From the NCBI RefSeq assembly GCF_000813965.1, contig NZ_JWLI01000011.1:186001-250000 (forward strand): a DNA stretch of 64,000 nt. Direction: 5' to 3'. Shown in pieces: positions 1-64,000 of this stretch. Within the stretch, counting starts at the first letter, position 1. The number at the start of each line of letters is the position of its first letter. The notes below the pieces were generated by a model that saw nothing but the letters and a program-made list of their open reading frames with translations, had not been told where the DNA came from and searched no databases. A program made the translations under genes and the position numbers. This DNA comes from Leisingera sp. ANG-M7. GTDB taxonomy: Bacteria; Pseudomonadota; Alphaproteobacteria; Rhodobacterales; Rhodobacteraceae.

Positions 1-914
1 CTAAGGACCAGATGCCGCCTGCCATGCTGGAAGCGCGTGAAGCTGCGCAGGAAAAGCTGCAGAATGAACGTCTGCGGCTGCTCTATGTGGCTCTAACCCG
101 AGCCGAAAAGTGGCTGATTGTCGCTGCGGCCGGCGACGCAGGCGAGCAAGGGGACAGCTGGTACCGCATGACAGAGAACGCCTTGCACGAAGGCGGTGCA
201 GTGGAGTTTGACAGTCCTGGCGGGACAGGTTTACGCCTGCAGCACGGGGATTGGGACGGGCTGCCTTTGGTTGAAACGCCAGTCGAGAAAGTTGTGGAAC
301 ACAGTCTGCCTGAGGTTTTCAACAGGCCTGCCAGACCCTACGAGGCGCCGGTACCGGCGCTTAGCCCCTCTGATCTTGGCGGGGCCAAGGCCCTGCCGGG
401 TGAAGTGGGCCAGGACGAAGATGCCGCCAAGGCGCGCGGCGGCCGGCTGCACCTCTTACTCGAGCATCTGCCAGGCCGGCCTGAAGGTCTCTGGCCAAAG
501 CTCGCCGGCAACTTGCTGCAGAATGCCGGTGACACTGAAGACCTGCTCGCCGAAGCGTCCAGTGTTCTGAGCAACACGGGTTTAGCTCATATTTTCGCCG
601 CGGAAAGTTTGGCTGAGGTTCCGGTAACCGCAGACCTGAATGGAACCCGTCTGCACGGCATCATCGACCGGCTTATCGTCACAGCGGACAATGTTCTGGC
701 AGTCGATTTCAAATCCAATGCCACCGTGCCTGCAACGCCCGCTCAATGCCCCGAAGGCCTGCTGCGCCAGATGGGTGCCTATGCCCAAGCGCTGGCGCAG
801 ATCTACCCCGGCCGCACCGTCGAAACCGCGCTGCTCTGGACCCGAACAGCCACCCTGATGCCGCTGCCGCACGAACTTGTGACAGCGGCGCTGATGCGGC
901 GTCTGGAACCTTGA
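1..914 (+). CDS. addA: AddA helicase-nuclease, C-terminal part (cut by window edge)
   Basis: This is the last roughly 300 residues of the AddA subunit of the AddAB double-strand-break repair helicase-nuclease, which resects broken ends for RecA. The frame is open to the left edge, so the gene starts outside the window. Near the start, LYVALTRAEKWLIVA is helicase motif VI of the UvrD/Rep superfamily. Near the end, AVDFKSN followed by QMGAYAQAL matches the RecB-type nuclease signature (the D-x-K core and the QxxxY element). Nuclease activity therefore looks intact. trxA follows after a short gap, an arrangement I associate with Rhodobacterales, where addB normally lies upstream. The assignment is firm for the family; only the N-terminal helicase part cannot be seen. 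Confidence 0.93.
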   Translation, partial: KDQMPPAMLEAREAAQEKLQNERLRLLYVALTRAEKWLIVAAAGDAGEQGDSWYRMTENALHEGGAVEFDSPGGTGLRLQHGDWDGLPLVETPVEKVVEHSLPEVFNRPARPYEAPVPALSPSDLGGAKALPGEVGQDEDAAKARGGRLHLLLEHLPGRPEGLWPKLAGNLLQNAGDTEDLLAEASSVLSNTGLAHIFAAESLAEVPVTADLNGTRLHGIIDRLIVTADNVLAVDFKSNATVPATPAQCPEGLLRQMGAYAQALAQIYPGRTVETALLWTRTATLMPLPHELVTAALMRRLEP

Positions 915-939
915 CGATCCGTTAACCCGTACATAGGTT
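911..939 (+). promoter_or_regulatory. Possible sigma70-type promoter of trxA
   Basis: TTGACG (911-916) is followed after 17 bases by TAGGTT (934-939). The -35 matches the consensus well and the -10 poorly. It overlaps the addA stop codon and would place a start site about 30 bases before the trxA start. Inference from spacing only. Confidence 0.35.
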
Positions 940-976
940 CCAAATCCAGTTGCCACACACTCATGGAGACATGCAT

Positions 977-1297
977 ATGTCCACCGTAGCCGTCACCGAC
1001 GCCACCTTTGACGCCGAAGTCAAGAACTCCGATATCCCCGTTGTGGTGGATTTCTGGGCCGAGTGGTGCGGTCCCTGCAAACAGATTGGCCCGGCTCTCG
1101 AAGAGCTTGCCGCGGAATTCGGCGGCAAGGTGAAAATCGCCAAGGTCGACGTTGACAGCAACCCGAACTCCGCCGCTGCCATGGGCGTGCGCGGCATTCC
1201 GGCGCTGTTCATCTTCAAGGACGGTCAGGTGATCTCCAACCGTGCCGGCGCCGCCCCCAAGGCCGCGCTGCAGAGCTGGATCGAAGAGTCGATCTAA
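977..1297 (+). CDS. trxA: Thioredoxin 1
   Basis: A 106-residue cytoplasmic thioredoxin, the usual family length. The active site WCGPC places the redox cysteines at residues 31 and 34, and RGIPALFIF near residue 75 holds the conserved cis-proline. It reduces protein disulfides, for example in ribonucleotide reductase and peroxidases. The frame also opens at a TTG (950) and an ATG (971), but GGAG at 965-968 lies eight bases before the ATG at 977, giving the family-typical start MSTVAVTD. A strong hairpin with a T tract follows directly, so the gene is probably expressed alone or as the end of the addAB-trxA unit. Confidence 0.96.
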
Positions 1298-1320
1298 GCC
1301 GGATCCAAACGGATTTCGAA

Positions 1321-1350
1321 GGGCTGTCCCCGCCGGGGCGGCCCTTTTTT
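1321..1350 (+). terminator. Intrinsic terminator after trxA
   Basis: A GC-rich imperfect hairpin (GGGCTGTCCCC, loop GCC, GGGGCGGCCC) is followed at once by six T residues. It lies 24 bases after the trxA stop codon. Confidence 0.85.
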
Positions 1351-1448
1351 CATTCTGAGCGCTGGCGTACCGGCCGGCAGCAAACTGGCACTGTTCTTTG
1401 CGCTGATGTCCTGCAACGGTTCGCCAGGAGACAGGTAATGGAGGCAAA

Positions 1449-1796
1449 ATGGCCAAGACACGGGTATTGGTGGAATTCGGTATGGGCACATCGCTGAGAC
1501 GCGAGGATTATACCGAGGCCGCCCGCCGCGCGATCAAGGACGCGCTATGGCACAACTCCGTCAGCATGGCGGAGCTTTTTGATTTCCGTAAGGAAGACAT
1601 GATCATCGAAGCGGAGATCGGAGTGCAGAAACCGGACGCCGTCGACAGGGACGCGCTGCTTGAAATCTTCCCCTACGGCAAACCCAGCATCCGTGTTGTG
1701 GAAGGCGGTCTCAACATTGAGAAACCGCATGGCGGGCGCACGGTGATTGCCAATGCGGCGGTGGTAGTTTCCTTTGACATGGAGGCAGCGGAATGA
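1449..1796 (+). CDS. Lin0512 family protein, first copy
   Basis: A 115-residue soluble protein of the Lin0512 family, which has no established function. Visible features are the opening TRVLVEFGMGTSLRREDYTEAARRAIKDAL, the PDAVD segment near residue 60, and a glycine-rich C-terminal part (GGLNIEKPHGGRT). There is no signal peptide or membrane segment. The ATG at 1449 is preceded by GGAGG at 1440-1444. A homologous gene follows with a 4-bp ATGA overlap, so the two are translationally coupled and probably form one complex. I infer a heteromeric pair; the biochemical role is unknown. Confidence 0.8.
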   Translation: MAKTRVLVEFGMGTSLRREDYTEAARRAIKDALWHNSVSMAELFDFRKEDMIIEAEIGVQKPDAVDRDALLEIFPYGKPSIRVVEGGLNIEKPHGGRTVIANAAVVVSFDMEAAE

Positions 1797-2164
1797 GTGA
1801 GAAACGCATCATCCTGGAAATGGGCACAGGCAACGACCTTTACGGCCAGGATTACACCAAGGCTGCCCGCCGCGCAGTTCAGGATGCATTGCACCATTCT
1901 TCGATCACCCTGTTTGCCAAGCTCGGGATCGATCACAGCGAAATGCGGGTGGAGGTGACCATCGGGGTGCAGCAGCCGGATGCCGTCGATTGCGATCTGG
2001 TGGCGCAGGACTTGCCGCGGGGGAGGGCCAGCGTGCGTGCCGTCAAAGGCGGGTTGGATGTAGAAGATGCAGACGCAGGCAGCCGTCATGTTGTGGCCAC
2101 TGCGGCGGTCGAGGCCTGGCTGCCGGATCAGGCTGGGAAATACAAAATCACCGCCCCAAAATGA
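1793..2164 (+). CDS. Lin0512 family protein, second copy
   Basis: A 123-residue paralogue of the preceding gene. It shares the pattern ILEMGTGNDLYGQDYTKAARRAVQDAL, the PDAVD segment and the GGLDVED region, with clear divergence elsewhere (middle part HSSITLFAKLGIDHSEMRVEVTIGVQQ). Its start overlaps the upstream stop as ATGA, so it depends on translation of the first gene. No localisation signal is visible. The tandem arrangement suggests duplication followed by specialisation into two subunits. The function of this family is not known to me. Confidence 0.8.
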   Translation: MSEKRIILEMGTGNDLYGQDYTKAARRAVQDALHHSSITLFAKLGIDHSEMRVEVTIGVQQPDAVDCDLVAQDLPRGRASVRAVKGGLDVEDADAGSRHVVATAAVEAWLPDQAGKYKITAPK

Positions 2165-2169
2165 ACAAA

Positions 2170-2189
2170 GCCGCCCGTGTCAGGGCGGC
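2170..2189 (-). terminator. Hairpin between convergent genes, probable terminator
   Basis: A perfect 7-bp stem GCCGCCC/GGGCGGC with a 6-base loop lies between the second Lin0512 gene and the convergent DUF1127 gene. Read on the minus strand it is followed by a T-rich stretch (TTTGTTCATTTT), which favours termination of the DUF1127 transcript. It may also act weakly on the plus strand. Confidence 0.6.
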
Positions 2190-2217
2190 TCATTCAAAGT
2201 CTTCGACCATTGCAGTC

Positions 2218-2409
2218 TCAGATTTTGGCGATGTCAGCGCGGCTCATGCCGATGTCATCGAGCTGAGCATCGGTCAGCCGGGACAAAGCCTTGCGGGTTT
2301 CGCGGGCTTCGTACCACTCAACGATGGAGCTTTTCACACTGGTCATAGTGTCGACCACGCGGAGAACGGTGACTGCTCCGAGCGGCGCATGAATGTTTGC
2401 GGTCGTCAT
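2218..2409 (-). CDS. DUF1127 small protein
   Basis: A 63-residue protein whose C-terminal half, EARETRKALSRLTDAQLDDIGMSRADI, is the DUF1127 (YjiS-like) motif. Such proteins are very common in Rhodobacteraceae. Some members in other alphaproteobacteria take part in RNA binding or in phosphate and polyamine regulation, but no role can be read from this sequence. The protein is basic in its middle part and has no clear membrane anchor. It is monocistronic and convergent with the Lin0512 pair. Confidence 0.85.
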   Translation of the reverse strand: MTTANIHAPLGAVTVLRVVDTMTSVKSSIVEWYEARETRKALSRLTDAQLDDIGMSRADIAKI

Positions 2410-2574
2410 TTGCGCATATCCTTCTAAGAAACAGCCGACCCTGTGCCGGTTGTGAGCCTCATGTAGGATGCGTAGCTGAGTCCCGCAATTGCCGGTTCAA
2501 CAGCCCCGCCTTGCACTTTCTGCATAGCAGCGAAAGGCCTAGCGACCGTAGCAATGCCTGTGATCCCGCCCGCT

Positions 2575-2605
2575 CTCTTGTGCCGGCGGGGGGATGGTTC
2601 CATAT
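2575..2605 (+). promoter_or_regulatory. RpoH (sigma32) heat-shock promoter of hslV
   Basis: CTCTTGTG (2575-2582) is followed after exactly 17 bases by CCATAT (2600-2605). This matches the alphaproteobacterial RpoH pattern CNCTTGAA-N17-CCANAT apart from the last two -35 bases. It lies 25 bases before the hslV start codon and upstream of a GGAGG ribosome site. HslVU is a classic heat-shock protease, so position and sequence agree. Confidence 0.75.
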
Positions 2606-2630
2606 AGGGGGCAACTTAACGGAGGCATAA

Positions 2631-3194
2631 ATGGCAGACGATCAATTCCCCGGCTGGCACGGCACCACCATCATCGGCGTCAAGAAGGACGGCCAGGTGG
2701 TCATTGCCGGCGATGGTCAGGTGTCGCTGGGGCAAACAGTGATCAAGGGAACCGCCCGCAAAGTGCGCCGCCTGTCGCCTGGCGGTTTTGATGTGGTGGC
2801 GGGTTTTGCCGGCTCGACCGCGGATGCATTTACCCTGCTGGAACGGCTGGAAGCCAAGCTGGAAGCAACCCCGGGCCAGCTGGCCCGCGCCAGTGTGGAG
2901 CTGGCCAAGGATTGGCGCACCGACAAATACCTGCAGAAGCTGGAGGCGATGCTGATCGTCACCGACGGCACCGACATGTTTGTGATCACCGGTGCCGGCG
3001 ATGTGCTGGAGCCCGAACATGACGTGGCAGCCATCGGTTCTGGCGGCAATTTTGCCCTGGCAGCAGCCCGCGGCATGATGGACAGCGATAAATCCGCAGA
3101 AGACGTTGCCCGCGATGCGATGGCAATTGCTGCCGACATCTGCGTCTATACCAATGGCAGGCTGACGGTGGAAACCATCGGCCAGGACGGCTGA
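2631..3194 (+). CDS. hslV: HslV (ClpQ) protease subunit
   Basis: A 187-residue threonine protease, the proteolytic core of the ATP-dependent HslUV complex that degrades misfolded and regulatory proteins in the cytoplasm. [12 protein letters not shown] places the catalytic N-terminal threonine at residue 12, so a short propeptide must be removed, as is common in alphaproteobacterial HslV. The downstream blocks [32 protein letters not shown] and [13 protein letters not shown] are all canonical. The start ATG follows GGAGG at 2620-2624. An RpoH-type promoter lies just upstream. One membrane-protein gene separates it from hslU. Confidence 0.97.
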
Positions 3195-3195
3195 G

Positions 3196-4266
3196 ATGAG
3201 CCGGATAGGTCAGGATGACCTGCGGGCCGCTGTTGGGTCAGGTTTGGTAAGCGAGGCACAGGCGGCGTCATTACTGGCGCTGGCAGACAGCCGGCGGGGG
3301 GCACGTGAAAACCTCGCCCCCGGAGATGAGCCTTTTGAGCTGTTCAAAGGTTTCAACGAGATTTTCATCGTCATCGGCCTGCTGATCCTGACCTCGGGCT
3401 GGGTAGGTTTCATCGCAATTGATCTGAGCGGATCTCCGAGCGACTATCAAAGAAAAGCCGTAACGGCCGCCATCGTCGGCGCCGTCGTATTATGGGGTCT
3501 GTCCGGGTACTTCATCCGCCGTCGCCGCATGGTGGCGCCGGCGATTGCGCTGTCGCTGCTTTGGGCCATCAATGCGGGCACCGGTTTGAATGCCCAGTTC
3601 AGCCAGCCCTTCATGATTGCCCAGAACGATTATGGCAGCCTGCCGCTGCCCCTGGCGTTGACAACAGCGGCCATCGCGCTCTTTTGGCTGCGCTTCCGGG
3701 TGCCATTTGCCATGGCTTTGATTGCGCTGGGGGTCTTTGCCTTTGCGCTGCTGTCCGGCGCCATTCAGGCCGGCAGCCCGGCAGGGATTGGCGATCTTTT
3801 CCTGTTGTCAGCCACCGGTTCGTTTGCCTGGATCACCCTCGCGGTCGGGTTGGCGGTGTTTGCCGTTGCCATGGGGTTTGACCTCAGCGATCCGCATCGC
3901 GTCACCAGACGGTCAGCGCAGGGGTTCTGGCTGCACGTCGTTGCCGCGCCAGCCCTGGTCAACACCATTGCTCTCAGCCTTCTGGACAGTGGAACCTCCA
4001 GTTCAAACCTTCTCTTGTTTGCCGTCCTTGTGCTGTTTGCCCTCATCGCAATCATCATCGACCGCCGCTCCTTCCTGATTGCCGCCATCGGCTACAGCGT
4101 CACCCTGGCCGGCACCGTGTTTAACGGCGAAGGCACCGCCATCACAATACTGGCGCTTGGCGTGTTTCTGGTTGCCCTCGGCGCCTTCTGGAGCCGCATC
4201 CGAGCGGCCATGCTTACCCCCTTGTCCGGTGTGCTGCCACTTGACCGGCTGCCGCCCTCACACTGA
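3196..4266 (+). CDS. Polytopic membrane protein between hslV and hslU (DUF2157-like)
   Basis: A 356-residue protein. It begins with a soluble segment of about 50 residues ([28 protein letters not shown]) followed by about nine hydrophobic segments. The N-terminal layout, a short helical domain before [15 protein letters not shown], resembles DUF2157 membrane proteins, but I hold that family call loosely. The gene starts one base after the hslV stop and ends 13 bases before hslU, so it must be cotranscribed with both and would be heat-induced if the promoter call is right. No function is known. A link to membrane-protein quality control is a guess from position. Confidence 0.7.
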
Positions 4267-4279
4267 AACGGAAAGACCC

Positions 4280-5590
4280 ATGACTGATCTGACCCCGCGC
4301 GAAATCGTTTCCGAACTGGACCGCTTTATCATCGGCCAAAAGGAAGCCAAACGGGCCGTGGCAGTAGCGCTGCGCAGCCGCTGGCGGCGCAAGCAGCTGG
4401 ATGACGACCTCCGCGACGAGGTGTACCCCAAAAACATCCTGATGATCGGCCCCACCGGTGTCGGCAAGACAGAGATTTCCCGCCGTCTGGCTAAGCTGGC
4501 CCGTGCGCCGTTTATAAAGGTGGAAGCCACCAAGTTCACCGAGGTTGGTTATGTCGGCCGCGATGTGGAGCAGATCATCCGCGATCTGGTGGACAGCGCC
4601 ATTGCTCAGACCCGCGAGTACATGCGCGAGGAAGTGAAGGCCAACGCCCACAAGGCTGCAGAGGACCGGGTTGTTGAGGCCATCGCCGGCACAGATGCCC
4701 GTGAAGCCACCCGCGAGATGTTCCGAAAGAAGCTGAAGGCGGGCGAACTCGACGACACGGTTATCGAGTTGGATGTGGCCGACACCTCCAACCCGATGGG
4801 CATGTTCGAGATCCCCGGCCAGCCCGGTGGCGGCAATATGGGCATGCTGAACCTGGGCGACCTGTTCGGCAAGGCGATGGGCGGGCGCACCACCCGCAAA
4901 AAAATGACCGTTGCCGAAAGTTATGAGGTGCTGATCAGCGAGGAGGCTGACAAGCTGCTGGATGACGAATCCGTCACCCGTTCCGCTCTGGAATCGGTGG
5001 AGCAGAACGGCATCGTCTTCCTGGACGAGATCGACAAGGTTTGTGCGCGCCAGGAAACCCGCGGCGGCGACGTCAGCCGGGAAGGCGTGCAGCGCGACCT
5101 GCTGCCACTAATCGAAGGCACCACCGTCAGCACCAAACACGGGCCGGTAAAAACGGACCACATCCTGTTCATCGCCTCCGGTGCCTTCCACATCGCCAAA
5201 CCGTCGGATCTGCTGCCGGAACTGCAGGGCCGGCTGCCGATCCGGGTGAACCTGCGGGCGCTGACCGAGAAGGACTTTGTCCGCATCCTGACCGAGACCG
5301 ACAACGCGCTGACACGTCAGTACACCGCACTTATGGGCACAGAGGAAGTCGAGGTAACCTTTACCGAAGATGGCATTGCCGCGCTTGCCAAGATTGCGGC
5401 CGAGGTGAACCAGACAGTCGAAAACATTGGTGCCCGCCGGCTTTATACCGTGATGGAACGGGTCTTCGAGGAACTCTCCTTTACGGCACCAGACCGCTCC
5501 GGTGAGGCTGTCACGGTTGACGCGGCTTTTGTGACCAAAAACCTGGGCGAGCTTGGCCGGTCTGCGGATGTCAGCCGTTACGTGCTGTAA
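4280..5590 (+). CDS. hslU: HslU (ClpY) ATPase subunit
   Basis: A 436-residue AAA+ unfoldase that feeds substrates to HslV; the family is typically 435-445 residues. It opens with [20 protein letters not shown]. The Walker A motif GPTGVGKT is at residues 57-64, Walker B is in [10 protein letters not shown] near residue 250, and the GYVGRDVE pore motif is near residue 93. The C-terminus SRYVL corresponds to the tail that docks into HslV pockets. The frame extends upstream inside the previous gene, but the ATG at 4280 gives the canonical N-terminus. It is the last gene of the hslV operon and a hairpin follows. Confidence 0.97.
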
Positions 5591-5620
5591 ATCGCGATCA
5601 TAGGGCTCAGCTACTGGACA

Positions 5621-5650
5621 ATGGCGGCAGGTCGGATAGCCTGCCGCCAT
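5621..5650 (+). terminator. Hairpin terminator after hslU
   Basis: A perfect 11-bp stem ATGGCGGCAGG/CCTGCCGCCAT with an 8-base loop lies 30 bases after hslU. The following tract (TTGAAATT) is only moderately T-rich, so termination may be partial. Confidence 0.6.
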
Positions 5651-5671
5651 TTGAAATTGGGGACAGGCACA

Positions 5672-6787
5672 ATGCAGGTTCTGCGCACGGTTTGCGTTTT
5701 TCTACTAATCGGGCTGGCAGGCTGTACGGACCGATCCTACTCACCCACAGTCCCTGAAGCCTTGAACGTTGGCAAACCAGCAACTGTCTTTGCAGCCACA
5801 AACCGGGAACCGTTGCCCGATGGCACATTCGGGCCTGATAGGACCGACGGCATAAGTTTGCTGGAACTCACAGTTTCAATTCCACCCGAACATAAACCTG
5901 GCACACTGAAATTCGGTTATGCAAACCCGGACCCCTCAGCTGAGTTCACTATGGCGGGACGCAGGAAATTCCAAACTGAAGCAGCTTTTTCGTCCAGGCT
6001 GCGTCAAGAATTGGCCAAGTTTCCAGCCAATGAGAGGGACGTGACCGTTTTCGTGCACGGCTTCAATTCAACCCAAGCGGAGACTGCATTCAGGGCCGCC
6101 CAGCTGACACATGACCTCAATGTTCCCGGCGCAACTGTCATCTATTCCTGGCCCAGCAAGGGCAAGGCACTTGGCTATGCCTACGACGGCGACAGCGTTC
6201 TGTTTGCCCGTGACGGTCTGGAAGCTCTGCTGCGCAAGCTGCGCACGTCCGGCGCCGACCGGATTGTTGTTGTTGCACATTCCATGGGCGGGCTGCTGAC
6301 CATGGAGGCGCTGCGGCAGATTGAGATCAAGTCGCCAGGATGGACCGCTCGCCACCTGGGCGGCGTGGTGCTGATGTCACCGGATCTGGACGTCGATGTT
6401 TTCAAATCGCAAATGACCCGCTTTGCAGAAGTCCCGCAGCCGTTTGCGATCTTCGTTTCGCAAAAGGACAATATCCTGACCCTGTCGCAGCGGCTGCGCG
6501 GGTTGGATGGGCGTGCAAGGCTTGGCAACCTCAACAATGCCGAGGAGATCAGTGACCTGCCGGTGGAGGTTATTGATACTACAGCCTTTGCAGATGAGGC
6601 GGAATCACAGCATTTTGTTGCCGCCACCTCGCCGGCGCTGCTGGCGCTGCTGAATGGTGCGCGTGAAACGGCGCAAACCTTTGATCGCGATCAGGACCGT
6701 CTGCGCAGGCTTTTACCTGGCCAGATCGTTATCCGCGACAACGCAATTGAAATCGCCCTGGATGGCCCTCCGTCAGACAATAGGTGA
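5672..6787 (+). CDS. Alpha/beta-hydrolase lipoprotein (DUF900 type)
   Basis: A 371-residue protein with a lipoprotein signal: hydrophobic residues 6-14 then LAGC, with Cys18 as the lipid-modified residue. The body is an alpha/beta hydrolase of the DUF900 group. FVHGFNST forms the oxyanion region, VVVAHSMGGLLTMEAL contains the nucleophile serine in G-x-S-x-G-like context (HSMGG), and ESQHFVAAT probably supplies the histidine. The ATG at 5672 is preceded by GGGGACAGG and gives a proper signal peptide; the earlier in-frame start at 5621 lies inside a terminator stem. Substrate is unknown. It is expected at the periplasmic face or outer membrane. Confidence 0.82.
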   Translation: MQVLRTVCVFLLIGLAGCTDRSYSPTVPEALNVGKPATVFAATNREPLPDGTFGPDRTDGISLLELTVSIPPEHKPGTLKFGYANPDPSAEFTMAGRRKFQTEAAFSSRLRQELAKFPANERDVTVFVHGFNSTQAETAFRAAQLTHDLNVPGATVIYSWPSKGKALGYAYDGDSVLFARDGLEALLRKLRTSGADRIVVVAHSMGGLLTMEALRQIEIKSPGWTARHLGGVVLMSPDLDVDVFKSQMTRFAEVPQPFAIFVSQKDNILTLSQRLRGLDGRARLGNLNNAEEISDLPVEVIDTTAFADEAESQHFVAATSPALLALLNGARETAQTFDRDQDRLRRLLPGQIVIRDNAIEIALDGPPSDNR

Positions 6788-6793
6788 CGCCCC

Positions 6794-7381
6794 TTATCGG
6801 CTGCGCCTGAGATAAACGTAGTAGGCGCCTTCACCGCCATGGCTGATATGCGCCGGCGTGACCTGCAAGATCGCCTGTGACAAGGGCGGCAGGGCCAGCC
6901 ATTGCGGCACCTTGTGACGCAGTACACCGCGCGGCACCGGCATCGGGCCCGGCTCATCCCGGTCCTTGCCCTTGCCGGTTACCACCAGCACCAGCCGCTT
7001 TCCTGATGCCTGAGCCGACAAGATAAAGCGTGTGAGAGCAGGATGCGCGGTGTCGATCCGCATGCCATGCAGGTCAAGCTTCCCTTCAGGCCTGATCTTG
7101 CCGCGTTTCATGCGGCGGAAAGCCTTTTCGTCCATCTGCAGCGGATCACAGGCGAGGCTGCGGGCAATCGACGGCTTCAAATCGTGTTTCACCGGCTTGG
7201 GTTTAGCATTGCTTCCAACCTTGAATGCCGCCAGTCGCGGTTCCGGCTGCTTGACCGGTTTAGGTTTGGGCATCGGCGGGGCTGGCGGCGAAGAATGCGC
7301 ACCCGGGTGCAACCGCTCTGTGTGCTTCACGACCTTGTGCCAAAGGTCGATTTCGTCGCCTGTCAGTTTGCGCCGTGTCAT
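6794..7381 (-). CDS. Smr domain protein
   Basis: A 195-residue protein with a proline- and lysine-rich N-terminal linker (residues 25-60) and a C-terminal Smr domain. LDLHGMRIDTAHPALTRFI carries the conserved DxH and VVTGKGKDRD the GKG loop. Smr domains are nucleic-acid endonucleases related to the MutS2 C-terminus. It begins directly after the mltA stop with no gap and is the third gene of the tim44-mltA-smr unit. This conserved alphaproteobacterial order suggests coupling to envelope or secretion housekeeping rather than to mismatch repair, but the target is unknown. Confidence 0.88.
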   Translation of the reverse strand: MTRRKLTGDEIDLWHKVVKHTERLHPGAHSSPPAPPMPKPKPVKQPEPRLAAFKVGSNAKPKPVKHDLKPSIARSLACDPLQMDEKAFRRMKRGKIRPEGKLDLHGMRIDTAHPALTRFILSAQASGKRLVLVVTGKGKDRDEPGPMPVPRGVLRHKVPQWLALPPLSQAILQVTPAHISHGGEGAYYVYLRRSR

Positions 7382-8434
7382 TCAAATGTCTTCCGGCAGC
7401 ATCGCATAGGCCCGCTGGATCGGCAGCAGAACCACCATCCGTCCCGGGTCTTTCATGGTTCCAGCAGTCTCGCCCGCTGCATCACCTGTTCCGACAAAGA
7501 TGTCAGCCCGTTGTGCACCCTTGATGGCAGAGCCAGTATCCTGCGCCACCATCAACCGCCGCAGCGGCATGTGCCCGTCCTTCTCCACCCAGACCGGCGC
7601 ACCCAGCGGGGTATAGGCAGGATCGGCGGCAATGGTGCGCATTGGCGTGACAGACCGGTTCATTGCCCCGAGCGGCCCCTTGGAGGCTGCAACCCTGCGC
7701 ACCTCCCGGAAAAACACATAGGACGGATTGTGGAACAACAGCTCCTTGCCATCGGTCGGGTTGCGGCGCACCCAGGATTTAATCACTTGGGCACTTACCT
7801 GATGGGCGTTGTAGACGCCGCGGCGCACCAATTCCTTGCCGATGGATTTGTAGGGATGACCGTTGGCCCCGCCATAACCCACGCGGATAATCGAGCCATC
7901 CGGCAAACGGATCCGCCCGGATCCTTGGATTTGCAGAAAGAACAGCTCCACCGGGTCATCGACCCAAGCAATTTCCAGCCCGCGGCCCTGCATTACATCG
8001 CTGGTCAGAATATCCCGCCGTGGCAGCCAAAGGCCTGCGCCCCGTGCCTCTGGCGGGATTTTATAAACCGGATAACGGAAGCGGCCTGTAGGGTAGCGTG
8101 ACCCGTTCAGTTCTGGCTCAAAATATCCGGTGAACAGGGCAGGGCTTCCGTCCTCAATCAGTACTGGGCGGAAAAACAGCTCGAAAAATGCGCGGGCGCC
8201 ATCAGGTGACTGGGAGTGGGCGACCTTGCACAGTGCAGCCCAATCCGGATCCTTTAGATCCTTGCAAGTCCCCAGAAAAACCTCCAGCGCGGCTGCGTGA
8301 TCATCCTGTGCCCAGCCGTCCAGCTGGGCAAAATCCAAGATGCTGGACACGGTTTCAGATTGCGCCCCGGAGGCGGTCATCGCGGCACCTGCAATTGCAG
8401 CTGCCCCAAGTGCCCCCCGAAGCGCCGCAATCAT
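7382..8434 (-). CDS. mltA: Membrane-bound lytic transglycosylase A
   Basis: A 350-residue murein hydrolase that cleaves the MurNAc-GlcNAc bond to form 1,6-anhydro ends. A signal peptide covers about residues 1-27 (IAALRGALGAAAIAGAAMTASGAQS). No lipobox cysteine is evident, so it may be periplasmic rather than lipid-anchored. TGYFEPELNGSR is the family core and AQDTGSAIKGAQRADIFVG is the C-terminal 3D domain with catalytic aspartates. The start ATG overlaps the tim44 stop as ATGA, and its own stop abuts smr. Family identity is strong. Confidence 0.93.
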   Translation of the reverse strand: MIAALRGALGAAAIAGAAMTASGAQSETVSSILDFAQLDGWAQDDHAAALEVFLGTCKDLKDPDWAALCKVAHSQSPDGARAFFELFFRPVLIEDGSPALFTGYFEPELNGSRYPTGRFRYPVYKIPPEARGAGLWLPRRDILTSDVMQGRGLEIAWVDDPVELFFLQIQGSGRIRLPDGSIIRVGYGGANGHPYKSIGKELVRRGVYNAHQVSAQVIKSWVRRNPTDGKELLFHNPSYVFFREVRRVAASKGPLGAMNRSVTPMRTIAADPAYTPLGAPVWVEKDGHMPLRRLMVAQDTGSAIKGAQRADIFVGTGDAAGETAGTMKDPGRMVVLLPIQRAYAMLPEDI

Positions 8435-9087
8435 GCGTCCGTCGCAACAAGCTGCCAATTGGGATCATCGCTACCCATGTTGCGGGCAAAGACCCAGGTG
8501 TCCTTCTGGCGTTTCACAGCCTTGGGATCACCCTCAACGATATCTCCGCCACGGTCGCGCACAACGGAAGTCAACTCACCTACGAAACGCATGGTAATCT
8601 CCGCGCGGCCCGACTGAGCATCAAATTGCGCGTTGGCCAGAGTGGTTTCACGGACACCGATGAATTCAGCTTCAATTTTGTACCCTTGGTCCTCGCGATG
8701 TGCGACGGCTTCAACAAAGCTGTCGAACACGTCTTCTGCCAAGAACGGCTGGATGTCATCCAAATTTCCGTGCTCGAAACCCATCAGGATCATCTCATAG
8801 GCGCCGCGGGCACCTTGAACGAAATCCTGCACCTGAAACGACGGCTCAACACGTTTCATCGCAGCCAAGGATTGGGCTTGCGGGCTATCCTCTGCCACGT
8901 AATCGGTAATATCTCGGTCCGGGCCGCCTTCGATCACTTCCAGATCCGGGCGGCGGCTTTTGGCTTCGGATTTTGGCAGCGGCGGTTTTTCAAACCCTTC
9001 GCGTGTTCCCAGTACGCTTTTCAAGCGCAGGATCAGAAACACAGCAATACCGGCCAGAACCAAAAGCTGAATCACAGGCGACTCCAT
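8431..9087 (-). CDS. Tim44-domain protein
   Basis: A 218-residue protein with an N-terminal membrane anchor (VIQLLVLAGIAVFLILRL, residues 5-22), a charged linker rich in lysine and arginine, and a C-terminal Tim44-like domain (FVQGARGAYEMILMGFEHGNLDDIQPFLAEDVFDSF). Alphaproteobacterial relatives of mitochondrial Tim44 are inner-membrane proteins with the soluble domain in the cytoplasm. A role in membrane biogenesis is plausible but not proven here. It is the first gene of tim44-mltA-smr and is divergent from fxsA-secB, the export chaperone unit, which fits a protein-targeting theme. Confidence 0.9.
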   Translation of the reverse strand: MESPVIQLLVLAGIAVFLILRLKSVLGTREGFEKPPLPKSEAKSRRPDLEVIEGGPDRDITDYVAEDSPQAQSLAAMKRVEPSFQVQDFVQGARGAYEMILMGFEHGNLDDIQPFLAEDVFDSFVEAVAHREDQGYKIEAEFIGVRETTLANAQFDAQSGRAEITMRFVGELTSVVRDRGGDIVEGDPKAVKRQKDTWVFARNMGSDDPNWQLVATDA

Positions 9088-9201
9088 GGATACCTCATGC
9101 TAGGCGTTCGTGCTTTGTTTGAAACCAAAGCGATCAGACCTTATGTAGGTGACGGGCGGGAGCAAGTCTACCGCCCGGACGTATGATCGCAAGGAAACCC
9201 C

Positions 9202-9702
9202 ATGTATCTCTTCCTGGCCTTTCTGATGGTTCCCATCATTGAAATTGCATTGTTTATTCAGGTTGGCGGTGCCATCGGCCTTTGGCCGACCCTGGCCATC
9301 GTGGTACTGACCGCCGTGCTGGGCACCTGGCTGGTGAAGACCCAGGGGCGGATGGCAATGGGGCAGCTGCGGTCATCCTTTCAGCAATTGTCCGATCCGG
9401 CTGAACCGCTGGCGCATGGAGCAATGATCCTGTTTGCAGGCGCTTTGCTGCTGACACCCGGCTTCTTTACCGATGCTGCTGGATTTGCCCTTCTGATGCC
9501 GCCTGTGCGGCTGGCGGTCTACCGCTATCTGCGCGCCCGTATCACTGTGACACAGTTCCAGATGGGGCCGGGCAGCATGCAGGGCCGCCACTATCCCGGC
9601 GCCGCCGACAGGCCGGATGATGTCATCGATGGTGATTACGAAGATGTGACCCCAGGTCGTCGCCCAAGCGGCACCTCAGGCTGGGTTGACGGCCCCCGTT
9701 GA
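9202..9702 (+). CDS. fxsA: FxsA family membrane protein
   Basis: A 166-residue cytoplasmic-membrane protein. It opens with the family pattern YLFLAFLMVPIIEIALFIQVG, with further hydrophobic segments at about 25-45 and 75-110, and a hydrophilic C-terminal tail. In E. coli FxsA overproduction relieves phage T7 exclusion by F, but its normal role is unknown. It lies 57 bases before secB on the same strand, and the pair is conserved in alphaproteobacteria. Confidence 0.9.
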   Translation: MYLFLAFLMVPIIEIALFIQVGGAIGLWPTLAIVVLTAVLGTWLVKTQGRMAMGQLRSSFQQLSDPAEPLAHGAMILFAGALLLTPGFFTDAAGFALLMPPVRLAVYRYLRARITVTQFQMGPGSMQGRHYPGAADRPDDVIDGDYEDVTPGRRPSGTSGWVDGPR

Positions 9703-9758
9703 GCTGCCTGAACCAAGCTGTTAAGCACTGTCCAAAGCATATTTTCAGGAGTATCCCG

Positions 9759-10247
9759 ATGGCCGAAAACGGCGAAGCCCAGCAGCAGCCGCAAGTCCAG
9801 ATGAATGTTCTGGCCCAGTTCATCCGCGACATGTCGTTTGAAAACGTGATGGCGCAAAAAGGCACTGGTGGCGAGGTTCAGCCCGACGTCAGCGTGCAGG
9901 TGAACCTGGATGCGAAAAAGCGTTCGGTTGAGAACCAGTACGAGGTGATCACCAAGCTGACCGTCGAGTCCAAGAACAAGGAGGGCGGCAACGTCCTGTT
10001 CGTGCTGGAGCTGGAATATGTTGGTGTCTTCAACATCGTCGGAATTCCGGAAGACCAGCTGCACCCGTTCCTGCTGATCGAATGCCCGCGCATGACTTTC
10101 CCGTTCCTGCGCCGCATCGTGTCCGACGTGACCCGCGACGGCGGCTTCCCGCCGCTGAACCTCGACAACATCGACTTTGTGGCGATCTACCGCAACGAGC
10201 TGGCCCGCCGCCAGTCCGAAGCTGCAGCTGCGGCGCCCACGCAGTAA
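9759..10247 (+). CDS. secB: Protein-export chaperone SecB
   Basis: A 162-residue cytosolic tetrameric chaperone that keeps preproteins unfolded and hands them to SecA. Characteristic blocks are VLAQFIRDMSFENV, SVQVNLDAKK, YEVITKLTVESKN and the SecA-interacting ECPRMTFPFLRRIVSDVTRDGGFPPL. The frame is open from 9699, but the ATG at 9759 is preceded by TTTTCAGGAG and gives the usual N-terminus. A strong terminator follows. Confidence 0.97.
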   Translation: MAENGEAQQQPQVQMNVLAQFIRDMSFENVMAQKGTGGEVQPDVSVQVNLDAKKRSVENQYEVITKLTVESKNKEGGNVLFVLELEYVGVFNIVGIPEDQLHPFLLIECPRMTFPFLRRIVSDVTRDGGFPPLNLDNIDFVAIYRNELARRQSEAAAAAPTQ

Positions 10248-10266
10248 GCAATTTTAGTTGAGACCA

Positions 10267-10298
10267 GAAAACGCCGCTGACAGTCAGCGGCGTTTTTT
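10267..10298 (+). terminator. Intrinsic terminator after secB
   Basis: A perfect stem ACGCCGCTGA/TCAGCGGCGT with a 3-base loop, extended by an A run before and a T run after. It sits between the convergent secB and dnaQ genes and may stop transcription from both sides. Confidence 0.92.
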
Positions 10299-10317
10299 AT
10301 TTCTGCTGCCGGCTGGC

Positions 10318-11046
10318 CTAAGCCGACTTCCACAGGGCATCATCACCCATCTTGCCGATAAACGCCTCATGCGCTTCCAGTTCCTCAGCCGTGATCCGCG
10401 GTGGCAGCGATGATTGCCGGGGGGCAGGGCGCCAGTCGTCCTCTGCTTTCGCAGTGGCGGAAGAGCTGGCTTGCGTGGAAAGACCAAAATCCGGCTGCCG
10501 GCCGCCAATCAGCTCCAGGTAGACATCTGCAAGAATTTCCGAGTCGAGAAGTGCCCCGTGCAGCGTCCGGTTGGAATTGTCGATGCTGAAACGTCGGCAC
10601 AGCGCATCCAGAGTCGCCGGCGAACCCGGAAACCGCTGGCGCGCCATTGCCAATGTGTCAACCGCCTGATCCATCGGCAGCTTTGGCAGCCCCATCCAGC
10701 CAAGTTCTGCATTCAGGAACTTCATGTCAAAGCTGGCATTGTGAATGACCAGTTTGGAGTCTTTCACAAAATCCAGAAATTTCTGACCAACCTTGGAAAA
10801 AACCGGCTTGTCTCGCAGCGTGACCGCGCCAGGTTCAGGTTTCTGCGGCGGCTCCAGCAGGTCCGGACCGATGCCATGGACCGAAAACGCCTCCGCCGGC
10901 ATCGAGCGTTCCGGGTTGATGTAAACGTGAAACGTTTCCCCGGTCGGCATGTGATTGAACAGCTCCACCGCGCCTATCTCAACAATCCGGTCCCCCGAGA
11001 ACGGATCAAACCCGGTGGTTTCGGTATCGAGAACGATTTCACGCAT
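10318..11046 (-). CDS. dnaQ: DNA polymerase III epsilon subunit (proofreading exonuclease)
   Basis: A 242-residue 3'-5' exonuclease of the DnaQ DEDDh family, the proofreading subunit of the replicase. ExoI is DTETTGFDP (residues 5-13), ExoII is HNASFDMKFLNAEL, and ExoIII is LHGALLDSEILADVYLEL. The C-terminal tail (residues about 180-242) would bind the polymerase alpha subunit. The frame begins upstream, but ATG 11046 gives MREIVLDTETTG. It overlaps coaE by 8 bp and is the last gene of the maf-aroE-coaE-dnaQ operon running leftward from the origin. Confidence 0.96.
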   Translation of the reverse strand: MREIVLDTETTGFDPFSGDRIVEIGAVELFNHMPTGETFHVYINPERSMPAEAFSVHGIGPDLLEPPQKPEPGAVTLRDKPVFSKVGQKFLDFVKDSKLVIHNASFDMKFLNAELGWMGLPKLPMDQAVDTLAMARQRFPGSPATLDALCRRFSIDNSNRTLHGALLDSEILADVYLELIGGRQPDFGLSTQASSSATAKAEDDWRPAPRQSSLPPRITAEELEAHEAFIGKMGDDALWKSA

Positions 11047-11632
11047 GGCCCAGCTTGCTCCTGATTTCTGAGAGGATTTCCACAACTTGAGCGGCAGCGT
11101 GCTCGAGCGTGTCTGTCTCGATCACATAATCAGCGCGGGCCATCTTTTCCTCAATCGGCATCTGTTTCTGCAGAATATGCCGGAATTGCTCAACCGTCAT
11201 CGTGCCCCGGGCAAGAACCCGCTCTTGCTGGGTCTGTGAATCCACAGTCACGCAAGCCACCGCATCCATTTCCGCATTGCCACCGGTCTCAAACAGAAGG
11301 GGGATGTCGAACACCAGTATGTCGCTTTGCGCCGCTGCCCGGAACGCCGCCCGATCCTGCGCGACTAGCGGATGCACAATGGCCTCAATACGCGTCAGCG
11401 CTTCGGGCTCGCTGCCGATAATCCGCTTCAGAGCGGTTCGGCTGACCTCGCCCTTCTCCACAGCTTCTGGAAAGGCAGCCTGCATAGGCTTAACGGCAGC
11501 GCCTCCGTTGCCATAAAGCCGGTGAACCGCTGCATCCGCGTCCCAAACCGCACAACCCTGTGCCGCGAACAGCTGGGCCGTGGTGCTTTTTCCCATGCCG
11601 ATGGAGCCAGTGAGGCCAAGGCAGAAACTCAT
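11039..11632 (-). CDS. coaE: Dephospho-CoA kinase
   Basis: A 197-residue cytoplasmic kinase that catalyses the last step of coenzyme A synthesis. The P-loop is GLTGSIGMGKST (residues 6-17), followed by VWDADAAVHRLYG with the substrate-binding DAD, and VFDIPLLFETGG, the typical core. It overlaps aroE upstream by 4 bp and dnaQ downstream by 8 bp, so the operon is tightly coupled. Confidence 0.96.
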   Translation of the reverse strand: MSFCLGLTGSIGMGKSTTAQLFAAQGCAVWDADAAVHRLYGNGGAAVKPMQAAFPEAVEKGEVSRTALKRIIGSEPEALTRIEAIVHPLVAQDRAAFRAAAQSDILVFDIPLLFETGGNAEMDAVACVTVDSQTQQERVLARGTMTVEQFRHILQKQMPIEEKMARADYVIETDTLEHAAAQVVEILSEIRSKLGHA

Positions 11633-12462
11633 TCGAGCACCGCATCCCGCGTGGCAGCGTCAACCTCAGGACGGTGGCCGAACCAGCGCTCAAACCCCGG
11701 CACCGCCTGGTGCAGAAGCATGCCTAGTCCGTCGACCACGGTGCAACCCGCGTCCTCTGCCGTTTGCAAGAGATCAGTTTTCAGAGGCGAGTAGATAAGG
11801 TCAGTCACAACCGCAATAGCTTGCAAGCCATCAAACGGCACCCGAAGACGCGGCTTGCCCACCATGCCAAGCGAGGTGGTATTCACGATCAGCGCGCCTT
11901 CTTCAATGATATTGCCTGCCTGAAGCCACTCCACCACTTTTATTCGGTTTCCGAAATCCTTCTGCAGCTTGTCTGCACGGTCCCGGGTGCGGTTGCTTAG
12001 CAGGATTTCCGGAACGCCTGCTTCCATCAAGGACGCAACAACCGCCCGGCAAGCACCGCCAGCCCCCAATACAACCGCAGGTCCGGATTGAGGATTCCAA
12101 TCCGGCGCCCCCTTATGCAGGTTCGTAATGAACCCGTAACCATCTGTGTTGTCTGCCATGATGGTGCCGTCAGAGCGGAAAGTCAGCGTATTGGCTGCAC
12201 CGATCAGCCGAGCCCGGTCCGTCACCTTGTCGGCGATCGCCATCACCGCTTCCTTGTGCGGGATGGTGACATTTGCCCCGACAAACCCCATTTTCGGCAT
12301 AACCCGAAGGGTTTCGGCAAGGTCTTCCGGCTCTACATGTATGGGAACGTAGTGACCGGAGATACCATGCGCCTTCAGCCAGTGACCGTGGAGTTGAGGC
12401 GACTTGGAATGCGCCACCGGACTGCCGATCACGCCGGCAAGCGGGATTCTTGCGTCTGTCAT
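11629..12462 (-). CDS. aroE: Shikimate dehydrogenase
   Basis: A 277-residue NADPH-dependent enzyme that reduces 3-dehydroshikimate in the shikimate pathway. HSKSPQLHGHWL contributes the substrate serine, NVTIPHKE the catalytic lysine, ANTDGYGF the aspartate, and VVLGAGGACRAVVASL the nucleotide-binding loop. Length and motifs are normal. The gene overlaps maf and coaE by 4 bp each. Confidence 0.96.
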   Translation of the reverse strand: MTDARIPLAGVIGSPVAHSKSPQLHGHWLKAHGISGHYVPIHVEPEDLAETLRVMPKMGFVGANVTIPHKEAVMAIADKVTDRARLIGAANTLTFRSDGTIMADNTDGYGFITNLHKGAPDWNPQSGPAVVLGAGGACRAVVASLMEAGVPEILLSNRTRDRADKLQKDFGNRIKVVEWLQAGNIIEEGALIVNTTSLGMVGKPRLRVPFDGLQAIAVVTDLIYSPLKTDLLQTAEDAGCTVVDGLGMLLHQAVPGFERWFGHRPEVDAATRDAVLE

Positions 12463-13058
12463 TGCTCGATCACCCCCTGAAGTCCCAAGTAACTGATAAG
12501 TTCCATCAGCGGTAGTCCCAAGACATTAAAGTAGCTGCCATCGATACTGGCAAACAGCCGCACACCCTCTTCTTCCAGCTTGTAAGCCCCGACCGCATGG
12601 CGGATGCTGTCCCAATTGCGGGCGACATAGTCCTCAAGGTAACGGTCTGAACACTTGCGCATGACCAGCCGGACCTGGCCCACATGCCGCCAGATCGGTT
12701 CTCCATCCCGGTAGATTACGGCAGCAGACAGCAGCATATGGCGCTTGCCCCGCATTTCTTTGAGCTGGTGCAGTGCCTCCTCCGAACTGACAGGCTTGGA
12801 AAGTAGGATTCCCTCAAAATCAAGAACCTGATCACAGCCCAGAACCAGTTTTCCAAAGTGCTTTCCGCTGATTTTGCGCGCCTTTGCCTCTGCCAGCGCA
12901 TCCGCAATATCGCGCGGCGGAGCCTGCTCAGCCAATAAGGAGGATTTAATCGCATACTCATCCACGCGGGGTGCATCGCATTCGAAGTCAATACCTGCTT
13001 GACGCAGCAGATGCGCCCGGATTTCGGAACCGGAAGCTAGCACAATGTGGGCAGTCAT
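12459..13058 (-). CDS. Maf-family nucleotide pyrophosphatase
   Basis: A 199-residue Maf/HAM1-fold protein that hydrolyses non-canonical or modified nucleoside triphosphates. The N-terminal signature is LASGSEIRAHLL, where many relatives have SxSPRR. The metal site region is VLGCDQVLDFEG and the C-terminal block is GAYKLEEEGVRLFASIDGSYFNVLGLP. The variant signature suggests the YceF-like branch, but substrate cannot be assigned. It is the first gene left of the probable origin. A Maf gene at this place is also known next to the Caulobacter origin, which supports the origin call. Confidence 0.9.
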   Translation of the reverse strand: MTAHIVLASGSEIRAHLLRQAGIDFECDAPRVDEYAIKSSLLAEQAPPRDIADALAEAKARKISGKHFGKLVLGCDQVLDFEGILLSKPVSSEEALHQLKEMRGKRHMLLSAAVIYRDGEPIWRHVGQVRLVMRKCSDRYLEDYVARNWDSIRHAVGAYKLEEEGVRLFASIDGSYFNVLGLPLMELISYLGLQGVIEQ

Positions 13059-13468
13059 GTGGAAAACCCCGTGGGAAAGACGCTGATCGTTTCAGGACGT
13101 TTTGTATGGTTTTCCGCGGTTAAGTAAAGACTCCAGGGGTTGACGCAAATCTCAGGATTCTGCCGGCTGAGTCGTCCTTTGTGAGTCAGGATAACTTTGA
13201 GATCGTGGATATGCCGGCTCTCCCCGGTTCATCCCGCTGTTATCCCCAAGGCAAGAAAGGTAAACTGATCCTTAACTGGCCATATTTTATAGGCGTTAAG
13301 GAATTTTCCACGAATCCTGTCCCAACCACGCTGGAATCTTATCCCTGCTGGGGATAAGCGGAGGAAGATTCACTTATCCACTGGAATCCACGCACACTAC
13401 AAAAACATCATCCTTCTAATATTTCTTTAATTATTAGGGTGGTCCAATCAAACCGGGGAGAACTGACC
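13056..13468. other. oriC: Probable chromosomal replication origin (oriC)
   Basis: A gene-free stretch between divergent maf and hemJ. DnaA-box-like nonamers, each with at most two mismatches to TTATCCACA or its TTWTNCACA form: TTTTCCACA (minus, 13058-13066), TTATCCCCA (13240), TTTTCCACG (13304), TTATCCCTG (13339), TTATCCCCA (minus, 13349-13357) and TTATCCACT (13374). Eight GANTC sites lie at 13129, 13156, 13169, 13183, 13312, 13334, 13367 and 13384. An AT-rich tract at about 13400-13438 could serve as the unwinding element. Flanking genes point away, and parAB-parS lies 3-7 kb to the right. The maf-side location matches known alphaproteobacterial origins. Inference, without skew analysis. 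Confidence 0.8.
13338..13358. repeat. Perfect inverted repeat of DnaA-box cores
   Basis: CTTATCCC (13338-13345) and GGGATAAG (13351-13358) form a perfect 8-bp inverted repeat around five bases. Each arm is a TTATCC DnaA-box core, so two DnaA molecules could bind head to head. The sequence CTGGAATC occurs directly before it (13331) and again at 13381, both times carrying a GANTC site. Confidence 0.7.
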
Positions 13469-13924
13469 ATGGACCTGACCGATCTGATGTTCACACTCTA
13501 CCCATATGCAAAATCCCTGCACATCATGGCAGTGCTGAGCTGGATGGCCGGTCTCTTCTATCTCCCCCGTCTGTTTGTGTATCACGTAGAACAAGCAGAG
13601 AAGGTGCAGGACGCAGTGCCCATTTTCCTTACCATGGAAGAAAAGCTTCTCCGGATCATCATGCGGCCTGCAATGTATGTGTCCTGGGCTGCTGGCCTGT
13701 TCATTGTTCTGACACCGGGCATTGTCGACTGGAGCTATCTGTGGCCCTGGATCAAGGGAGTATCCGTGATCGGCATGAGCTGGTTCCATCACTGGCTTCT
13801 GTTTCGCTACCGTGATTTCAAAGAAGGCCGGAACACCCTGACCGGACGGCAATTCAGGCTGATGAATGAGGTGCCAACAGTTCTGATGATGGTGATTGTG
13901 ATCTCGGTGATCTTCAAATTTTAA
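13469..13924 (+). CDS. hemJ: Protoporphyrinogen IX oxidase HemJ
   Basis: A 151-residue membrane protein with four hydrophobic helices, the heme-synthesis protoporphyrinogen oxidase used by most alphaproteobacteria in place of HemG or HemY. The family signature AKSLHIMAVLSWMAGLFYLPRLFVYH holds the conserved histidines, and ISVIFKF closes the protein. The ATG at 13469 follows GGGGAG at 13455-13460; the earlier GTG at 13439 lacks a ribosome site. It is the first gene to the right of the probable origin, so its promoter must lie in or overlap origin sequence. Confidence 0.93.
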   Translation: MDLTDLMFTLYPYAKSLHIMAVLSWMAGLFYLPRLFVYHVEQAEKVQDAVPIFLTMEEKLLRIIMRPAMYVSWAAGLFIVLTPGIVDWSYLWPWIKGVSVIGMSWFHHWLLFRYRDFKEGRNTLTGRQFRLMNEVPTVLMMVIVISVIFKF

Positions 13925-13976
13925 CGCAGCGGCGCTGAGGCGCGGGCTGTGGCCGCGAAACGTTTGCAGCCGGCGT

Positions 13977-14005
13977 TTGACTTATCTGAAGCGAGTCCCT
14001 ATGTA
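13977..14005 (+). promoter_or_regulatory. Probable promoter of rho, with an internal GANTC site
   Basis: TTGACT (13977-13982), 17 bases, then TATGTA (14000-14005). The spacer contains GAGTC at 13993-13997, a CcrM methylation target. It would give a leader of about 85 bases before rho. The -10 is imperfect. Confidence 0.45.
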
Positions 14006-14097
14006 TGGCTCTCAGCGGGCCCGTCCGGGCAGCCGTGTTTTCCAATCCTGTCGTGTGACCGACCCCCGGGTGAGCGGGGAGTAGAGGCCGTATCTAT

Positions 14098-15369
14098 ATG
14101 ACCGTGCAATCCCTGAATCTGTCCGATCTCAAGGCTAAGAGCCCCAAAGCGCTGCTGGCGATGGCCGAGGAGCTGGAGATCGAAAACGCCTCGACCATGC
14201 GCAAGGGCGAGATGATGTTCCAGATCCTGCGGGAACGCGCGGATGAAGGCTGGGACATTGGCGGCGACGGCGTGCTGGAAGTGCTTCAGGACGGCTTTGG
14301 ATTCCTTCGCTCGCCTGAGGCGAACTACCTTCCGGGTCCGGACGATATCTATGTCTCACCCGACATGATCCGGCAGTACTCGCTGCGCACTGGTGACACT
14401 GTCGAGGGGCAGATCAAGGCGCCGCTGGAGACGGAGCGCTACTTTGCGCTGACCAATGTCACCATGATCAACTTCGAAGAGCCCGAGAAGGCCCGCCACA
14501 AGATCGCTTTTGACAACCTGACCCCGCTTTACCCCGATGAGCGCCTGAAGATGGAGATCGAAGATCCCACCATCAAGGACCGCTCCGCCCGGGTGATCGA
14601 TCTGGTTGCACCCATCGGCAAGGGCCAGCGTTCGCTGATCGTGGCGCCGCCCCGGACCGGCAAAACGGTGATCCTGCAAAACATCGCGCACTCCATCGAA
14701 AAGAACCATCCTGAGTGCTATCTGATCGTTCTTCTGATCGACGAACGCCCTGAAGAAGTGACAGACATGCAGCGCTCTGTGAAAGGCGAGGTTGTGTCCT
14801 CCACCTTTGATGAGCCCGCGACCCGCCATGTTGCAGTCTCCGAAATGGTTATTGAAAAGGCTAAGCGCCTTGTTGAGCATAAGCGAGATGTTGTGATTCT
14901 TTTGGATTCTATCACAAGACTTGGTAGGGCCTTCAACACCGTCGTGCCGTCCTCGGGCAAGGTTTTGACTGGTGGTGTTGATGCAAACGCCCTGCAGCGG
15001 CCGAAACGCTTCTTTGGTGCGGCCCGGAACATCGAAGAAGGCGGCTCGTTGACCATCATCGCCACCGCGCTGATCGACACAGGCTCGCGCATGGATGAGG
15101 TGATCTTTGAGGAATTCAAAGGCACCGGTAACTCGGAGATCGTGCTGGACCGCAAGATTGCCGACAAACGCGTGTTCCCGGCGATCGACATCCTCAAATC
15201 AGGCACCCGGAAAGAGGATCTGCTGGTCGACAAGGGAGATCTGGCCAAGACCTTTGTTCTGCGCAGGATCCTGAACCCGATGGGCACAACCGACGCTATT
15301 GAGTTCCTGCTGTCCAAACTGAAGCAGACCAAGTCAAACTCCGAGTTCTTCGACTCGATGAACACCTGA
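14098..15369 (+). CDS. rho: Transcription termination factor Rho
   Basis: A 423-residue hexameric RNA helicase, the usual length. An N-terminal Rho domain ([23 protein letters not shown]) is followed by the RNA-binding cold-shock fold with [32 protein letters not shown]. The ATPase domain has Walker A APPRTGKT and Walker [15 protein letters not shown], and the Q-loop/R-loop region [29 protein letters not shown] is intact. The 173-base leader before it may allow autoregulation, which is known for rho in other bacteria but not shown here. mnmE follows after 30 bases. Confidence 0.97.
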
Positions 15370-15399
15370 CCAAGGCCGGGAAGCGAGAAAGGCCACCCC

Positions 15400-16686
15400 A
15401 TGGACACGATCTTTGCGCTGGCCTCTGCCCAAGGGAAGGCCGGGGTCGCGGTGATCCGCGTCTCCGGTCCGTTGGCGCTTGAAGCCGGCGCGCAGCTCTG
15501 CGGCGGCGACTTGCCGACGCGACGCGCCAGCCTGCGTGTATTGCGGGACGAATCAGGGGAACGGCTGGATGAAGCGCTGGTGCTGACTTTTTCCGCGCCC
15601 AAGAGCTTCACAGCTGAAAATACCGTTGAATTTCAAACACATGGAAGCACTGCAGTAATTACTGCGGTGCTTGAGTCGCTTGGGCGAATCAATGGTTTGA
15701 GAATGGCCGAACCCGGTGAGTTTACCCGTCGGGCACTGGAAAACGGCAATCTGGACTTGGCTCAGGTTGAAGGCTTGGCAGATTTGATCGACGCGGAAAC
15801 CGAAGCGCAGCGCAAACAAGCGCAAGTGATCTTGGCTGGTGGATTGGGCGAACTGGCCGAAAAATGGCGCGCAAACCTGATCCGCGCTGCGTCACTGATT
15901 GAAGTCACAATCGATTTTGCCGACGAAGAAGTGCCGGTTGATGTCACGCCCGAGGTTGCTGCGTTGCTGGCGGGTGTCCAGGTCGGCTTGGAGCAGGAGA
16001 CCGCCGGAGTCAAAATTGCTGAACGGATCCGCAGCGGTTTTGAGGTGGCCATCATCGGTGCGCCGAACGTTGGGAAGTCTACACTGCTGAATGCGCTTGC
16101 CGGCCGCGAAGCGGCGATCACGTCCGAATATGCTGGCACCACCCGTGATATTATCGAAGTCCGTATGGATCTTGCCGGCTTTCCGGTTACCCTGCTGGAC
16201 ACCGCCGGCCTGCGCGATACTGAAGACCATGTTGAAGGTATTGGCATTGCCTTGGCACGCAAGCGGGCGGAAGATGCGGACCTTCGCGTTTTCCTGGCTG
16301 ACGATCATGAGATCCTTGATGTTGAAATGCGGGCCGGCGACATTCGTCTGCGCCCAAAGGCCGATCTAAGGGATGACGCAGGCGATGCAATTTCCGGCCG
16401 ATCCGGGCAGGGGATAGACCGTCTTGTCGGACATGTTTCGGAAGTTCTGCGCAACCGATCAGCACAGGCTGGGATTGCGACCCGTGCTCGGCACCGGGAT
16501 GCGATGCTATCAGCCCTTGTATCGCTTAAAGAAGCCCAGGATACCCTGCAGCGAGGTCCTGAGTTTTATGATATAGCTGCTGAGGAAATGCGGTCTTCTA
16601 TCCGGGCATTGGAAATGCTTGTTGGCCGGATCGGGGTTGAAGATCTCTTGGATGAGATTTTCTCCAGTTTTTGTCTGGGAAAGTGA
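15400..16686 (+). CDS. mnmE: tRNA modification GTPase MnmE
   Basis: A 428-residue GTPase that works with MnmG to install the carboxymethylaminomethyl group on wobble uridine 34 of tRNA. The N-terminal folate-binding domain has [14 protein letters not shown] and [29 protein letters not shown]. The G domain has GAPNVGKST (G1), TTRDIIE (G2) and [10 protein letters not shown] (G3). The C-terminal catalytic cysteine is present in FCLGK, a conservative variant of FCIGK. Length and order are normal. It stops 13 bases before the mnmG start. Confidence 0.97.
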
Positions 16687-16691
16687 AGGAG

Positions 16692-16707
16692 TGTTTCACG
16701 TGAAACA
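16692..16707. promoter_or_regulatory. parS: parS site 1
   Basis: TGTTTCACGTGAAACA, a perfect 16-bp palindrome identical to the parS consensus bound by ParB. It lies 3.6 kb right of the probable origin and contains the GTG start codon of mnmG, so coding and centromere functions overlap. Confidence 0.96.
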
Positions 16708-18574
16708 TTCATCGTATGACGTAATCGTGGTCGGCGGCGGCCACGCCGGCACCGAAGCCGCCCATGCCTCAGCACGGATGGGCGCTTCAACCGCTCTGGT
16801 AACTCTGGACCGTAGTGGAATCGGGGTGATGTCATGCAATCCCGCCATCGGCGGTTTGGGGAAGGGGCACCTTGTTCGGGAAATTGACGCGATGGATGGC
16901 GTCATGGGGCAGGTTGCTGATCTGGCAGGTATTCAATTCCGCTTGCTGAACCGCCGGAAGGGGCCAGCTGTACAAGGACCGCGTGCCCAATCAGATCGCA
17001 GAATTTACCGTCAGGAGATGCTTCGTTTGACAGAAGCACAAGAAAACTTGGATATCGTTGAAGGTGAAGTGACAGACTTTCTGATGTCCGGGCAAACTGT
17101 GTCCGGCGTGATACTTGGTGACGGAAGCGAAATTCCGGCGAAGTCAGTGGTTCTGACTTCGGGCACTTTTCTTCGCGGTGTAATACATATTGGTGATGTC
17201 TCGAAACCTGGTGGCCGGATGGGGGACAAGCCATCAGTTAAACTGGCGAAGCGCCTTGATAGTTTCGAGCTGCCTCTTGGCCGCCTGAAGACAGGCACGC
17301 CGCCCCGATTGGACGGGAAAACCATAAACTGGGACATCCTGGACGCACAGCCAGGTGATGATGACCCTGTCTTCTTTTCCTTTCTTACAAAGGCGCTGAA
17401 TGCAAAGCAGATTTCCTGCGGTATTACCCACACGAACCCAAAGACTCACGACATCATTCGCCAGAACCTGGACCGCTCGGCAATGTACGGCGGGCACATT
17501 GAAGGCGTAGGCCCACGATATTGCCCCTCGATTGAAGACAAAATTGTCCGGTTTGCAGACAAGGAATCACACCAGATTTTCCTCGAACCAGAAGGTGTTA
17601 CCGACCAAACGGTTTACCCTAACGGCATTTCTACTAGCCTGCCACTGGACGTTCAGGAGGATTATGTCCGCTCAATTGTTGGTCTCGAACAGGCTGTAAT
17701 TCTCCAACCGGGATACGCCATTGAGTATGATTATGTGGACCCGCGCGCGCTTCAGCTCGATCTTTCTCTGAAGGAGGTGCCAGGACTTTATCTTGCTGGA
17801 CAAATAAACGGCACAACCGGCTACGAGGAAGCGGCTGCACAGGGTCTTGTCGCGGGATTGAATGCGGCGCGCCGGGCCATGGGTGAAGAGGCGGTGAATT
17901 TCAGTCGGTCCAGCAGTTATATAGGTGTGATGATCGACGATCTGACGACAAACGGAGTCACTGAGCCATACCGGATGTTCACATCCAGGGCCGAGTTCAG
18001 ACTGTCTTTGCGGGCAGACAACGCAGACCAAAGACTTACGCCGCTTGCAATAGAATTGGGATGCGTTGGTGAGACGCGCCGAACGGCGTTCGAAAGTAAA
18101 TGCGAAAAGCTGGTTTCAGCTCGTCAACTGCTCGAAGCGCATAGCTTTACGCCTAAGCAGGTCGCGTCTGCCGGGATCCGGGTTAACCAGGATGGAAATA
18201 AACGAACTAGTCTGGATGTTCTCGCCTTTCCGGATGTCAGTTTCGAGGATGTGATACAACTGATGCCCGAGTTGGAGAAGGTGGATCAAGAGATCCGGCG
18301 GCAAATGGAACGGGACGCGCTGTACGCCAACTACATCGCGCGACAAGAGCGGGAAATTTCCGCTATGAAGCGCGATGAAGGTCATTCTATTCCAGCAACC
18401 TTTGACTATGAGGGTATCGAGGGGCTTTCCAAGGAGCTTCAGCAAAAGCTCAAGCGCGCCAGCCCGGAAACTCTGGCTCAGGCAGCTCGAATTGATGGTA
18501 TGACACCGGCTGCGCTCGCTTTAATTCTCGCAAGGATTCGCAAAGAAAAGGTGCGACGGGAGAAAACTGGATGA
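16700..18574 (+). CDS. mnmG: tRNA U34 modification enzyme MnmG (GidA)
   Basis: A 624-residue FAD protein that partners MnmE. The Rossmann motif [14 protein letters not shown] is near the N-terminus. The family blocks [47 protein letters not shown] and [21 protein letters not shown] follow. The start is decided by the ribosome site AAGGAG at 16686-16691, which lies eight bases before GTG 16700. A GTG at 16691 overlaps that site and is unlikely, and the longer open frame to 16619 lies inside mnmE. The start codon sits inside parS site 1. The 3' end overlaps rsmG by 4 bp. Confidence 0.96.
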
Positions 18575-19188
18575 GCAGTAAAGACCTTCTCGGCACGCTC
18601 AATGTTTCACGTGAAACAATGCAGCGCCTGGAAATTTTCGACACGGTCATTCGCAAGTGGAACCCAAAGATCAACTTGGTCTCCCGTTCCAGCTTAGATC
18701 TGCTTTGGACACGTCATATAGCGGATTCGGTCCAAGTATTCCGTTGTGTCGAAACACCGTGTCATTGGGTGGATATCGGCAGCGGCGGAGGGTTTCCGGG
18801 ACTTGTCGTGGCTATCCTGGCGGCAGACGAGGCTCCGCAGATGAGAATTACGCTGATCGAGAGTGACCAGCGAAAATCCGCGTTTCTGCGTACAGCGGCA
18901 AGAGAGTGCGGGGCGTCACTTACAGTGATAAGTGACCGGATTGAGCAGGTCGATCCTCAAAAGGCGAATGTGCTTTCTGCCCGGGCGCTGGCCAGCTTGG
19001 ATGATCTTCTCGGATTCGCAGAGCGTCATCTGACAGTGGATGGTATTGCTGTTTTCCCGAAAGGGGAGAACTGGAAAAAAGAAGTGGATAAGGCGCGGCA
19101 GCGATGGCGGTTTGAGATGGAAACCGCTAAAAGTTTGACTGAGCCAGAAGCAGTTATCCTGAAAATCAGGGGAGTGGAACGTGTCTGA
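18571..19188 (+). CDS. rsmG: 16S rRNA G527 methyltransferase RsmG (GidB)
   Basis: A 205-residue SAM-dependent enzyme that makes m7G527 in 16S rRNA; loss gives low-level streptomycin resistance in other bacteria. The SAM site is [17 protein letters not shown] with the acidic [19 protein letters not shown] region, and [13 protein letters not shown] is the family catalytic block. Residues NVSRET near the N-terminus are encoded by parS site 2. It overlaps mnmG by 4 bp (ATGA) and parA by 8 bp, so mnmG-rsmG-parA-parB form one coupled operon. Confidence 0.96.
18603..18618. promoter_or_regulatory. parS: parS site 2
   Basis: A second exact copy of TGTTTCACGTGAAACA, inside rsmG codons 11-16, about 1.9 kb from the first. 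Two sites close to parAB and the origin are the normal arrangement of a chromosomal ParABS system. Confidence 0.96.
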
Positions 19189-19990
19189 TTTTTCCCGCCC
19201 GGAGGGGCCTCGTATCATCGCGGTCGCAAATCAGAAAGGCGGGGTAGGGAAGACAACAACGGCCATCAATCTCGCTGCGGCGATGGTTGAGTGCGGCCTT
19301 CGCGTACTGGTCGTTGACCTGGATCCGCAAGGGAATGCCTCAACCGGCCTTGGTATTGAACCTTCAGACCGGGATCTGACCACCTATGATCTATTGGTGG
19401 AGGACGCATCCCTGGCTGATGTCATCCGACAAACCGAGATTGAGGACCTGTGTATAATTCCTGCGACCGTTGACCTGAGTTCTGCGGACATCGAATTGTT
19501 CACCAATGAGAAGCGTAGCTTTCTTTTACACGATGCGCTTCGCCAAACTGCAATGGACGAATACGACTGGGACTATGTTCTGATAGATTGCCCACCTTCT
19601 TTGAATCTGCTGACGGTAAATGCAATGGTCGCAGCACATTCTGTTTTAGTTCCGTTGCAAAGCGAGTTCTTTGCACTGGAAGGGGTGACACAGCTGATGC
19701 TGACGATTCGTGAAGTGAGGCAGTCAGCGAATCCTAACCTGCGGATTGAAGGAATCGTTCTGACTATGTTTGATCGGCGCAACAACTTGTCTCAGCAGGT
19801 CGAACAGGATGCACGCGACAATCTGGGTGATCTTGTGTTTCAAACGAAGATTCCACGCAATGTGCGCGTGAGTGAGGCGCCCTCTTACGCTCAGCCCGTA
19901 TTGAACTATGACAGTAACTCCCAGGGTGCACAGGCCTATCGCGCATTGGCAGAAGAAATCCTGAATAAACATCACAAGATAGCGGCGTAA
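19181..19990 (+). CDS. parA: Chromosome-partition ATPase ParA
   Basis: A 269-residue ParA/Soj ATPase that moves ParB-parS complexes after origin duplication. The deviant Walker A is KGGVGKTT (residues 19-26), VVDLDPQGNAS is the A' motif, and DYVLIDCPPSLNLLTVNA is Walker B. The start is GTG 19181, six bases after GGGGAG in the rsmG end. The absence of a long N-terminal DNA-binding domain marks it as chromosomal (type Ib-like length) rather than plasmid type Ia. parB follows after 26 bases. Confidence 0.96.
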   Translation: MSDFSRPEGPRIIAVANQKGGVGKTTTAINLAAAMVECGLRVLVVDLDPQGNASTGLGIEPSDRDLTTYDLLVEDASLADVIRQTEIEDLCIIPATVDLSSADIELFTNEKRSFLLHDALRQTAMDEYDWDYVLIDCPPSLNLLTVNAMVAAHSVLVPLQSEFFALEGVTQLMLTIREVRQSANPNLRIEGIVLTMFDRRNNLSQQVEQDARDNLGDLVFQTKIPRNVRVSEAPSYAQPVLNYDSNSQGAQAYRALAEEILNKHHKIAA

Positions 19991-20016
19991 ATGAAGAATA
20001 CGAACCGGAGGCTTTC

Positions 20017-20910
20017 ATGGCAGACAAAAAAACAAAACCACGCGGGCTTGGCCGGGGATTGTCGGCATTGATGGCGGATGTGAACCCCGCGCCAGTGAGC
20101 ACGCAAGCGGAGGCTCCGCGGAACGCGGAAATACTGGTGCCAATCGAGAATGTCGTTGCCAATCCCAATCAGCCTCGCCGGCAGTTCCTTCAGGAAGACC
20201 TTGATGACCTGACTGCGTCCATTAAGGAAAAAGGTGTACTGCAGCCGTTGATCGTCCGGCCCAGGGCTGGCGGAAAATACGAAATTGTCGCTGGTGAACG
20301 TCGTTGGCGGGCGTCCCAGGCGGCTCAGCTGCATGAAGTTCCGGTTCTGATCCGGGACTACTCCGATCTGGAAATGATGGAAGTGGCCATCATTGAAAAC
20401 ATCCAGCGTTCGGATCTGAATGCGATGGAAGAGGCGCAGAGCTACAAGCAGCTTATGGAAAAGTTTGGCCATACTCAGGAGAAGATGGCGGAAGCGCTTG
20501 GTAAAAGCCGCAGCCATATTGCCAATCTTGTACGTCTTCTGCACTTGCCGGAAGACGTCCAGATTCTGGTTCAGGAACGCAAACTGTCCGCGGGACATGC
20601 CCGGGCCCTGATTACTTCTGACCATGCCTCTGAACTGGCAGTTAAGATTGTGAAGGGCGGTTTGTCCGTTCGTGCAACTGAAGCCTTGGTGAAAAAGGAC
20701 GCGGCCGGTATCCACACAGGCGGCGCCAAGAAACCTCGCAAGGCGCCTGAAAAGGACGCGGATACCCGGGCACTTGAGGGTGATCTGTCCGCAATGCTCA
20801 AGATGAAGGTCTCAATTGATCATAAGCCCGGAGGCGAGGCGGGTGCAGTTACAATAGCCTATGAAAATCTGGACCAGCTGGACGAGTTGTGCAATCTGCT
20901 TAGCCGTTAG
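20017..20910 (+). CDS. parB: Chromosome-partition protein ParB
   Basis: A 297-residue CTP-dependent DNA clamp that loads at parS. The N-terminal domain opens with RGLGRGLSALMADV, the ParA-contacting basic patch, then IVAGERRWRASQAA (CTP-binding box) and IENIQRSDLNAMEEA. The central helix-turn-helix KMAEALGKSRSHIANLVRLLHL recognises parS, and the C-terminal dimerisation region ends at LLSR. The ribosome site CCGGAGG precedes ATG 20017. Its last 11 bases overlap the convergent DUF454 gene. Confidence 0.96.
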   Translation: MADKKTKPRGLGRGLSALMADVNPAPVSTQAEAPRNAEILVPIENVVANPNQPRRQFLQEDLDDLTASIKEKGVLQPLIVRPRAGGKYEIVAGERRWRASQAAQLHEVPVLIRDYSDLEMMEVAIIENIQRSDLNAMEEAQSYKQLMEKFGHTQEKMAEALGKSRSHIANLVRLLHLPEDVQILVQERKLSAGHARALITSDHASELAVKIVKGGLSVRATEALVKKDAAGIHTGGAKKPRKAPEKDADTRALEGDLSAMLKMKVSIDHKPGGEAGAVTIAYENLDQLDELCNLLSR

Positions 20911-21253
20911 GACGGGTCCAGATAAAGAAGAGAACGATGGATAGCACCACTGCCTGGATGCCTAGGATATGACCAGGAGCGCCAAGCAGGACAGAAAGAC
21001 CAAAGACGGCGGCAATCGAGACGGTTGCCGCCTTTTTCGCAGCCGGCCGTATGGCGCCATGATCGCGCCAGTCTATGATCATGGGGCCAAAGACGTTGTG
21101 ATCGACAATCCAATTGTGCAGGCGTTCCGAGGAATTGGCGAAGAAGAACGCCGCAAGAAGTAAAAATGGAACCGTGGGGAGCAAGGGGAGAACAATGCCA
21201 ATGACGGCCAGCGCGACGCAAAACAGTCCCAGGCCGGCGTAGAGGAAACGCAT
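20900..21253 (-). CDS. DUF454 (YbaN-like) inner-membrane protein
   Basis: A 117-residue membrane protein with three to four hydrophobic helices. RFLYAGLGLFCVALAVIGIVLPLLPTVPFLLLAAFFFANSS is the DUF454 signature, followed by WIVDHNVFGPMIIDWRDHGAI. The family has no established function. It lies 4 bases after hemW on the same strand and may be the last gene of rph-rdgB-hemW-ybaN. Its tail overlaps parB by 11 bp on the opposite strand. Confidence 0.9.
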   Translation of the reverse strand: MRFLYAGLGLFCVALAVIGIVLPLLPTVPFLLLAAFFFANSSERLHNWIVDHNVFGPMIIDWRDHGAIRPAAKKAATVSIAAVFGLSVLLGAPGHILGIQAVVLSIVLFFIWTRPNG

Positions 21254-21257
21254 TGCT

Positions 21258-22412
21258 TCAATCCATCAAAAGTTCGCGGAGTACCGCATTCAATACCGCG
21301 CGGCCTTGGTTGGTCGCGCGAAGCCTCTGGTCAGAGATAGTCACCATACCCATTCGTGCAAGGTCATCCAGCCGGTCTTCTGGCAGTTTGTGACCTGAAA
21401 GCTGGTCGTATCGTGCCATATCCAGACCTTCGGTAAGGCGCATCCCCATCATGAGGTATTCAGCCGCCGCATCTTCCCTGTTCAGCAGCTCCCGGAGGGA
21501 TTCTCCGCTGCCTTTGCTCACCGCATTCAGCCAGGCTCCGGGCGCCAGATAGGTTTCAGTGGCATAACGGTGGCCATTCAAAGTCAGCCGCCCATGGGCG
21601 CCGGGGCCAATACCCGCATAGTCTCCATAGCGCCAGTAAATCAGATTGTGTCGGGATTCCGCACCTGGTTTGGCGTGGTTTGAGACTTCGTAGCCGGCCA
21701 TCCCGAAGCCGGCGCAGGTGTCTTGGGTGGCCTGGTACATGTCTGCGGCGGTGTCGTCTTCCGGCAGACCGCGCAGTTTTCCGCGGGCGTAACGGTCGCC
21801 GAAGGCGGTGCCTTCCTCGATGGTGAGCTGGTAGAGAGACAGGTGGTCGATTGCCATGGAGAGCGCTTCGCGCAGCTCCGCTTGCCAAGCCTCCAGTGTT
21901 TGCCCCTGCCGGGCATAAATCAGGTCAAAACTCACACGGTCAAAGCAATGACGGGCAATGTCGAAGGCTGCCTTGGCTTCTGCAACGCTGTGAATGCGGC
22001 CAAGTCGGCGCAGGTCTTCGTCGTTCAGGGCCTGAATGCCCATGGAAACCCGGTTCACGCCTGCGTCATGGTAGCCTGCAAAGCGGCCGGCTTCGACTGA
22101 CCCGGGGTTCGCTTCAAGAGAGATCTCTATGTCATTGGCAAAAGGCCAGATTTCACGTGCGCGCTCAATAACGGCGGCCACGGTGTCCGGCTGCATCAGG
22201 GAGGGGGTGCCGCCGCCAAAGAAAATGGAGTTCAGAACGCGGCCAGAAAGCTGTTCTGAGAGTCTGTCCAGTTCGCTAAGGTAGGCTCTAACCCATATCT
22301 TTTGGTCGATTGTTGCAGAAACATGGCTGTTGAAATCGCAATAGGGGCATTTGGCCTGGCAAAAGGGCCAGTGCACATAAAGGCCAAAGCCCCCGTTGCG
22401 CCAGTCATCCAC
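21258..22412 (-). CDS. hemW: HemW radical-SAM heme chaperone
   Basis: A 384-residue radical-SAM protein of the HemN/HemW family. The iron-sulfur motif is FCQAKCPYC (C-x3-C-x2-C), with SIFFGGGTPSLM after it. The family was long annotated as oxygen-independent coproporphyrinogen oxidase, but short members with this cysteine spacing are thought to deliver heme to targets. The start is uncertain. The open frame runs far into rdgB, and GTG 22412 gives [18 protein letters not shown] and the normal length, overlapping rdgB by 8 bp, though I see no strong ribosome site. Confidence 0.88.
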   Translation of the reverse strand: MDDWRNGGFGLYVHWPFCQAKCPYCDFNSHVSATIDQKIWVRAYLSELDRLSEQLSGRVLNSIFFGGGTPSLMQPDTVAAVIERAREIWPFANDIEISLEANPGSVEAGRFAGYHDAGVNRVSMGIQALNDEDLRRLGRIHSVAEAKAAFDIARHCFDRVSFDLIYARQGQTLEAWQAELREALSMAIDHLSLYQLTIEEGTAFGDRYARGKLRGLPEDDTAADMYQATQDTCAGFGMAGYEVSNHAKPGAESRHNLIYWRYGDYAGIGPGAHGRLTLNGHRYATETYLAPGAWLNAVSKGSGESLRELLNREDAAAEYLMMGMRLTEGLDMARYDQLSGHKLPEDRLDDLARMGMVTISDQRLRATNQGRAVLNAVLRELLMD

Positions 22413-23019
22413 CGAAACAGCCCTGAACGAATTGAGCGAGAGCTTTTCCGCGGTGGCTGATCTTGTTCTTATCTGCCGGATCCATCTCCGCGCAGGTGAT
22501 GTCGTAACCATCCGGCTGGAACATCGGATCGTATCCAAAGCCGTGTTCACCGCGGATCGGCCATACCAGCTGTCCCGGCATCACGCCCTCGAACACTTCG
22601 TCATGGCCGTCGGGCCAGGCAATCACCAGGGTGCAGCGGAACTGAGCAGTGCGCGGTGCGTTCGCGCCGGCGGTCATCAGCTCGTCATTGGCGCGGGTCA
22701 TTGCCAGTTTGAAGTCGCGGCCGTTCGGCGTTTCCGCCCAGTCGGCAGTGTAGACGCCGGGTGCGCCGTTCAGTGCATCTATTGTGATGCCGGAATCATC
22801 GGACAGGGCAGGCAGGCCGGTTGCCTTAGCGGCAGCGTGTGCCTTGATGCGGGCATTACCGACAAAGGTGTCTTCGGTTTCCTCGGGTTCCGGCAGGTTC
22901 ATCTCGCCGGCGCCAACCACTTGCACGCCAAAAGGCGCGAGGATCTCGGTGATCTCGTTCAGCTTGCCCTTGTTGTGGGTGGCGACAAGAAGCTTGCCGC
23001 CTTCCAATTTACGGGTCAT
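22405..23019 (-). CDS. rdgB: XTP/dITP pyrophosphatase (RdgB/HAM1)
   Basis: A 204-residue house-cleaning enzyme that hydrolyses ITP, dITP and XTP to the monophosphates. [14 protein letters not shown] is the substrate P-loop-like signature, [23 protein letters not shown] contains the metal-binding acidic pair, and [13 protein letters not shown] is the C-terminal block. It overlaps rph upstream by 4 bp, a common pairing of rph and rdgB. Confidence 0.96.
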
Positions 23020-23729
23020 TTGCAGGCGGCCTTCTGCATTTCTGCCAGCTCAGTAGTGCCTTTGGAGGCCAGGTCCATCAGCTGGTTCATCTGATCGCGG
23101 GAGAAGACGGAGCCTTCGGCAGACATCTGTACTTCGATCAGTTTTCCGGATTCGGTCATGATGAAGTTGCCGTCCACGCCGGCCTCAGAGTCCTCGGGGT
23201 AGTCCAGATCCAGCACCGGCTGGCCGGCATAGATGCCGCAGGACACGGCGGAAACCGGATCGATCAGCGGGTCAATCTGTACATCGCCGGCCTTCATCAG
23301 CTTGTTCACTGCCAGGCGAAGGGCCACCCAGCCGCCGGTGATTGAGGCGCAGCGGGTGCCGCCGTCAGCTTGCAGCACGTCACAGTCGATAGTGATCTGG
23401 CGTTCGCCCAGGGCAACGCGGTCGACACCGGCCCGCAGCGCGCGGCCAATCAGGCGCTGGATTTCCACGGTGCGCCCACCCTGCTTGCCAGAGGCAGCCT
23501 CGCGGCGCATGCGGGTATTGGTTGCGCGCGGCAGCATGCCGTATTCGGCGGTAACCCAGCCAAGGCCGGTACCCTTGATAAAGGGCGGCACGCGGTCTTC
23601 GATGGTGGCGGTGCACAGGACATGGGTGTCGCCGGCCTTGATCAGGCAGGAGCCCTCGGCGTGTTTGGTGAAACCGGTCTCAATCGAGACAGGGCGCATT
23701 TCATTCAGTTCTCGTCCTGAGGGTCGCAT
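23016..23729 (-). CDS. rph: Ribonuclease PH
   Basis: A 237-residue phosphorolytic 3'-5' exoribonuclease that trims tRNA precursors. Motifs include [20 protein letters not shown] at the start, [19 protein letters not shown], the phosphate-binding RALRAGVDR and the catalytic region [21 protein letters not shown]. Length is normal. It is the first gene of the leftward rph-rdgB-hemW unit and is divergent from hrcA-grpE, an arrangement conserved in alphaproteobacteria. Confidence 0.97.
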
Positions 23730-23790
23730 GGCACATCCTTTTGCTGTTGGCTTGGGGATATCCCCCGGACGCGGGGCTATGCAAGCCCGA

Positions 23791-23818
23791 TTGACCTTTT
23801 CCCGAAGTGCTCTTTAAT
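23791..23818 (+). promoter_or_regulatory. Possible promoter of hrcA-grpE
   Basis: TTGACC (23791-23796), 16 bases, TTTAAT (23813-23818), a fair sigma70-type promoter about 50 bases before hrcA. A CCTATGT at 23838 resembles an RpoH -10, but no properly spaced CTTG element exists. No CIRCE inverted repeat is visible. Confidence 0.4.
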
Positions 23819-23872
23819 GACATTTTGGAGCCGGGTTCCTATGTTTAGACCGGAAGAAGTGCTGGCAGGCTG

Positions 23873-24937
23873 ATGAGCGATCCGAACAACATTCTGAAGG
23901 ACCTGAATGACCGCTCCCGGGATGTGTTCCGGGCGGTGGTGGAAAGCTATCTGGAGAGCGGCGATCCGGTTGGCAGCAGAACGCTGACCCGCTCGTTGAG
24001 CGAAAAGGTCAGCGCAGCCACCGTACGCAATGTGATGCAGGACCTCGAATATCTTGGGCTTCTGGACAGCCCGCACGTCAGCGCGGGCAGGGTACCCACG
24101 CAGATGGGCCTGAGGATGTTTGTTGATGGCCTTTTGGAAGTTGGCGATCTCAACGTCAAGGACCGCGAGAAGATTGATGCGACACTGGGCCGGAATGCAG
24201 GTGACGTTGGCGGGATGCTCGACCGTGTTGGTGCTGCGCTGTCCGGCGTGACGCAAGGCGCCTCTCTTGTGCTGACGCCCAAGCACGAGGCGGAGATCCG
24301 GCACATTGAGTTCGTCTCTTTGGCGCATGACCGGGCGCTGGTGGTTTTGGTTTTTTCTGATGGTCATGTGGAGAACCGCCTGTTTACACCACCGCCAGGC
24401 CAGACGCCCAGTTCAATGCGCGAAGCGGCAAACTTCCTGAATGCACTGATCGAAGGAAAGACGCTGAGCGAGGTTCAGCGGCAGATCCAGAAGGAGATAT
24501 CAGCCCGGCGTCAGGAAATTGATAGTCTTGCACATGCAATGATTGAAAGCGGGCTGGCTGTCTGGGAAGAGGAAGGCAGCGAACAGGCGCGATTGATTGT
24601 GCGGGGCCGCGCGAATCTTTTGGCGGAGTCCGGCGCAGCCGAGGAACTGGAGCGGATTCGCACACTGTTTGACGATCTGGAACGCAAGCGGGACATCGCC
24701 GAATTTCTGGAACTGACCGAGGACGGCGAGGGTGTGCGCATTTTTATCGGGTCGGAGAACAAACTTTTCTCACTTTCGGGTTCCTCTTTGGTGGTGTCTC
24801 CCTATATGAACGCGGATCGAAAGATCATCGGTGCGGTCGGGGTGATTGGCCCGACGCGCCTGAATTACGGACGGATTGTGCCGATCGTAGATTACACGGC
24901 ACAGCTGGTCGGCAAACTGTTGTCCGACCGGAGTTAG
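23873..24937 (+). CDS. hrcA: Heat-inducible transcription repressor HrcA
   Basis: A 354-residue repressor that binds CIRCE operators (usually before groESL) with help from GroEL. The N-terminal winged helix is NDRSRDVFRAVVESYLESGDPVGSRTLTRSL with SAATVRNVMQDLEYLGLLDSPHVSAGRVPT. The central inserted domain and the C-terminal GAF-like part (SLVVSPYMNADRKIIGAVGVIGPTRLNYGRIVPIVDYTA) match the family. It is 9 bases before grpE. Confidence 0.96.
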   Translation: MSDPNNILKDLNDRSRDVFRAVVESYLESGDPVGSRTLTRSLSEKVSAATVRNVMQDLEYLGLLDSPHVSAGRVPTQMGLRMFVDGLLEVGDLNVKDREKIDATLGRNAGDVGGMLDRVGAALSGVTQGASLVLTPKHEAEIRHIEFVSLAHDRALVVLVFSDGHVENRLFTPPPGQTPSSMREAANFLNALIEGKTLSEVQRQIQKEISARRQEIDSLAHAMIESGLAVWEEEGSEQARLIVRGRANLLAESGAAEELERIRTLFDDLERKRDIAEFLELTEDGEGVRIFIGSENKLFSLSGSSLVVSPYMNADRKIIGAVGVIGPTRLNYGRIVPIVDYTAQLVGKLLSDRS

Positions 24938-24946
24938 AGGTGAAAC

Positions 24947-25510
24947 ATGGCAGAGCTCAAGGACGAAGACTTTCTGGATGACATCGCCGCCGCCGAGGCT
25001 GAAGAGTTGGCAGCGCAGACCGAGGAATTTGATGATGCCTCGCTTGAAATCGATGCGCTCCGGGCAGAACGGGATGAGCTGAAGGACCGCTTCATGCGGG
25101 CGCTGGCGGATGCTGAGAATGCCCGCAAGCGCGGCGATAAGGCACGCCGCGAGGCAGAAAACTATGGCGGCTCGAAACTGGCCCGCGACATGCTGCCGGT
25201 CTATGACAACATGAAGCGCGCGATTGAAGCGGCCACCGACGAGCAGCGTGAGGTCTCGGCTGCGCTGATTGAAGGTGTCGAACTGACCATGCGCTCGCTG
25301 CTGGGCGTGTTTGAAAAGCACGGCATCCGGATTGTATCTCCCGAGGTGGGCGACAAGTTTGATCCGCAGGTGCACGAGGCGATGTTCGAGGCGCCGGTGC
25401 CGGGCACCAAGGCGGGCGACATCATCCAGGTTTCTGCGGAAGGCTTCATGCTGCATGACCGCCTGTTGCGCGCGGCGCAGGTGGGCGTGTCCTCGACGCC
25501 GTCCAGCTGA
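24947..25510 (+). CDS. grpE: Nucleotide exchange factor GrpE
   Basis: A 187-residue DnaK nucleotide-exchange factor. The N-terminal part is acidic and helical (EDFLDDIAAAEAEELAAQTEEFDDASLEIDALRAERDELKDRF), a dimeric coiled coil. The C-terminal beta domain carries GVFEKHGIRIVSPEVGDKFDPQVHEAMFEAPVPGTKAGDI. It is cotranscribed with hrcA and followed by a bidirectional terminator. dnaK is not in this window. Confidence 0.96.
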   Translation: MAELKDEDFLDDIAAAEAEELAAQTEEFDDASLEIDALRAERDELKDRFMRALADAENARKRGDKARREAENYGGSKLARDMLPVYDNMKRAIEAATDEQREVSAALIEGVELTMRSLLGVFEKHGIRIVSPEVGDKFDPQVHEAMFEAPVPGTKAGDIIQVSAEGFMLHDRLLRAAQVGVSSTPSS

Positions 25511-25564
25511 TTTGGAAAGACCCTGCCGGGCTTGTGCTCCGGCGGGAGTATTTTCTGAAAGATG

Positions 25565-25597
25565 AAAAGGCAGGTCCGGTTTGGGCCTGCCTTTTTT
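25565..25597. terminator. Bidirectional terminator between grpE and mutS
   Basis: AAAAGGCAGG (25565-25574) pairs with CCTGCCTTTT (25586-25595), with an A run before and T run after the stem. It can terminate both grpE and the convergent mutS transcript. Confidence 0.9.
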
Positions 25598-28228
25598 CTA
25601 GCCTGCCGCTTCTTTGAGCTTGTAGAGCATCTCCAGCGCTTCCCGCGGGGAGAGGTCGTCGGGATGGATGCCGGCAAGGAGTTCTTCGGTCGGAGAAGGG
25701 CCCGTCGGCGCTTTGGGCTGCGGCGGCGGTGCTGCTGCGAAGAGAGGCAGGTCGTCGATCTGGATCTTGGAACCGCCTTCGCGGCTGCCCTGTTCCAGCA
25801 TGTCGAGCACGTCGCGCGCACGTGCAACAACCGAGGCAGGCAGACCGGCAAGCTGAGCCACCTGGACACCATAGGAGCGATCGGCGGCCCCCTTGCGGAC
25901 CTCGTGCAGGAAGATGACCTCACCTTCCCATTCTTTGACCGCCACGGTGGCGTTGTCGACTCCCTCCAGCTTGGCGGCAAGCTGGGTCAGTTCGTGGTAG
26001 TGGGTGGCAAACAGCGCGCGGGAGCGGTTCACCTCGTGTAGATGCTCCAGCGTTGCCCAGGCGATCGAGAGCCCGTCGTAGGTAGCGGTGCCGCGGCCAA
26101 TCTCGTCGAGGATCACCAACGCGCGGTCATCCGCCTGGTTCAGGATGGCGGCGGTTTCGACCATTTCCACCATGAAGGTCGAGCGGCCCCGGGCCAGATC
26201 GTCTGAGGCGCCGACGCGGCTGAACAGCTGGCTGACAAGGCCGATATGCGCTGCTTCAGCCGGGACATAGCTGCCCATCTGAGCGAGCAAAGCAATCAAT
26301 GCATTCTGGCGCAGAAAAGTCGATTTACCGGCCATGTTGGGGCCGGTCAGCAGCCAGACTGCAGCGCCGTCCTGCGCGGTCAGATCGCAGTCGTTGGCGA
26401 CGAAAGCTTCTCCGCCTTGCTGGCGCAGGGCCTGTTCCACGACCGGGTGGCGGCCGCCTTCGACATGGAACGCACGGCTGCTGTCGACCTTGGGCCGGGT
26501 CCAATTTTCGCCGCGGGCCAAATCGGCTAGGCCAGTCACCAGGTCCAGCCCTGCCAGTCCCCGGGCAGCAGTGTTGAGACGTGCGGCATTGTCCAGAATT
26601 GCGCCAGAAAGCCTTGCATAGAGCCTTTTTTCAATCTCCAGCGCGAGGTTTCCTGCGTTCAGAATGCGGGTTTCAATCTCGCTCAGCTCTACAGTGGTGA
26701 ACCGCACCTGATTAGCAGTGGTCTGACGGTGGATGTAGGTCTCGTTCAGCGGCGGTGACATCATCTTATCCGCGTGCGTCGCGGTGGTTTCGATGAAGTA
26801 ACCCAACACATTATTGTGTTTGATCTTCAGGGAGGCGACGCCAGTGTGTTCAGCATACCCTTTCTGCATTGAAGCAATGACAGAACGGCCTTCGTCGCGC
26901 AGTGTGCGGGCTTCGTCCAATTCGGGATCATAGCCAGTTGCAATGAAGCCGCCATCGCGGGCCATCAGCGGCGGTTCTGCCACAAGCGCGGCGTCCAGCA
27001 GAGATAGCAGATCATCAAAGCCCAGAAGATCTGACAATGCGCCAGACATCAGTTCTGGCAGATCCTGACCTTCGCAGAGGCTGGCGATCACCTCTGCCTG
27101 AGACAGACCGTTGCGGACGGCGGCCAGATCGCGGGGGCCACCGCGATCTAGCGCGAGGCGCGAAAGGGCGCGGTCGAGGTCCGGCGTCTTGCGCAGTGCC
27201 GTGCGCAGGTCCTCAGCGGTTCGAGTGTTTTTGACGGCAAAATCCAGGGCGGCTAGCCGCTGGTGGATGGTTTCCAGATTGCGCGACGGGCTGGACAGAC
27301 GCTGTTCCAGAAGGCGGGCGCCGCCAGGAGTTACGGTCCGGTCCACGACCGCTAGCAAGGAGCCTGCACGGCCGCCGGACAACGAACGCGTCAGCTCCAG
27401 ATTTCGGCGGGTGGCGGCATCGATTTGCACCACCCGGTCCTGCGATTCTTGCTGCGGTGGCTGCAGCAGTGGCAGTTTGCCCTTTTGAGTTATCTCCAGA
27501 TAGTCGATCAGTGCACCCATGGCGGAGACTTCTGCGCGGGTGAAAGTACCGAAACCATCCAGTGCGCTGACGTTGAACAGGGTGCAGATACGTTTTTCAG
27601 CAGCAGTGCTGTCAAAGCTTGCCTTGCCCAACGGGGTCAGCGGGATCTTGTATTCATCGGCTAACGGACGGGCTGCGTCATAGGCAGGTCCGTCGGCAAC
27701 AATCAGTTCGGAAGGTGCCAGGCGGGCCAGCTCCGGTGATAGTCGTACCCGCGCTACGGGCATCACGTGGAACGCACCGGTTGAGATATCGGCCCAAGCC
27801 AGTGCTGCGTCATCCCGCAGCTCAGAATAGGAAACCAGGAAGTTGTGGCGGCGCGCCTCCAGCAGGGAATCCTCAGTCAGAGTCCCTGGGGTCACCAGCC
27901 GCACCACGTCGCGCTTCACAACCGATTTCGATCCGCGTTTCTTGGCTTCTGCCGGGCTTTCCAGCTGTTCCCCGACCGCGACGCGGAAACCCTTGCGGAT
28001 CAGCGTCAGCAAATAGCCTTCGGCGGCATGAACCGGCACGCCGCACATCGGAATGTCCTCGCCGTTGTGCTTGCCGCGTTTGGTCAGTGCGATATCCAGC
28101 GCCTCAGCCGCGTTGACGGCGTCCTCAAAGAACATCTCGTAGAAATCGCCCATCCGGTAAAACAGCAGCGCATCGGCGTGCGCTTCTTTGATCTCAAGAT
28201 ACTGCGCCATCATGGGCGTTACGGTCAT
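25598..28228 (-). CDS. mutS: DNA mismatch-repair protein MutS
   Basis: An 876-residue mismatch sensor. The mismatch-binding domain has the F-x-E motif context GDFYEMFFEDA near residue 30. The C-terminal ATPase has WLLTGPNMAGKSTFLRQ (Walker A), FMVEMVETAAIL, DEIGRGTATYDG (Walker B) and FATHYHEL. The last roughly 70 residues, with a proline-rich stretch and PREALEMLYKLKEA, correspond to the tetramerisation tail. The frame is open to 28261, but ATG 28228 gives MTVTPMMAQYLEIKEAHAD, the usual N-terminus. Confidence 0.97.
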   Translation of the reverse strand: MTVTPMMAQYLEIKEAHADALLFYRMGDFYEMFFEDAVNAAEALDIALTKRGKHNGEDIPMCGVPVHAAEGYLLTLIRKGFRVAVGEQLESPAEAKKRGSKSVVKRDVVRLVTPGTLTEDSLLEARRHNFLVSYSELRDDAALAWADISTGAFHVMPVARVRLSPELARLAPSELIVADGPAYDAARPLADEYKIPLTPLGKASFDSTAAEKRICTLFNVSALDGFGTFTRAEVSAMGALIDYLEITQKGKLPLLQPPQQESQDRVVQIDAATRRNLELTRSLSGGRAGSLLAVVDRTVTPGGARLLEQRLSSPSRNLETIHQRLAALDFAVKNTRTAEDLRTALRKTPDLDRALSRLALDRGGPRDLAAVRNGLSQAEVIASLCEGQDLPELMSGALSDLLGFDDLLSLLDAALVAEPPLMARDGGFIATGYDPELDEARTLRDEGRSVIASMQKGYAEHTGVASLKIKHNNVLGYFIETTATHADKMMSPPLNETYIHRQTTANQVRFTTVELSEIETRILNAGNLALEIEKRLYARLSGAILDNAARLNTAARGLAGLDLVTGLADLARGENWTRPKVDSSRAFHVEGGRHPVVEQALRQQGGEAFVANDCDLTAQDGAAVWLLTGPNMAGKSTFLRQNALIALLAQMGSYVPAEAAHIGLVSQLFSRVGASDDLARGRSTFMVEMVETAAILNQADDRALVILDEIGRGTATYDGLSIAWATLEHLHEVNRSRALFATHYHELTQLAAKLEGVDNATVAVKEWEGEVIFLHEVRKGAADRSYGVQVAQLAGLPASVVARARDVLDMLEQGSREGGSKIQIDDLPLFAAAPPPQPKAPTGPSPTEELLAGIHPDDLSPREALEMLYKLKEAAG

Positions 28229-28329
28229 TGGAGGTCCCCCGGGGTCGTCTTTGCAAGACATCTACAATGGGGGCGGAGCGAGGAAAACCCGGATATGGCT
28301 GCCGCCAGAGAGCCGGCGGCAGCCTGCTG

Positions 28330-29163
28330 TCAGTAGAGGTTGCGCAGCGTGTCAGGCATCGTGTTGACGATGGAGAGCGACAGGGTGCTCAGCTGCTGTT
28401 GTGCCTGCAGGGCCAACAGCTTTGTCGCAGCTTCCTCCATGCTGGTGTCGATCATCGAGCTGACACCCCGTGTGAGCGCATCCGACTGCCTGCTGACATA
28501 GTCCCCTTGGCCGGCAAGCTGATTGGCGCTGGAGCCCAGGGCGGCCGATCCTTCGATTGCGTAGGCCAGAAAGCCCTCGATTTCGCCCAAGGCGGTCAAG
28601 GCGCTGGCACCGTCGGTGATCGCGGTCCGGTTGCCGAGATCGAATTGCGGGCTGCTTTCAAAGTCCACACCGTCAACGCTGAGGGTGCTGAGGCTGCCGT
28701 CGCTGGAAATCGCAGACGGCACTGTCAGCCCGGTGCCGCCGGCACCGTCGACATCGGTCTTCAGCAAGTTGACCCCGTTAAAGCCGGAAGACGAGATGAT
28801 CGAATTGATCTGCTCGGTCTTCTTTGCCATGGCAGCTTCATATTTACTGAAGTCACCCATGCCGCTGCTGGCCATGATTGCAAGTGACCGCATTTCAGTC
28901 AGGGTTTCGGTGATCTGCTCTGCTCCAGCGGAGGCAACCGCCACGGTGGCCTCGCCCAGCGACAATGAGTCCGACACCGAGCGCAAACCGGAAATATCCG
29001 AATTCATCAGTTCGGAAATCGCCCAGAGGGCCGCATTGTCTTGTGCGGTATTAATGTTCTGACCGGTGGAAATGCTGTCTTGCGTTTGGCTGAGCTGAGA
29101 ATTGACTCCGCCCAATGTCTGCAAGGCCACCATTGCACCGGAATTGTTGTGGAAGCTTATCAT
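28330..29163 (-). CDS. Flagellin
   Basis: A 277-residue flagellin. The N-terminal coiled-coil domain contains LSQTQDSISTGQNINTAQDNAALWAISELMNSDISGLRSVSDSLSLGEATVAVA, and the C-terminal domain ends ALQAQQQLSTLSLSIVNTMPDTLRNLY, the export and polymerisation tail. The variable D2/D3 region is very short. No other flagellar gene lies nearby, so this copy is separate from the flagellar cluster and may be the main filament gene or an alternative flagellin. The start ATG follows GTGAGG closely. It is divergent from maeB. Confidence 0.9.
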   Translation of the reverse strand: MISFHNNSGAMVALQTLGGVNSQLSQTQDSISTGQNINTAQDNAALWAISELMNSDISGLRSVSDSLSLGEATVAVASAGAEQITETLTEMRSLAIMASSGMGDFSKYEAAMAKKTEQINSIISSSGFNGVNLLKTDVDGAGGTGLTVPSAISSDGSLSTLSVDGVDFESSPQFDLGNRTAITDGASALTALGEIEGFLAYAIEGSAALGSSANQLAGQGDYVSRQSDALTRGVSSMIDTSMEEAATKLLALQAQQQLSTLSLSIVNTMPDTLRNLY

Positions 29164-29460
29164 TCCTCACTTTTCCTTTGATCCTATGCCCTTACCGGGC
29201 GGACAGTTGCCATTCTGACCATTGCTTGCAGGCCCCTGATTTCCCGGCCTCAGCGCCACCTGAAAGACAGGTGCGCATTAATAACTATTAAGAAAATACA
29301 GCATTCCGCGGTCTGCTTTGAGGCGAAAACCTGACGGAATCTATCGTCTTTTAGCCGTTTTTTTCTAAAATCTGGCGATACAGATTCTTGAAACCGCGGA
29401 TTGAGGGGCGTCGTGGGCTGGGCTAAGACGGTCCGCGACGAGGAGAGGACACGAGATTAA
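29164..29460. other. Intergenic region between flagellin and maeB
   Basis: About 300 bases holding the divergent promoters of both genes. The part from 29278 to 29390 is AT-rich. AATCTG/CAGATT (29369-29386) forms a 6-bp inverted repeat with a 6-base spacer. I see no convincing sigma28 site and no RNA gene. Confidence 0.4.
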
Positions 29461-31716
29461 ATGCCCAAGAACAAGATCACCGATGAAGAAGCCCTGGCGT
29501 TCCACCTGGAGCCGTCTCCGGGCAAATGGGAGATCAATGCGACCGTCCCGATGACCACACAGCGGGATCTGTCGCTGGCGTATTCTCCGGGTGTTGCAGT
29601 GCCTTGTGAGGCAATCGCGGAAAATCCCGAAACCGCTTATGACTATACCAACAAGGGCAACCTTGTTGCGGTGATCTCCAACGGGACGGCTGTTCTGGGG
29701 CTGGGCAACCTCGGCGCGCTTGGCTCCAAGCCGGTCATGGAAGGCAAGTCCGTTCTGTTCAAACGGTTCGCTGACGTCAATTCGATCGACATCGAGCTGG
29801 ACACAGAAGACCCGGACAAGTTCATAGAAGCGGTCAAGCTGATGGGGCCGACCTTTGGCGGCATCAACCTGGAAGATATCAAGGCGCCCGAGTGTTTCAT
29901 CATTGAGCAGAAGCTCAAGGAAGAGATGGACATTCCGGTGTTCCACGATGACCAGCACGGTACGGCGGTAATCTGTGCCGCGGGTCTGATCAACGCGCTG
30001 CATTTGTCTGGCAAGAAAATCGAGGACGTGAAGATTGTCCTCAATGGTGCCGGCGCGGCAGGTATCGCCTGTATCGAACTGCTGAAGGCGATGGGCGCAC
30101 GGCATGAGAACTGTATCGTCTGCGACACCAAGGGCGTAATCTACCAGGGCCGCACCGAGGGGATGAACCAGTGGAAATCGGCGCATGCAATCAGCACCGA
30201 TCTGCGTACCCTGGAGGAAGCGATGCGCGGTGCCGATGTGTTCCTGGGCGTTTCGGTCAAAGGTGCGGTGACCCAGGATATGGTCGCCTCCATGGCCGAT
30301 AATCCGGTGATCTTTGCCATGGCCAACCCTGATCCGGAAATCACTCCGGAAGAGGCGCACGAAGTGCGGGTGGATGCCATTGTTGCCACTGGCCGGTCGG
30401 ATTACCCGAACCAGGTCAACAACGTGTTGGGCTTTCCCTATCTGTTCCGGGGTGCGCTGGACATTCATGCCCGGGCCATCAATGACGAGATGAAGATTGC
30501 CTGCGCCCATGCACTGGCGGCGCTGGCGCGCGAGGATGTGCCGGATGAGGTGGCGCTGGCCTATGGCAAGTCGCTGACCTTTGGCCGTGATTACATCATT
30601 CCGACCCCGTTTGATCCGCGTTTGATCCACCGGATCCCGCCGGCCGTGGCCAAGGCGGGTATGGATACCGGTGCGGCGCGGCGCCCCATAGTGGACATGG
30701 ATGCCTATGAGGTTGGCTTGAAATCCCGGATGGATCCGACGGCGTCGATCCTGCGCGGCCTGAACGCCCGGGCGCGCTCCGCCCAGTCACGGATGATCTT
30801 TGCCGAGGGTGACGATCCCAGAGCGCTGCGTGCCGCAGTGATGTACCAGCGCTCCGGCTTTGGCAAATCGCTGGTTGTTGGCCGTCAGGAAGACGTGCGG
30901 GTCAAGCTGGAGAAAGCCGGCCTTGGAGATGCGGTGCGCGAGCTGGAAATTGTTAACGCAGCCAACACGCCGCATTTCGAGATGTATAAGGATTTTCTGT
31001 ACAACCGCCTGCAGCGCAAAGGTTTTGACCGAAAGGACATCCACCGCCTGGTAGGCCGTGACAGGCATGTGTTCTCCAGCTTGATGCTGGCGCATGGTCA
31101 TGGCGATGGTCTGGTCACCGGTGCAACCCGGAAGTCGGCGCATGTGCTGGACCGGATCAACCATGTGTTTGACGCCGATGCCGACCACGGTGTGGCAGGT
31201 GTGACTGCACTGCTGCACAAGGGCCGGATCGTGCTGATTGGTGACACGCTGGTGCACGAATGGCCGGATGAAAACCACCTGGCGAACATCGCAGAGCGCG
31301 CCGCCGTGGTTGCCCGCCACATGGGGCTTGAGCCGCGAGTGGCCTTTGTCAGCTTCTCAACTTTCGGTTATCCGGTATCGGAGCGTGCTGAAAAGATGCA
31401 CGTCGCGCCAACCGTTCTGGATAAGCGCGGTGTGGATTTTGAGTATGAAGGCGAGATGACCGTCGATGTTGCCTTGAATGAGCGTGCGCAGCGGTACTAC
31501 CCGTTCCAGCGTCTGACCGGCCCGGCCAACATCCTGATCGTGCCGGCCCGCCACTCTGCTTCCATTTCAGTAAAACTGATGCAGGAAATGGGCGGCGCCA
31601 CGGTGATCGGTCCGATCCTGTCCGGCATCGACAAGCCAATCCAGATCTGCTCGACCACTTCTACCACCAATGACATTCTGAATATGGCGGTGCTGGCGGC
31701 ATGCAACATCGGGTGA
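29461..31716 (+). CDS. maeB: NADP-dependent malic enzyme with phosphotransacetylase-like domain
   Basis: A 751-residue enzyme that decarboxylates malate to pyruvate with NADPH. The malic part (about 1-420) has YSPGVAVPCEAI, the substrate region GPTFGGINLEDIKAPECF, DDQHGTAVICAAGL and the nucleotide loop VLNGAGAAGIACIELL. The C-terminal part (about 430-751) is a phosphotransacetylase-like domain, recognisable from RMIFAEGDDPRALRAAVMYQ and GPANILIVPARHSASISVKLMQEMGG. In MaeB enzymes this domain is regulatory (acetyl-CoA response) and not a working Pta. AGGAGAGGA precedes the start. A sugar-kinase gene follows after 6 bases. Confidence 0.95.
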   Translation: MPKNKITDEEALAFHLEPSPGKWEINATVPMTTQRDLSLAYSPGVAVPCEAIAENPETAYDYTNKGNLVAVISNGTAVLGLGNLGALGSKPVMEGKSVLFKRFADVNSIDIELDTEDPDKFIEAVKLMGPTFGGINLEDIKAPECFIIEQKLKEEMDIPVFHDDQHGTAVICAAGLINALHLSGKKIEDVKIVLNGAGAAGIACIELLKAMGARHENCIVCDTKGVIYQGRTEGMNQWKSAHAISTDLRTLEEAMRGADVFLGVSVKGAVTQDMVASMADNPVIFAMANPDPEITPEEAHEVRVDAIVATGRSDYPNQVNNVLGFPYLFRGALDIHARAINDEMKIACAHALAALAREDVPDEVALAYGKSLTFGRDYIIPTPFDPRLIHRIPPAVAKAGMDTGAARRPIVDMDAYEVGLKSRMDPTASILRGLNARARSAQSRMIFAEGDDPRALRAAVMYQRSGFGKSLVVGRQEDVRVKLEKAGLGDAVRELEIVNAANTPHFEMYKDFLYNRLQRKGFDRKDIHRLVGRDRHVFSSLMLAHGHGDGLVTGATRKSAHVLDRINHVFDADADHGVAGVTALLHKGRIVLIGDTLVHEWPDENHLANIAERAAVVARHMGLEPRVAFVSFSTFGYPVSERAEKMHVAPTVLDKRGVDFEYEGEMTVDVALNERAQRYYPFQRLTGPANILIVPARHSASISVKLMQEMGGATVIGPILSGIDKPIQICSTTSTTNDILNMAVLAACNIG

Positions 31717-31722
31717 TCTGAT

Positions 31723-32595
31723 ATGGCAATCTGGAATCTCGGCTCGATCAATGCGGACATGGTCTACGCTATGCCGCATCTGCCGGCGGCGGGGGAAACC
31801 CTGGCCGCTCTGAGTCTTGACCGCTTTCTTGGCGGCAAGGGCGCAAACATGTCGGTGGCTGCGACCCGCGCAGGCAGCGGAGTGCATCATATCGGCGCCG
31901 TAGGGCCAGATGGTGCATGGGCAATTGACCGTCTGAGCGCGTATGGTGTCGGGACGGACCACATCGCACAGGTTGAGGTGCCAACCGGACATGCGATTAT
32001 CGCGGTGGAACCGGAAGGGGAGAACCAGATCATCCTGTTCCCTGGCGCCAATCGGGCTTTGAGCCAAGAGCAGGTGGCTGAGGCTCTGTCCCAAGCTGAT
32101 TCCGGAGACATCCTGGTCTTGCAGAACGAAACAAGCATGCAGGCAGAGGCTGCGCAGCAGGGCCGGCAAAAGGGCATGCGCGTTTGTTACGCCGCTGCCC
32201 CGTTTGATGCAGATGCCGTACAGGCGGTTCTGCCCTATTTGGACTTTCTGATCCTGAATGAGGTCGAGGCCCAACAGCTTCAGCAGGCCACGGGAAAGGA
32301 GCCCGGGGAGTTGGGCATTAAGGACGTGATCATTACCTTGGGTTCCAGGGGCGCGCGGCACATTGACGGGGTTACAGGCACAGTCCGTGATGTTCCTGCC
32401 TTGCCGGTCAAGCCAGTAGATACAACCGGTGCAGGCGATACGTTCACAGGCTTTGTCCTGTCAGGCTTGGACTTGGGTCTTAACATTGCGGAAGCAATGG
32501 AACAGGCCAGCTGCGCCGGGGCGCTTATGGTTACGCGCCGGGGCACGGCTGATGTCATTCCAACTTTGGACGAAGTTCAAGCCGCCGCGTTCTAA
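31723..32595 (+). CDS. PfkB-family carbohydrate kinase (ribokinase-like)
   Basis: A 290-residue kinase of the PfkB family. NLGSINADMVYAMPHLPAAGETL and FLGGKGANMSVAATRAG form the sugar-binding N-terminal signature. PVDTTGAGDTFTGFVLSGL is the C-terminal signature with the anion hole and catalytic aspartate. The pattern is nearest to ribokinase (RbsK), but no ribose transport genes are adjacent. It starts 6 bases after maeB, so expression is probably linked to malic enzyme, a pairing whose logic is unclear. Substrate is therefore left open. Confidence 0.85.
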   Translation: MAIWNLGSINADMVYAMPHLPAAGETLAALSLDRFLGGKGANMSVAATRAGSGVHHIGAVGPDGAWAIDRLSAYGVGTDHIAQVEVPTGHAIIAVEPEGENQIILFPGANRALSQEQVAEALSQADSGDILVLQNETSMQAEAAQQGRQKGMRVCYAAAPFDADAVQAVLPYLDFLILNEVEAQQLQQATGKEPGELGIKDVIITLGSRGARHIDGVTGTVRDVPALPVKPVDTTGAGDTFTGFVLSGLDLGLNIAEAMEQASCAGALMVTRRGTADVIPTLDEVQAAAF

Positions 32596-32612
32596 TTCAG
32601 GACGGCTTAGAC

Positions 32613-33278
32613 TCAGTGGCCCTTGGCAAACGGGGCCGCGCTGCCCCAAAGCTTCGCGACCCTGGCGTCCCGCCCGCAGGCTTGGCGGTAACGCTTGTAA
32701 GCTTCTGCCTGCCGTTTGGGGCCGAACCGCGTAAACACCAGGCTTTGACCCTTGTAATAGTCTTGGTGGTAGTCTTCCGCCTTATAGAACGTTCGGGTTT
32801 CCAGAACCGGGGTAACGATGTTCTGCCCCAAGGCGTGCTGTGCTTCGGCCTTTACCTCTTTCGCCAGTGCTTTTTCTTCCGAGTTGGAGACAAAGATTGC
32901 GGTGCGGTAACTGTCCCCGCGGTCACAGAATTGGCCACCTGCGTCTGTCGGATCAACAGATCGGAAAAACAATTCCAGCAGCCGCTTGCGAGAGACTTTG
33001 GCGGGGTCGAATGCTATTTGTACGGCCTCATAATGACCCGTCCCACCACGGGTAACGTCCATATAAGTGGGGTTCTGCGTCTTGCCGCCGGTGTATCCAG
33101 ACACGGCTTCGATGACGCCGGGCACACTTTCGAAATCGCTTTCGACGCACCAGAAACAGCCACCGGCGACGGTCAGAACTTCTGTTGCCTGAGCGCGCGC
33201 CGGGTTGCTGTGCGCGACAAGGCCGATGGCAATTAGACTGGTAAGTACAAAAGGTTTCAGTTTCTCCAGAACTCGCAT
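32613..33278 (-). CDS. msrA: Exported peptide-methionine (S)-S-oxide reductase
   Basis: A 221-residue MsrA with a signal peptide (KLKPFVLTSLIAIGLVAHSNPARAQA, residues 6-31), so it should act in the periplasm, repairing oxidised methionine in envelope proteins. The catalytic motif GGCFWC places the nucleophile at Cys41. Further blocks are VSGYTGG, TGHYEAVQI and the C-terminal YHQDYY region. Two in-frame ATGs exist (33290 and 33278). The second has GGAG at a normal distance and gives the cleaner signal peptide. It is convergent with the PfkB kinase. Confidence 0.93.
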   Translation of the reverse strand: MRVLEKLKPFVLTSLIAIGLVAHSNPARAQATEVLTVAGGCFWCVESDFESVPGVIEAVSGYTGGKTQNPTYMDVTRGGTGHYEAVQIAFDPAKVSRKRLLELFFRSVDPTDAGGQFCDRGDSYRTAIFVSNSEEKALAKEVKAEAQHALGQNIVTPVLETRTFYKAEDYHQDYYKGQSLVFTRFGPKRQAEAYKRYRQACGRDARVAKLWGSAAPFAKGH

Positions 33279-33426
33279 TTCCGACTCCATGCTGCCTTGC
33301 TGACAGCCTGCCGGCTGCAGAGGGTTCTCTCAACCCGGCAAGTCAGGATTTCACGGACTGGTGACAGCACGTTATCGTTTGGATTCCGGATCCAATCTTA
33401 CTAACGTGCCGGCCAAGGAGGATCCC

Positions 33427-34335
33427 ATGAGCGATAAAATGAGCACCCATCAGGCTGAGGAAGATCAGCGCAACGAAGAGATCCTGATCTATCTGAATGG
33501 TGAAATTGTACCCAAGACCGAGGCCAAGGTTAGTGTGTATGACAGCGGGTTCATGCTGGGCGACGGCGTGTGGGAGGGGCTGCGATTGTACAATGGCACC
33601 TGGGCGTTCATGGATGAGCATCTCGACCGGCTGTTTGAGGCTGCCAAGGCAATAGATCTGGACATTGGCCTGGACCGAAACGGTGTAAAAAATGCTTTGT
33701 TTGAGACGCAAAATGCCAATGGGATGACGACCGATGCCCATGCCCGGCTGATGGTGACGCGCGGTGTGAAAACCCGGCCGTTCCAGCATCCTTCGCTGTC
33801 GCGCCAGGGGCCGACGATAACCATTATCATGGAGCATTCCCGCCCCAATCTGCCGCGCCCCATCAAGCTGGCGACAGTGCCGCATATTCGCGGACTGCCG
33901 ATGACGCAGGATCCCAAGCTCAACTCTCATTCCAAGCTGAACTGCATCCTTGCCTGCATCGCGGCGGAGAAGGCCGGCGCAGATGAGGCGCTGATGCTGG
34001 ACATGAATGGCTTTGTGAATACCACCAACGCCTGCAACTTCTTCATCGTACGCAAGGGGGAGGTTTGGACCTCCACCGGCGATTACTGCATGAATGGGAT
34101 TACCCGGCAAAAGGTGATCGATCTCTGCCGTGAAAACGGGATCCCGGTTTACGAGAGGAATTACTCTCTGGTGGACACATATGGCGCGGACGAGGCCTTT
34201 CTCACCGGGACCTTTGGCGCGCAGACGCCGGTGGGCAGCATTGATGGCCGTCAGATCGGCGAGGGGCAAATGGGTCCGGTGACAGAGCGCATCCGCGGTC
34301 TCTACAAAGCGCTGATCGGGAAGGAGTGCGCCTGA
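33427..34335 (+). CDS. Class IV (branched-chain type) aminotransferase
   Basis: A 302-residue PLP enzyme of fold type IV. VSVYDSGFMLGDGVWEGLRLYNG is the N-terminal signature. HSKLNCILACIAAEKAGADEALMLDMNGFVNTTNACNFFIV contains the PLP lysine (HSKLN) and the glutamate-side loop, where TTNACNFF replaces the usual ESxxxNIF. The family includes branched-chain, D-amino-acid and aminodeoxychorismate enzymes. The substrate cannot be fixed, and the altered loop argues against a standard IlvE. AAGGAGG at 33416-33422 sets the ATG at 33427. Its stop overlaps the sulfotransferase-like gene by one base. Confidence 0.85.
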   Translation: MSDKMSTHQAEEDQRNEEILIYLNGEIVPKTEAKVSVYDSGFMLGDGVWEGLRLYNGTWAFMDEHLDRLFEAAKAIDLDIGLDRNGVKNALFETQNANGMTTDAHARLMVTRGVKTRPFQHPSLSRQGPTITIIMEHSRPNLPRPIKLATVPHIRGLPMTQDPKLNSHSKLNCILACIAAEKAGADEALMLDMNGFVNTTNACNFFIVRKGEVWTSTGDYCMNGITRQKVIDLCRENGIPVYERNYSLVDTYGADEAFLTGTFGAQTPVGSIDGRQIGEGQMGPVTERIRGLYKALIGKECA

Positions 34336-35048
34336 TGCGGATTGCCATGTGGTCGGGTCCCCGGAATCTCTCGACGGCAATGATGTACGCTTTTGGCAAC
34401 CGCGGCGATTGCGCCGTAGTGGATGAGCCGTTTTACGCCGCCTATCTCGCGATGACCGGGCTCGATCACCCGATGCGTGCGGATATTCTGGAAAGTCAGC
34501 CGGAGGATCCCGAGACCGTGGCGCAAGCGCTGCTGGGGCCGGTGCCGGCAGCCAAGCCGTTTTTTTATCAGAAGCATATGACCCAGCATATGATCCCGGG
34601 CGTGCCGCAGGATTGGATGCGGGATGTCACCAACGTCTTTCTGATCCGCCATCCGGCGCGGGTGATCGCGTCTTATGCAGCGAAACGGGAGAGCCCGGTG
34701 CTGGAGGACATCGGCTTCCGCCAGCAGGCGGAGCTGTTTGATCTGGTGCGCAGCTGGGGGCAGGTGCCGGTAGTGGTGGACAGCCATGACATCCGCGAGG
34801 ATCCGGCGGCCAAGCTGGAGCAGCTGTGTGAGATGATCGGGATGCCTTATTCACCGAAGATGCTGAGCTGGCCCAAAGGCGGCCACAAGGACGACGGCGT
34901 CTGGGCGGCGCATTGGTACGGCGCTGTCTGGACTTCCACCGGATTTGCGGGTCCCGAAGGACCGTTGCCGGACGTGCCGGAGGAGTTGCAGCCCGTCTTG
35001 CGAGCGGCGATGCCCTATTATGAACAGTTAAAGGACGCCAAAATCTGA
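34335..35048 (+). CDS. Sulfotransferase-like P-loop protein
   Basis: A 237-residue protein starting MRIAMWSGPRNLSTAMMYAF, which is the PAPS-binding P-loop pattern of the sulfotransferase superfamily (SGPRNLSTA). LIRHPARVIASYAAKR is the second PAPS-contact motif (the R-x-P...S region). Its ATG shares a base with the stop of the aminotransferase gene (TGATG), so the two are translationally coupled. This suggests that an amino or keto acid product is a substrate, but the compound is unknown. A shorter length than typical sulfotransferases is noted. Confidence 0.8.
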   Translation: MRIAMWSGPRNLSTAMMYAFGNRGDCAVVDEPFYAAYLAMTGLDHPMRADILESQPEDPETVAQALLGPVPAAKPFFYQKHMTQHMIPGVPQDWMRDVTNVFLIRHPARVIASYAAKRESPVLEDIGFRQQAELFDLVRSWGQVPVVVDSHDIREDPAAKLEQLCEMIGMPYSPKMLSWPKGGHKDDGVWAAHWYGAVWTSTGFAGPEGPLPDVPEELQPVLRAAMPYYEQLKDAKI

Positions 35049-35117
35049 AGTGCAGAGTGGCTTTGTTCACTGCGCATGCGTCCACGCAAAGTAGTTCCAC
35101 GAGCGTAGAGAAACGGA

Positions 35118-35402
35118 TCAGCCGATCAGTTTGCTCAGCTTCATGGCGACGCCCATGTCGCCGGAAATCTTGATCTTGCCCATCATGACTGCGGTCATTG
35201 GGTTGAGGTTTCCGGTGAGCAGTTTTTTCAAGTTCTCAGCAGACAACCGCAATGTGCAGTCTGTTTCGCAATCGCTGGTGCTGGCACTTCCATTCGACAG
35301 AACAATTACACCGTCCGTTCCGCAATCGAATTTCAGCGATCCGTCGAAACTTTTCCCGGCCAAGCCATCCCGGATCCCAGCTGCTATTTCGTCCAGTGCC
35401 AT
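35118..35402 (-). CDS. SCP2 sterol-carrier domain protein
   Basis: A 94-residue single-domain SCP2 protein. DGSLKFDCGTDGVIVLSNGS, DCTLRLSAENLKKLLTGNLNPMTAVMMGKIKISGDMGVAMKLSKLI is the complete fold, with the hydrophobic pocket expected for lipid or acyl-CoA binding. GGAGGA lies before the ATG at 35402; the frame also opens 15 bases upstream. It is 79 bases after the DUF1810 gene on the same strand and convergent with the sulfotransferase gene. Ligand unknown. Confidence 0.88.
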   Translation of the reverse strand: MALDEIAAGIRDGLAGKSFDGSLKFDCGTDGVIVLSNGSASTSDCETDCTLRLSAENLKKLLTGNLNPMTAVMMGKIKISGDMGVAMKLSKLIG

Positions 35403-35481
35403 CTTGTCCTCCTGCATTTTGCAAGAGGGTTAGGCAGAGGCATGATAACGGACAAGATTGACTAAGGGAAAGGCTGGTAGA

Positions 35482-35946
35482 TTACGCAGCGGCAAGTGCG
35501 GCCTTCGTCATCGGGCATGGCTGGCCGCCGTAGAATGCACTCAGAACCTTTTGGAATTCCGTCGGCGCGCCAGGTACGGCGGCAAACAACGTCATCGAGG
35601 AGCGCAGTTTCTTTGCGTCGATGCCGCCAAGGATTTGCGCGGCATCCTTGCCCTGATGAGAAAGTATGAGCCGACTGACCTCGACCAGTCGGGCTCGCAG
35701 TACCTCGTGGTTCAAATATGCTGTGGCTTCGGCCAGATCTTCGATCCCGTAAAGCTGCGCCATATGTGACCGGCCAAGTTCAGCCAGCTGGGGAAAGACG
35801 AACCACATCCAGTGGCTCGTCTTCTGACCTGCAGAGAGTTCGCTCAGGACAGCAGCCCAAACTGTGTCCTGAGCTTCGACGAACATGTCCAGCTCTTCCG
35901 CGAAGTCGTCCTCGAACTCGCCGTCCATGTCGTCGTGGTCACTCAC
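35482..35946 (-). CDS. DUF1810 family protein
   Basis: A 154-residue soluble protein. After an acidic N-terminus ([21 protein letters not shown]), the DUF1810 core reads [21 protein letters not shown], then [16 protein letters not shown] and [15 protein letters not shown]. The family has no confirmed function; an old calpastatin label is not supported. Its ATG overlaps the argG stop by 4 bp, so it is coexpressed with arginine synthesis. Confidence 0.88.
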
Positions 35947-37169
35947 TTCTTGATACGGCGTTCGCGGGCGGCCAGCAGTTTGAGACGCAGGGCGTTGAGC
36001 TGAATGAAACCTGCGGCGTCCTTCTGATCGTAAGCGCCGGCGTCTTCCTCAAAGGTCACATGTGCCTCGGAGTAGAGCGAGTTTTCGGACCAGCGGCCAA
36101 CGGTGTTCGCTGAGCCTTTGTAAAGCTTGACGCGGACGGTGCCGGAGACATGTTTCTGGCTTGCGTCGATGGCGGCCTGCAGCATCTCACGCTCGGGGCT
36201 GTACCAGAAGCCGTTGTAGATAAGCTCCGCGTATTGCGGCATCAGCTGGTCCTTCAGGTGCATTGCACCGCGGTCCATTGTGATGGATTCGATGCCGCGG
36301 TGGGCTTCCAGCATGATGGTGCCGCCCGGGGTTTCGTAGATGCCGCGGGACTTCATGCCGACAAAGCGGCCTTCGACCAGGTCAAGGCGGCCGATGCCGT
36401 GCTTGCGGCCGTATTCGTTCAGCGCAGTCAGGATGGTGGCTGGCGACATGGCTTCGCCGTTGATGGCAACCGGATCACCTTTTTCGAAGGTGATCTCGAT
36501 GAATTCCGGTGTGTCCGGTGCGTCCTCGGGGTGGACGGTGCGCTGGTAGACGTAATCGGGCGCTTCCTGTGCCGGGTCTTCCAGTACCTTACCCTCGGAA
36601 GAGGTGTGCAGGAGGTTTGCATCGACCGAGAAGGGCGCCTCGCCGCGCTTGTCCTTGGCAACGGGGATCTGGTGCGCTTCGGCGAACTCCAGCAGGCGGG
36701 TACGCGAGGTCAGGTCCCATTCCCGCCAGGGGGCGATCACCTTGATGTCGGGGTTCAGCGCATAGGCGGCCAGTTCGAAGCGGACCTGGTCGTTGCCCTT
36801 ACCGGTGGCGCCGTGGGCCACGGCGTCGGCGCCGGTGGCCTCAGCAATCTCAACCAAGCGTTTGGAGATCAGCGGGCGGGCGATGGAGGTGCCCAGCAGG
36901 TAGAGGCCTTCGTAAACCGCATTGGCGCGGAACATCGGGAACACGAAGTCGCGGACAAATTCCTCGCGCACATCTTCAATGAAGATGTTTTCCGGCTTGA
37001 TGCCCAGCATTTCCGCCTTCTTGCGGGCGGGCTCCAGCTCTTCACCCTGGCCGAGATCGGCGGTGAAGGTGACAACTTCGCAGCCGTATTCGGTCTGCAG
37101 CCATTTCAGGATGATCGAGGTGTCGAGGCCGCCGGAATAGGCGAGCACAACTTTCTTGGGCGCGGACAT
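35943..37169 (-). CDS. argG: Argininosuccinate synthase
   Basis: A 408-residue enzyme that condenses citrulline and aspartate with ATP. The ATP loop is [10 protein letters not shown] (residues 9-18). Further signatures are [15 protein letters not shown] and [14 protein letters not shown]. The frame extends 89 codons upstream through a palindrome, but ATG 37169 gives the conserved [17 protein letters not shown]1810 follows with 4-bp overlap. A perfect 20-bp inverted repeat lies 72 bases upstream of the start. Confidence 0.97.
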
Positions 37170-37240
37170 GGAATTCCCTCTCAGGTCAGAACGCCTGCGG
37201 CGTATCGGGTTTTGGTCGGAAGGGCAAGGATTTCCGGGGT

Positions 37241-37285
37241 TTTCTAATCTGCGGCGCACGCTTAACGTGCGCCGCAGATTAGAAA
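37241..37285. repeat. Perfect 20-bp inverted repeat with 5-base loop
   Basis: Bases 37241-37260 (TTTCTAATCTGCGGCGCACG) are exactly complementary in reverse to 37266-37285, around the loop CTTAA. It lies between the divergent argG and membrane-protein starts. It is followed by a second small palindrome AAAGATCTTT (37283-37292). It is not at the end of any gene, so a terminator role for argG or its neighbour does not fit. An operator, leader hairpin or small mobile repeat is possible. Confidence 0.95.
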
Positions 37286-37306
37286 GATCTTTTGGAGAAT
37301 ACCCCA

Positions 37307-38068
37307 ATGAAGGGCTGGTCGATTTTCTCGCATTCCGTGAGCATGGTGCTACGGAATGTCCAAGCTGCAATCCAGATTTTCCTGGTCCCAACGCTGCTTG
37401 TGTTCGCAGTGGTGTTTGCCGTGGTCTATACCGCAATCCAGTCGGGGATGTTGCCGCAGGGGCAGGTCGTCAATGTGGCGCTAGGCAGCGTGCCTGCTGG
37501 TTTGCTGCTGCAAATGGCTGCGGTCTGGATCATCGTCATACTGGTCAGCATATGGGGTGTTGTCGCCTGGCACAGGTACGTGCTGCTGGAAGAGATGCCT
37601 GAAGGCTGGATTCCCCGGCTCCACACCTCCAATATCCTCATCTACTTTCTGCGAGCGGTCCAGCTTGCCATCGTTTCGGTGATCTCTCTGATCGTGGTCG
37701 CCTTCATCGGAAGCGCGTTTGCGGAGGCAGCGGGGTATTTCGGGGTTGCCGTACTGATTGTGCTTTTTATCGGCATCGCCCTGTTTCTGTCGCGGCTTCT
37801 GGTCATTCTCCCTGCTGCGGCAGTTGGCAGGCCGTTCGGCCTCAGTGACGCATTGGAGGCGACCAAGGGCGCTGTTCCGGCACTGTTCCTGCTTGGTGTG
37901 TGCGTGTTTCTTGCACAGCTCGCGGTGGAGCTTACGCTGTCGGCAGTTTCCGGAATCCCGGTCGTTTCTCTCGTACTGCAATTGGGATTTGCGGTCCTGA
38001 TGAGCCTTCTGAACGTCAGCATCATGACCACACTTTACGGCCATTACGTCGAAGGCCGCCCGGTCTGA
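37307..38068 (+). CDS. Hypothetical polytopic membrane protein
   Basis: A 253-residue protein with about six hydrophobic segments: about 17-42, 60-82, 105-130, 138-162, 178-205 and 215-240. It resembles the glycerophosphoryl diester phosphodiesterase membrane-domain type of small integral proteins (pattern [16 protein letters not shown]), but I do not assign a family. GGAG before ATG 37307 supports this start over the open frame at 37292. It is divergent from argG and shares the palindromic upstream region. Function unknown. Confidence 0.75.
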
Positions 38069-38094
38069 TCCTCAGTATTCTTATGTATGCTTTG

Positions 38095-38124
38095 ATGCCC
38101 GCCTCTTGCCTTAGTGGCGGGCAT
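38095..38124 (+). terminator. Hairpin between membrane protein and ilvA
   Basis: ATGCCCGCC (38095-38103) and GGCGGGCAT (38116-38124) form a 9-bp stem with a 12-base loop. No T tract follows, so it is a weak terminator or a processing hairpin. It ends 17 bases before the ilvA start. Confidence 0.45.
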
Positions 38125-38141
38125 ACGCCACTGAAGAATGC

Positions 38142-39368
38142 ATGAGCGATTTCAAGACCCAGGCCCGCGCCGCTGAACAGGCGATGCGCGATGTGTTTCC
38201 CGCAACGCCGCTGCAACGCAATGTGCATCTTTCCGAACGGTTTGGCGCCGACATCTACCTCAAGCGCGAGGATCTGAGCCCGGTCCGATCCTACAAGATA
38301 CGCGGTGCGATGAACGCGATGCGCAAGCAGCCGGACCAGGAGCTGTTTGTCTGTGCCTCTGCCGGTAACCATGCACAGGGGGTGGCCTTCATGTGCCGGC
38401 ACATGGGCAAGCGCGGGGTGATCTTCATGCCGGTCACCACGCCGCAGCAGAAGATCCAGAAGACCCGGATGTTCGGAGGCGACAATATCGAGATCCACCT
38501 GGTCGGCGACTATTTTGATGTTTGCCTGACCGCCGCGCAGGAATGGTGCGCGCAGGAGGGCGGGTATTTCCTGTCTCCCTTCGATGATGCTGACGTGATT
38601 GAAGGTCAAGCCTCTATCGCGGTGGAGATCGAGGAACAGCTGGGCAAGGTGCCCGATCATGTTCTGCTGCCGGTTGGCGGCGGAGGCATGTCTGCGGGTG
38701 TTTACTCGTGGTTTGGCGACGAGGTGCACAGTCTGTTTGTGGAGCCGGACGGCGGTGCCTGCCTTCGTGCGGCGCTGTCGGCAGGCAAACCGGTGCCGCT
38801 GGATGCAGTCGATACTTTTGTGGATGGCGCGGCAGTGGGTCGGATTGGCGATTTGCCCTTTGATATCCTGAGAAACGTGCCGCTGCCGGATGTGCTGGCA
38901 ATCTCTGAGGACCGGATCTGTACGACGATTATCGAGATGCTTAACGTTGAGGGCATTGTTTTGGAGCCGGCGGGAGCGCTGTCGGTTGAGGCGCTGCATG
39001 ATGTGCGCTCTTGGATCCGCGGTAAAACCGTGGTTTGCGTTACATCCGGCGGCAACTTCGATTTCGAACGGCTACCCGAAGTCAAGGAACGGGCGCAGCG
39101 TTATTCAGGGGTGAAGAAATACTTCATTCTTCGACTGCCTCAACGGCCGGGTGCACTGAAGGAATTCCTTGGCATTCTGGGGCCTGAAGATGATATCGCC
39201 CGCTTCGAATACATGAAAAAGTCGGCGCGCAATTTCGGTTCAGTACTGATTGGGATTGAAACCAAACGGCCGGAGAATTTTGAGCTGCTGTTTGCGCGTC
39301 TTGATGCCGCGGGCATGACCTACACGGATATCACCAGAGACGAGACCTTGGTGCAGTTTGTTATCTGA
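38142..39368 (+). CDS. ilvA: Threonine ammonia-lyase (threonine dehydratase)
   Basis: A 408-residue PLP enzyme that converts threonine to 2-oxobutanoate, the entry to isoleucine synthesis. The PLP lysine is Lys52 in RSYKIRGA, ASAGNHAQGVA is the asparagine loop and PVGGGGMSAG the phosphate-binding glycine loop. Residues about 325-408 (KKYFILRLPQRPGALKEFLGILGPEDDIARFEY) form one ACT-like regulatory domain, so it is the shorter type with a single domain. The standard start is kept. Confidence 0.93.
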   Translation: MSDFKTQARAAEQAMRDVFPATPLQRNVHLSERFGADIYLKREDLSPVRSYKIRGAMNAMRKQPDQELFVCASAGNHAQGVAFMCRHMGKRGVIFMPVTTPQQKIQKTRMFGGDNIEIHLVGDYFDVCLTAAQEWCAQEGGYFLSPFDDADVIEGQASIAVEIEEQLGKVPDHVLLPVGGGGMSAGVYSWFGDEVHSLFVEPDGGACLRAALSAGKPVPLDAVDTFVDGAAVGRIGDLPFDILRNVPLPDVLAISEDRICTTIIEMLNVEGIVLEPAGALSVEALHDVRSWIRGKTVVCVTSGGNFDFERLPEVKERAQRYSGVKKYFILRLPQRPGALKEFLGILGPEDDIARFEYMKKSARNFGSVLIGIETKRPENFELLFARLDAAGMTYTDITRDETLVQFVI

Positions 39369-39382
39369 CCCACCGCGAGGAT

Positions 39383-39706
39383 TCAGAATTTTTCGGACAG
39401 ACCAGTCAGAAAAGCAGACTTGGAAGCTTGAAAATTGGCGATGATGGCGGCGACGTCGACGCCTTTTGCTTCGCCCTGTGCGGACCTTCGCTCGCCATCC
39501 AGGCACATTGAGGAAAACTCTTCAAATCCAAGGTTGAGCGCACTGCCTTTCAGGAAGTGCAGGTCCTGCTCAAGCTGGCCGCGATCGCCGCCTTCCAGCT
39601 TGCCGATAACTTCTTCGACCTCTTCCAAAAAGATTTCAACAACTTCACCGAAGTCCTCGGCGCCGACTTCTTCACGCAGCTCGGTCACGCGTGGCCAGTC
39701 AATCAT
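39383..39706 (-). CDS. Histidine phosphotransfer (Hpt) protein
   Basis: A 107-residue single-domain Hpt protein. LEQDLHFLKGSALNLGFEEF holds the phosphorylatable His50 in the canonical H-x-L-K-G context. The protein is an all-helical acidic bundle with no other domain. It can shuttle phosphate between a hybrid kinase (not in the window) and a response regulator. It is divergent from the response-regulator phosphatase gene at 39875, a natural partner by position. Confidence 0.9.
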   Translation of the reverse strand: MIDWPRVTELREEVGAEDFGEVVEIFLEEVEEVIGKLEGGDRGQLEQDLHFLKGSALNLGFEEFSSMCLDGERRSAQGEAKGVDVAAIIANFQASKSAFLTGLSEKF

Positions 39707-39874
39707 GTGATACGTCCTTACGATCTTTCGCTGTGTGCACTTCTTAAGTTGATTGCAGTAAAAATATGGTGAAATAAAGGAGGAAGCTCAAATTTTAGGC
39801 TTCACCGCCTGTTAAATCTCTGCGCCGATAGTATCACAAGATCTTCTGATTTTGCCATTTGTGAGGTGCCTTCG

Positions 39875-41146
39875 GTGCTGCCAGAAAGTTCGATGGACGA
39901 CGAGGACCAGACAGTGGCCGGATCAATTCGCCGTGTGCTGGTTGTGGACGACAGCCGCCTGCAAAGACGCATTCTTGTGGCGTCTCTAAAGAAATGGGGA
40001 TTCGAGGTCGTTGAAGCCGACAGCGGCGAGGCAGCTATGGCTATCTGCCACAAGGAGATCCCTGATCTAATTCTCAGCGACTGGATGATGCCAGGAATGA
40101 ACGGGCTGGAGTTTTGCCGTGCGTTCCGAGCCCGCACCAGCGAGGACTATGCGTACTTCATTCTGCTGACATCCAAGAGTGAAAAAAATGAGGTTGCTGA
40201 AGGTCTTGATGCAGGCGCTGATGATTTTCTGACGAAGCCGGTCAGCTCTGATGAACTGCGGGCAAGGATCTCCGCCGGTGAGCGGATTTTAAGGATGCAG
40301 CGGGAGCTTTCTGAGAAGAACCGCATCGTGTCGGAAACCCTGGGCGAGCTGCAGCGGGTCTATGACGCAATCGACAAAGATCTGATCCAGGCCCGAAAGA
40401 TCCAGGAATCACTGGTGCCAGAGCTGTCCAAGGAATTCGGTTCCTCAACGGTCAGCCTGCTGCTCAAGCCTTGCGGCCATATCGGCGGGGATCTGGTCGG
40501 GATGTTTTCGCCCGGCGTGAATCGAATCGGCTTCTACTCGATCGACGTGTCTGGCCATGGCATCACCTCTGCTATGATGACGGCGCGATTGGGCGGTTAC
40601 CTGTCTTCCAATTACTTTGACCAAAATGTTGGTATGGAAAAGCGGTTCAACCGCTTTTATGCCCTGCGCCAGCCGGAGGAGGTGGCCAGTCTTCTGAATG
40701 CACGCCTGATTGCCGATACCGGGATCGAAGAATATTTTACGATGGCGTATTGCATTGCTGATCTTCGCAGCGGGGTCGTCAAGATGGTGCAGGCGGGCCA
40801 CCCGCATCCACTGCTGCTGCGCAAATCCGGTGAAATGGAATTCATTGGCAAAGGTGGCGTGCCTGTCGGCCTTGTACCGGACATTGGCTACAGCCAGGAA
40901 GAGTTCACGATGGAGCGCGGCGACAGATTGCTGCTGTTTTCTGACGGCTTCACCGAAGCGCGGCTGGAGGACGGGTCCATGCTTGAGCCTGAAGGTCTGA
41001 TGGACTTGGTGCAGAAATGCGGACCGGAGCAGAACGGCAAGGAGTTCCTTGACGACCTTTATTGGCATCTGACCCAGATGATGAGCAAGGAACATGGGCT
41101 GGAAGATGACGTCTCCGCCACCTTGTTTGAATACCAAGGCCCTTAG
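39875..41146 (+). CDS. Response regulator with PP2C-type (SpoIIE) phosphatase output
   Basis: A 423-residue protein. The receiver domain (about 20-135) has the acidic pair D25/D26, the phospho-acceptor Asp69 in LILSDWMMPGMNG and the lysine in DDFLTKPVSSDEL. A coiled-coil linker follows, then a PPM phosphatase (about 200-420) with GHIGGDLVGMF, DVSGHGITSAMMTARL, LLLFSDGFTEARLEDG and LEDDVSATLFEY. GTG 39875 is chosen because GTGAGG at 39861-39866 lies eight bases before it. Such proteins dephosphorylate anti-sigma antagonists in partner-switching systems. The architecture matches RbaY of Rhodobacter, which works with RbaV/RbaW, but no STAS or anti-sigma gene is adjacent here. Confidence 0.9.
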   Translation: MLPESSMDDEDQTVAGSIRRVLVVDDSRLQRRILVASLKKWGFEVVEADSGEAAMAICHKEIPDLILSDWMMPGMNGLEFCRAFRARTSEDYAYFILLTSKSEKNEVAEGLDAGADDFLTKPVSSDELRARISAGERILRMQRELSEKNRIVSETLGELQRVYDAIDKDLIQARKIQESLVPELSKEFGSSTVSLLLKPCGHIGGDLVGMFSPGVNRIGFYSIDVSGHGITSAMMTARLGGYLSSNYFDQNVGMEKRFNRFYALRQPEEVASLLNARLIADTGIEEYFTMAYCIADLRSGVVKMVQAGHPHPLLLRKSGEMEFIGKGGVPVGLVPDIGYSQEEFTMERGDRLLLFSDGFTEARLEDGSMLEPEGLMDLVQKCGPEQNGKEFLDDLYWHLTQMMSKEHGLEDDVSATLFEYQGP

Positions 41147-41156
41147 GCGCGATTTA

Positions 41157-41666
41157 TTACCGCCGAATGTTGACGTCCCGGCCGCGGCTGGGATTTTGCG
41201 TTGAAGACTGCAGCCGCCCCGCCCGCAGGCGGACTGCCAACTGAGCGGCAAAGTAGCGGTCCCCGGCATTACCTAGTTTTGTGGCAGCTTCTGCAGGGTC
41301 TATCCAGAGCGCTTCATGCCCTTGCTCCGCCGGCGGGCCGATCCTGCGTAGAGGCCGGGCCACATAAATGTGGCACAATTTCTCAGCCCAAAGATCGTAT
41401 TCGGGCATATAGGCAAAGCGCCTGAAGGCTCCCAGTTTCCGCAGGTCGTGAATTTTCCAGCCTGTTTCTTCATAGACCTCGCGATGCAGGGCGGGGATCG
41501 GCGACTCGCCAGGGTCGATGCCGCCTCCGGGCAGTTGCAGATCCGGATGGGGATCATACTGGCAGGTGATCAATAGTTTTCCGTCGCGGGGCAGCAGCGC
41601 GTACGCGCCCGGGCGCATCTGGTAGCGGCGGCCCTTCTGCGGTGCGTCGCCAAAACGTCTGATCAA
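41157..41666 (-). CDS. Nudix hydrolase
   Basis: A 169-residue Nudix protein. The Nudix box is complete: GGGIDPGESPIPALHREVYEETGW has the G-x5-E-x7-REVxEExGW pattern. Substrate cannot be told. The start is TTG 41666, which gives MIRRFGDAPQKGRRY and is preceded by GAAGGGG; the next ATG (41618) would remove conserved N-terminal residues. The C-terminal tail is basic. It is divergent from hslO and 10 bases from the convergent response-regulator gene. Confidence 0.87.
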   Translation of the reverse strand: MIRRFGDAPQKGRRYQMRPGAYALLPRDGKLLITCQYDPHPDLQLPGGGIDPGESPIPALHREVYEETGWKIHDLRKLGAFRRFAYMPEYDLWAEKLCHIYVARPLRRIGPPAEQGHEALWIDPAEAATKLGNAGDRYFAAQLAVRLRAGRLQSSTQNPSRGRDVNIRR

Positions 41667-41676
41667 GGGCTGGCCC

Positions 41677-41704
41677 CTTCACTCTGGTGTCGTTTCTCCT
41701 ATAT
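41677..41704 (+). promoter_or_regulatory. Possible RpoH promoter of hslO
   Basis: CTTCAC (41677-41682), 15 bases, CCTATAT (41698-41704). The -10 fits an RpoH site, but the -35 lacks the CTTG core, so this is weak. Hsp33 is heat- and oxidation-related, which makes it worth listing. Confidence 0.3.
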
Positions 41705-41743
41705 AGCCCCGGTATGCCAATCCCCGGCGCGTAAGGAAACCCC

Positions 41744-42730
41744 ATGACTCTTGGTTCGAAAATCGCGTGGGACGACACCGTCCTGCCATTCCAGCTTGAT
41801 GCATCCGACATGCGCGGCCGCGTGGCGCGGCTTGACGGTGTTCTGGAAGGTATCCTGAAGCAGCACGACTACCCGCCCGTGGTCGAAGCGCTTGTTGCAG
41901 AGATGGCGCTTTTGACGGCATTGATCGGTCAGACGATTTCCCTGCGTTGGAAGTTGTCGCTGCAGGTACAGTCCAAAGGGGCAGTGCGGATGATCGCAAC
42001 TGACTACTATGCGCCGCAAAAGGAAGGTGAGATCGGTCGGATCCGCGCCTATGCCAGCTTTGACCGTGACAGGCTGACGGACAGCAATCCACTTGAACAG
42101 GTGGGCGAAGGCTATTTCGCTATTCTGATCGATCAGGGCAATGGCACCCAGCCTTATCAGGGCATCACGCCGCTGTCCGGCGGATCTCTGAGTGCCTGTG
42201 CCGAGGCATATTTTGCACAGTCAGAACAGCTGCCGACCATGTTCAAGCTCAGCTTTGGAAAGTCGGCGGAACCGGGCGTAGCTGAGCATTGGCGCGCCGG
42301 CGGTGTTATGCTGCAGAGCATGCCCAAGGCGTCTCCCTTTGCAGCGCAGGGCGAAGGTTCCGGCGAGGTTCTTCAAGCAATCGACCTGGTTTCCGGGGAC
42401 GAGGAAGAGAATTGGAACCGTGCCACAACGCTGCTGAGTACGGTGGAAGAACTTGAGCTGATCGGCCCGTCAGTAACCCCTACTGACTTGTTGATCCGAT
42501 TGTTTCACGAGGAACAACCGCGGGTCTATGACACCCAGCCGGTGCGTTTTGGCTGCACCTGTTCTGAGGAGCGGGTACGGCAAAGCCTGTCTATATACTC
42601 GGCGAAGGACATCGAGAAGATGACCACGGATGATGGTCGGGTAACTGCCGACTGTCAGTTCTGCGGCGCGCATTACGATCTGGATCCAGCAAGTGTTGGA
42701 TTTGAAGCGGAAAAACCACCAAGTGAGTGA
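41744..42730 (+). CDS. hslO: Redox-regulated chaperone Hsp33
   Basis: A 328-residue holdase activated by oxidative unfolding. The N-terminal domain is intact and the C-terminal zinc centre is present: FGCTCSEERV supplies C-x-C and ADCQFCGAHYDLD supplies C-x2-C, the four redox-sensing cysteines. AAGGAAA precedes ATG 41744. The gene overlaps the next Nudix gene by 8 bp. Bases 42501-42516 inside it resemble a parS site with two mismatches. Confidence 0.95.
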   Translation: MTLGSKIAWDDTVLPFQLDASDMRGRVARLDGVLEGILKQHDYPPVVEALVAEMALLTALIGQTISLRWKLSLQVQSKGAVRMIATDYYAPQKEGEIGRIRAYASFDRDRLTDSNPLEQVGEGYFAILIDQGNGTQPYQGITPLSGGSLSACAEAYFAQSEQLPTMFKLSFGKSAEPGVAEHWRAGGVMLQSMPKASPFAAQGEGSGEVLQAIDLVSGDEEENWNRATTLLSTVEELELIGPSVTPTDLLIRLFHEEQPRVYDTQPVRFGCTCSEERVRQSLSIYSAKDIEKMTTDDGRVTADCQFCGAHYDLDPASVGFEAEKPPSE

Positions 42731-43340
42731 CCCTGCCCAGGATCTGATTTACCAGATTGCCGCTGCTTTGAATGGACAGGGCGGCGGCTCGTCTGATTTT
42801 GACCTGAACCCTGAAACTGTACTGCAGGAAGGGCGCAAGCTGCGCCCGGCTGGTGTGCTGGTACCGGTCACTATTGCTTCAGGCTCGCCGCGGCTAATCC
42901 TGACGAAACGCTCCTCAGCGCTAAAGCATCATCCGGGTCAGATTGCCTTTCCCGGCGGTAAGGTGGATGCGGGCGACAAGGACGCCTGCAGTGCTGCGCT
43001 GCGGGAGGCTTGGGAAGAGATTGGCCTGCCGCAAGACCTTCCTCAGGTCATTGGCTGTTTGCCAGAGCATGAAACCGTGACCGGTTTTTCCGTGACGCCT
43101 GTGGTTGCCTTGATCCGGGACTGGTTTGAGGAGCACCCTGAAACCGGCGAAGTGGCAGAGGTGTTTTCGGTTCCTCTGGAACATATCCTGGAACCGGATA
43201 ACTACATTATCGAATCCCGCCGCTGGCGCGGGACCCGACGCCGCTATTATACCGTTCCATATGGGCCATATTACATTTGGGGGGCCACCGCACGTATGCT
43301 GCGCGGCTTCGCGGCCCGAATGGAGGGGGAATGCGGCTAG
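42723..43340 (+). CDS. Nudix hydrolase (CoA pyrophosphatase type)
   Basis: A 205-residue Nudix protein of the NudL/CoAse type. The CoA-specific motif is LILTKRSSALKHHPGQIAFPGGKVDAGD (the LLTxRSxxLxxHxGxxxFPGG pattern), leading into the Nudix box GGKVDAGDKDACSAALREAWEEIG. It probably cleaves CoA or acyl-CoA to 4-phosphopantetheine and ADP. GTG 42723 is taken as start; it overlaps hslO by 8 bp. The frame also opens at GTG 42693. It overlaps cca by 10 bp. Confidence 0.88.
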   Translation: MSDPAQDLIYQIAAALNGQGGGSSDFDLNPETVLQEGRKLRPAGVLVPVTIASGSPRLILTKRSSALKHHPGQIAFPGGKVDAGDKDACSAALREAWEEIGLPQDLPQVIGCLPEHETVTGFSVTPVVALIRDWFEEHPETGEVAEVFSVPLEHILEPDNYIIESRRWRGTRRRYYTVPYGPYYIWGATARMLRGFAARMEGECG

Positions 43341-44482
43341 ATCAGCCATGGCTGAAGAACCCGGCAACGCAGGCGGTGTGCCAGGCCGTCGCGGCCGATG
43401 GCGCGCAGGTGCTGTTTGTTGGCGGCTGTGTGCGCAATGCGCTGCTGGGTGAACCGGTTTCCGATATGGACCTTGCCACTGACGCGCGGCCGGAGCAGGT
43501 GATGGAGTCTGCCGCCCGGGCTGGGATAAAGGCAGTGCCGACTGGAATAGACCATGGCACGGTAACACTGGTCCGGAACGGTATCCCGCATGAGATCACC
43601 ACCTTCCGCAAGGATGTGTCCACTGATGGTCGCCGGGCTGTGGTGGCGTTTTCGAACGACATTGCCGAGGATGCCCGCCGTCGCGACTTCACAATGAATG
43701 CGATCTATGCACGCCCGGATGGTGAAGTCGTGGATCCGCTGGGCGGTTTGGCGGATCTCACTAAGCGCCGGGTGCGGTTTATCGGGAAGGCGGAAAACCG
43801 GATCCGGGAGGATTACCTGCGCAGCCTTCGGTACTTCCGTTTTCACGCCTGGTTCGGCGACCAGGCAGAGGGGTTTGACGCGGATGCGCTGGCGGCGATC
43901 GCGGCCAATCTGGACGGGCTGGCCGCCTTGTCCAGGGAGCGGGTTGGTGCTGAATTGCTAAAGCTTCTGGCAGCACCCGACCCGGCGCCGTCGGTTGCGG
44001 CTATGCGGCAGTCTGGCGTCCTGGCTAACGTTTTACCCGGGGCAGATGACCGCGCTTTGGCGCCGCTGATCTATCTTGAGGCTGGGAAAAAGCCTTCTGG
44101 TATCCGCCGCCTGGCAGCGCTGGGCGGGGAAGACCTGCAGGAGGCATTGCGGCTGAGCAAATCCCAAGCCTCATACTTGGCAGCAATCCGGGAGGCTGCC
44201 ACTAGTACCGCTGGCGCTAGTGAGCTCGGATACCGGATGGGCGTGGAAAAGGCACGGGATTCGCTGCTGCTTCGCGCTGCATTGCTGGAACAACCTCTTT
44301 GTTCTCAGTTAGAGACGAATATTGCACTGGGCGCAGGTGCGGCGTTCCCGGTAAAGGCGCGTGACCTTCTGCCGGACCTGAAAGGGCCGGAACTGGGTGC
44401 AGCCTTAAGGGAACTCGAGGCGGATTGGATTGCTTCGGGCTTTCGCCTCAGCAGGGAACAGTTGCTGAAATCCGTCCGCTGA
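43331..44482 (+). CDS. cca: CCA tRNA nucleotidyltransferase
   Basis: A 383-residue class II nucleotidyltransferase that builds or repairs the CCA end of tRNA. GGCVRNALLG, then VSDMDLATDARPEQV with the metal aspartates, TFRKDVSTDGRRA, and AEDARRRDFTMNAIYA are the class signatures. There is no HD phosphatase domain, typical for alphaproteobacteria. The open frame starts earlier, but GGAGGGGGA sets ATG 43331, inside the end of the Nudix gene. Confidence 0.93.
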   Translation: MRLDQPWLKNPATQAVCQAVAADGAQVLFVGGCVRNALLGEPVSDMDLATDARPEQVMESAARAGIKAVPTGIDHGTVTLVRNGIPHEITTFRKDVSTDGRRAVVAFSNDIAEDARRRDFTMNAIYARPDGEVVDPLGGLADLTKRRVRFIGKAENRIREDYLRSLRYFRFHAWFGDQAEGFDADALAAIAANLDGLAALSRERVGAELLKLLAAPDPAPSVAAMRQSGVLANVLPGADDRALAPLIYLEAGKKPSGIRRLAALGGEDLQEALRLSKSQASYLAAIREAATSTAGASELGYRMGVEKARDSLLLRAALLEQPLCSQLETNIALGAGAAFPVKARDLLPDLKGPELGAALRELEADWIASGFRLSREQLLKSVR

Positions 44483-44571
44483 CAAGAAGTGTCAGCAGCG
44501 TCACAACCTTGGGGGGGTGACAAAACGGAAAATCTTGCGTACCCATAAGGCAGCCACCACATGACGGAGGA

Positions 44572-44604
44572 ATGCTGATGTATTACGGGATCTGGTTTCT
44601 ATAA
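44572..44604 (+). CDS. Aromatic-rich mini-ORF, possible leader peptide
   Basis: A strong ribosome site GGAGG (44566-44570) is followed by a ten-codon ORF, MLMYYGIWFL, ending TAA. An internal ATG at 44578 gives eight codons and has a better spacing. Two tyrosines, a tryptophan and a phenylalanine in so short a peptide recall amino-acid leader peptides. It lies 94 bases before a pair of ABC exporter genes. No clear terminator hairpin with T tract follows, so attenuation is not shown. Expression is inferred only from the ribosome site. Confidence 0.35.
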   Translation: MLMYYGIWFL

Positions 44605-44697
44605 CGCCTGAGACCTTGCCCCGTGCGACGTGGGAGCCTTGGGCGGCCCGCTGTCTTCATCTGTATTCCGATATGCTCGAACCTCTGGAGCACCCGC

Positions 44698-46536
44698 ATG
44701 TTTCGCTTTTTCGAAAACCTTATTGACCCTTATTGCGCCTACCCGGAAACCAACACTCCGCCGACGCGGCTGTGGCCCTTCCTGCGCGAGTATTCCAAAC
44801 CTTTCAAAAAGATCTTTGTGCTGACCGCGCTGATGTCGGTGATTGTCGCAGCGATTGAAGTCGGTTTGATTTACTACATGGGTCGGGTGGTGGACATCAT
44901 GTCCGGCACACCTGAGCAGGTCTGGGAGGACTACGGGATCGAACTGATTCTGGTCGCCCTGTTCATCTTGCTGCTGCGGCCGCTGATCCAGTTTTTGGAT
45001 GTTGTGCTTCTGAACAACGCCATTCTGCCAAATTATGGAACCTTGATCCGCTGGAGAGCGCACAAGCATGTGCTGCGACAGTCTGTGGGATGGTTCGAGA
45101 ACGATTTTGCCGGCCGGATTGCCAACCGGATCATGCAGACACCACCAGCTGCGGGAGAGGTGATCTTTCAGGTTTTTGACGCGATCACATTTTCACTGGC
45201 CTACCTGGTAGGCGCGGCGGTGTTGCTGTGGGTTGCAGACATTCGGCTGATGCTCCCGCTGGCAGTGTGGTTTATGCTGTATGCGATGCTGGTGATGTGG
45301 ACCGTCAAAAGGGTCGGGCCGGCCAGCCAAGCATCGTCTGATGCGCGTTCTACAGTGACAGGGCGGGTGGTTGACAGCTATTCCAACATTCACTCGGTCA
45401 AGATGTTTGCCCACCATGACCGGGAGTTGACCTATGCCAAGGATGCGATCGAAAACACCCGTAAGACGTTCCAGACGGAGATGCGAATCTTCACAGTCAT
45501 GGATGCCACACTGGTCACGCTGAATGGGCTTTTGATTGTTGGTGTGGTGGGTTGGGCGGTGATGCTGTGGATGCAAGGCTCCGCCTCGGTAGGGCTGGTC
45601 GCCGCAGCGACCGCCCTGACCTTGCGTTTGAATGCAATGACCGGCTGGATCATGTGGGCGCTGACGTCCTTCTTCCGGCAGCTGGGTGTTGTCGCCGAGG
45701 GGATGGAGACCATTGCCCAGCCGATTGACCTGGTGGATGCGGCCAATGCGGAACCTTTGCAGTTGACGAAGGGAGAAATCGAACTGCGCAGTCTGTCGCA
45801 CCACTACGGACGCGAAGGCGGCGGGCTGGACAAGATCAGCCTGACCATCCGGCCCGGTGAAAAAATCGGTTTGATCGGGCGCTCGGGTGCTGGCAAGTCG
45901 ACATTGGTGAAATTGCTCTTGAGGTTCTATGACGCTGAGCGCGGACAGATCCTGATCGATGGTCAGGATATCCGTTGTGTCACTCAGGATAGCTTGCGCA
46001 GCCGTATTGGTATGGTGCAGCAAGATAGTGCGCTGATGCACCGGTCGGTACGGGACAACCTGCTGTATGGACGTCCTGACGCGAGTGAGGATCAGATGAT
46101 TGCGGCGGCCAAGCAGGCGCAGGCGCATGAATTCATTCTGGATCTGGAGGATCCGCAGGGGCGCCAGGGGTATGACGCCCATGTAGGGGAGCGCGGCGTG
46201 AAACTTTCAGGCGGGCAGCGCCAGCGAGTGACCTTGGCGCGGGTGATCTTGAAGGACGCGCCTATCCTGGTTCTGGATGAAGCGACATCTGCGCTGGATT
46301 CCGAAGTTGAGGCGGCCATCCAGGAGACCCTCTACGGCATGATGCAAGGCAAGACGGTGATCGCCATTGCACATAGGCTGTCCACCATCGCGCAGATGGA
46401 CCGTATCTTGGTGATGGATCAGGGCCGTATAGTTGAAGAGGGAACGCATGAAGCGCTATTGCAGGCACAAGGGCTTTATGCGCAGCTCTGGGCGCGCCAG
46501 TCTGGCGGCTTCCTGAATATCGAGGCAGCAGAATGA
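44698..46536 (+). CDS. ABC exporter half-transporter A
   Basis: A 612-residue fused membrane and ATPase subunit of the type IV (ABCB/MsbA-like) exporter family. The membrane domain (about 30-330) has six hydrophobic helices. The ATPase has GRSGAGKST (Walker A), Q-loop MVQQDSALMHRS, signature LSGGQRQRV, Walker B ILVLDEATSALDSE and the switch histidine AHRLST. All residues of both half-sites look catalytic. CTGGAG before ATG 44698 sets the start. It overlaps the second half-transporter by 4 bp, so a heterodimer is likely. Substrate unknown. Confidence 0.9.
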   Translation: MFRFFENLIDPYCAYPETNTPPTRLWPFLREYSKPFKKIFVLTALMSVIVAAIEVGLIYYMGRVVDIMSGTPEQVWEDYGIELILVALFILLLRPLIQFLDVVLLNNAILPNYGTLIRWRAHKHVLRQSVGWFENDFAGRIANRIMQTPPAAGEVIFQVFDAITFSLAYLVGAAVLLWVADIRLMLPLAVWFMLYAMLVMWTVKRVGPASQASSDARSTVTGRVVDSYSNIHSVKMFAHHDRELTYAKDAIENTRKTFQTEMRIFTVMDATLVTLNGLLIVGVVGWAVMLWMQGSASVGLVAAATALTLRLNAMTGWIMWALTSFFRQLGVVAEGMETIAQPIDLVDAANAEPLQLTKGEIELRSLSHHYGREGGGLDKISLTIRPGEKIGLIGRSGAGKSTLVKLLLRFYDAERGQILIDGQDIRCVTQDSLRSRIGMVQQDSALMHRSVRDNLLYGRPDASEDQMIAAAKQAQAHEFILDLEDPQGRQGYDAHVGERGVKLSGGQRQRVTLARVILKDAPILVLDEATSALDSEVEAAIQETLYGMMQGKTVIAIAHRLSTIAQMDRILVMDQGRIVEEGTHEALLQAQGLYAQLWARQSGGFLNIEAAE

Positions 46537-48380
46537 ACATTGGCAACCTGATCGATGCTTTCCGCCCCGCCGACGGGCCGCCGCCGCTCAGGCTGGGGGC
46601 CTTCCTGCGCTGGTGCCTGTCAGGCGCTTGGCCGATGCTGTTTCTGGCTGCTGGGTTTTCGGCACTGGCCGGCGGAATGGAGGCTGGAACGGCCTTTATC
46701 CTGGGTATGGTTATCGACACGGCAATTGCCAGCGGGCCGCAGCAGTTTTTCTCCGCCGGGAATGTTGCCGTTATTACCTTGGCTCTGGGCTTCTTCCTGT
46801 TTGTGCGCCCGGTGCTGTTTGGCCTGTCGGCTGCATCCAACGCAATCATTGTGCAACCGAATGTGAACCCTTTGGTTCTATCGCGTCTGAACCGATGGAC
46901 ACTTGGACAGTCTGTGCGGTTCTTTGACGATGATTTTGTTGGACGTATCGCTCAGAAGCAGATGCAGACAGCAACTGCTGTCACATCGGTCGCGACAGAA
47001 ATGATCAATGTAGTTGCTTTTGCGCTGGCTTCTCTGGCCGGGTCTTTGGCCTTGCTAGGCTCTATTGACTGGCGCGTCACAGGTGTGTTTCTGGCTTGGC
47101 TTGTCGCCTATTTTGCGCTGATCCGCTGGTTCTTGCCGCGCATCCGCAAACGGTCCGGCGCACGGGCCGGGGCGCGGGCGATGGTCACCGGCCAAGTCGT
47201 CGACTCGATCACCAACATCAAAACGGTGAAGCTGTTTGCCCATGCTGACCATGAGGAGCGTACCGCCCAGGATGCTATGGTGCGTTTTCGCGATAAGTCA
47301 CTGCATTTCGGCTACCTCTCCGCCAGCTTCCGTTTCTCTCTGATGTGCCTGGCGGGTGTTTTGCCAGTGCTGCTGATCGGCGCGACGCTGTTTCTTTGGC
47401 AGTCAGGGACAGCAACGGAAGGTGACATCGTAGCCGCCGGTGCGGTTTCGATCCGCATCGCCCAGATGACAGGCTGGGTCAGTTTCACACTGATGGCGAT
47501 TTACTCCAACGTTGGTGAAATCGAAAACGGCATGAAGACCTTATCTGTCCGTGACAGGGTGGAAGACGTGCCAGGTGCAAAACCGCTGGTGGTCGGCGAC
47601 GGTGGAATTGTCTTTGATCAGGTGGAGTTCGCCTACGGACGCGATGTCGGCGGGGTACAGGGGATCGACCTGACCATTTACCCAGGCGAAAAGCTGGGTA
47701 TTGTCGGCGCCTCTGGAGCGGGAAAGTCGACGCTCGTTTCGCTCTTACTCAGGCTCTATGATGAAGAAAAAGGCCGCATATTGATTGATGGGCAGGAGAT
47801 TTCTGCGGTCACACAGAATTCTTTGCGCAGCCAGATCGGCATGGTCACGCAGGAGACTGCCATGTTCAATCGGTCTGCGCGGGACAACATCCTGTACGGC
47901 CGGCCGGACGCCTCAGAGGCCGATATGATTGCCGCGGCCAGGAAAGCTGAGGCGCATGAGTTCATCACTGAACTGGAAGACGGCCAGGGGCGCACAGGCT
48001 ATGATGCACACCTTGGCGAACGTGGTGTGAAACTTTCTGGTGGACAGCGTCAGCGGATAGCCTTGGCCCGTGCGATTCTGAAGGATGCACCAATTCTGGT
48101 ACTGGATGAGGCGACCTCGGCACTGGATTCTGAGGTTGAAGCATCGATCCAGGCTGCATTGCACCGAGTGATGGAAGGCAAAACGGTTCTCGCCATTGCG
48201 CACCGTCTTTCGACGCTGAGCGAAATGGACCGGATTGTCGTGATGGAGAAAGGCAGGATCGCAGAAGCCGGCAGCCATCAGGAGCTGCTGGCGAAAGGCG
48301 GTCTGTATGCTTCCTTCTGGGCGCGTCAATCCGGCGGCTTTATCTGCACGGATGATGAACAAACAGCTGCAGCTGAGTAA
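46533..48380 (+). CDS. ABC exporter half-transporter B
   Basis: A 615-residue homologue of the preceding gene with the same layout. The membrane domain covers about 35-330. The ATPase has GASGAGKST, MVTQETAMFNRS, LSGGQRQRI, LVLDEATSALDSE and AHRLST. The two ATPase halves share long near-identical stretches, for example ERGVKLSGGQRQR and ILVLDEATSALDSEVEA, indicating tandem duplication. An ATGA overlap couples it to subunit A. Both halves keep consensus glutamates, unlike many heterodimeric exporters with one degenerate site. Cargo cannot be inferred. Confidence 0.9.
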   Translation: MNIGNLIDAFRPADGPPPLRLGAFLRWCLSGAWPMLFLAAGFSALAGGMEAGTAFILGMVIDTAIASGPQQFFSAGNVAVITLALGFFLFVRPVLFGLSAASNAIIVQPNVNPLVLSRLNRWTLGQSVRFFDDDFVGRIAQKQMQTATAVTSVATEMINVVAFALASLAGSLALLGSIDWRVTGVFLAWLVAYFALIRWFLPRIRKRSGARAGARAMVTGQVVDSITNIKTVKLFAHADHEERTAQDAMVRFRDKSLHFGYLSASFRFSLMCLAGVLPVLLIGATLFLWQSGTATEGDIVAAGAVSIRIAQMTGWVSFTLMAIYSNVGEIENGMKTLSVRDRVEDVPGAKPLVVGDGGIVFDQVEFAYGRDVGGVQGIDLTIYPGEKLGIVGASGAGKSTLVSLLLRLYDEEKGRILIDGQEISAVTQNSLRSQIGMVTQETAMFNRSARDNILYGRPDASEADMIAAARKAEAHEFITELEDGQGRTGYDAHLGERGVKLSGGQRQRIALARAILKDAPILVLDEATSALDSEVEASIQAALHRVMEGKTVLAIAHRLSTLSEMDRIVVMEKGRIAEAGSHQELLAKGGLYASFWARQSGGFICTDDEQTAAAE

Positions 48381-48434
48381 TCATTCTGGCGCATTTTGCT
48401 TTTGCTGGCAGGATTGCCGGGGTAATGAGCGCCC

Positions 48435-49682
48435 ATGACTGACGCAGCCAGAACCACAGCAACGATCAGCCGGCTGGGCCATCAAGGCGATGGCGTGGCC
48501 GACGGTCCCTTGTTCGCCCCACGGACCCTCCCGGGAGAGCTTGTCACCGGTGTAGCGGAGGGCAGCCGCCTGACACAGGTCCGAATTGAAACTCCGTCTG
48601 AACACCGGGTGCAGCCGCCCTGCCGCCACTACAAGGCTTGCGGCGGATGTCAGCTTCAGCACGCCAGCGACGCCTTTGTGGCAAAATGGAAAACGGACGT
48701 GGTCTGCAATGCTCTGACCGCGCAAGGCCTGGAAACGGAGTTCCGTCCGATTCTGACCTCGCCGCCCCAGTCCCGCCGCCGCGCGACGCTGGCAGTGCGG
48801 CGCACCAAGAAGGGGGCCATGGCCGGTTTTCACGGTCAGGCATCTGATGTGATCACCGAGATTCCGGATTGCCAGCTATTGGATCCAGAACTGCTGGCAG
48901 CTATTCCGGTGGCGGAGGCATTGGCGTTGGCAGGTGCCAGCCGGAAAGCGCCGCTGGCAGTTACAGTGACCGCTTCGGATGCCGGCCTTGATATCCTGGT
49001 CCGCAACGGCAAACCGCTTGATGGCCCCCTGCGGATCGAACTTGCACAGCTTGCCGAGAAACACGGGATTGCGCGGCTGACTTGGGAGGACGAGCCCGTT
49101 GCGATGGAGCAGCCGCCTGTGCAGCCCTTTGGCACTGCGCAAGTTTGCCCGCCCCCTGGCGCCTTCTTGCAGGCTACCCGTGAAGGCGAGGCCGCTTTGC
49201 TGGCTGCGGTTCAGGATATCATCAAGGGCGCCAAGCGGATCGTGGACCTGTTTGCTGGTTGTGGCACCTTCTCGTTGCCACTGGCACAAGCGGCGGAAGT
49301 GCATGCGGTTGAAGGCGAGCGGGAGATGGTCAGGGCACTGGATGCAGGCTGGCGCAAGGCAAAGGGGCTGAAAAAGGTCACCATCGAAGCCCGTGATCTG
49401 TTTCGCAATCCCTTGCTGTCAGAGGACCTCAATCCTTTTGGCGCCGCCTTTGAAGCCGCCGTGATCGATCCGCCGAGAGCCGGAGCAGAGGCACAGGTGG
49501 CGCAGTTGGCCAAAGCTCGGACACCGGTGATCGCCTATGTGTCTTGCAATCCAGTCAGCTTTGCCCGGGATGCAAAGGCGTTAGTCGAGGCTGGCTACTC
49601 TCTGGACTGGGTTCAGGTTGTTGACCAGTTTCGCTGGTCAGCCCATACCGAGCTAGCTGCAAAATTCGCCCTGAAAGACTAA
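48435..49682 (+). CDS. RNA m5U methyltransferase (TrmA/RlmD family)
   Basis: A 415-residue class I SAM methyltransferase. An N-terminal TRAM-like region (TATISRLGHQGDGVADGPLFAPRTLPGE) is followed by an iron-sulfur motif CRHYKACGGC (Cys63, 69 and 72) and a fourth cysteine in PDCQLL. The catalytic domain has VDLFAGCGTFSLPLA (SAM site), VIDPPRAGAE and the nucleophile and base region AYVSCNPVSFARD. It methylates uridine C5 in rRNA or tRNA; which one is not clear. The channel gene starts one base after its stop. Confidence 0.9.
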   Translation: MTDAARTTATISRLGHQGDGVADGPLFAPRTLPGELVTGVAEGSRLTQVRIETPSEHRVQPPCRHYKACGGCQLQHASDAFVAKWKTDVVCNALTAQGLETEFRPILTSPPQSRRRATLAVRRTKKGAMAGFHGQASDVITEIPDCQLLDPELLAAIPVAEALALAGASRKAPLAVTVTASDAGLDILVRNGKPLDGPLRIELAQLAEKHGIARLTWEDEPVAMEQPPVQPFGTAQVCPPPGAFLQATREGEAALLAAVQDIIKGAKRIVDLFAGCGTFSLPLAQAAEVHAVEGEREMVRALDAGWRKAKGLKKVTIEARDLFRNPLLSEDLNPFGAAFEAAVIDPPRAGAEAQVAQLAKARTPVIAYVSCNPVSFARDAKALVEAGYSLDWVQVVDQFRWSAHTELAAKFALKD

Positions 49683-49683
49683 G

Positions 49684-50493
49684 ATGACGGATATTCAAGT
49701 GATGACACCGACCCGCCGCATGGAAGCCATTCTGGATAGCAGCCGTTTTGGCCGCTTCATCACTGCCGTTATATTGATCAATGCGGTTACCTTGGGCCTT
49801 GAGACGTCCCCGTCCGTGATGGCTAAGTTGGGCGGGCTTATCCACTTGATCGACAAAATCTGCTTGTCGATCTTCGTTGTTGAGATCCTGGCCAAGCTGC
49901 TGGTGCGGCGGCTGCGGTTTTTTCTGAGCGGTTGGAACGTTTTTGATTTTGTGATTGTTGGCATCGCTCTTGCACCCGGTACGCAGGGCCTGTCGGTCCT
50001 TCGAGCGCTGCGGATCCTGCGGGTGTTGCGGGTAATCTCTGTTGCACCGCGGCTGCGCCGGGTCGTCGAGGGATTTATCACCGCACTGCCCGGGATGGGC
50101 TCGGTGTTTCTGCTGATGGCGATTATCTTTTACATCGGCTCTGTTATCTCAACAAAGCTGTTCGGTCAGGATTTTCCGGAATGGTTCGGAAATCTCGGCC
50201 TCAGCGCCTATTCGTTGTTCCAGATCATGACACTGGAAAGCTGGTCGATGGGAATCGTGCGTCCGGTGATGGAAGTTCATCCGCATGCTTGGGCATTCTT
50301 TGTGCCGTTCATCATGGTCACGACATTTGCAGTGGTGAACCTTCTGGTCGGCCTGATTGTGAACTCGATGCAGGACGCCCACGGTGAAGAAGAAGGTGAG
50401 CGCACAGATGCTTACCGGGATGAGGTGCTGAGCCGGCTGGAAGCAATTGAGCAAAAGCTATCCAATCAGCCGGTTCAGGACAGGAAATTGTGA
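49684..50493 (+). CDS. Bacterial voltage-gated sodium channel (NaChBac family)
   Basis: A 269-residue single-repeat channel subunit that assembles as a tetramer. S1-S3 cover about 22-105. S4 is SVLRALRILRVLRVISVAPRLRR, with arginines every third residue. The pore has the selectivity filter TLESWSM (residues 183-189), matching TLESWAS of NaChBac, with the glutamate that selects sodium. S6 is FVPFIMVTTFAVVNLLVGLIVNSMQD, and an acidic, coiled-coil C-terminus (EEEGERTDAYRDEVLSRLEAIEQKLS) promotes tetramers. Related channels are known from marine roseobacters. It may couple sodium entry to motility or pH control. Confidence 0.93.
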   Translation: MTDIQVMTPTRRMEAILDSSRFGRFITAVILINAVTLGLETSPSVMAKLGGLIHLIDKICLSIFVVEILAKLLVRRLRFFLSGWNVFDFVIVGIALAPGTQGLSVLRALRILRVLRVISVAPRLRRVVEGFITALPGMGSVFLLMAIIFYIGSVISTKLFGQDFPEWFGNLGLSAYSLFQIMTLESWSMGIVRPVMEVHPHAWAFFVPFIMVTTFAVVNLLVGLIVNSMQDAHGEEEGERTDAYRDEVLSRLEAIEQKLSNQPVQDRKL

Positions 50494-50559
50494 ATTTCCT
50501 TAACAGCATTTTCGCGTTAAAGCCTGAATAGAGGCACAAGAAAAATACAGGCTGGGACA

Positions 50560-51087
50560 ATGAACAGAAGGGCATTTGGCATTAGTGCGGCCGTGAGCCT
50601 TGCGCTGGCCGGTTGCAGCACCACCGGCAGCACAGTAAGCAGGTTCAAATCTTACGATGGTCCGCAGGTCACTTCGATCGTGATCAATAAAGGCGCGCGT
50701 AAGCTGTACCTGATGCACAACGATGAAATCTTGCGAGAATACAAGGTGGATCTGGGATTTGCCCCGCTCGGACCCAAACGGTTTGAGGGTGATGGCAAAA
50801 CACCTGAAGGCACTTATTTGATCAATCGGCGCAATCCGAACAGCCGTTACCATCTGTCGGTAGGCATTTCGTATCCAAACAATCAGGATCGCGCCCTTGC
50901 GCAGGCCAACGGTAAGCGGCCAGGCGGGGAAATCTTCATCCACGGTCAGCCAAACAACCCCAAGGAGCGCAAGCGCGCAGCCCGGGTTGATGACTGGACA
51001 GCCGGCTGTATCGCTGTCACCAACGAGGAAATCGAAGAGATTTATGCGATGGTGCAGGACGGCACAACTATCGCACTGCGGCCCTGA
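50560..51087 (+). CDS. L,D-transpeptidase lipoprotein
   Basis: A 175-residue YkuD-domain protein with a lipoprotein signal (ISAAVSLALAGC, lipid cysteine Cys19). The catalytic region is EIFIHGQPN, with the histidine, and DWTAGCIAVTNEEIEEIYAMV, with the cysteine in T-x-G-C where many relatives have S-x-G-C. Such enzymes form 3-3 cross-links in peptidoglycan or attach proteins to it. TGGGACA before the ATG is a weak ribosome site. A strong terminator follows. Confidence 0.9.
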   Translation: MNRRAFGISAAVSLALAGCSTTGSTVSRFKSYDGPQVTSIVINKGARKLYLMHNDEILREYKVDLGFAPLGPKRFEGDGKTPEGTYLINRRNPNSRYHLSVGISYPNNQDRALAQANGKRPGGEIFIHGQPNNPKERKRAARVDDWTAGCIAVTNEEIEEIYAMVQDGTTIALRP

Positions 51088-51107
51088 TTTACGGAAACTG
51101 CCAAAAC

Positions 51108-51142
51108 AAAAAGGTCCGGCGCGTCAGCGTCGGACCTTTTTT
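51108..51142. terminator. Terminator after the L,D-transpeptidase
   Basis: AAAAGGTCCG and CGGACCTTTT form the arms of a long, nearly perfect hairpin (one G-T interruption, 4-base loop), with A and T runs on either side. It can act on both strands between convergent genes. Confidence 0.88.
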
Positions 51143-51175
51143 GTTTGGAACCGTTTCAATTCTAAGCGCAGTGGG

Positions 51176-51658
51176 TTAGCTGCCCATCACCAGCGTCCAC
51201 CAGATCTTGCCGTTCGGTTCCTGGAACCAGGAAAAGCCCATGTTTTTAGCCTTGGGATCCAGAACCACAGCACGGGTGGCTGGTTTTTCCAGCCAGGCAG
51301 TCAAGGTTTGCTGCTCATTCTCGTAGGTTTCAGAGATGTTTTCACCCAGCAATGTGCCAGCGTAACCTGCACGTGCGACCCGGTCCAACGGCGACGACCC
51401 ATCAGACCCGAAATGCCAGGGCCGGTTCTGCACAGACATATCGCGAGAGTGAGTCGCAGCAGCAGCGGTAAGCTCGGCGTTCAGCTGAACCGTCTGCGCA
51501 CCGGCAGCCTGGCGCAGCGCATTGATCGAGTCGAGCATTCGCAGCTGCACCTTGTCTGCGTTCCTTATGCGGTAGGACCCGCCGGATTCTGATGACGGTG
51601 TGCAGGCCGCCGCCAGAGTTAGAATTGCAGCAGCCATCAGCAGAAAAACGCGATTCAT
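51176..51658 (-). CDS. CAP/SCP-domain lipoprotein
   Basis: A 160-residue lipoprotein (hydrophobic residues 5-17 then LAAAC, Cys19). The CAP domain is recognised from MLDSINALRQAAGAQTVQLNAELTAAAATHSRDM and RVARAGYAGTLLGENISE, with the histidines and glutamate of the usual cavity. Bacterial CAP proteins are secreted and of mostly unknown function. ATG 51658 gives the proper signal; the frame opens 33 bases upstream. It is convergent with the L,D-transpeptidase gene. Confidence 0.88.
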   Translation of the reverse strand: MNRVFLLMAAAILTLAAACTPSSESGGSYRIRNADKVQLRMLDSINALRQAAGAQTVQLNAELTAAAATHSRDMSVQNRPWHFGSDGSSPLDRVARAGYAGTLLGENISETYENEQQTLTAWLEKPATRAVVLDPKAKNMGFSWFQEPNGKIWWTLVMGS

Positions 51659-51828
51659 AATGCTCTCTCGCTCTATCAGTCGCTGATGCATTTATCCTTC
51701 CTGTGGCAGCTGTGCAAACGGGCCGGCAAAATTATGCAGACTTGGCCGCCGGATTGATTTGCGACTGCGGCTTTCCGGCCATAAAATGCTGCAATCTAGG
51801 ATACTGAAAGCGCAAGTTGGAAGATGTG

Positions 51829-52446
51829 ATGTCCCGAAAACCATTTGAAATCTTCAGCCGGAGGCGGTTCCTTGCCGGAAGTGCTGCCTTGATCTCCTCT
51901 TCGGCGCTGGCGCAAGAGGACCCTGATAACGTTGAGCAGGCTTATGATCCCTTGCGGCCGCCGCCAGAGCCGGAACCGCCGGTACAGCGTAACATTTCTG
52001 CTTTCCGGGCAAAATCCTGGCGGCCATATTTCGACAATTTGCGCAGTGGAGCGATTCTAGTCGATATCGACAGTCGGGCGCTGCACTACTGGTCCGCGGA
52101 CGAAAACACTTACAAGCTGTTCCCGTCATCGGTTCCGCTTTCAGACGATCTGACACGCCGCGGCCGCACCCAGGTTGTGCGCAAGGTGGAGGGACCAAGC
52201 TGGGCGCCAACACCCAATATGCGGAAGCGAAACCCGGAATGGCCTGCCTATATTCCGCCGGGCCCGGATAATCCGCTGGGTACCCATGCGCTGTACCTGG
52301 GGTGGAAGTATTACCGGATCCACGGAACCCACGATACGCGCAAGATAGGACGCAAGTCGTCGAACGGTTGCATCGGGCTTTACAATGAGCATATAGCCGA
52401 GCTGTTCAGCCTGGCAAAAGTCGGCACCCAGGTGTTGCTTATTTGA
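51829..52446 (+). CDS. Tat-exported L,D-transpeptidase
   Basis: A 206-residue YkuD-domain enzyme. The N-terminus carries a twin-arginine motif, SRRRFLAGSAALISSSALA, so it is probably exported folded by Tat. The catalytic part is YYRIHGTHDTRKIGRKSSNGCIGLYNEHIAELF, with the S-x-G-C cysteine and the preceding histidines. A proline-rich stretch (residues 40-50) links signal and domain. GGAAG precedes ATG 51829; a TTG 12 bases earlier also opens the frame. This is the second such enzyme within 1.3 kb. Confidence 0.9.
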   Translation: MSRKPFEIFSRRRFLAGSAALISSSALAQEDPDNVEQAYDPLRPPPEPEPPVQRNISAFRAKSWRPYFDNLRSGAILVDIDSRALHYWSADENTYKLFPSSVPLSDDLTRRGRTQVVRKVEGPSWAPTPNMRKRNPEWPAYIPPGPDNPLGTHALYLGWKYYRIHGTHDTRKIGRKSSNGCIGLYNEHIAELFSLAKVGTQVLLI

Positions 52447-52584
52447 CGACACGCGGCGGGGCGCTAAGCTGTTAACTATAACAAGCAATTGCAATCCCGC
52501 GTTTTTGCTGGTTAGAAAAAAATACGAGGTAAGTCTTGGGTGCGCGGTTCAGATGTTTGATCCGCGCAAATTCTGGAGGTTAAC

Positions 52585-52767
52585 ATGAAAAAACTCGTTA
52601 TCGCTGCTGCGCTGACCGCTGCTGCTTCCACCGCCACTGCTGGCAACCTGTCCGAGCCGGTTGTTGAACCGCCGGTCATCGTGGAAGAAGCACAGGGTTC
52701 TTCCAGCGGCATCCTGCTGCCGCTGCTGCTGCTGGTTCTGGTTGGCGCAGCTGTTGCATCGAACTAA
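52585..52767 (+). CDS. 60-residue membrane microprotein
   Basis: A signal-peptide-like N-terminus (KKLVIAAALTAAASTATAG, residues 2-20) is followed by a short acidic and proline-rich segment (EPVVEPPVIVEE) and a C-terminal hydrophobic helix (GILLPLLLLVLVGAAVASN). CTGGAGG lies before the ATG, and a strong terminator follows 19 bases after the stop, so it is a well-defined single-gene unit. I do not recognise a characterised family. If the signal is cleaved, the product is a roughly 40-residue single-span periplasmic-facing peptide. Confidence 0.75.
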   Translation: MKKLVIAAALTAAASTATAGNLSEPVVEPPVIVEEAQGSSSGILLPLLLLVLVGAAVASN

Positions 52768-52786
52768 TTTCGATACACGGTTACTG

Positions 52787-52816
52787 AAAAGGCGGTGGTT
52801 TTCCACCGCCTTTTTT
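52787..52816. terminator. Strong terminator after the microprotein
   Basis: AAAAGGCGGTGG (52787-52798) pairs perfectly with CCACCGCCTTTT (52803-52814), loop TTTT, with additional T residues. It separates the microprotein gene from the convergent fusion gene. Confidence 0.93.
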
Positions 52817-52845
52817 GTTGCCTAATAGAATTGAAGGAGGGACTG

Positions 52846-55800
52846 TCAGGCCGCCTCCACCTCCTGCAGAATGCTATCCAAGGTTTTGACGATCATGTCA
52901 GTGTCGCTAGACTCTATGGTCAGTGGCGGCCGAATTTTCAGGATATTGTCCTTGGAGCCTTCGCTTCCAATCAGGATCCGGTAATCCCGCATCCGGTTTT
53001 TGACATAGGAACAGATCTCTGTGGCTTGGGAGCCGTCCGGGTTGATCAGCTCTAGCCCAAGGAACAGCCCCATACCGCGGACGTCGCCGACGCAGGCATA
53101 TTTCTGTTCCAGAGTTTTCAGGCCTTCAATCAGTTGCTCGCCCAGTAAACGGGCGTTTTCCTGCAGGCCCTCGTCATCCACGATATCCAGAACCTCTTTT
53201 CCAATCCGGCAAGAGAGTGTCGAGCCGCCGAAGGTGGAAAAGAACTCAATCCCGTTGTCGAAGCTTTCTGCAATTGCCTTGGTCGTCACAAGAACGCCTA
53301 ACGGATGGCCGTTGCCGATTGGCTTGCCCAGAACGACAATGTCCGGCAGGGCGCCTTGATGCTCGAAACCGAAATAGCAGTCGCCAAGCCGCCCCAGTCC
53401 GGTCTGCACTTCATCTGCAATGCAGACACCGCCCGCATTGCGGATTTTTTCATAAACCGTGGGCAAATACCCTTTGGGCGGAATGATTTGCCCGCCAACT
53501 GACGGAAAGGTTTCCGCGATGAAACCGGCCACACCGTGACCCTTTTCCTGAAGGCGATCGACCGCTGCGTCTACAAGGCCTGCGTATTTTTGTGCCCGGT
53601 CCGGATCATCTCGGCGGAAAGAGCCGCGGTAATCATCGGCAACTTCAATTAGCTCCACCCAGTCAGCCTGCCCGATCCCGCCGGGTTTGTTGAATTTGTA
53701 GGCAGAGATGCTGATCGCACCGGTGGTGTTGCCGTGATAGCCGTGATCTGGCGTCACCATGCCTTTGGCGCCGGTGTGCGCCCGCGCGAGGCGCAAGGCC
53801 AGTTCGTTTGCCTCTGTCCCCGAGTTGACAAAGAAGCAGACCTCGAAATGATCGGGCATCTTGGACAGTACTTTGTCGGCAAAGGCGGTTTGTGCCGGAT
53901 GCAGGTAACGGGTGTTGGAGTTCATCCGTTTCAACTGATCCGCAGCAACGGCTTGGATGCGCGGGTGGGCGTGTCCCACATGCGGCACGTTGTTGTAGGC
54001 ATCCAGATACGGCCGCCCCCATTCGTCAAACAGGTGGTGCTTCCAGCCGCGCACCAGCATCACCGGGTCGGTGTAAGTCAGGCTCAGGTTGCCACCGAAA
54101 TGCGCGCGGCGTCCTGCCAAAACGCTGTCCTTGCTGGTCGGCTTATAAAGGACCTTCTCTTTCGGCAGATTGAGCAACGCCGCAGGGTTAGGGCACAGTG
54201 CGCGCCATAGATACATCTCGTCCGGATCGCCGACGCCAGGCCAGTCGGCTTCAATCCCATCGGTGGTCAGCGCCAGCTGGAAATGAACATGCGGTGCCCA
54301 TCCGCCATTTTGGCTGGCATCTCCAAGACGGCAGAATTCTTCTCCCTTTTCGACAGTATCACCCGGTTTCAAGCGGTCCAGAAACTCAGGATCCAGATGG
54401 CCGTATAAAGTGAAGAAGGAATCGCCCCCGGGTGTTTCATGACGCAGGATGATCACCCCGCCGTAGTCCAGATGCCCGCTACGGTATTCAGCGACAACCA
54501 CTTCACCTCGCAGCGGTGCAAACATCGCAGTCCCGGCCCGCGCGAAAGCATCGACTGCCAGATGAACCGTGCGTCTGTTGCTGGCTTTCCATGGCCCCCT
54601 GCTGAAGGCTGCATCCGTGTAAATCAGCCTGGGCTCATGGTAATAGCCCAGCCAGATCCGGCCGCGGTCTTCGAACTCGGCGCCGACCTGGGCTGCCTCT
54701 TCCTGAGGCATGTGGAAGGGATTCTGCGGCCAAGTTGATTGTTCCACCGACAGCGATCCCATCGGAGCTTCTGCCAGGTCTTCTCCCAAGAGGGGGGCGA
54801 AATTGCCGCGTTCCTGTTCAATCCATGCCATGATTCGGTCTGCTCCATCGACCACGGGCAAGCCGCAGGCCGCGCGCAGCCGGGCATTCAGCAACCCGCC
54901 ATGCAGCGCATTGCCCTCAAGGAACCGCCAGGCTGGCGCTTGTGAGACTGTTACATAGGGATCGTCCGGATTCTCCGCGGCCATGAGTGTGGAGTTCACC
55001 ACACTCACTGCAAGCCGCATCCGCAGAAGCGGCCAGACCATGTCCAATTCGACGGCGGTCAGCGGGCAGGCCTCATGATACCCTGTAACCAGCGATGCAA
55101 GGGCTGCTTCCGGTGCCGGGTGATCCAGAACGATGTAGGCTGCGGCAATTGCTAGATCGCAAACGCGAGGTGCCGCGCACATGTCGCCTAGGTCGATCAG
55201 CCCGGATACATGCCGAGGTGCGTTCAATTCACCAGCCACCATGATGTTGTAATCATTCGCATCGTTGTGGATGGCTTGTTTGGGGAGCTTCGCCAATACA
55301 GGCTCTAACTTGGCAAACTCCGTAGAAATGTCGTCCAGGATGGCGAGGCGCTCTGGGGGTGTGATGCATGAAAGCTCTTCAGTGATCCATCCCGCCCGCA
55401 TAAGGTCCCATTTGAAATCGCGTTCAAGACCTTCGTGGCGGAAGTCTGCCAGCGCCTTGGCCGCACCGCCCAAGACCCTGCCGACCTCTTGGATCAGCGC
55501 ATCGCTTTTCGGCTCTGCTTTGGCATAACAACGCCCCGGCAATTGGTTCAGGAGCCAAACCAGCCGGTACTGGCCGCTTTCATCCGGCAGGGTCAGAAGT
55601 GACTGTCCGGATGGCGATGCAATGACCCGCGGGCAGGGCAGGTCAGGCTGGCGTTCCGCGATATGCTCGAAGGCCTTCACTTGCATGTCGACCAGCCATT
55701 CGTCGCAACCGGGACGCATAGCTTTCAGGATATAACCTTGGCCGTTCTGTCCTTTGGCCAGGAAATTCAGGTCGTACTCGCCGTCCAGGCGGGTCAGTTC

Positions 55801-55854
55801 CGCCTCAATGCCCCAATGCTCCCGAAGGGCTTTGGTCCAGTGCGCAAGCGTCAT
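52846..55854 (-). CDS. Three-domain fusion: APH-type kinase, M23 peptidase, class III aminotransferase
   Basis: A 1002-residue protein. Residues about 1-330 are an aminoglycoside-phosphotransferase-like kinase: IHNDANDYN holds His196 and Asp198, and GLIDLGD the metal aspartate. Residues about 400-550 are an M23 (LytM) metallopeptidase-like domain with all signature positions: HLAVD (His431, Asp435), LYGHLD (His486) and HVHF (His522, His524). Residues about 570-1002 are a class III PLP enzyme with Lys844 in LGKPIGNGHP. Kinase and PLP domains match the hydroxylysine kinase and phospholyase families (AGPHD1 and AGXT2L), suggesting phosphorylation of an amino alcohol followed by phosphate elimination. 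No signal peptide is visible, so the protein should be cytoplasmic. Substrate is inferred only. Confidence 0.9.
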   Translation of the reverse strand: MTLAHWTKALREHWGIEAELTRLDGEYDLNFLAKGQNGQGYILKAMRPGCDEWLVDMQVKAFEHIAERQPDLPCPRVIASPSGQSLLTLPDESGQYRLVWLLNQLPGRCYAKAEPKSDALIQEVGRVLGGAAKALADFRHEGLERDFKWDLMRAGWITEELSCITPPERLAILDDISTEFAKLEPVLAKLPKQAIHNDANDYNIMVAGELNAPRHVSGLIDLGDMCAAPRVCDLAIAAAYIVLDHPAPEAALASLVTGYHEACPLTAVELDMVWPLLRMRLAVSVVNSTLMAAENPDDPYVTVSQAPAWRFLEGNALHGGLLNARLRAACGLPVVDGADRIMAWIEQERGNFAPLLGEDLAEAPMGSLSVEQSTWPQNPFHMPQEEAAQVGAEFEDRGRIWLGYYHEPRLIYTDAAFSRGPWKASNRRTVHLAVDAFARAGTAMFAPLRGEVVVAEYRSGHLDYGGVIILRHETPGGDSFFTLYGHLDPEFLDRLKPGDTVEKGEEFCRLGDASQNGGWAPHVHFQLALTTDGIEADWPGVGDPDEMYLWRALCPNPAALLNLPKEKVLYKPTSKDSVLAGRRAHFGGNLSLTYTDPVMLVRGWKHHLFDEWGRPYLDAYNNVPHVGHAHPRIQAVAADQLKRMNSNTRYLHPAQTAFADKVLSKMPDHFEVCFFVNSGTEANELALRLARAHTGAKGMVTPDHGYHGNTTGAISISAYKFNKPGGIGQADWVELIEVADDYRGSFRRDDPDRAQKYAGLVDAAVDRLQEKGHGVAGFIAETFPSVGGQIIPPKGYLPTVYEKIRNAGGVCIADEVQTGLGRLGDCYFGFEHQGALPDIVVLGKPIGNGHPLGVLVTTKAIAESFDNGIEFFSTFGGSTLSCRIGKEVLDIVDDEGLQENARLLGEQLIEGLKTLEQKYACVGDVRGMGLFLGLELINPDGSQATEICSYVKNRMRDYRILIGSEGSKDNILKIRPPLTIESSDTDMIVKTLDSILQEVEAA

Positions 55855-55924
55855 CCAATATCTCCCCGTTTTCCGGCTGGTCCGGAAATTGAATATTGGA
55901 TACTTTTTGGACTGAGGGGGCCGG

Positions 55925-56986
55925 TTAGTCCAGCCAGCCTTTCAGGTTTTCCCCGATGACACCGGCTAGTGCCGCTACGTGATCGTCATCGTCATTGAGG
56001 CACGGAATATAGAGGAAGTCTTCGCCGCCGGCGTGCTCAAAGCTCTCGCGGATCTCTTCGTTGATCTCTTCGAGAGTTTCGATGCAGTCGGCGGAGAAAG
56101 CCGGCGCAATCACCGCGATGTTCTTCTTTCCTTCCTTGGCCAGTGTGGCGACATGGTCCACCGTATAGGGTTTCAGCCACTCCTCAGGTCCGAAGACCGA
56201 CTGGAAAGTGGTGGTGATCCGGGTGTCGTCCCATCCCAGCCGCTCCTTCAGCAACCGAGTCGTTTTCTGGCACTGGCAGTGATACGGGTCCCCCTGCATC
56301 AGATACCGCATTGGCATTCCGTGATAGGAAACCACCAGAATATCCGGGCGTTTCTCTGCTTTAGAATAGGCTTCTTCTACAGAGCGTGCCAAGGCGTCGA
56401 TATAGGCGGGTTGATCGAAATAAGGTGCGATTGTGCGCGCGGCAGGCTGCCAAGGCTCCTCCATTAGTGCACGGAAAAACTGGTCGTTTGCGGTGCCCGA
56501 TGTTGCGCCTGCGTACTGCGGATAGAGCGGGACAAACAGGATCTTCTGGCAGCCTGCTTCAACCATCTGCCGGACCTTGGACTTGGTGGAGGGGTTGCCG
56601 TAGCGCATGCAAAAATCGACCATAACCTGATCGCCGTAACGCGCCTTCATCACCTCTGCTATCTTGGTGGTCTGTTCCTTGGTAATGGTCATTAGCGGGC
56701 TTTCGCCCTTGTCGTGATTCCAGATCGATTTGTAGGCGGCTCCTGAAGAGAACGGGCGTTTCGTCAGGATGATCAGTTGCAAAAGCGGCTGCCATTTCCA
56801 GGACGGATAGTCGATGACCCGCTTGTCGGAGAGGAACTCACTCAGATACCGGCGCATCGGCCAGTAGGAATAGTCATCCGGGGTGCCGAGGTTGGCCAGC
56901 AGGATGCCGACCTTTTCCGCTGGGATCTTAGGATGATCGGCTGGGGCGTGGGCAGGGCATTGGGCGGTCCGGGCGGCGTCCAGCAT
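55925..56986 (-). CDS. hemH: Ferrochelatase
   Basis: A 353-residue enzyme that inserts iron into protoporphyrin IX, the last step of heme synthesis. GILLANLGTPD opens the conserved part. ILVVSYHGMPMRYLMQGDPYHCQCQKTT holds the catalytic histidine, FQSVFGPEEWLKPYT is the lip region and APAFSADCIETLEEI contains the catalytic glutamate. A 20-residue extension precedes the core. It sits 70 bases upstream of the fusion gene on the same strand. hemJ and hemW are also in the window, but far away. Confidence 0.96.
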   Translation of the reverse strand: MLDAARTAQCPAHAPADHPKIPAEKVGILLANLGTPDDYSYWPMRRYLSEFLSDKRVIDYPSWKWQPLLQLIILTKRPFSSGAAYKSIWNHDKGESPLMTITKEQTTKIAEVMKARYGDQVMVDFCMRYGNPSTKSKVRQMVEAGCQKILFVPLYPQYAGATSGTANDQFFRALMEEPWQPAARTIAPYFDQPAYIDALARSVEEAYSKAEKRPDILVVSYHGMPMRYLMQGDPYHCQCQKTTRLLKERLGWDDTRITTTFQSVFGPEEWLKPYTVDHVATLAKEGKKNIAVIAPAFSADCIETLEEINEEIRESFEHAGGEDFLYIPCLNDDDDHVAALAGVIGENLKGWLD

Positions 56987-57094
56987 GGGCAGGTCCTGTG
57001 CGGCTGAGATTTTTGTTGGCGGATAATTACTGTGTTTACGTGCGGAAGGCCAATTGGATCACATTGGCGCAGCAATAGCTAAAACTAATCAAGG

Positions 57095-57910
57095 TCACAG
57101 CTTTGATTCGGGCACCTTGAGCGCGTCGGCCAAACGCATCTGAGCTGAACCAGGGCGCAACGGCTTCTGCTGGCTGTCCGATGGCGACCAGCCAGTCAGA
57201 CAGACCAGTTCGAACGTCGCGGGCAAGCGGCCCTTGGTGTTGGCGAAATGCTCCCGGTAGATGTGATCGGCCAAATGAAAGAGACCGCGCGGCGCCGGGC
57301 GTCTCAGGCGCTGGGCAAGAGCGTTGGTTTCACCCATGCCTCGCAGGTCATGGATCAGGTGGGTCAGGTCGCGGTACTCGGCAGTAAGAGGTACAAGGTC
57401 AGCAACCGGCAGGGCAAAGCCTGCACGTTGCAGCAGACCGCCCAGATCACGGATTTCCCCCATCGGCGCTATGCGCGGTGACAGGCCGCCCAACACAATA
57501 GTCTCGGCTTCGGCCATGGCAGCGCGCAGTTCGTGCAGGGTCTGGCCGCCCAGCAGGATGACCAGCAGCAGCCCGTCCTCCTTCAAGGCGCGGCGGCATT
57601 GGATCAATTGTCCGACCGGATCGTTCGCCCAGTGCAGGCACATGGCGTGGATCACCACATCGTGCGCGCCGGCTTCCAAATCCAGCATATCCTCATCCGC
57701 GACGACTTTCGCCTCAGGTTCAAACCCCTCCCAGACCTCGGGAAATGGGCAGACAACAGCGGGGGCTGTAAAGGTTCTGTTAACCAAACTCAGGCGATCC
57801 TCAGCCTCGTCCCGTGCCATGTGGTGCAGGAACAGTGCATCCTGTTTCCGACGTGAACGATGGGTTTCAAGGGCGCGGCGGTCGAAAAGCTGCATGGGTG
57901 CTTGTGTCAT
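57095..57910 (-). CDS. NDUFAF5/BioC-like methyltransferase-fold protein lacking SAM motif I
   Basis: A 271-residue protein of the methyltransferase family related to BioC and to complex I assembly factor NDUFAF5. The N-terminal LFDRRALETHRSRRKQDALFLHHMARDEAEDRL and the later VVIHAMCLHWANDPVGQLIQCRRALKEDGLLLVILLGG are characteristic. The glycine-rich SAM motif normally found between them is replaced by PAVVCPFPEVWEGFEPEAK, with no G-x-G. It may be a non-methylating member; human NDUFAF5 acts as a hydroxylase. It is divergent from comF with only 13 bases between start codons. Confidence 0.8.
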   Translation of the reverse strand: MTQAPMQLFDRRALETHRSRRKQDALFLHHMARDEAEDRLSLVNRTFTAPAVVCPFPEVWEGFEPEAKVVADEDMLDLEAGAHDVVIHAMCLHWANDPVGQLIQCRRALKEDGLLLVILLGGQTLHELRAAMAEAETIVLGGLSPRIAPMGEIRDLGGLLQRAGFALPVADLVPLTAEYRDLTHLIHDLRGMGETNALAQRLRRPAPRGLFHLADHIYREHFANTKGRLPATFELVCLTGWSPSDSQQKPLRPGSAQMRLADALKVPESKL

Positions 57911-57923
57911 GGGGGCTATTTAG

Positions 57924-58652
57924 ATGCTGACAGCCCGGATTCAAACTGCTGTTTCACTAATTTATCCACCCCAGTGCCCGGGCTGCGGCGGGCTGATTGG
58001 CAGTGACTTCGGACTGTGTGCAGCTTGCTGGGCTGACATGCATTTCATCAGTGGAACAGTTTGCGAAGGCTGCGGTGCTCCGCTGCCAGGTGAAGCGGAC
58101 GGGTTCCGTTTGGAATGCGACAGTTGCCTGCGCCATCCAAGACCCTGGAGCCAGGGGCGGTCTGCACTTCTTTACGAGGGGCAGGGGCGCAAACTGGTGC
58201 TGGCCCTGAAGCATGGCGACCGCACGGAAATTGCCGGCCCGGCAGCAAATTGGCTGCGGAGGGCAGCAGAACCTTTGCTGGATGGCGATCCGCTGATTTG
58301 CCCGGTGCCGCTGCATTGGACGAGGCTGCTGAAGCGAAAGTACAATCAATCCGCATTGCTGGCGGCTGCCTTGGCCAAACGTGGTGGATGGGAGCATTGT
58401 CCTGATCTGCTTAGGCGTGAGCGGCGAACAGCCTCTCTGGAGGGGAGAACCCGGGAGCAGCGTTACCGGCTTTTGGGTTCATCCATTGGTGTTCGGCAAA
58501 ACAGAAAAAACAGGATCAAGGGACGGGCTGTGCTGATCGTTGACGATGTAATGACCTCAGGCGCTACCCTCTGTGCCTGCACCGATGCCTGCTTGCAGGC
58601 GGGCGCGGACGAAGTGCGTGTGGCAGTACTGGCCCGGGTCACGCAGGCGTGA
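57924..58652 (+). CDS. comF: ComF family phosphoribosyltransferase-like protein
   Basis: A 242-residue protein with an N-terminal zinc ribbon (CPGCGG, CAACW, CEGCGAP, CDSCL) and a C-terminal phosphoribosyltransferase fold, AVLIVDDVMTSGATLCACTDAC being the PRPP loop. ComF proteins act in DNA uptake in competent bacteria, but in alphaproteobacteria the role is unclear. It starts 13 bases from the NDUFAF5-like start on the other strand and precedes grxC and the nitrilase on the same strand. Confidence 0.92.
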   Translation: MLTARIQTAVSLIYPPQCPGCGGLIGSDFGLCAACWADMHFISGTVCEGCGAPLPGEADGFRLECDSCLRHPRPWSQGRSALLYEGQGRKLVLALKHGDRTEIAGPAANWLRRAAEPLLDGDPLICPVPLHWTRLLKRKYNQSALLAAALAKRGGWEHCPDLLRRERRTASLEGRTREQRYRLLGSSIGVRQNRKNRIKGRAVLIVDDVMTSGATLCACTDACLQAGADEVRVAVLARVTQA

Positions 58653-58734
58653 GGCTTGCCTGGTGCCACTGGCAATTGTTGCAATGAATGCCCAATTCCT
58701 CCACAACCTTCGAAACCTGAACATGGGGTCCTGA

Positions 58735-58992
58735 ATGAAACCGGTTGAAATTTACACCTCGCCTCTGTGCGGCTTCTGTCATGCAGCCAAGCGGCTGCTG
58801 AACCAGAAAGGTGTCAGCTTTTCGGAAATCAATGTGCTGGCACAGCCGGAGCGCAAGGCTGAAATGATTCAGCGCGCCAATGGCGGCCGCACCGTGCCGC
58901 AGATTTTCATCGGCGAAACCCACGTCGGCGGTTGTGACGATTTGTATGCGCTTGAGCAAGCGGGGAAACTGGACCCGCTGCTGGCGGCCTGA
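58735..58992 (+). CDS. grxC: Glutaredoxin 3
   Basis: An 85-residue dithiol glutaredoxin. The active site is CGFC (Cys12 and Cys15) instead of the textbook CPYC. The glutathione-binding TVPQIFIGETHVGGCDDL is intact, with the cis-proline. It reduces mixed disulfides with glutathione in the cytoplasm. It lies 16 bases before the nitrilase gene. Confidence 0.94.
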   Translation: MKPVEIYTSPLCGFCHAAKRLLNQKGVSFSEINVLAQPERKAEMIQRANGGRTVPQIFIGETHVGGCDDLYALEQAGKLDPLLAA

Positions 58993-59007
58993 ACCCGGAG
59001 AACAGAC

Positions 59008-59838
59008 ATGCGTGCAGCTCTGCTTCAGATGACCTCTACTGATGTTCCGGCTGAAAACCTGGAAACGGTAAAGACGATGATGGCAGAGGCTGTACGCGGT
59101 GGAGCAGGTTTTGTTCTGACGCCGGAAGTCACCAATTGCCTGTCAGGCAGCCGGACACATCAGAACAGCGTGCTGTGCCACGAGGAGGGCGACCCGACTC
59201 TGGCGGCCCTGCAGGAAGAGACTGCCAGGCACGGCGTCTGGCTTCTGCTGGGGTCATTGGGTATCAAAACCCATGACGGCGACGGCCGTTTTGCCAACCG
59301 CCAGTTCCTGATCTCGCCTGACGGTGAAATCAAAGCGCGTTATGACAAGATCCACATGTTCGACGTGGAAGTCACGCCGGAGGAGACTTACCGGGAATCC
59401 GATGGCTACCGCCCCGGTACAAAGGCCGTGATGGCCGAAACACCGTTTGCGAAGATCGGGATGTCCATCTGCTACGATGTTCGCTTTCCGCGTTTGCACC
59501 GGACGCTTGCCAAGAGCGGCGCGCAGATCATCACTGTTCCGGCGGCGTTCTCCTATGTGACAGGCGCCGCACACTGGCATTCCTTGCTGCGCGCCCGAGC
59601 CATCGAAACCGGCTGTTTCGTGCTGGCGCCTGCGCAAACCGGCAAACATCCGGCGACCCGCGGTCCCAGTCGTCAGACCTATGGCCATTCCTTGGCTGTT
59701 GCTCCATGGGGCGAGGTGCTGGCGGATGCAGGGCAGGAACCTGGCGTGACTTACGTTGATCTCGACATGGAAAAAGTGGCAGAAGCACGCAAGCGCGTGC
59801 CTTCCCTGACCCACGACCGGGAGTTTGACGGACCCTGA
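59008..59838 (+). CDS. Nitrilase-superfamily amidohydrolase
   Basis: A 276-residue carbon-nitrogen hydrolase. The catalytic triad is complete: Glu40 in VLTPEVTN, Lys114 in ARYDKIHMFDV and Cys155 in SICYDVRFPRLHR. Sequence near the cysteine and IHMFDV resembles Nit1-type deaminated glutathione amidase and omega-amidase. That fits its position after a glutaredoxin gene, but the substrate is not proven. GGAG precedes the ATG. It shares one base with marR (TGATG). Confidence 0.9.
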   Translation: MRAALLQMTSTDVPAENLETVKTMMAEAVRGGAGFVLTPEVTNCLSGSRTHQNSVLCHEEGDPTLAALQEETARHGVWLLLGSLGIKTHDGDGRFANRQFLISPDGEIKARYDKIHMFDVEVTPEETYRESDGYRPGTKAVMAETPFAKIGMSICYDVRFPRLHRTLAKSGAQIITVPAAFSYVTGAAHWHSLLRARAIETGCFVLAPAQTGKHPATRGPSRQTYGHSLAVAPWGEVLADAGQEPGVTYVDLDMEKVAEARKRVPSLTHDREFDGP

Positions 59839-60278
59839 TGGACGAGACCCATTCTCTGGCAGTATCGCTGTTCAGCGAAATTCTGATGGCTGACCAGCTT
59901 GCCCGGTCACGCCTCGGCAAAGTGCTGCCCAAGGGAATGGAGCTGTCGCATTTTTCAGTGCTGAACCATCTTGCACGCGCAGGGCTTGAGCGGTCTCCAG
60001 CGCAGCTCGCCAAGGCATTCCATGTTACGCGCGGTGCGATGACCAACACGCTGAACAAGCTGGAAGTGGCAGGCTACATACATGTCCGCCCCGACTGGGA
60101 TGACGCCCGGCGCAAGATGGTGGCCATCAGCCCTGCAGGAAAACAAGCCCGTGACGCTGCACTGGCAGGAATTATTCCCGTGATTTCTGAAGTTGTGGGG
60201 GAACTGGGCAGTGACCGTGTCCGGGCAACATTGCCGATCCTGAGAGAGCTGCGCGGAAAGCTTGAAGAGAGCGGCTGA
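59838..60278 (+). CDS. MarR-family transcriptional regulator
   Basis: A 146-residue winged-helix regulator. LSHFSVLNHLARAGLERSPAQLAKAFHVTRGAMTNTLNKLEVAGYIHVRPDWDDARRKMVAISPAG is the MarR DNA-binding domain with the wing arginine pattern DDARRK. Helices at both ends form the dimer interface. No conserved cysteine suggests a redox switch. Its ATG overlaps the nitrilase stop, so it is coexpressed with it. Ligand and targets unknown. Confidence 0.9.
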   Translation: MDETHSLAVSLFSEILMADQLARSRLGKVLPKGMELSHFSVLNHLARAGLERSPAQLAKAFHVTRGAMTNTLNKLEVAGYIHVRPDWDDARRKMVAISPAGKQARDAALAGIIPVISEVVGELGSDRVRATLPILRELRGKLEESG

Positions 60279-60314
60279 AAATTCGGCGCCATATAGGTTG
60301 TTGATTTAATGTAT

Positions 60315-60345
60315 GAAAAAGACGCCTGCAAGCAGGCGCCTTTTT
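60315..60345. terminator. Terminator after marR
   Basis: AAAAAG, then GCCTGC/GCAGGC arms around a short loop, then CCTTTTT. The stem is compact and lined by A and T runs. It lies 36 bases after marR and before the convergent ubiG. Confidence 0.8.
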
Positions 60346-60583
60346 CCCCATCAGTCCCCATCAGTCCGTGAGTGGCGGTTCTGGTTACCTTTGGGTGGAC
60401 CCACCAACGTTAAAGCGGCAAGCAATCACTCGGTTCAAGAGCTTGCGCCCCAGCAACGAGGCGGAAATATTCCATTTCCGCAATTTGACGATAGCAAGCG
60501 CCAGTCAGCGTCTAAAGTGCTCATAAGGATTACCACCTATCCATTTGGATAGACGCTGCAGGAAATGGCTGGCGAAGAGGCTG
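60346..60583. other. Intergenic region between marR and ubiG
   Basis: With the marR tail the gene-free gap is about 305 bases. It begins with a 10-bp direct repeat (CCCCATCAGT twice at 60346-60365). ATCCATTTGGAT-type short inverted pairs near 60540 could end the ubiG transcript. I see no credible coding sequence or RNA gene. Confidence 0.4.
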
Positions 60584-61330
60584 TTAGCCAGGCTTCACGC
60601 TGGCGGTCACATAGTTGACAGACAGATCCCGTTCCGAGATCGACCAGTTCCAGGTGATTGGGTTGAACACGAAACCTTTGCGGTCCACTGGTTTCAGTCC
60701 GGCTTGCCGCAGCAATTCGAACAGTTCGTCTGGGGTGATGAATTTCGACCATTCATGGGTGCCTCGCGGCAGCCAGCGCATTATCACTTCTGCCCCGACA
60801 ATTGCCATTGCAAAGCTCTTGGGGTTGCGGTTGATGGTTGAGCAGATTTCCAGGCCCCCGGGTTTCAGTAACTGCTGGGTTGCCGTCAGGTAGCTGAGCG
60901 GATCAGCAACATGCTCCACAACTTCCATATTCAGCACAACGTCGAACTGCTCGCCAGCATCGGCCAACGCTTCCGCGGTGGTGTGGCGGTAATCGATTTC
61001 CAGTTCGGATTGTTCGGCGTGAATGCGGGCAACCGGCAGGTTGCCTTCAGCAGCATCGGCACCAACCACTGTCGCGCCCAACCGTGCCATCGGTTCGCTC
61101 AGCAATCCGCCGCCGCAGCCGATGTCCAGCAGCCGCAGCCCTTCGAAAGGGTGCTGTGACGTCAGGTCGCGTCCAAACTCACCGGAGATCTGGCTTGTGA
61201 TATAGTCCAGGCGGCACGGGTTCAGCATATGCAGGGGCTTGAACTTGCCGTTCGGGTCCCACCACTCTGCCGCCATCGCTTCGAATTTGGCGATTTCCGC
61301 AGGGTCGACCGTGGATTGAGGCGCTTGCAT
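60584..61330 (-). CDS. ubiG: Ubiquinone O-methyltransferase UbiG
   Basis: A 248-residue SAM methyltransferase for both O-methylations of ubiquinone synthesis. The start [38 protein letters not shown] is the family signature. [20 protein letters not shown] is the SAM site, and [18 protein letters not shown] is the conserved membrane-contact region. GGAG before ATG 61330 supports this start; the frame is open far upstream across the divergent pip promoter. Confidence 0.96.
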
Positions 61331-61380
61331 TCCTGTCTCCGTGTGCTCTTTTGTAGTCTGACGTTTCACTAAGGTCAGTA

Positions 61381-62361
61381 ATGGATAGATACCCGGACCA
61401 AAAGCGCGCTGTGCATTATCTTTACCCGCCGGTCGAACCATTTGACCAGCGCATGATCGACGCAGGCCAAGGCCACCGAATTTACGCGGAGCAAAGCGGC
61501 AATCCGAATGGTATTCCGGTAATCGTCTGCCATGGCGGCCCCGGCGGGGGCAGCAGTCCGGCGATGCGGCGCTATTTTGATCCGCATGTCTACCGAATCG
61601 TCCTGTTCGACCAGCGTGGATGCGGGCGGTCCCGCCCGTATGCCTCATGTGAGAATAACACCACCTGGCACCTTGTCGCTGATATGGAGTTGATTCGAAC
61701 ACAGCTCGGCATCCAGTCTTGGATTTTGTTTGGCGGCAGCTGGGGGGCAACTCTTGCGCTGATTTATGCTCAGACTCACCCGGACCGGGTGCAGCAGATC
61801 ATCCTGCGTGGAGTCTTCCTGATGACCAAGGCGGAGCTGGACTGGTTCTATGGCGGCGGTGCAGGGAAGTTTTGGCCGGAGACCTGGGCAAAGTTTGTCT
61901 CTTTGATTCCGGATGCGGAGCGAAGCGATATGATAGCCGCATATAAAAAGCGGCTGTTTTCGGGCAACCTGGAAGAAGAGGTGCGATACGGCCGGGCCTG
62001 GTCTGCCTGGGAAAACGCGCTGGCTTCCGTCCATTCGAATGGCCAAAGCGGTGAAAGCCCTGGGGATTATGCACGTGCCTTTGCGCGGTTGGAAAACCAC
62101 TACTTCAGTAATGGCGGGTTCCTTGACTACGATGGTCAGATACTTGCCAATATGGGCCGGATTTCGCATGTGCCCGGTGTAATCGTGCAGGGCCGCTACG
62201 ACATGATCTGCCCGCCATCCTCCGCTTGGCGCCTGAATGAGCTGTGGCCAAATGCGGAGTTGAAGATGGTGCGTAACGCCGGCCATGCTTTGTCGGAACC
62301 GGGAATCAGTGCAGAGCTGGTCCGGGCAATGGACCGGATCGCAGGAGAGCTTGTGCCATGA
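61381..62361 (+). CDS. pip: Proline iminopeptidase
   Basis: A 326-residue alpha/beta hydrolase that releases N-terminal proline from peptides. [11 protein letters not shown] is the oxyanion HGGPG motif, [14 protein letters not shown] holds the nucleophile Ser120, and [11 protein letters not shown] supplies the histidine. Length is normal. It is divergent from ubiG with about 50 bases between starts, and overlaps the following gene by 4 bp. Confidence 0.95.
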
Positions 62362-63203
62362 CGCGCATCGACCGCCGCGCGCTGTTCACCTCAGGTGCTG
62401 CTGCTGCTTTGCTGGCGGCGGCGGGCGGTTCGGTGAACGCATCACCCAAGGCTGGCGGCGTGCTGCGCCTGGCAGTGCCGCGTGAAGCTGGGATGCTGGA
62501 GCAGGCCGCCCGCGGCGCAGTTTATGACACGCTGACGGAAATTGCGCCTGACGGTCTGCTGCGCGGTGAACTTGCAAACAATTGGCAGTCCGCACCGGAT
62601 GCGCGCGCTTGGACCTTTGATTTGCGCGACGGCGTAACTTTTCACGATGGCGCTCAGTTAACTTCGGAGGATGCAGCGGCCTCTTTGAATGCGCTGGGCG
62701 TGACCGGGGCTGATCTTCGGGCCGCCACCGCGTTGCACAGCCATCAGCTGCTGCTCGAACTGGAAGCGCCGAATCCTCATCTGCCGTATTTGCTGGCCGG
62801 AGCGGACCATCTGATCGCCCCGCGGGGTGAACTGTCAGCCCCTCTTGCAAAGGCGGTTGGAACAGGCTGCTATCGCGTTGAGCGTGCTCAGGAGGACCGT
62901 CACTTCCGCGCATCGAAGGTGGCAGGGCATTACAAGGCGGGTACAGCGGGTTGGGCCGAGACGATGGAAATCATTGTGATTCCGGATGCCTCAGTCCGGG
63001 CTGAGGCACTGCGCGACGGCTATGTTGATGTGGCCGCGCTGCCTGACCCCCGCGGCCTGCTGAAGCGAGGTGAATTCCTGTATCACCCGTCGTCCAAAGA
63101 GATGGCGCTGGCCGCCCGCCACGATGTCGGCATACCGCGCAAGGTAGGCCAGCGTGCACCGCTGGACGACGGCCGTATCGCGGAACGGTGGTGGCGGCTG
63201 TAA
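62358..63203 (+). CDS. Short extracellular solute-binding protein (SBP family 5)
   Basis: A 281-residue protein with an exported N-terminus ([27 protein letters not shown], with a Tat-like RR). It keeps the SBP family 5 block LANNWQSAPDARAWTFDLRDGVTFHDGAQLTSEDAAASLNAL. Full family members have about 500 residues, so the C-terminal half-lobe is missing. There is no permease or ATPase gene next to it. It overlaps pip by 4 bp, suggesting a peptide-related role, perhaps peptide capture near the iminopeptidase, or a decaying gene. The clean stop and coupling argue for expression. Confidence 0.7.
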   Translation: MTRIDRRALFTSGAAAALLAAAGGSVNASPKAGGVLRLAVPREAGMLEQAARGAVYDTLTEIAPDGLLRGELANNWQSAPDARAWTFDLRDGVTFHDGAQLTSEDAAASLNALGVTGADLRAATALHSHQLLLELEAPNPHLPYLLAGADHLIAPRGELSAPLAKAVGTGCYRVERAQEDRHFRASKVAGHYKAGTAGWAETMEIIVIPDASVRAEALRDGYVDVAALPDPRGLLKRGEFLYHPSSKEMALAARHDVGIPRKVGQRAPLDDGRIAERWWRL

Positions 63204-63234
63204 GGCTGTCCGGAGACTCGTCACAACACAAGCC

Positions 63235-63263
63235 TTGCAGTTTCCCCCAATCCCCCCTATATG
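63235..63263 (+). promoter_or_regulatory. Promoter of rimP-nusA
   Basis: TTGCAG (63235-63240), exactly 17 bases, then TATATG (63258-63263). It predicts a start near 63270 and a leader of about 115 bases before rimP that contains a terminator-like hairpin. Confidence 0.6.
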
Positions 63264-63319
63264 CCTTTAACAACAGCGGCGCGTTGAACCTCTGGCTCAA
63301 GGCTCCACCGGGAATTTCG

Positions 63320-63342
63320 ACGGGCCGCGCGCCCGTTTTTTT
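63320..63342 (+). terminator. Intrinsic terminator in the rimP leader
   Basis: ACGGGC (63320-63325), loop CGCGC, GCCCGT (63331-63336), then seven T residues. It lies between the rimP promoter and rimP, so it either ends a short leader RNA or acts as an attenuator. Its placement upstream of a gene is the unusual point. Confidence 0.85.
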
Positions 63343-63384
63343 GTGTTTGCAGACCCCCGTCTGCGCGCCCCAAGTGGAGGTCTG

Positions 63385-63975
63385 ATGACCAACGACCTGA
63401 TTGCCAAAGCTGCCATTGACCGGCGCCTGGCCGAGATCGTCACCCCGGTGATCGAAGATCTGGGATATGAGCTGGTGCGAATCCGGCTGATGTCTGGTAA
63501 GGCGACCACGCTGCAGATCATGGCTGATAAGCCTGAAGGCGGCATTGAAGTGGATGACTGTGCAGCGATCTCGAACGCGGTCAGCGCAACTTTGGATGTA
63601 GAGGATCCGATTCTGGACGCTTACGCGCTGGAAGTGTCGAGCCCCGGCATAGACCGGCCGCTGACCCGGCTGAAGGACTTCGACATGTTCGAAGGCTACG
63701 AGGCCAAGCTGGAAACCGAAGAGCTGGTCGGCGGCCGCCGCCGCTTCAAGGGGGAGCTCGCAGGCACTGAGGAAGATGAAGTTCTGATTAATATCGACGA
63801 TCAGGGCGAGACCGTGACCATCGGTTTGAAATTTGACTGGCTCAGCGATGCCAAGCTGGTCCTGACCGATGATCTGATCAAAGAAATGCTGCGCCAGCGC
63901 AAAGAGGCCGGCACGCTGAACGAAGACGCATTCGACGAAATCGAGACCGAAGAGTCTGACGAGGAGAACAAGTAA
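63385..63975 (+). CDS. rimP: Ribosome maturation factor RimP
   Basis: A 196-residue 30S assembly factor. [25 protein letters not shown] residues near the N-terminus (here [13 protein letters not shown]), [20 protein letters not shown] and [20 protein letters not shown] are the family blocks. The C-terminus is an acidic tail ([16 protein letters not shown]). GGAGG before ATG 63385 selects this start over the TTG at 63343. Its stop shares a base with the nusA start. Confidence 0.95.
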
Positions 63976-64000
63976 TGGCTATCACCTCTGCAAACCAGCT
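63975..64000 (+). CDS. nusA: NusA, start only (cut by window edge)
   Basis: The first codons read MAITSANQL, the N-terminus typical of Rhodobacteraceae NusA, directly after rimP with a TAATG overlap. The rimP-nusA order is nearly universal. Only nine residues are visible, so the call leans on context. Confidence 0.8.

Follow-up and report, generated by a model that had tools for sequence, protein, structure and literature searches.

Genomic Locus and Domain Architecture

The window, the whole 64,000-nucleotide stretch of Leisingera sp. ANG-M7 DNA analyzed here, carries on its minus strand an open frame that begins with ATG, ends with TGA, and contains no internal stops (Table 1). The encoded protein joins an APH-type kinase, a Peptidase_M23 domain, and a class III PLP domain in a single chain, and all three domains pass their Pfam cut-offs: the APH match scores 79.9 bits against 23.2, the Peptidase_M23 match 48.2 against 28.7, and the Aminotran_3 match 223.9 against 30.5. 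An initial annotation had described this chain of 1002 residues with the same three domains, and alignment places each of the residues that it named, His431, Asp435, His486, His522, His524, and Lys844, where it had put them. It had also remarked on an intact M23 domain in a protein without a signal peptide, and by hydropathy alone no leader is evident: the first 60 residues lack a hydrophobic segment, their best 12-residue Kyte-Doolittle mean being -0.03. An AlphaFold2 model of all 1002 residues has a pLDDT of 93.3 and a pTM of 0.92, and this prediction favors a definite placement of the domains relative to one another. Full-length relatives together with this confident model place the three-domain reading far beyond chance. 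A frame-error artefact is ruled out by the single open frame and by 120 full-length relatives among the matches listed. Fold searches returned listings filled by PLP-domain matches, and their results speak to the PLP domain only. A role in defence was dropped, as PADLOC gave no matches.

Table 1. Features of the three-domain gene and its upstream neighbors (positions in the window).
Feature	Position	Strand	Basis or remark
Three-domain protein, 1002 aa (NCBIfam NF004799, PRK06148)	52846..55854	-	Open frame and NCBIfam match
APH-type kinase domain, residues 22-260	55075..55791	-	Pfam; conserved Asp198, Asp221
Peptidase_M23 domain, residues 430-528	54271..54567	-	Pfam; HxxxD (431, 435), His486, HxH (522, 524)
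Family motif NGGWxPHxH, residues 516-524	54283..54309	-	Alignment
Class III PLP phospholyase domain, residues 600-996	52867..54057	-	Pfam; Lys844
Ferrochelatase hemH	55925..56986	-	Same strand, 70 bp upstream of fusion
BioC-like methyltransferase	57095..57910	-	Below the model's cut-off; next gene upstream after hemH

The pairing of hemH with the fusion recurs in the Roseobacter-group relatives L068, L074, and L093, and neither hemH nor the methyltransferase in the window gives a clue to the substrate. Two genes with a YkuD L,D-transpeptidase domain (50560-51087 and 51817-52446) lie on the strand opposite to the fusion. Farther away, the window contains two tandem MsbA-like ABC exporter genes (44623-48380) that score below the cut-offs of named models, and a single-domain Ion_trans channel of 269 aa (49684-50493). 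Neighbor clustering over 97 fusion contexts, which amount to 96 distinct ones because two are identical and of which seven are on contigs shorter than 8 kb, returned mostly Roseobacter synteny, transporter parts, and Lrp regulators as recurrent families.

Family Membership and Distribution

The three-domain fusion is an already named, widespread family. Residues 2-1001 match NF004799 (PRK06148) at 1526.7 bits against a curated cut-off of 1128, which makes the protein a member, whereas the score against NF004800 (PRK06149) is 703.4 bits against a cut-off of 973, which does not. PRK06148 proteins contain the same three Pfam domains and show no difference of substance from the fusion, and a new architecture is thereby ruled out. 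Members go by the names 'hypothetical protein' or 'aminotransferase class III-fold PLP-dependent enzyme', and no paper describing the combination of M23 with a phospholyase was found in the open-licence literature searched.

A protein search with the fusion found 7867 proteins at E ≤ 0.001 among 7997 scored candidates; all three Pfam domains are present in 120 of 120 relatives among the matches listed, and Leisingera proteins, at 85-90% identity, are the closest of the named relatives, which puts the host in the Roseobacter group. The best 80 loci of a scan of genome contigs, with taxa taken from record titles, belong to Pseudomonadota, Bacteroidota, Chloroflexota, Acidobacteriota, Gemmatimonadota, Planctomycetota, Desulfobacter-type bacteria, and one Thorarchaeota MAG, with the proviso that MAG labels among them may be wrong, for example that of L079. 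Around the genome studied here, the full three-domain protein occurs in 8 of 299 genomes of a phylum sample and in 10 of 289 genomes of a class sample. In a family sample, where proteins were classified by frame length, 29 of 295 genomes have a fusion-length protein, 10 have a stand-alone M23 protein, and none has both.

The Kinase and the Phospholyase

The kinase domain exceeds the gathering score of PF01636 and has the catalytic HxDxxxxN and DxGD motifs. Among 81 aligned rows, Asp198 is kept in 78 (two gaps and one X) and Asp221 in 79 (two gaps). A comparison of the kinase part with PDB chains by sequence gave no match at E 0.01. The closest characterized lyases to the PLP domain are ETNPPL, the phosphoethanolamine phospho-lyase (PDB 6tor), and the phospholyase A1RDF1. 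Phylogeny places the domain with ETNPPL and apart from other class III enzymes, so that tree and similarity agree with its earlier assignment to the phospholyase clade. The PLP domain thus probably eliminates phosphate and ammonia, a type of reaction that sequence comparison strongly supports. In the PLP tree, human ETNPPL, a 499-residue chain that unlike the fusion has neither kinase nor M23 domain, falls inside a bacterial fusion clade; a placement of ETNPPL outside the fusions is not rejected by an AU test (p 0.166). The initial tree took its three-domain rows from 34 of 64 loci in list order plus five others, with 15 loci left out as partial or near-identical, and the final tree omits five outgroup rows, L143_A, L022_S2, and L074_A and adds four fusion rows.

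The kinase and the lyase are found either fused or, in split relatives, as overlapping or adjoining genes (L029, L032, L035, L037, and L052-L056, some of which are the same gene fetched twice), in keeping with the pair that the initial annotation had recognized. The split-pair kinases group with the fused kinases at a starred SH-aLRT of 100 in a quick tree, from which 4 of 12 'split_other' rows were dropped as no kinase was found within about 1.5 kb. No M23 of the fusion family was found within about 1.5 to 6 kb on each side of these split pairs. A functional coupling of kinase and lyase is very likely. The genome studied here also has a second lyase of 437 aa at 37% identity (L038), which belongs to another clade of the PLP tree than the fused lyase. 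Its gene forms a run (C13, 5090-8837) with those of an aldehyde dehydrogenase and an APH kinase that is only distantly related.

In vertebrates, hydroxylysine kinase (HYKK/AGPHD1) and 5-phosphohydroxylysine phospholyase (PHYKPL) are separate proteins and are not known to carry an M23 domain. Bacterial bi- and trifunctional kinase-lyase proteins were reportedly used by Veiga-da-Cunha and colleagues in 2012 to find the human enzymes, and the abstract of that work is said to mention such kinase-lyase fusions in bacteria. The HYKK/AGPHD1 and PHYKPL pair (Veiga-da-Cunha et al. 2012) shares its reaction logic with the fusion.

Conservation of the M23 Site

The M23 domain of the fusion exceeds the gathering score of PF01551 and contains the HxxxD, H, and HxH elements. 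Residues 431, 435, 486, 522, and 524 read HDHHH in all 120 close relatives listed. In an alignment of the best 80 loci with the fusion, in which 8 of 81 rows are shorter than 950 residues, His431, Asp435, His522, His524, and also Asn516 are kept in every row and His486 in 80; the sole exception, a MAG (L140), has a true Arg in place of His486. In a 67-row alignment, 17 of the 166 M23 positions are invariant, all five catalytic ones included, and the median identity to the fusion is 0.40 for M23, 0.33 for APH, and 0.48 for PLP. These near-invariant catalytic residues point to strong selection on the M23 site and speak against an inactive M23 domain in the PRK06148 subfamily. The M23 domain of the fusion is probably catalytically active. 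The NGGWxPHxH loop, which covers the HxH of the site, is on alignment evidence the mark of the family. A Pfam M23 match above cut-off and the HxxxD, H, and HxH elements are common to the fusion and the LytM/lysostaphin-type peptidases, but the fusion has no evident leader, is joined to metabolic enzymes, and carries the NGGWxPHxH loop. Among solved M23 sequences there is one weak match only (9m7n, E 9.5e-05). Four other M23 genes are present in the genome studied here. The word 'kinase' and the word 'aminotransferase' each occur zero times in the main text of a review of M23 enzymes (PMC9662197).

The PRK06149 type, here fused kinase-lyase proteins from Pseudomonas, Rhizobiaceae, and Rhodococcus that were assigned by kinship and not by model score, has the APH and class III PLP domains in the same order as the fusion. 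Its middle domain is shorter, all four M23 histidines are gone in seven of seven aligned proteins, and Asp435 is kept in four of the seven. Pfam M23 appears in one of five proteins, at E 0.26; it is not found up to E 1 in the other four, and it is absent from 120 listed relatives of one member. The initial annotation had named systematic loss of the M23 residues in homologs as evidence against its reading, and such loss did turn up in PRK06149 and not in PRK06148. In the PLP tree the PRK06149 type falls together with the fusions, and its placement outside the rest is not rejected (AU test, p 0.167). This site-less type, together with the split pairs without M23, indicates that the kinase-lyase pair works without M23 in places, and the contrast lets one ask what the peptidase contributes. 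An intact-M23 fusion and a site-less fusion, oppositely oriented, are separated by about 1.2 kb on four Sinorhizobium records, namely S. meliloti Ak57 pSymB (L063, 8944-11997 and 13196-16126) and the K101, C101, and M103 records, the latter three judged by coordinates. Proteins with M23 and PLP domains that lack the kinase domain also occur (L046, 6017-8095, and L167), and no kinase of the fusion family was found within about 6 kb of L046.

A profile search with the M23 domain found 1726 proteins at E ≤ 0.001 among 5392 candidates. In the 120 stand-alone relatives listed, some of which are gene fragments, a loose pattern for NGGWxPHxH matches 115, and a strongly hydrophobic stretch (mean above 2.0) is present in the first 60 residues of four. 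P0242 and P0246 appear to be fragments of fusion genes, while others of about 205, 225, or 285 residues appear to be whole genes. In an M23 tree with 25 of the 120, stand-alone proteins are spread over several places among the fused M23 domains, and the starred branches force at least three changes. No kinase or lyase of the fusion family was found in 16 stand-alone contexts (6 + 10, some on short contigs). One stand-alone gene is separated by 2 bp from an MFS gene and has an SBP_bac_5 ABC transporter as a neighbor. The stand-alone M23 proteins that carry NGGWxPHxH and lack an evident leader include P0255, P0282, P0313, P0325, P0336, L195-L200, and L237-L246, and those of L243 and L246 are just downstream of an apparent recR, recognized by eye.

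Proposed Mechanism and Substrate

We propose, at a probability of roughly 0.4, that the fusion is a soluble catabolic enzyme of the cytosol whose single chain carries three active sites. In a first step the M23 domain, acting as a zinc peptidase, would cleave a small imported peptide or amide to free a hydroxylated amino acid. A candidate is a glycine-rich hydroxylysine peptide of collagen, which fits because M23 enzymes favor bonds next to glycine, and a peptide that delivers hydroxylysine to the fusion is plausible. In a second step the APH domain, judging from its fold and motifs, would phosphorylate the hydroxyl, most likely of 5-hydroxy-L-lysine, and in a third the PLP domain would eliminate phosphate and ammonia to leave an aldehyde, here 2-aminoadipate 6-semialdehyde. 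The semialdehyde would cyclize to piperideine-6-carboxylate (P6C), which the P6C dehydrogenase encoded in the genome could oxidize. We infer the peptidase activity, its substrate, the order of the steps, and channelling.

The evidence for this substrate centers on the P6C dehydrogenase. In L119 the first ATG of the fusion is 35 bp behind a same-strand P6C dehydrogenase gene (776.3 bits, cut-off 730), an adjacency seen in 1 of 96 distinct contexts, and the genome studied here has a P6C dehydrogenase (807 bits) beside a pipecolate-oxidase-like gene that is below its cut-off. In the class sample the enzyme is present in 7 of 10 fusion genomes and in 59 of 279 others (p 0.0016, with genome size and full phylogeny ignored), or in 5 of 8 when counted by family (p 0.015); it is missing from the fusion genomes G366, G443, and G492. 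Several results weigh against hydroxylysine: the P6C dehydrogenase adjacency is confined to that one context, three fusion genomes lack the enzyme, other contexts hold choline- or betaine-type or glutamine-synthetase-like genes or, as in the window, just hemH, and passages of one study describe 5-hydroxylysine as handled by lysine-pathway enzymes in Pseudomonas fluorescens (PMC12930750). The three-step reading is further weakened by kinase-lyase pairs that do without M23 and by the stand-alone M23 contexts in which neither enzyme of the family was found. Hydroxylysine as the substrate stands slightly short of even odds, and the whole chain as proposed, from M23 release through phosphorylation and elimination to P6C oxidation, is doubtful.

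Ethanolamine is a rival substrate, if an unlikely one: the kinase would yield phosphoethanolamine, the lyase would convert it to acetaldehyde, phosphate, and ammonia, and M23 would trim an ethanolamine amide or be incidental. The proximity of the lyase to ETNPPL and A1RDF1 suits this substrate, as do choline- or betaine-related contexts such as a BCCT transporter and a choline sulfatase beside L079 and glycine-betaine-type genes around the Ruegeria TM1040 fusion, but the adjoining P6C dehydrogenase and its co-occurrence argue for hydroxylysine, and the second lyase, with its own kinase and aldehyde dehydrogenase, could serve ethanolamine in the genome studied here. Less probable is that M23 is an amidase whose target is a small molecule such as the gamma-glutamyl amide of the amino alcohol; the chain would then unblock a single metabolite, phosphorylate it, and carry out the elimination. 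The family-specific NGGWxPHxH loop with its invariant Asn516 is consistent with such specialization, and so are a glutamine-synthetase-like gene beside L073 (its best-scoring model, gamma-glutamylputrescine synthetase, gives 259.9 bits, well short of the cut-off of 650) and an annotated glutamine synthetase family gene beside L067; such neighbors are only two, however, and none was found beside the stand-alone relatives, most of whose neighbors have no annotation. We know of no M23 enzyme that acts on a small-molecule amide of this kind. That M23 binds zinc yet acts between the kinase and the lyase as no more than a spacer or regulator is quite improbable; the shrunken middle domain of PRK06149, where a low-confidence model (pLDDT 66.0) still has confident strands at about 430-510, would accord with a spacer, while near-invariance of the catalytic residues over many phyla and the existence of the domain on its own, mostly with the motif, argue against it. 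Recycling of peptidoglycan fragments in the cytosol is very improbable. The peptidoglycan fragment that the initial annotation had offered as a possible substrate found no support beyond the two adjoining YkuD genes and the study of M23 enzymes mostly as peptidoglycan hydrolases (PMC9662197). Those genes are on the opposite strand and, in neighbor clustering, are shared only by near relatives and the alphaproteobacterium L106 (4.7 kb away); a Thorarchaeota MAG has the fusion as well.

Implications for M23 Enzymes

If the fusion is the three-site catabolic enzyme proposed above, its near-invariant M23 site within a cytosolic protein across phyla would be a clean, testable exception to the picture of M23 enzymes as cell-wall hydrolases, and with hydroxylysine as the substrate bacteria would have a pathway for an amino acid derived from collagen that runs parallel to that of animals. 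A broader proposal, speculative and unlikely to hold as a whole, is that a new cytosolic M23 branch marked by NGGWxPHxH frees hydroxylysine or a similar amino alcohol from peptides taken up by the cell, that its main form is fused with the kinase and phospholyase that consume the product, that stand-alone and dead forms represent steps of gain and loss, and that animal ETNPPL goes back to the lyase of a fusion of this kind. Fusion genes with a frame break are present in a single-cell genome (L076, 3065-6136) and in a MAG (L128, 5893-9018).
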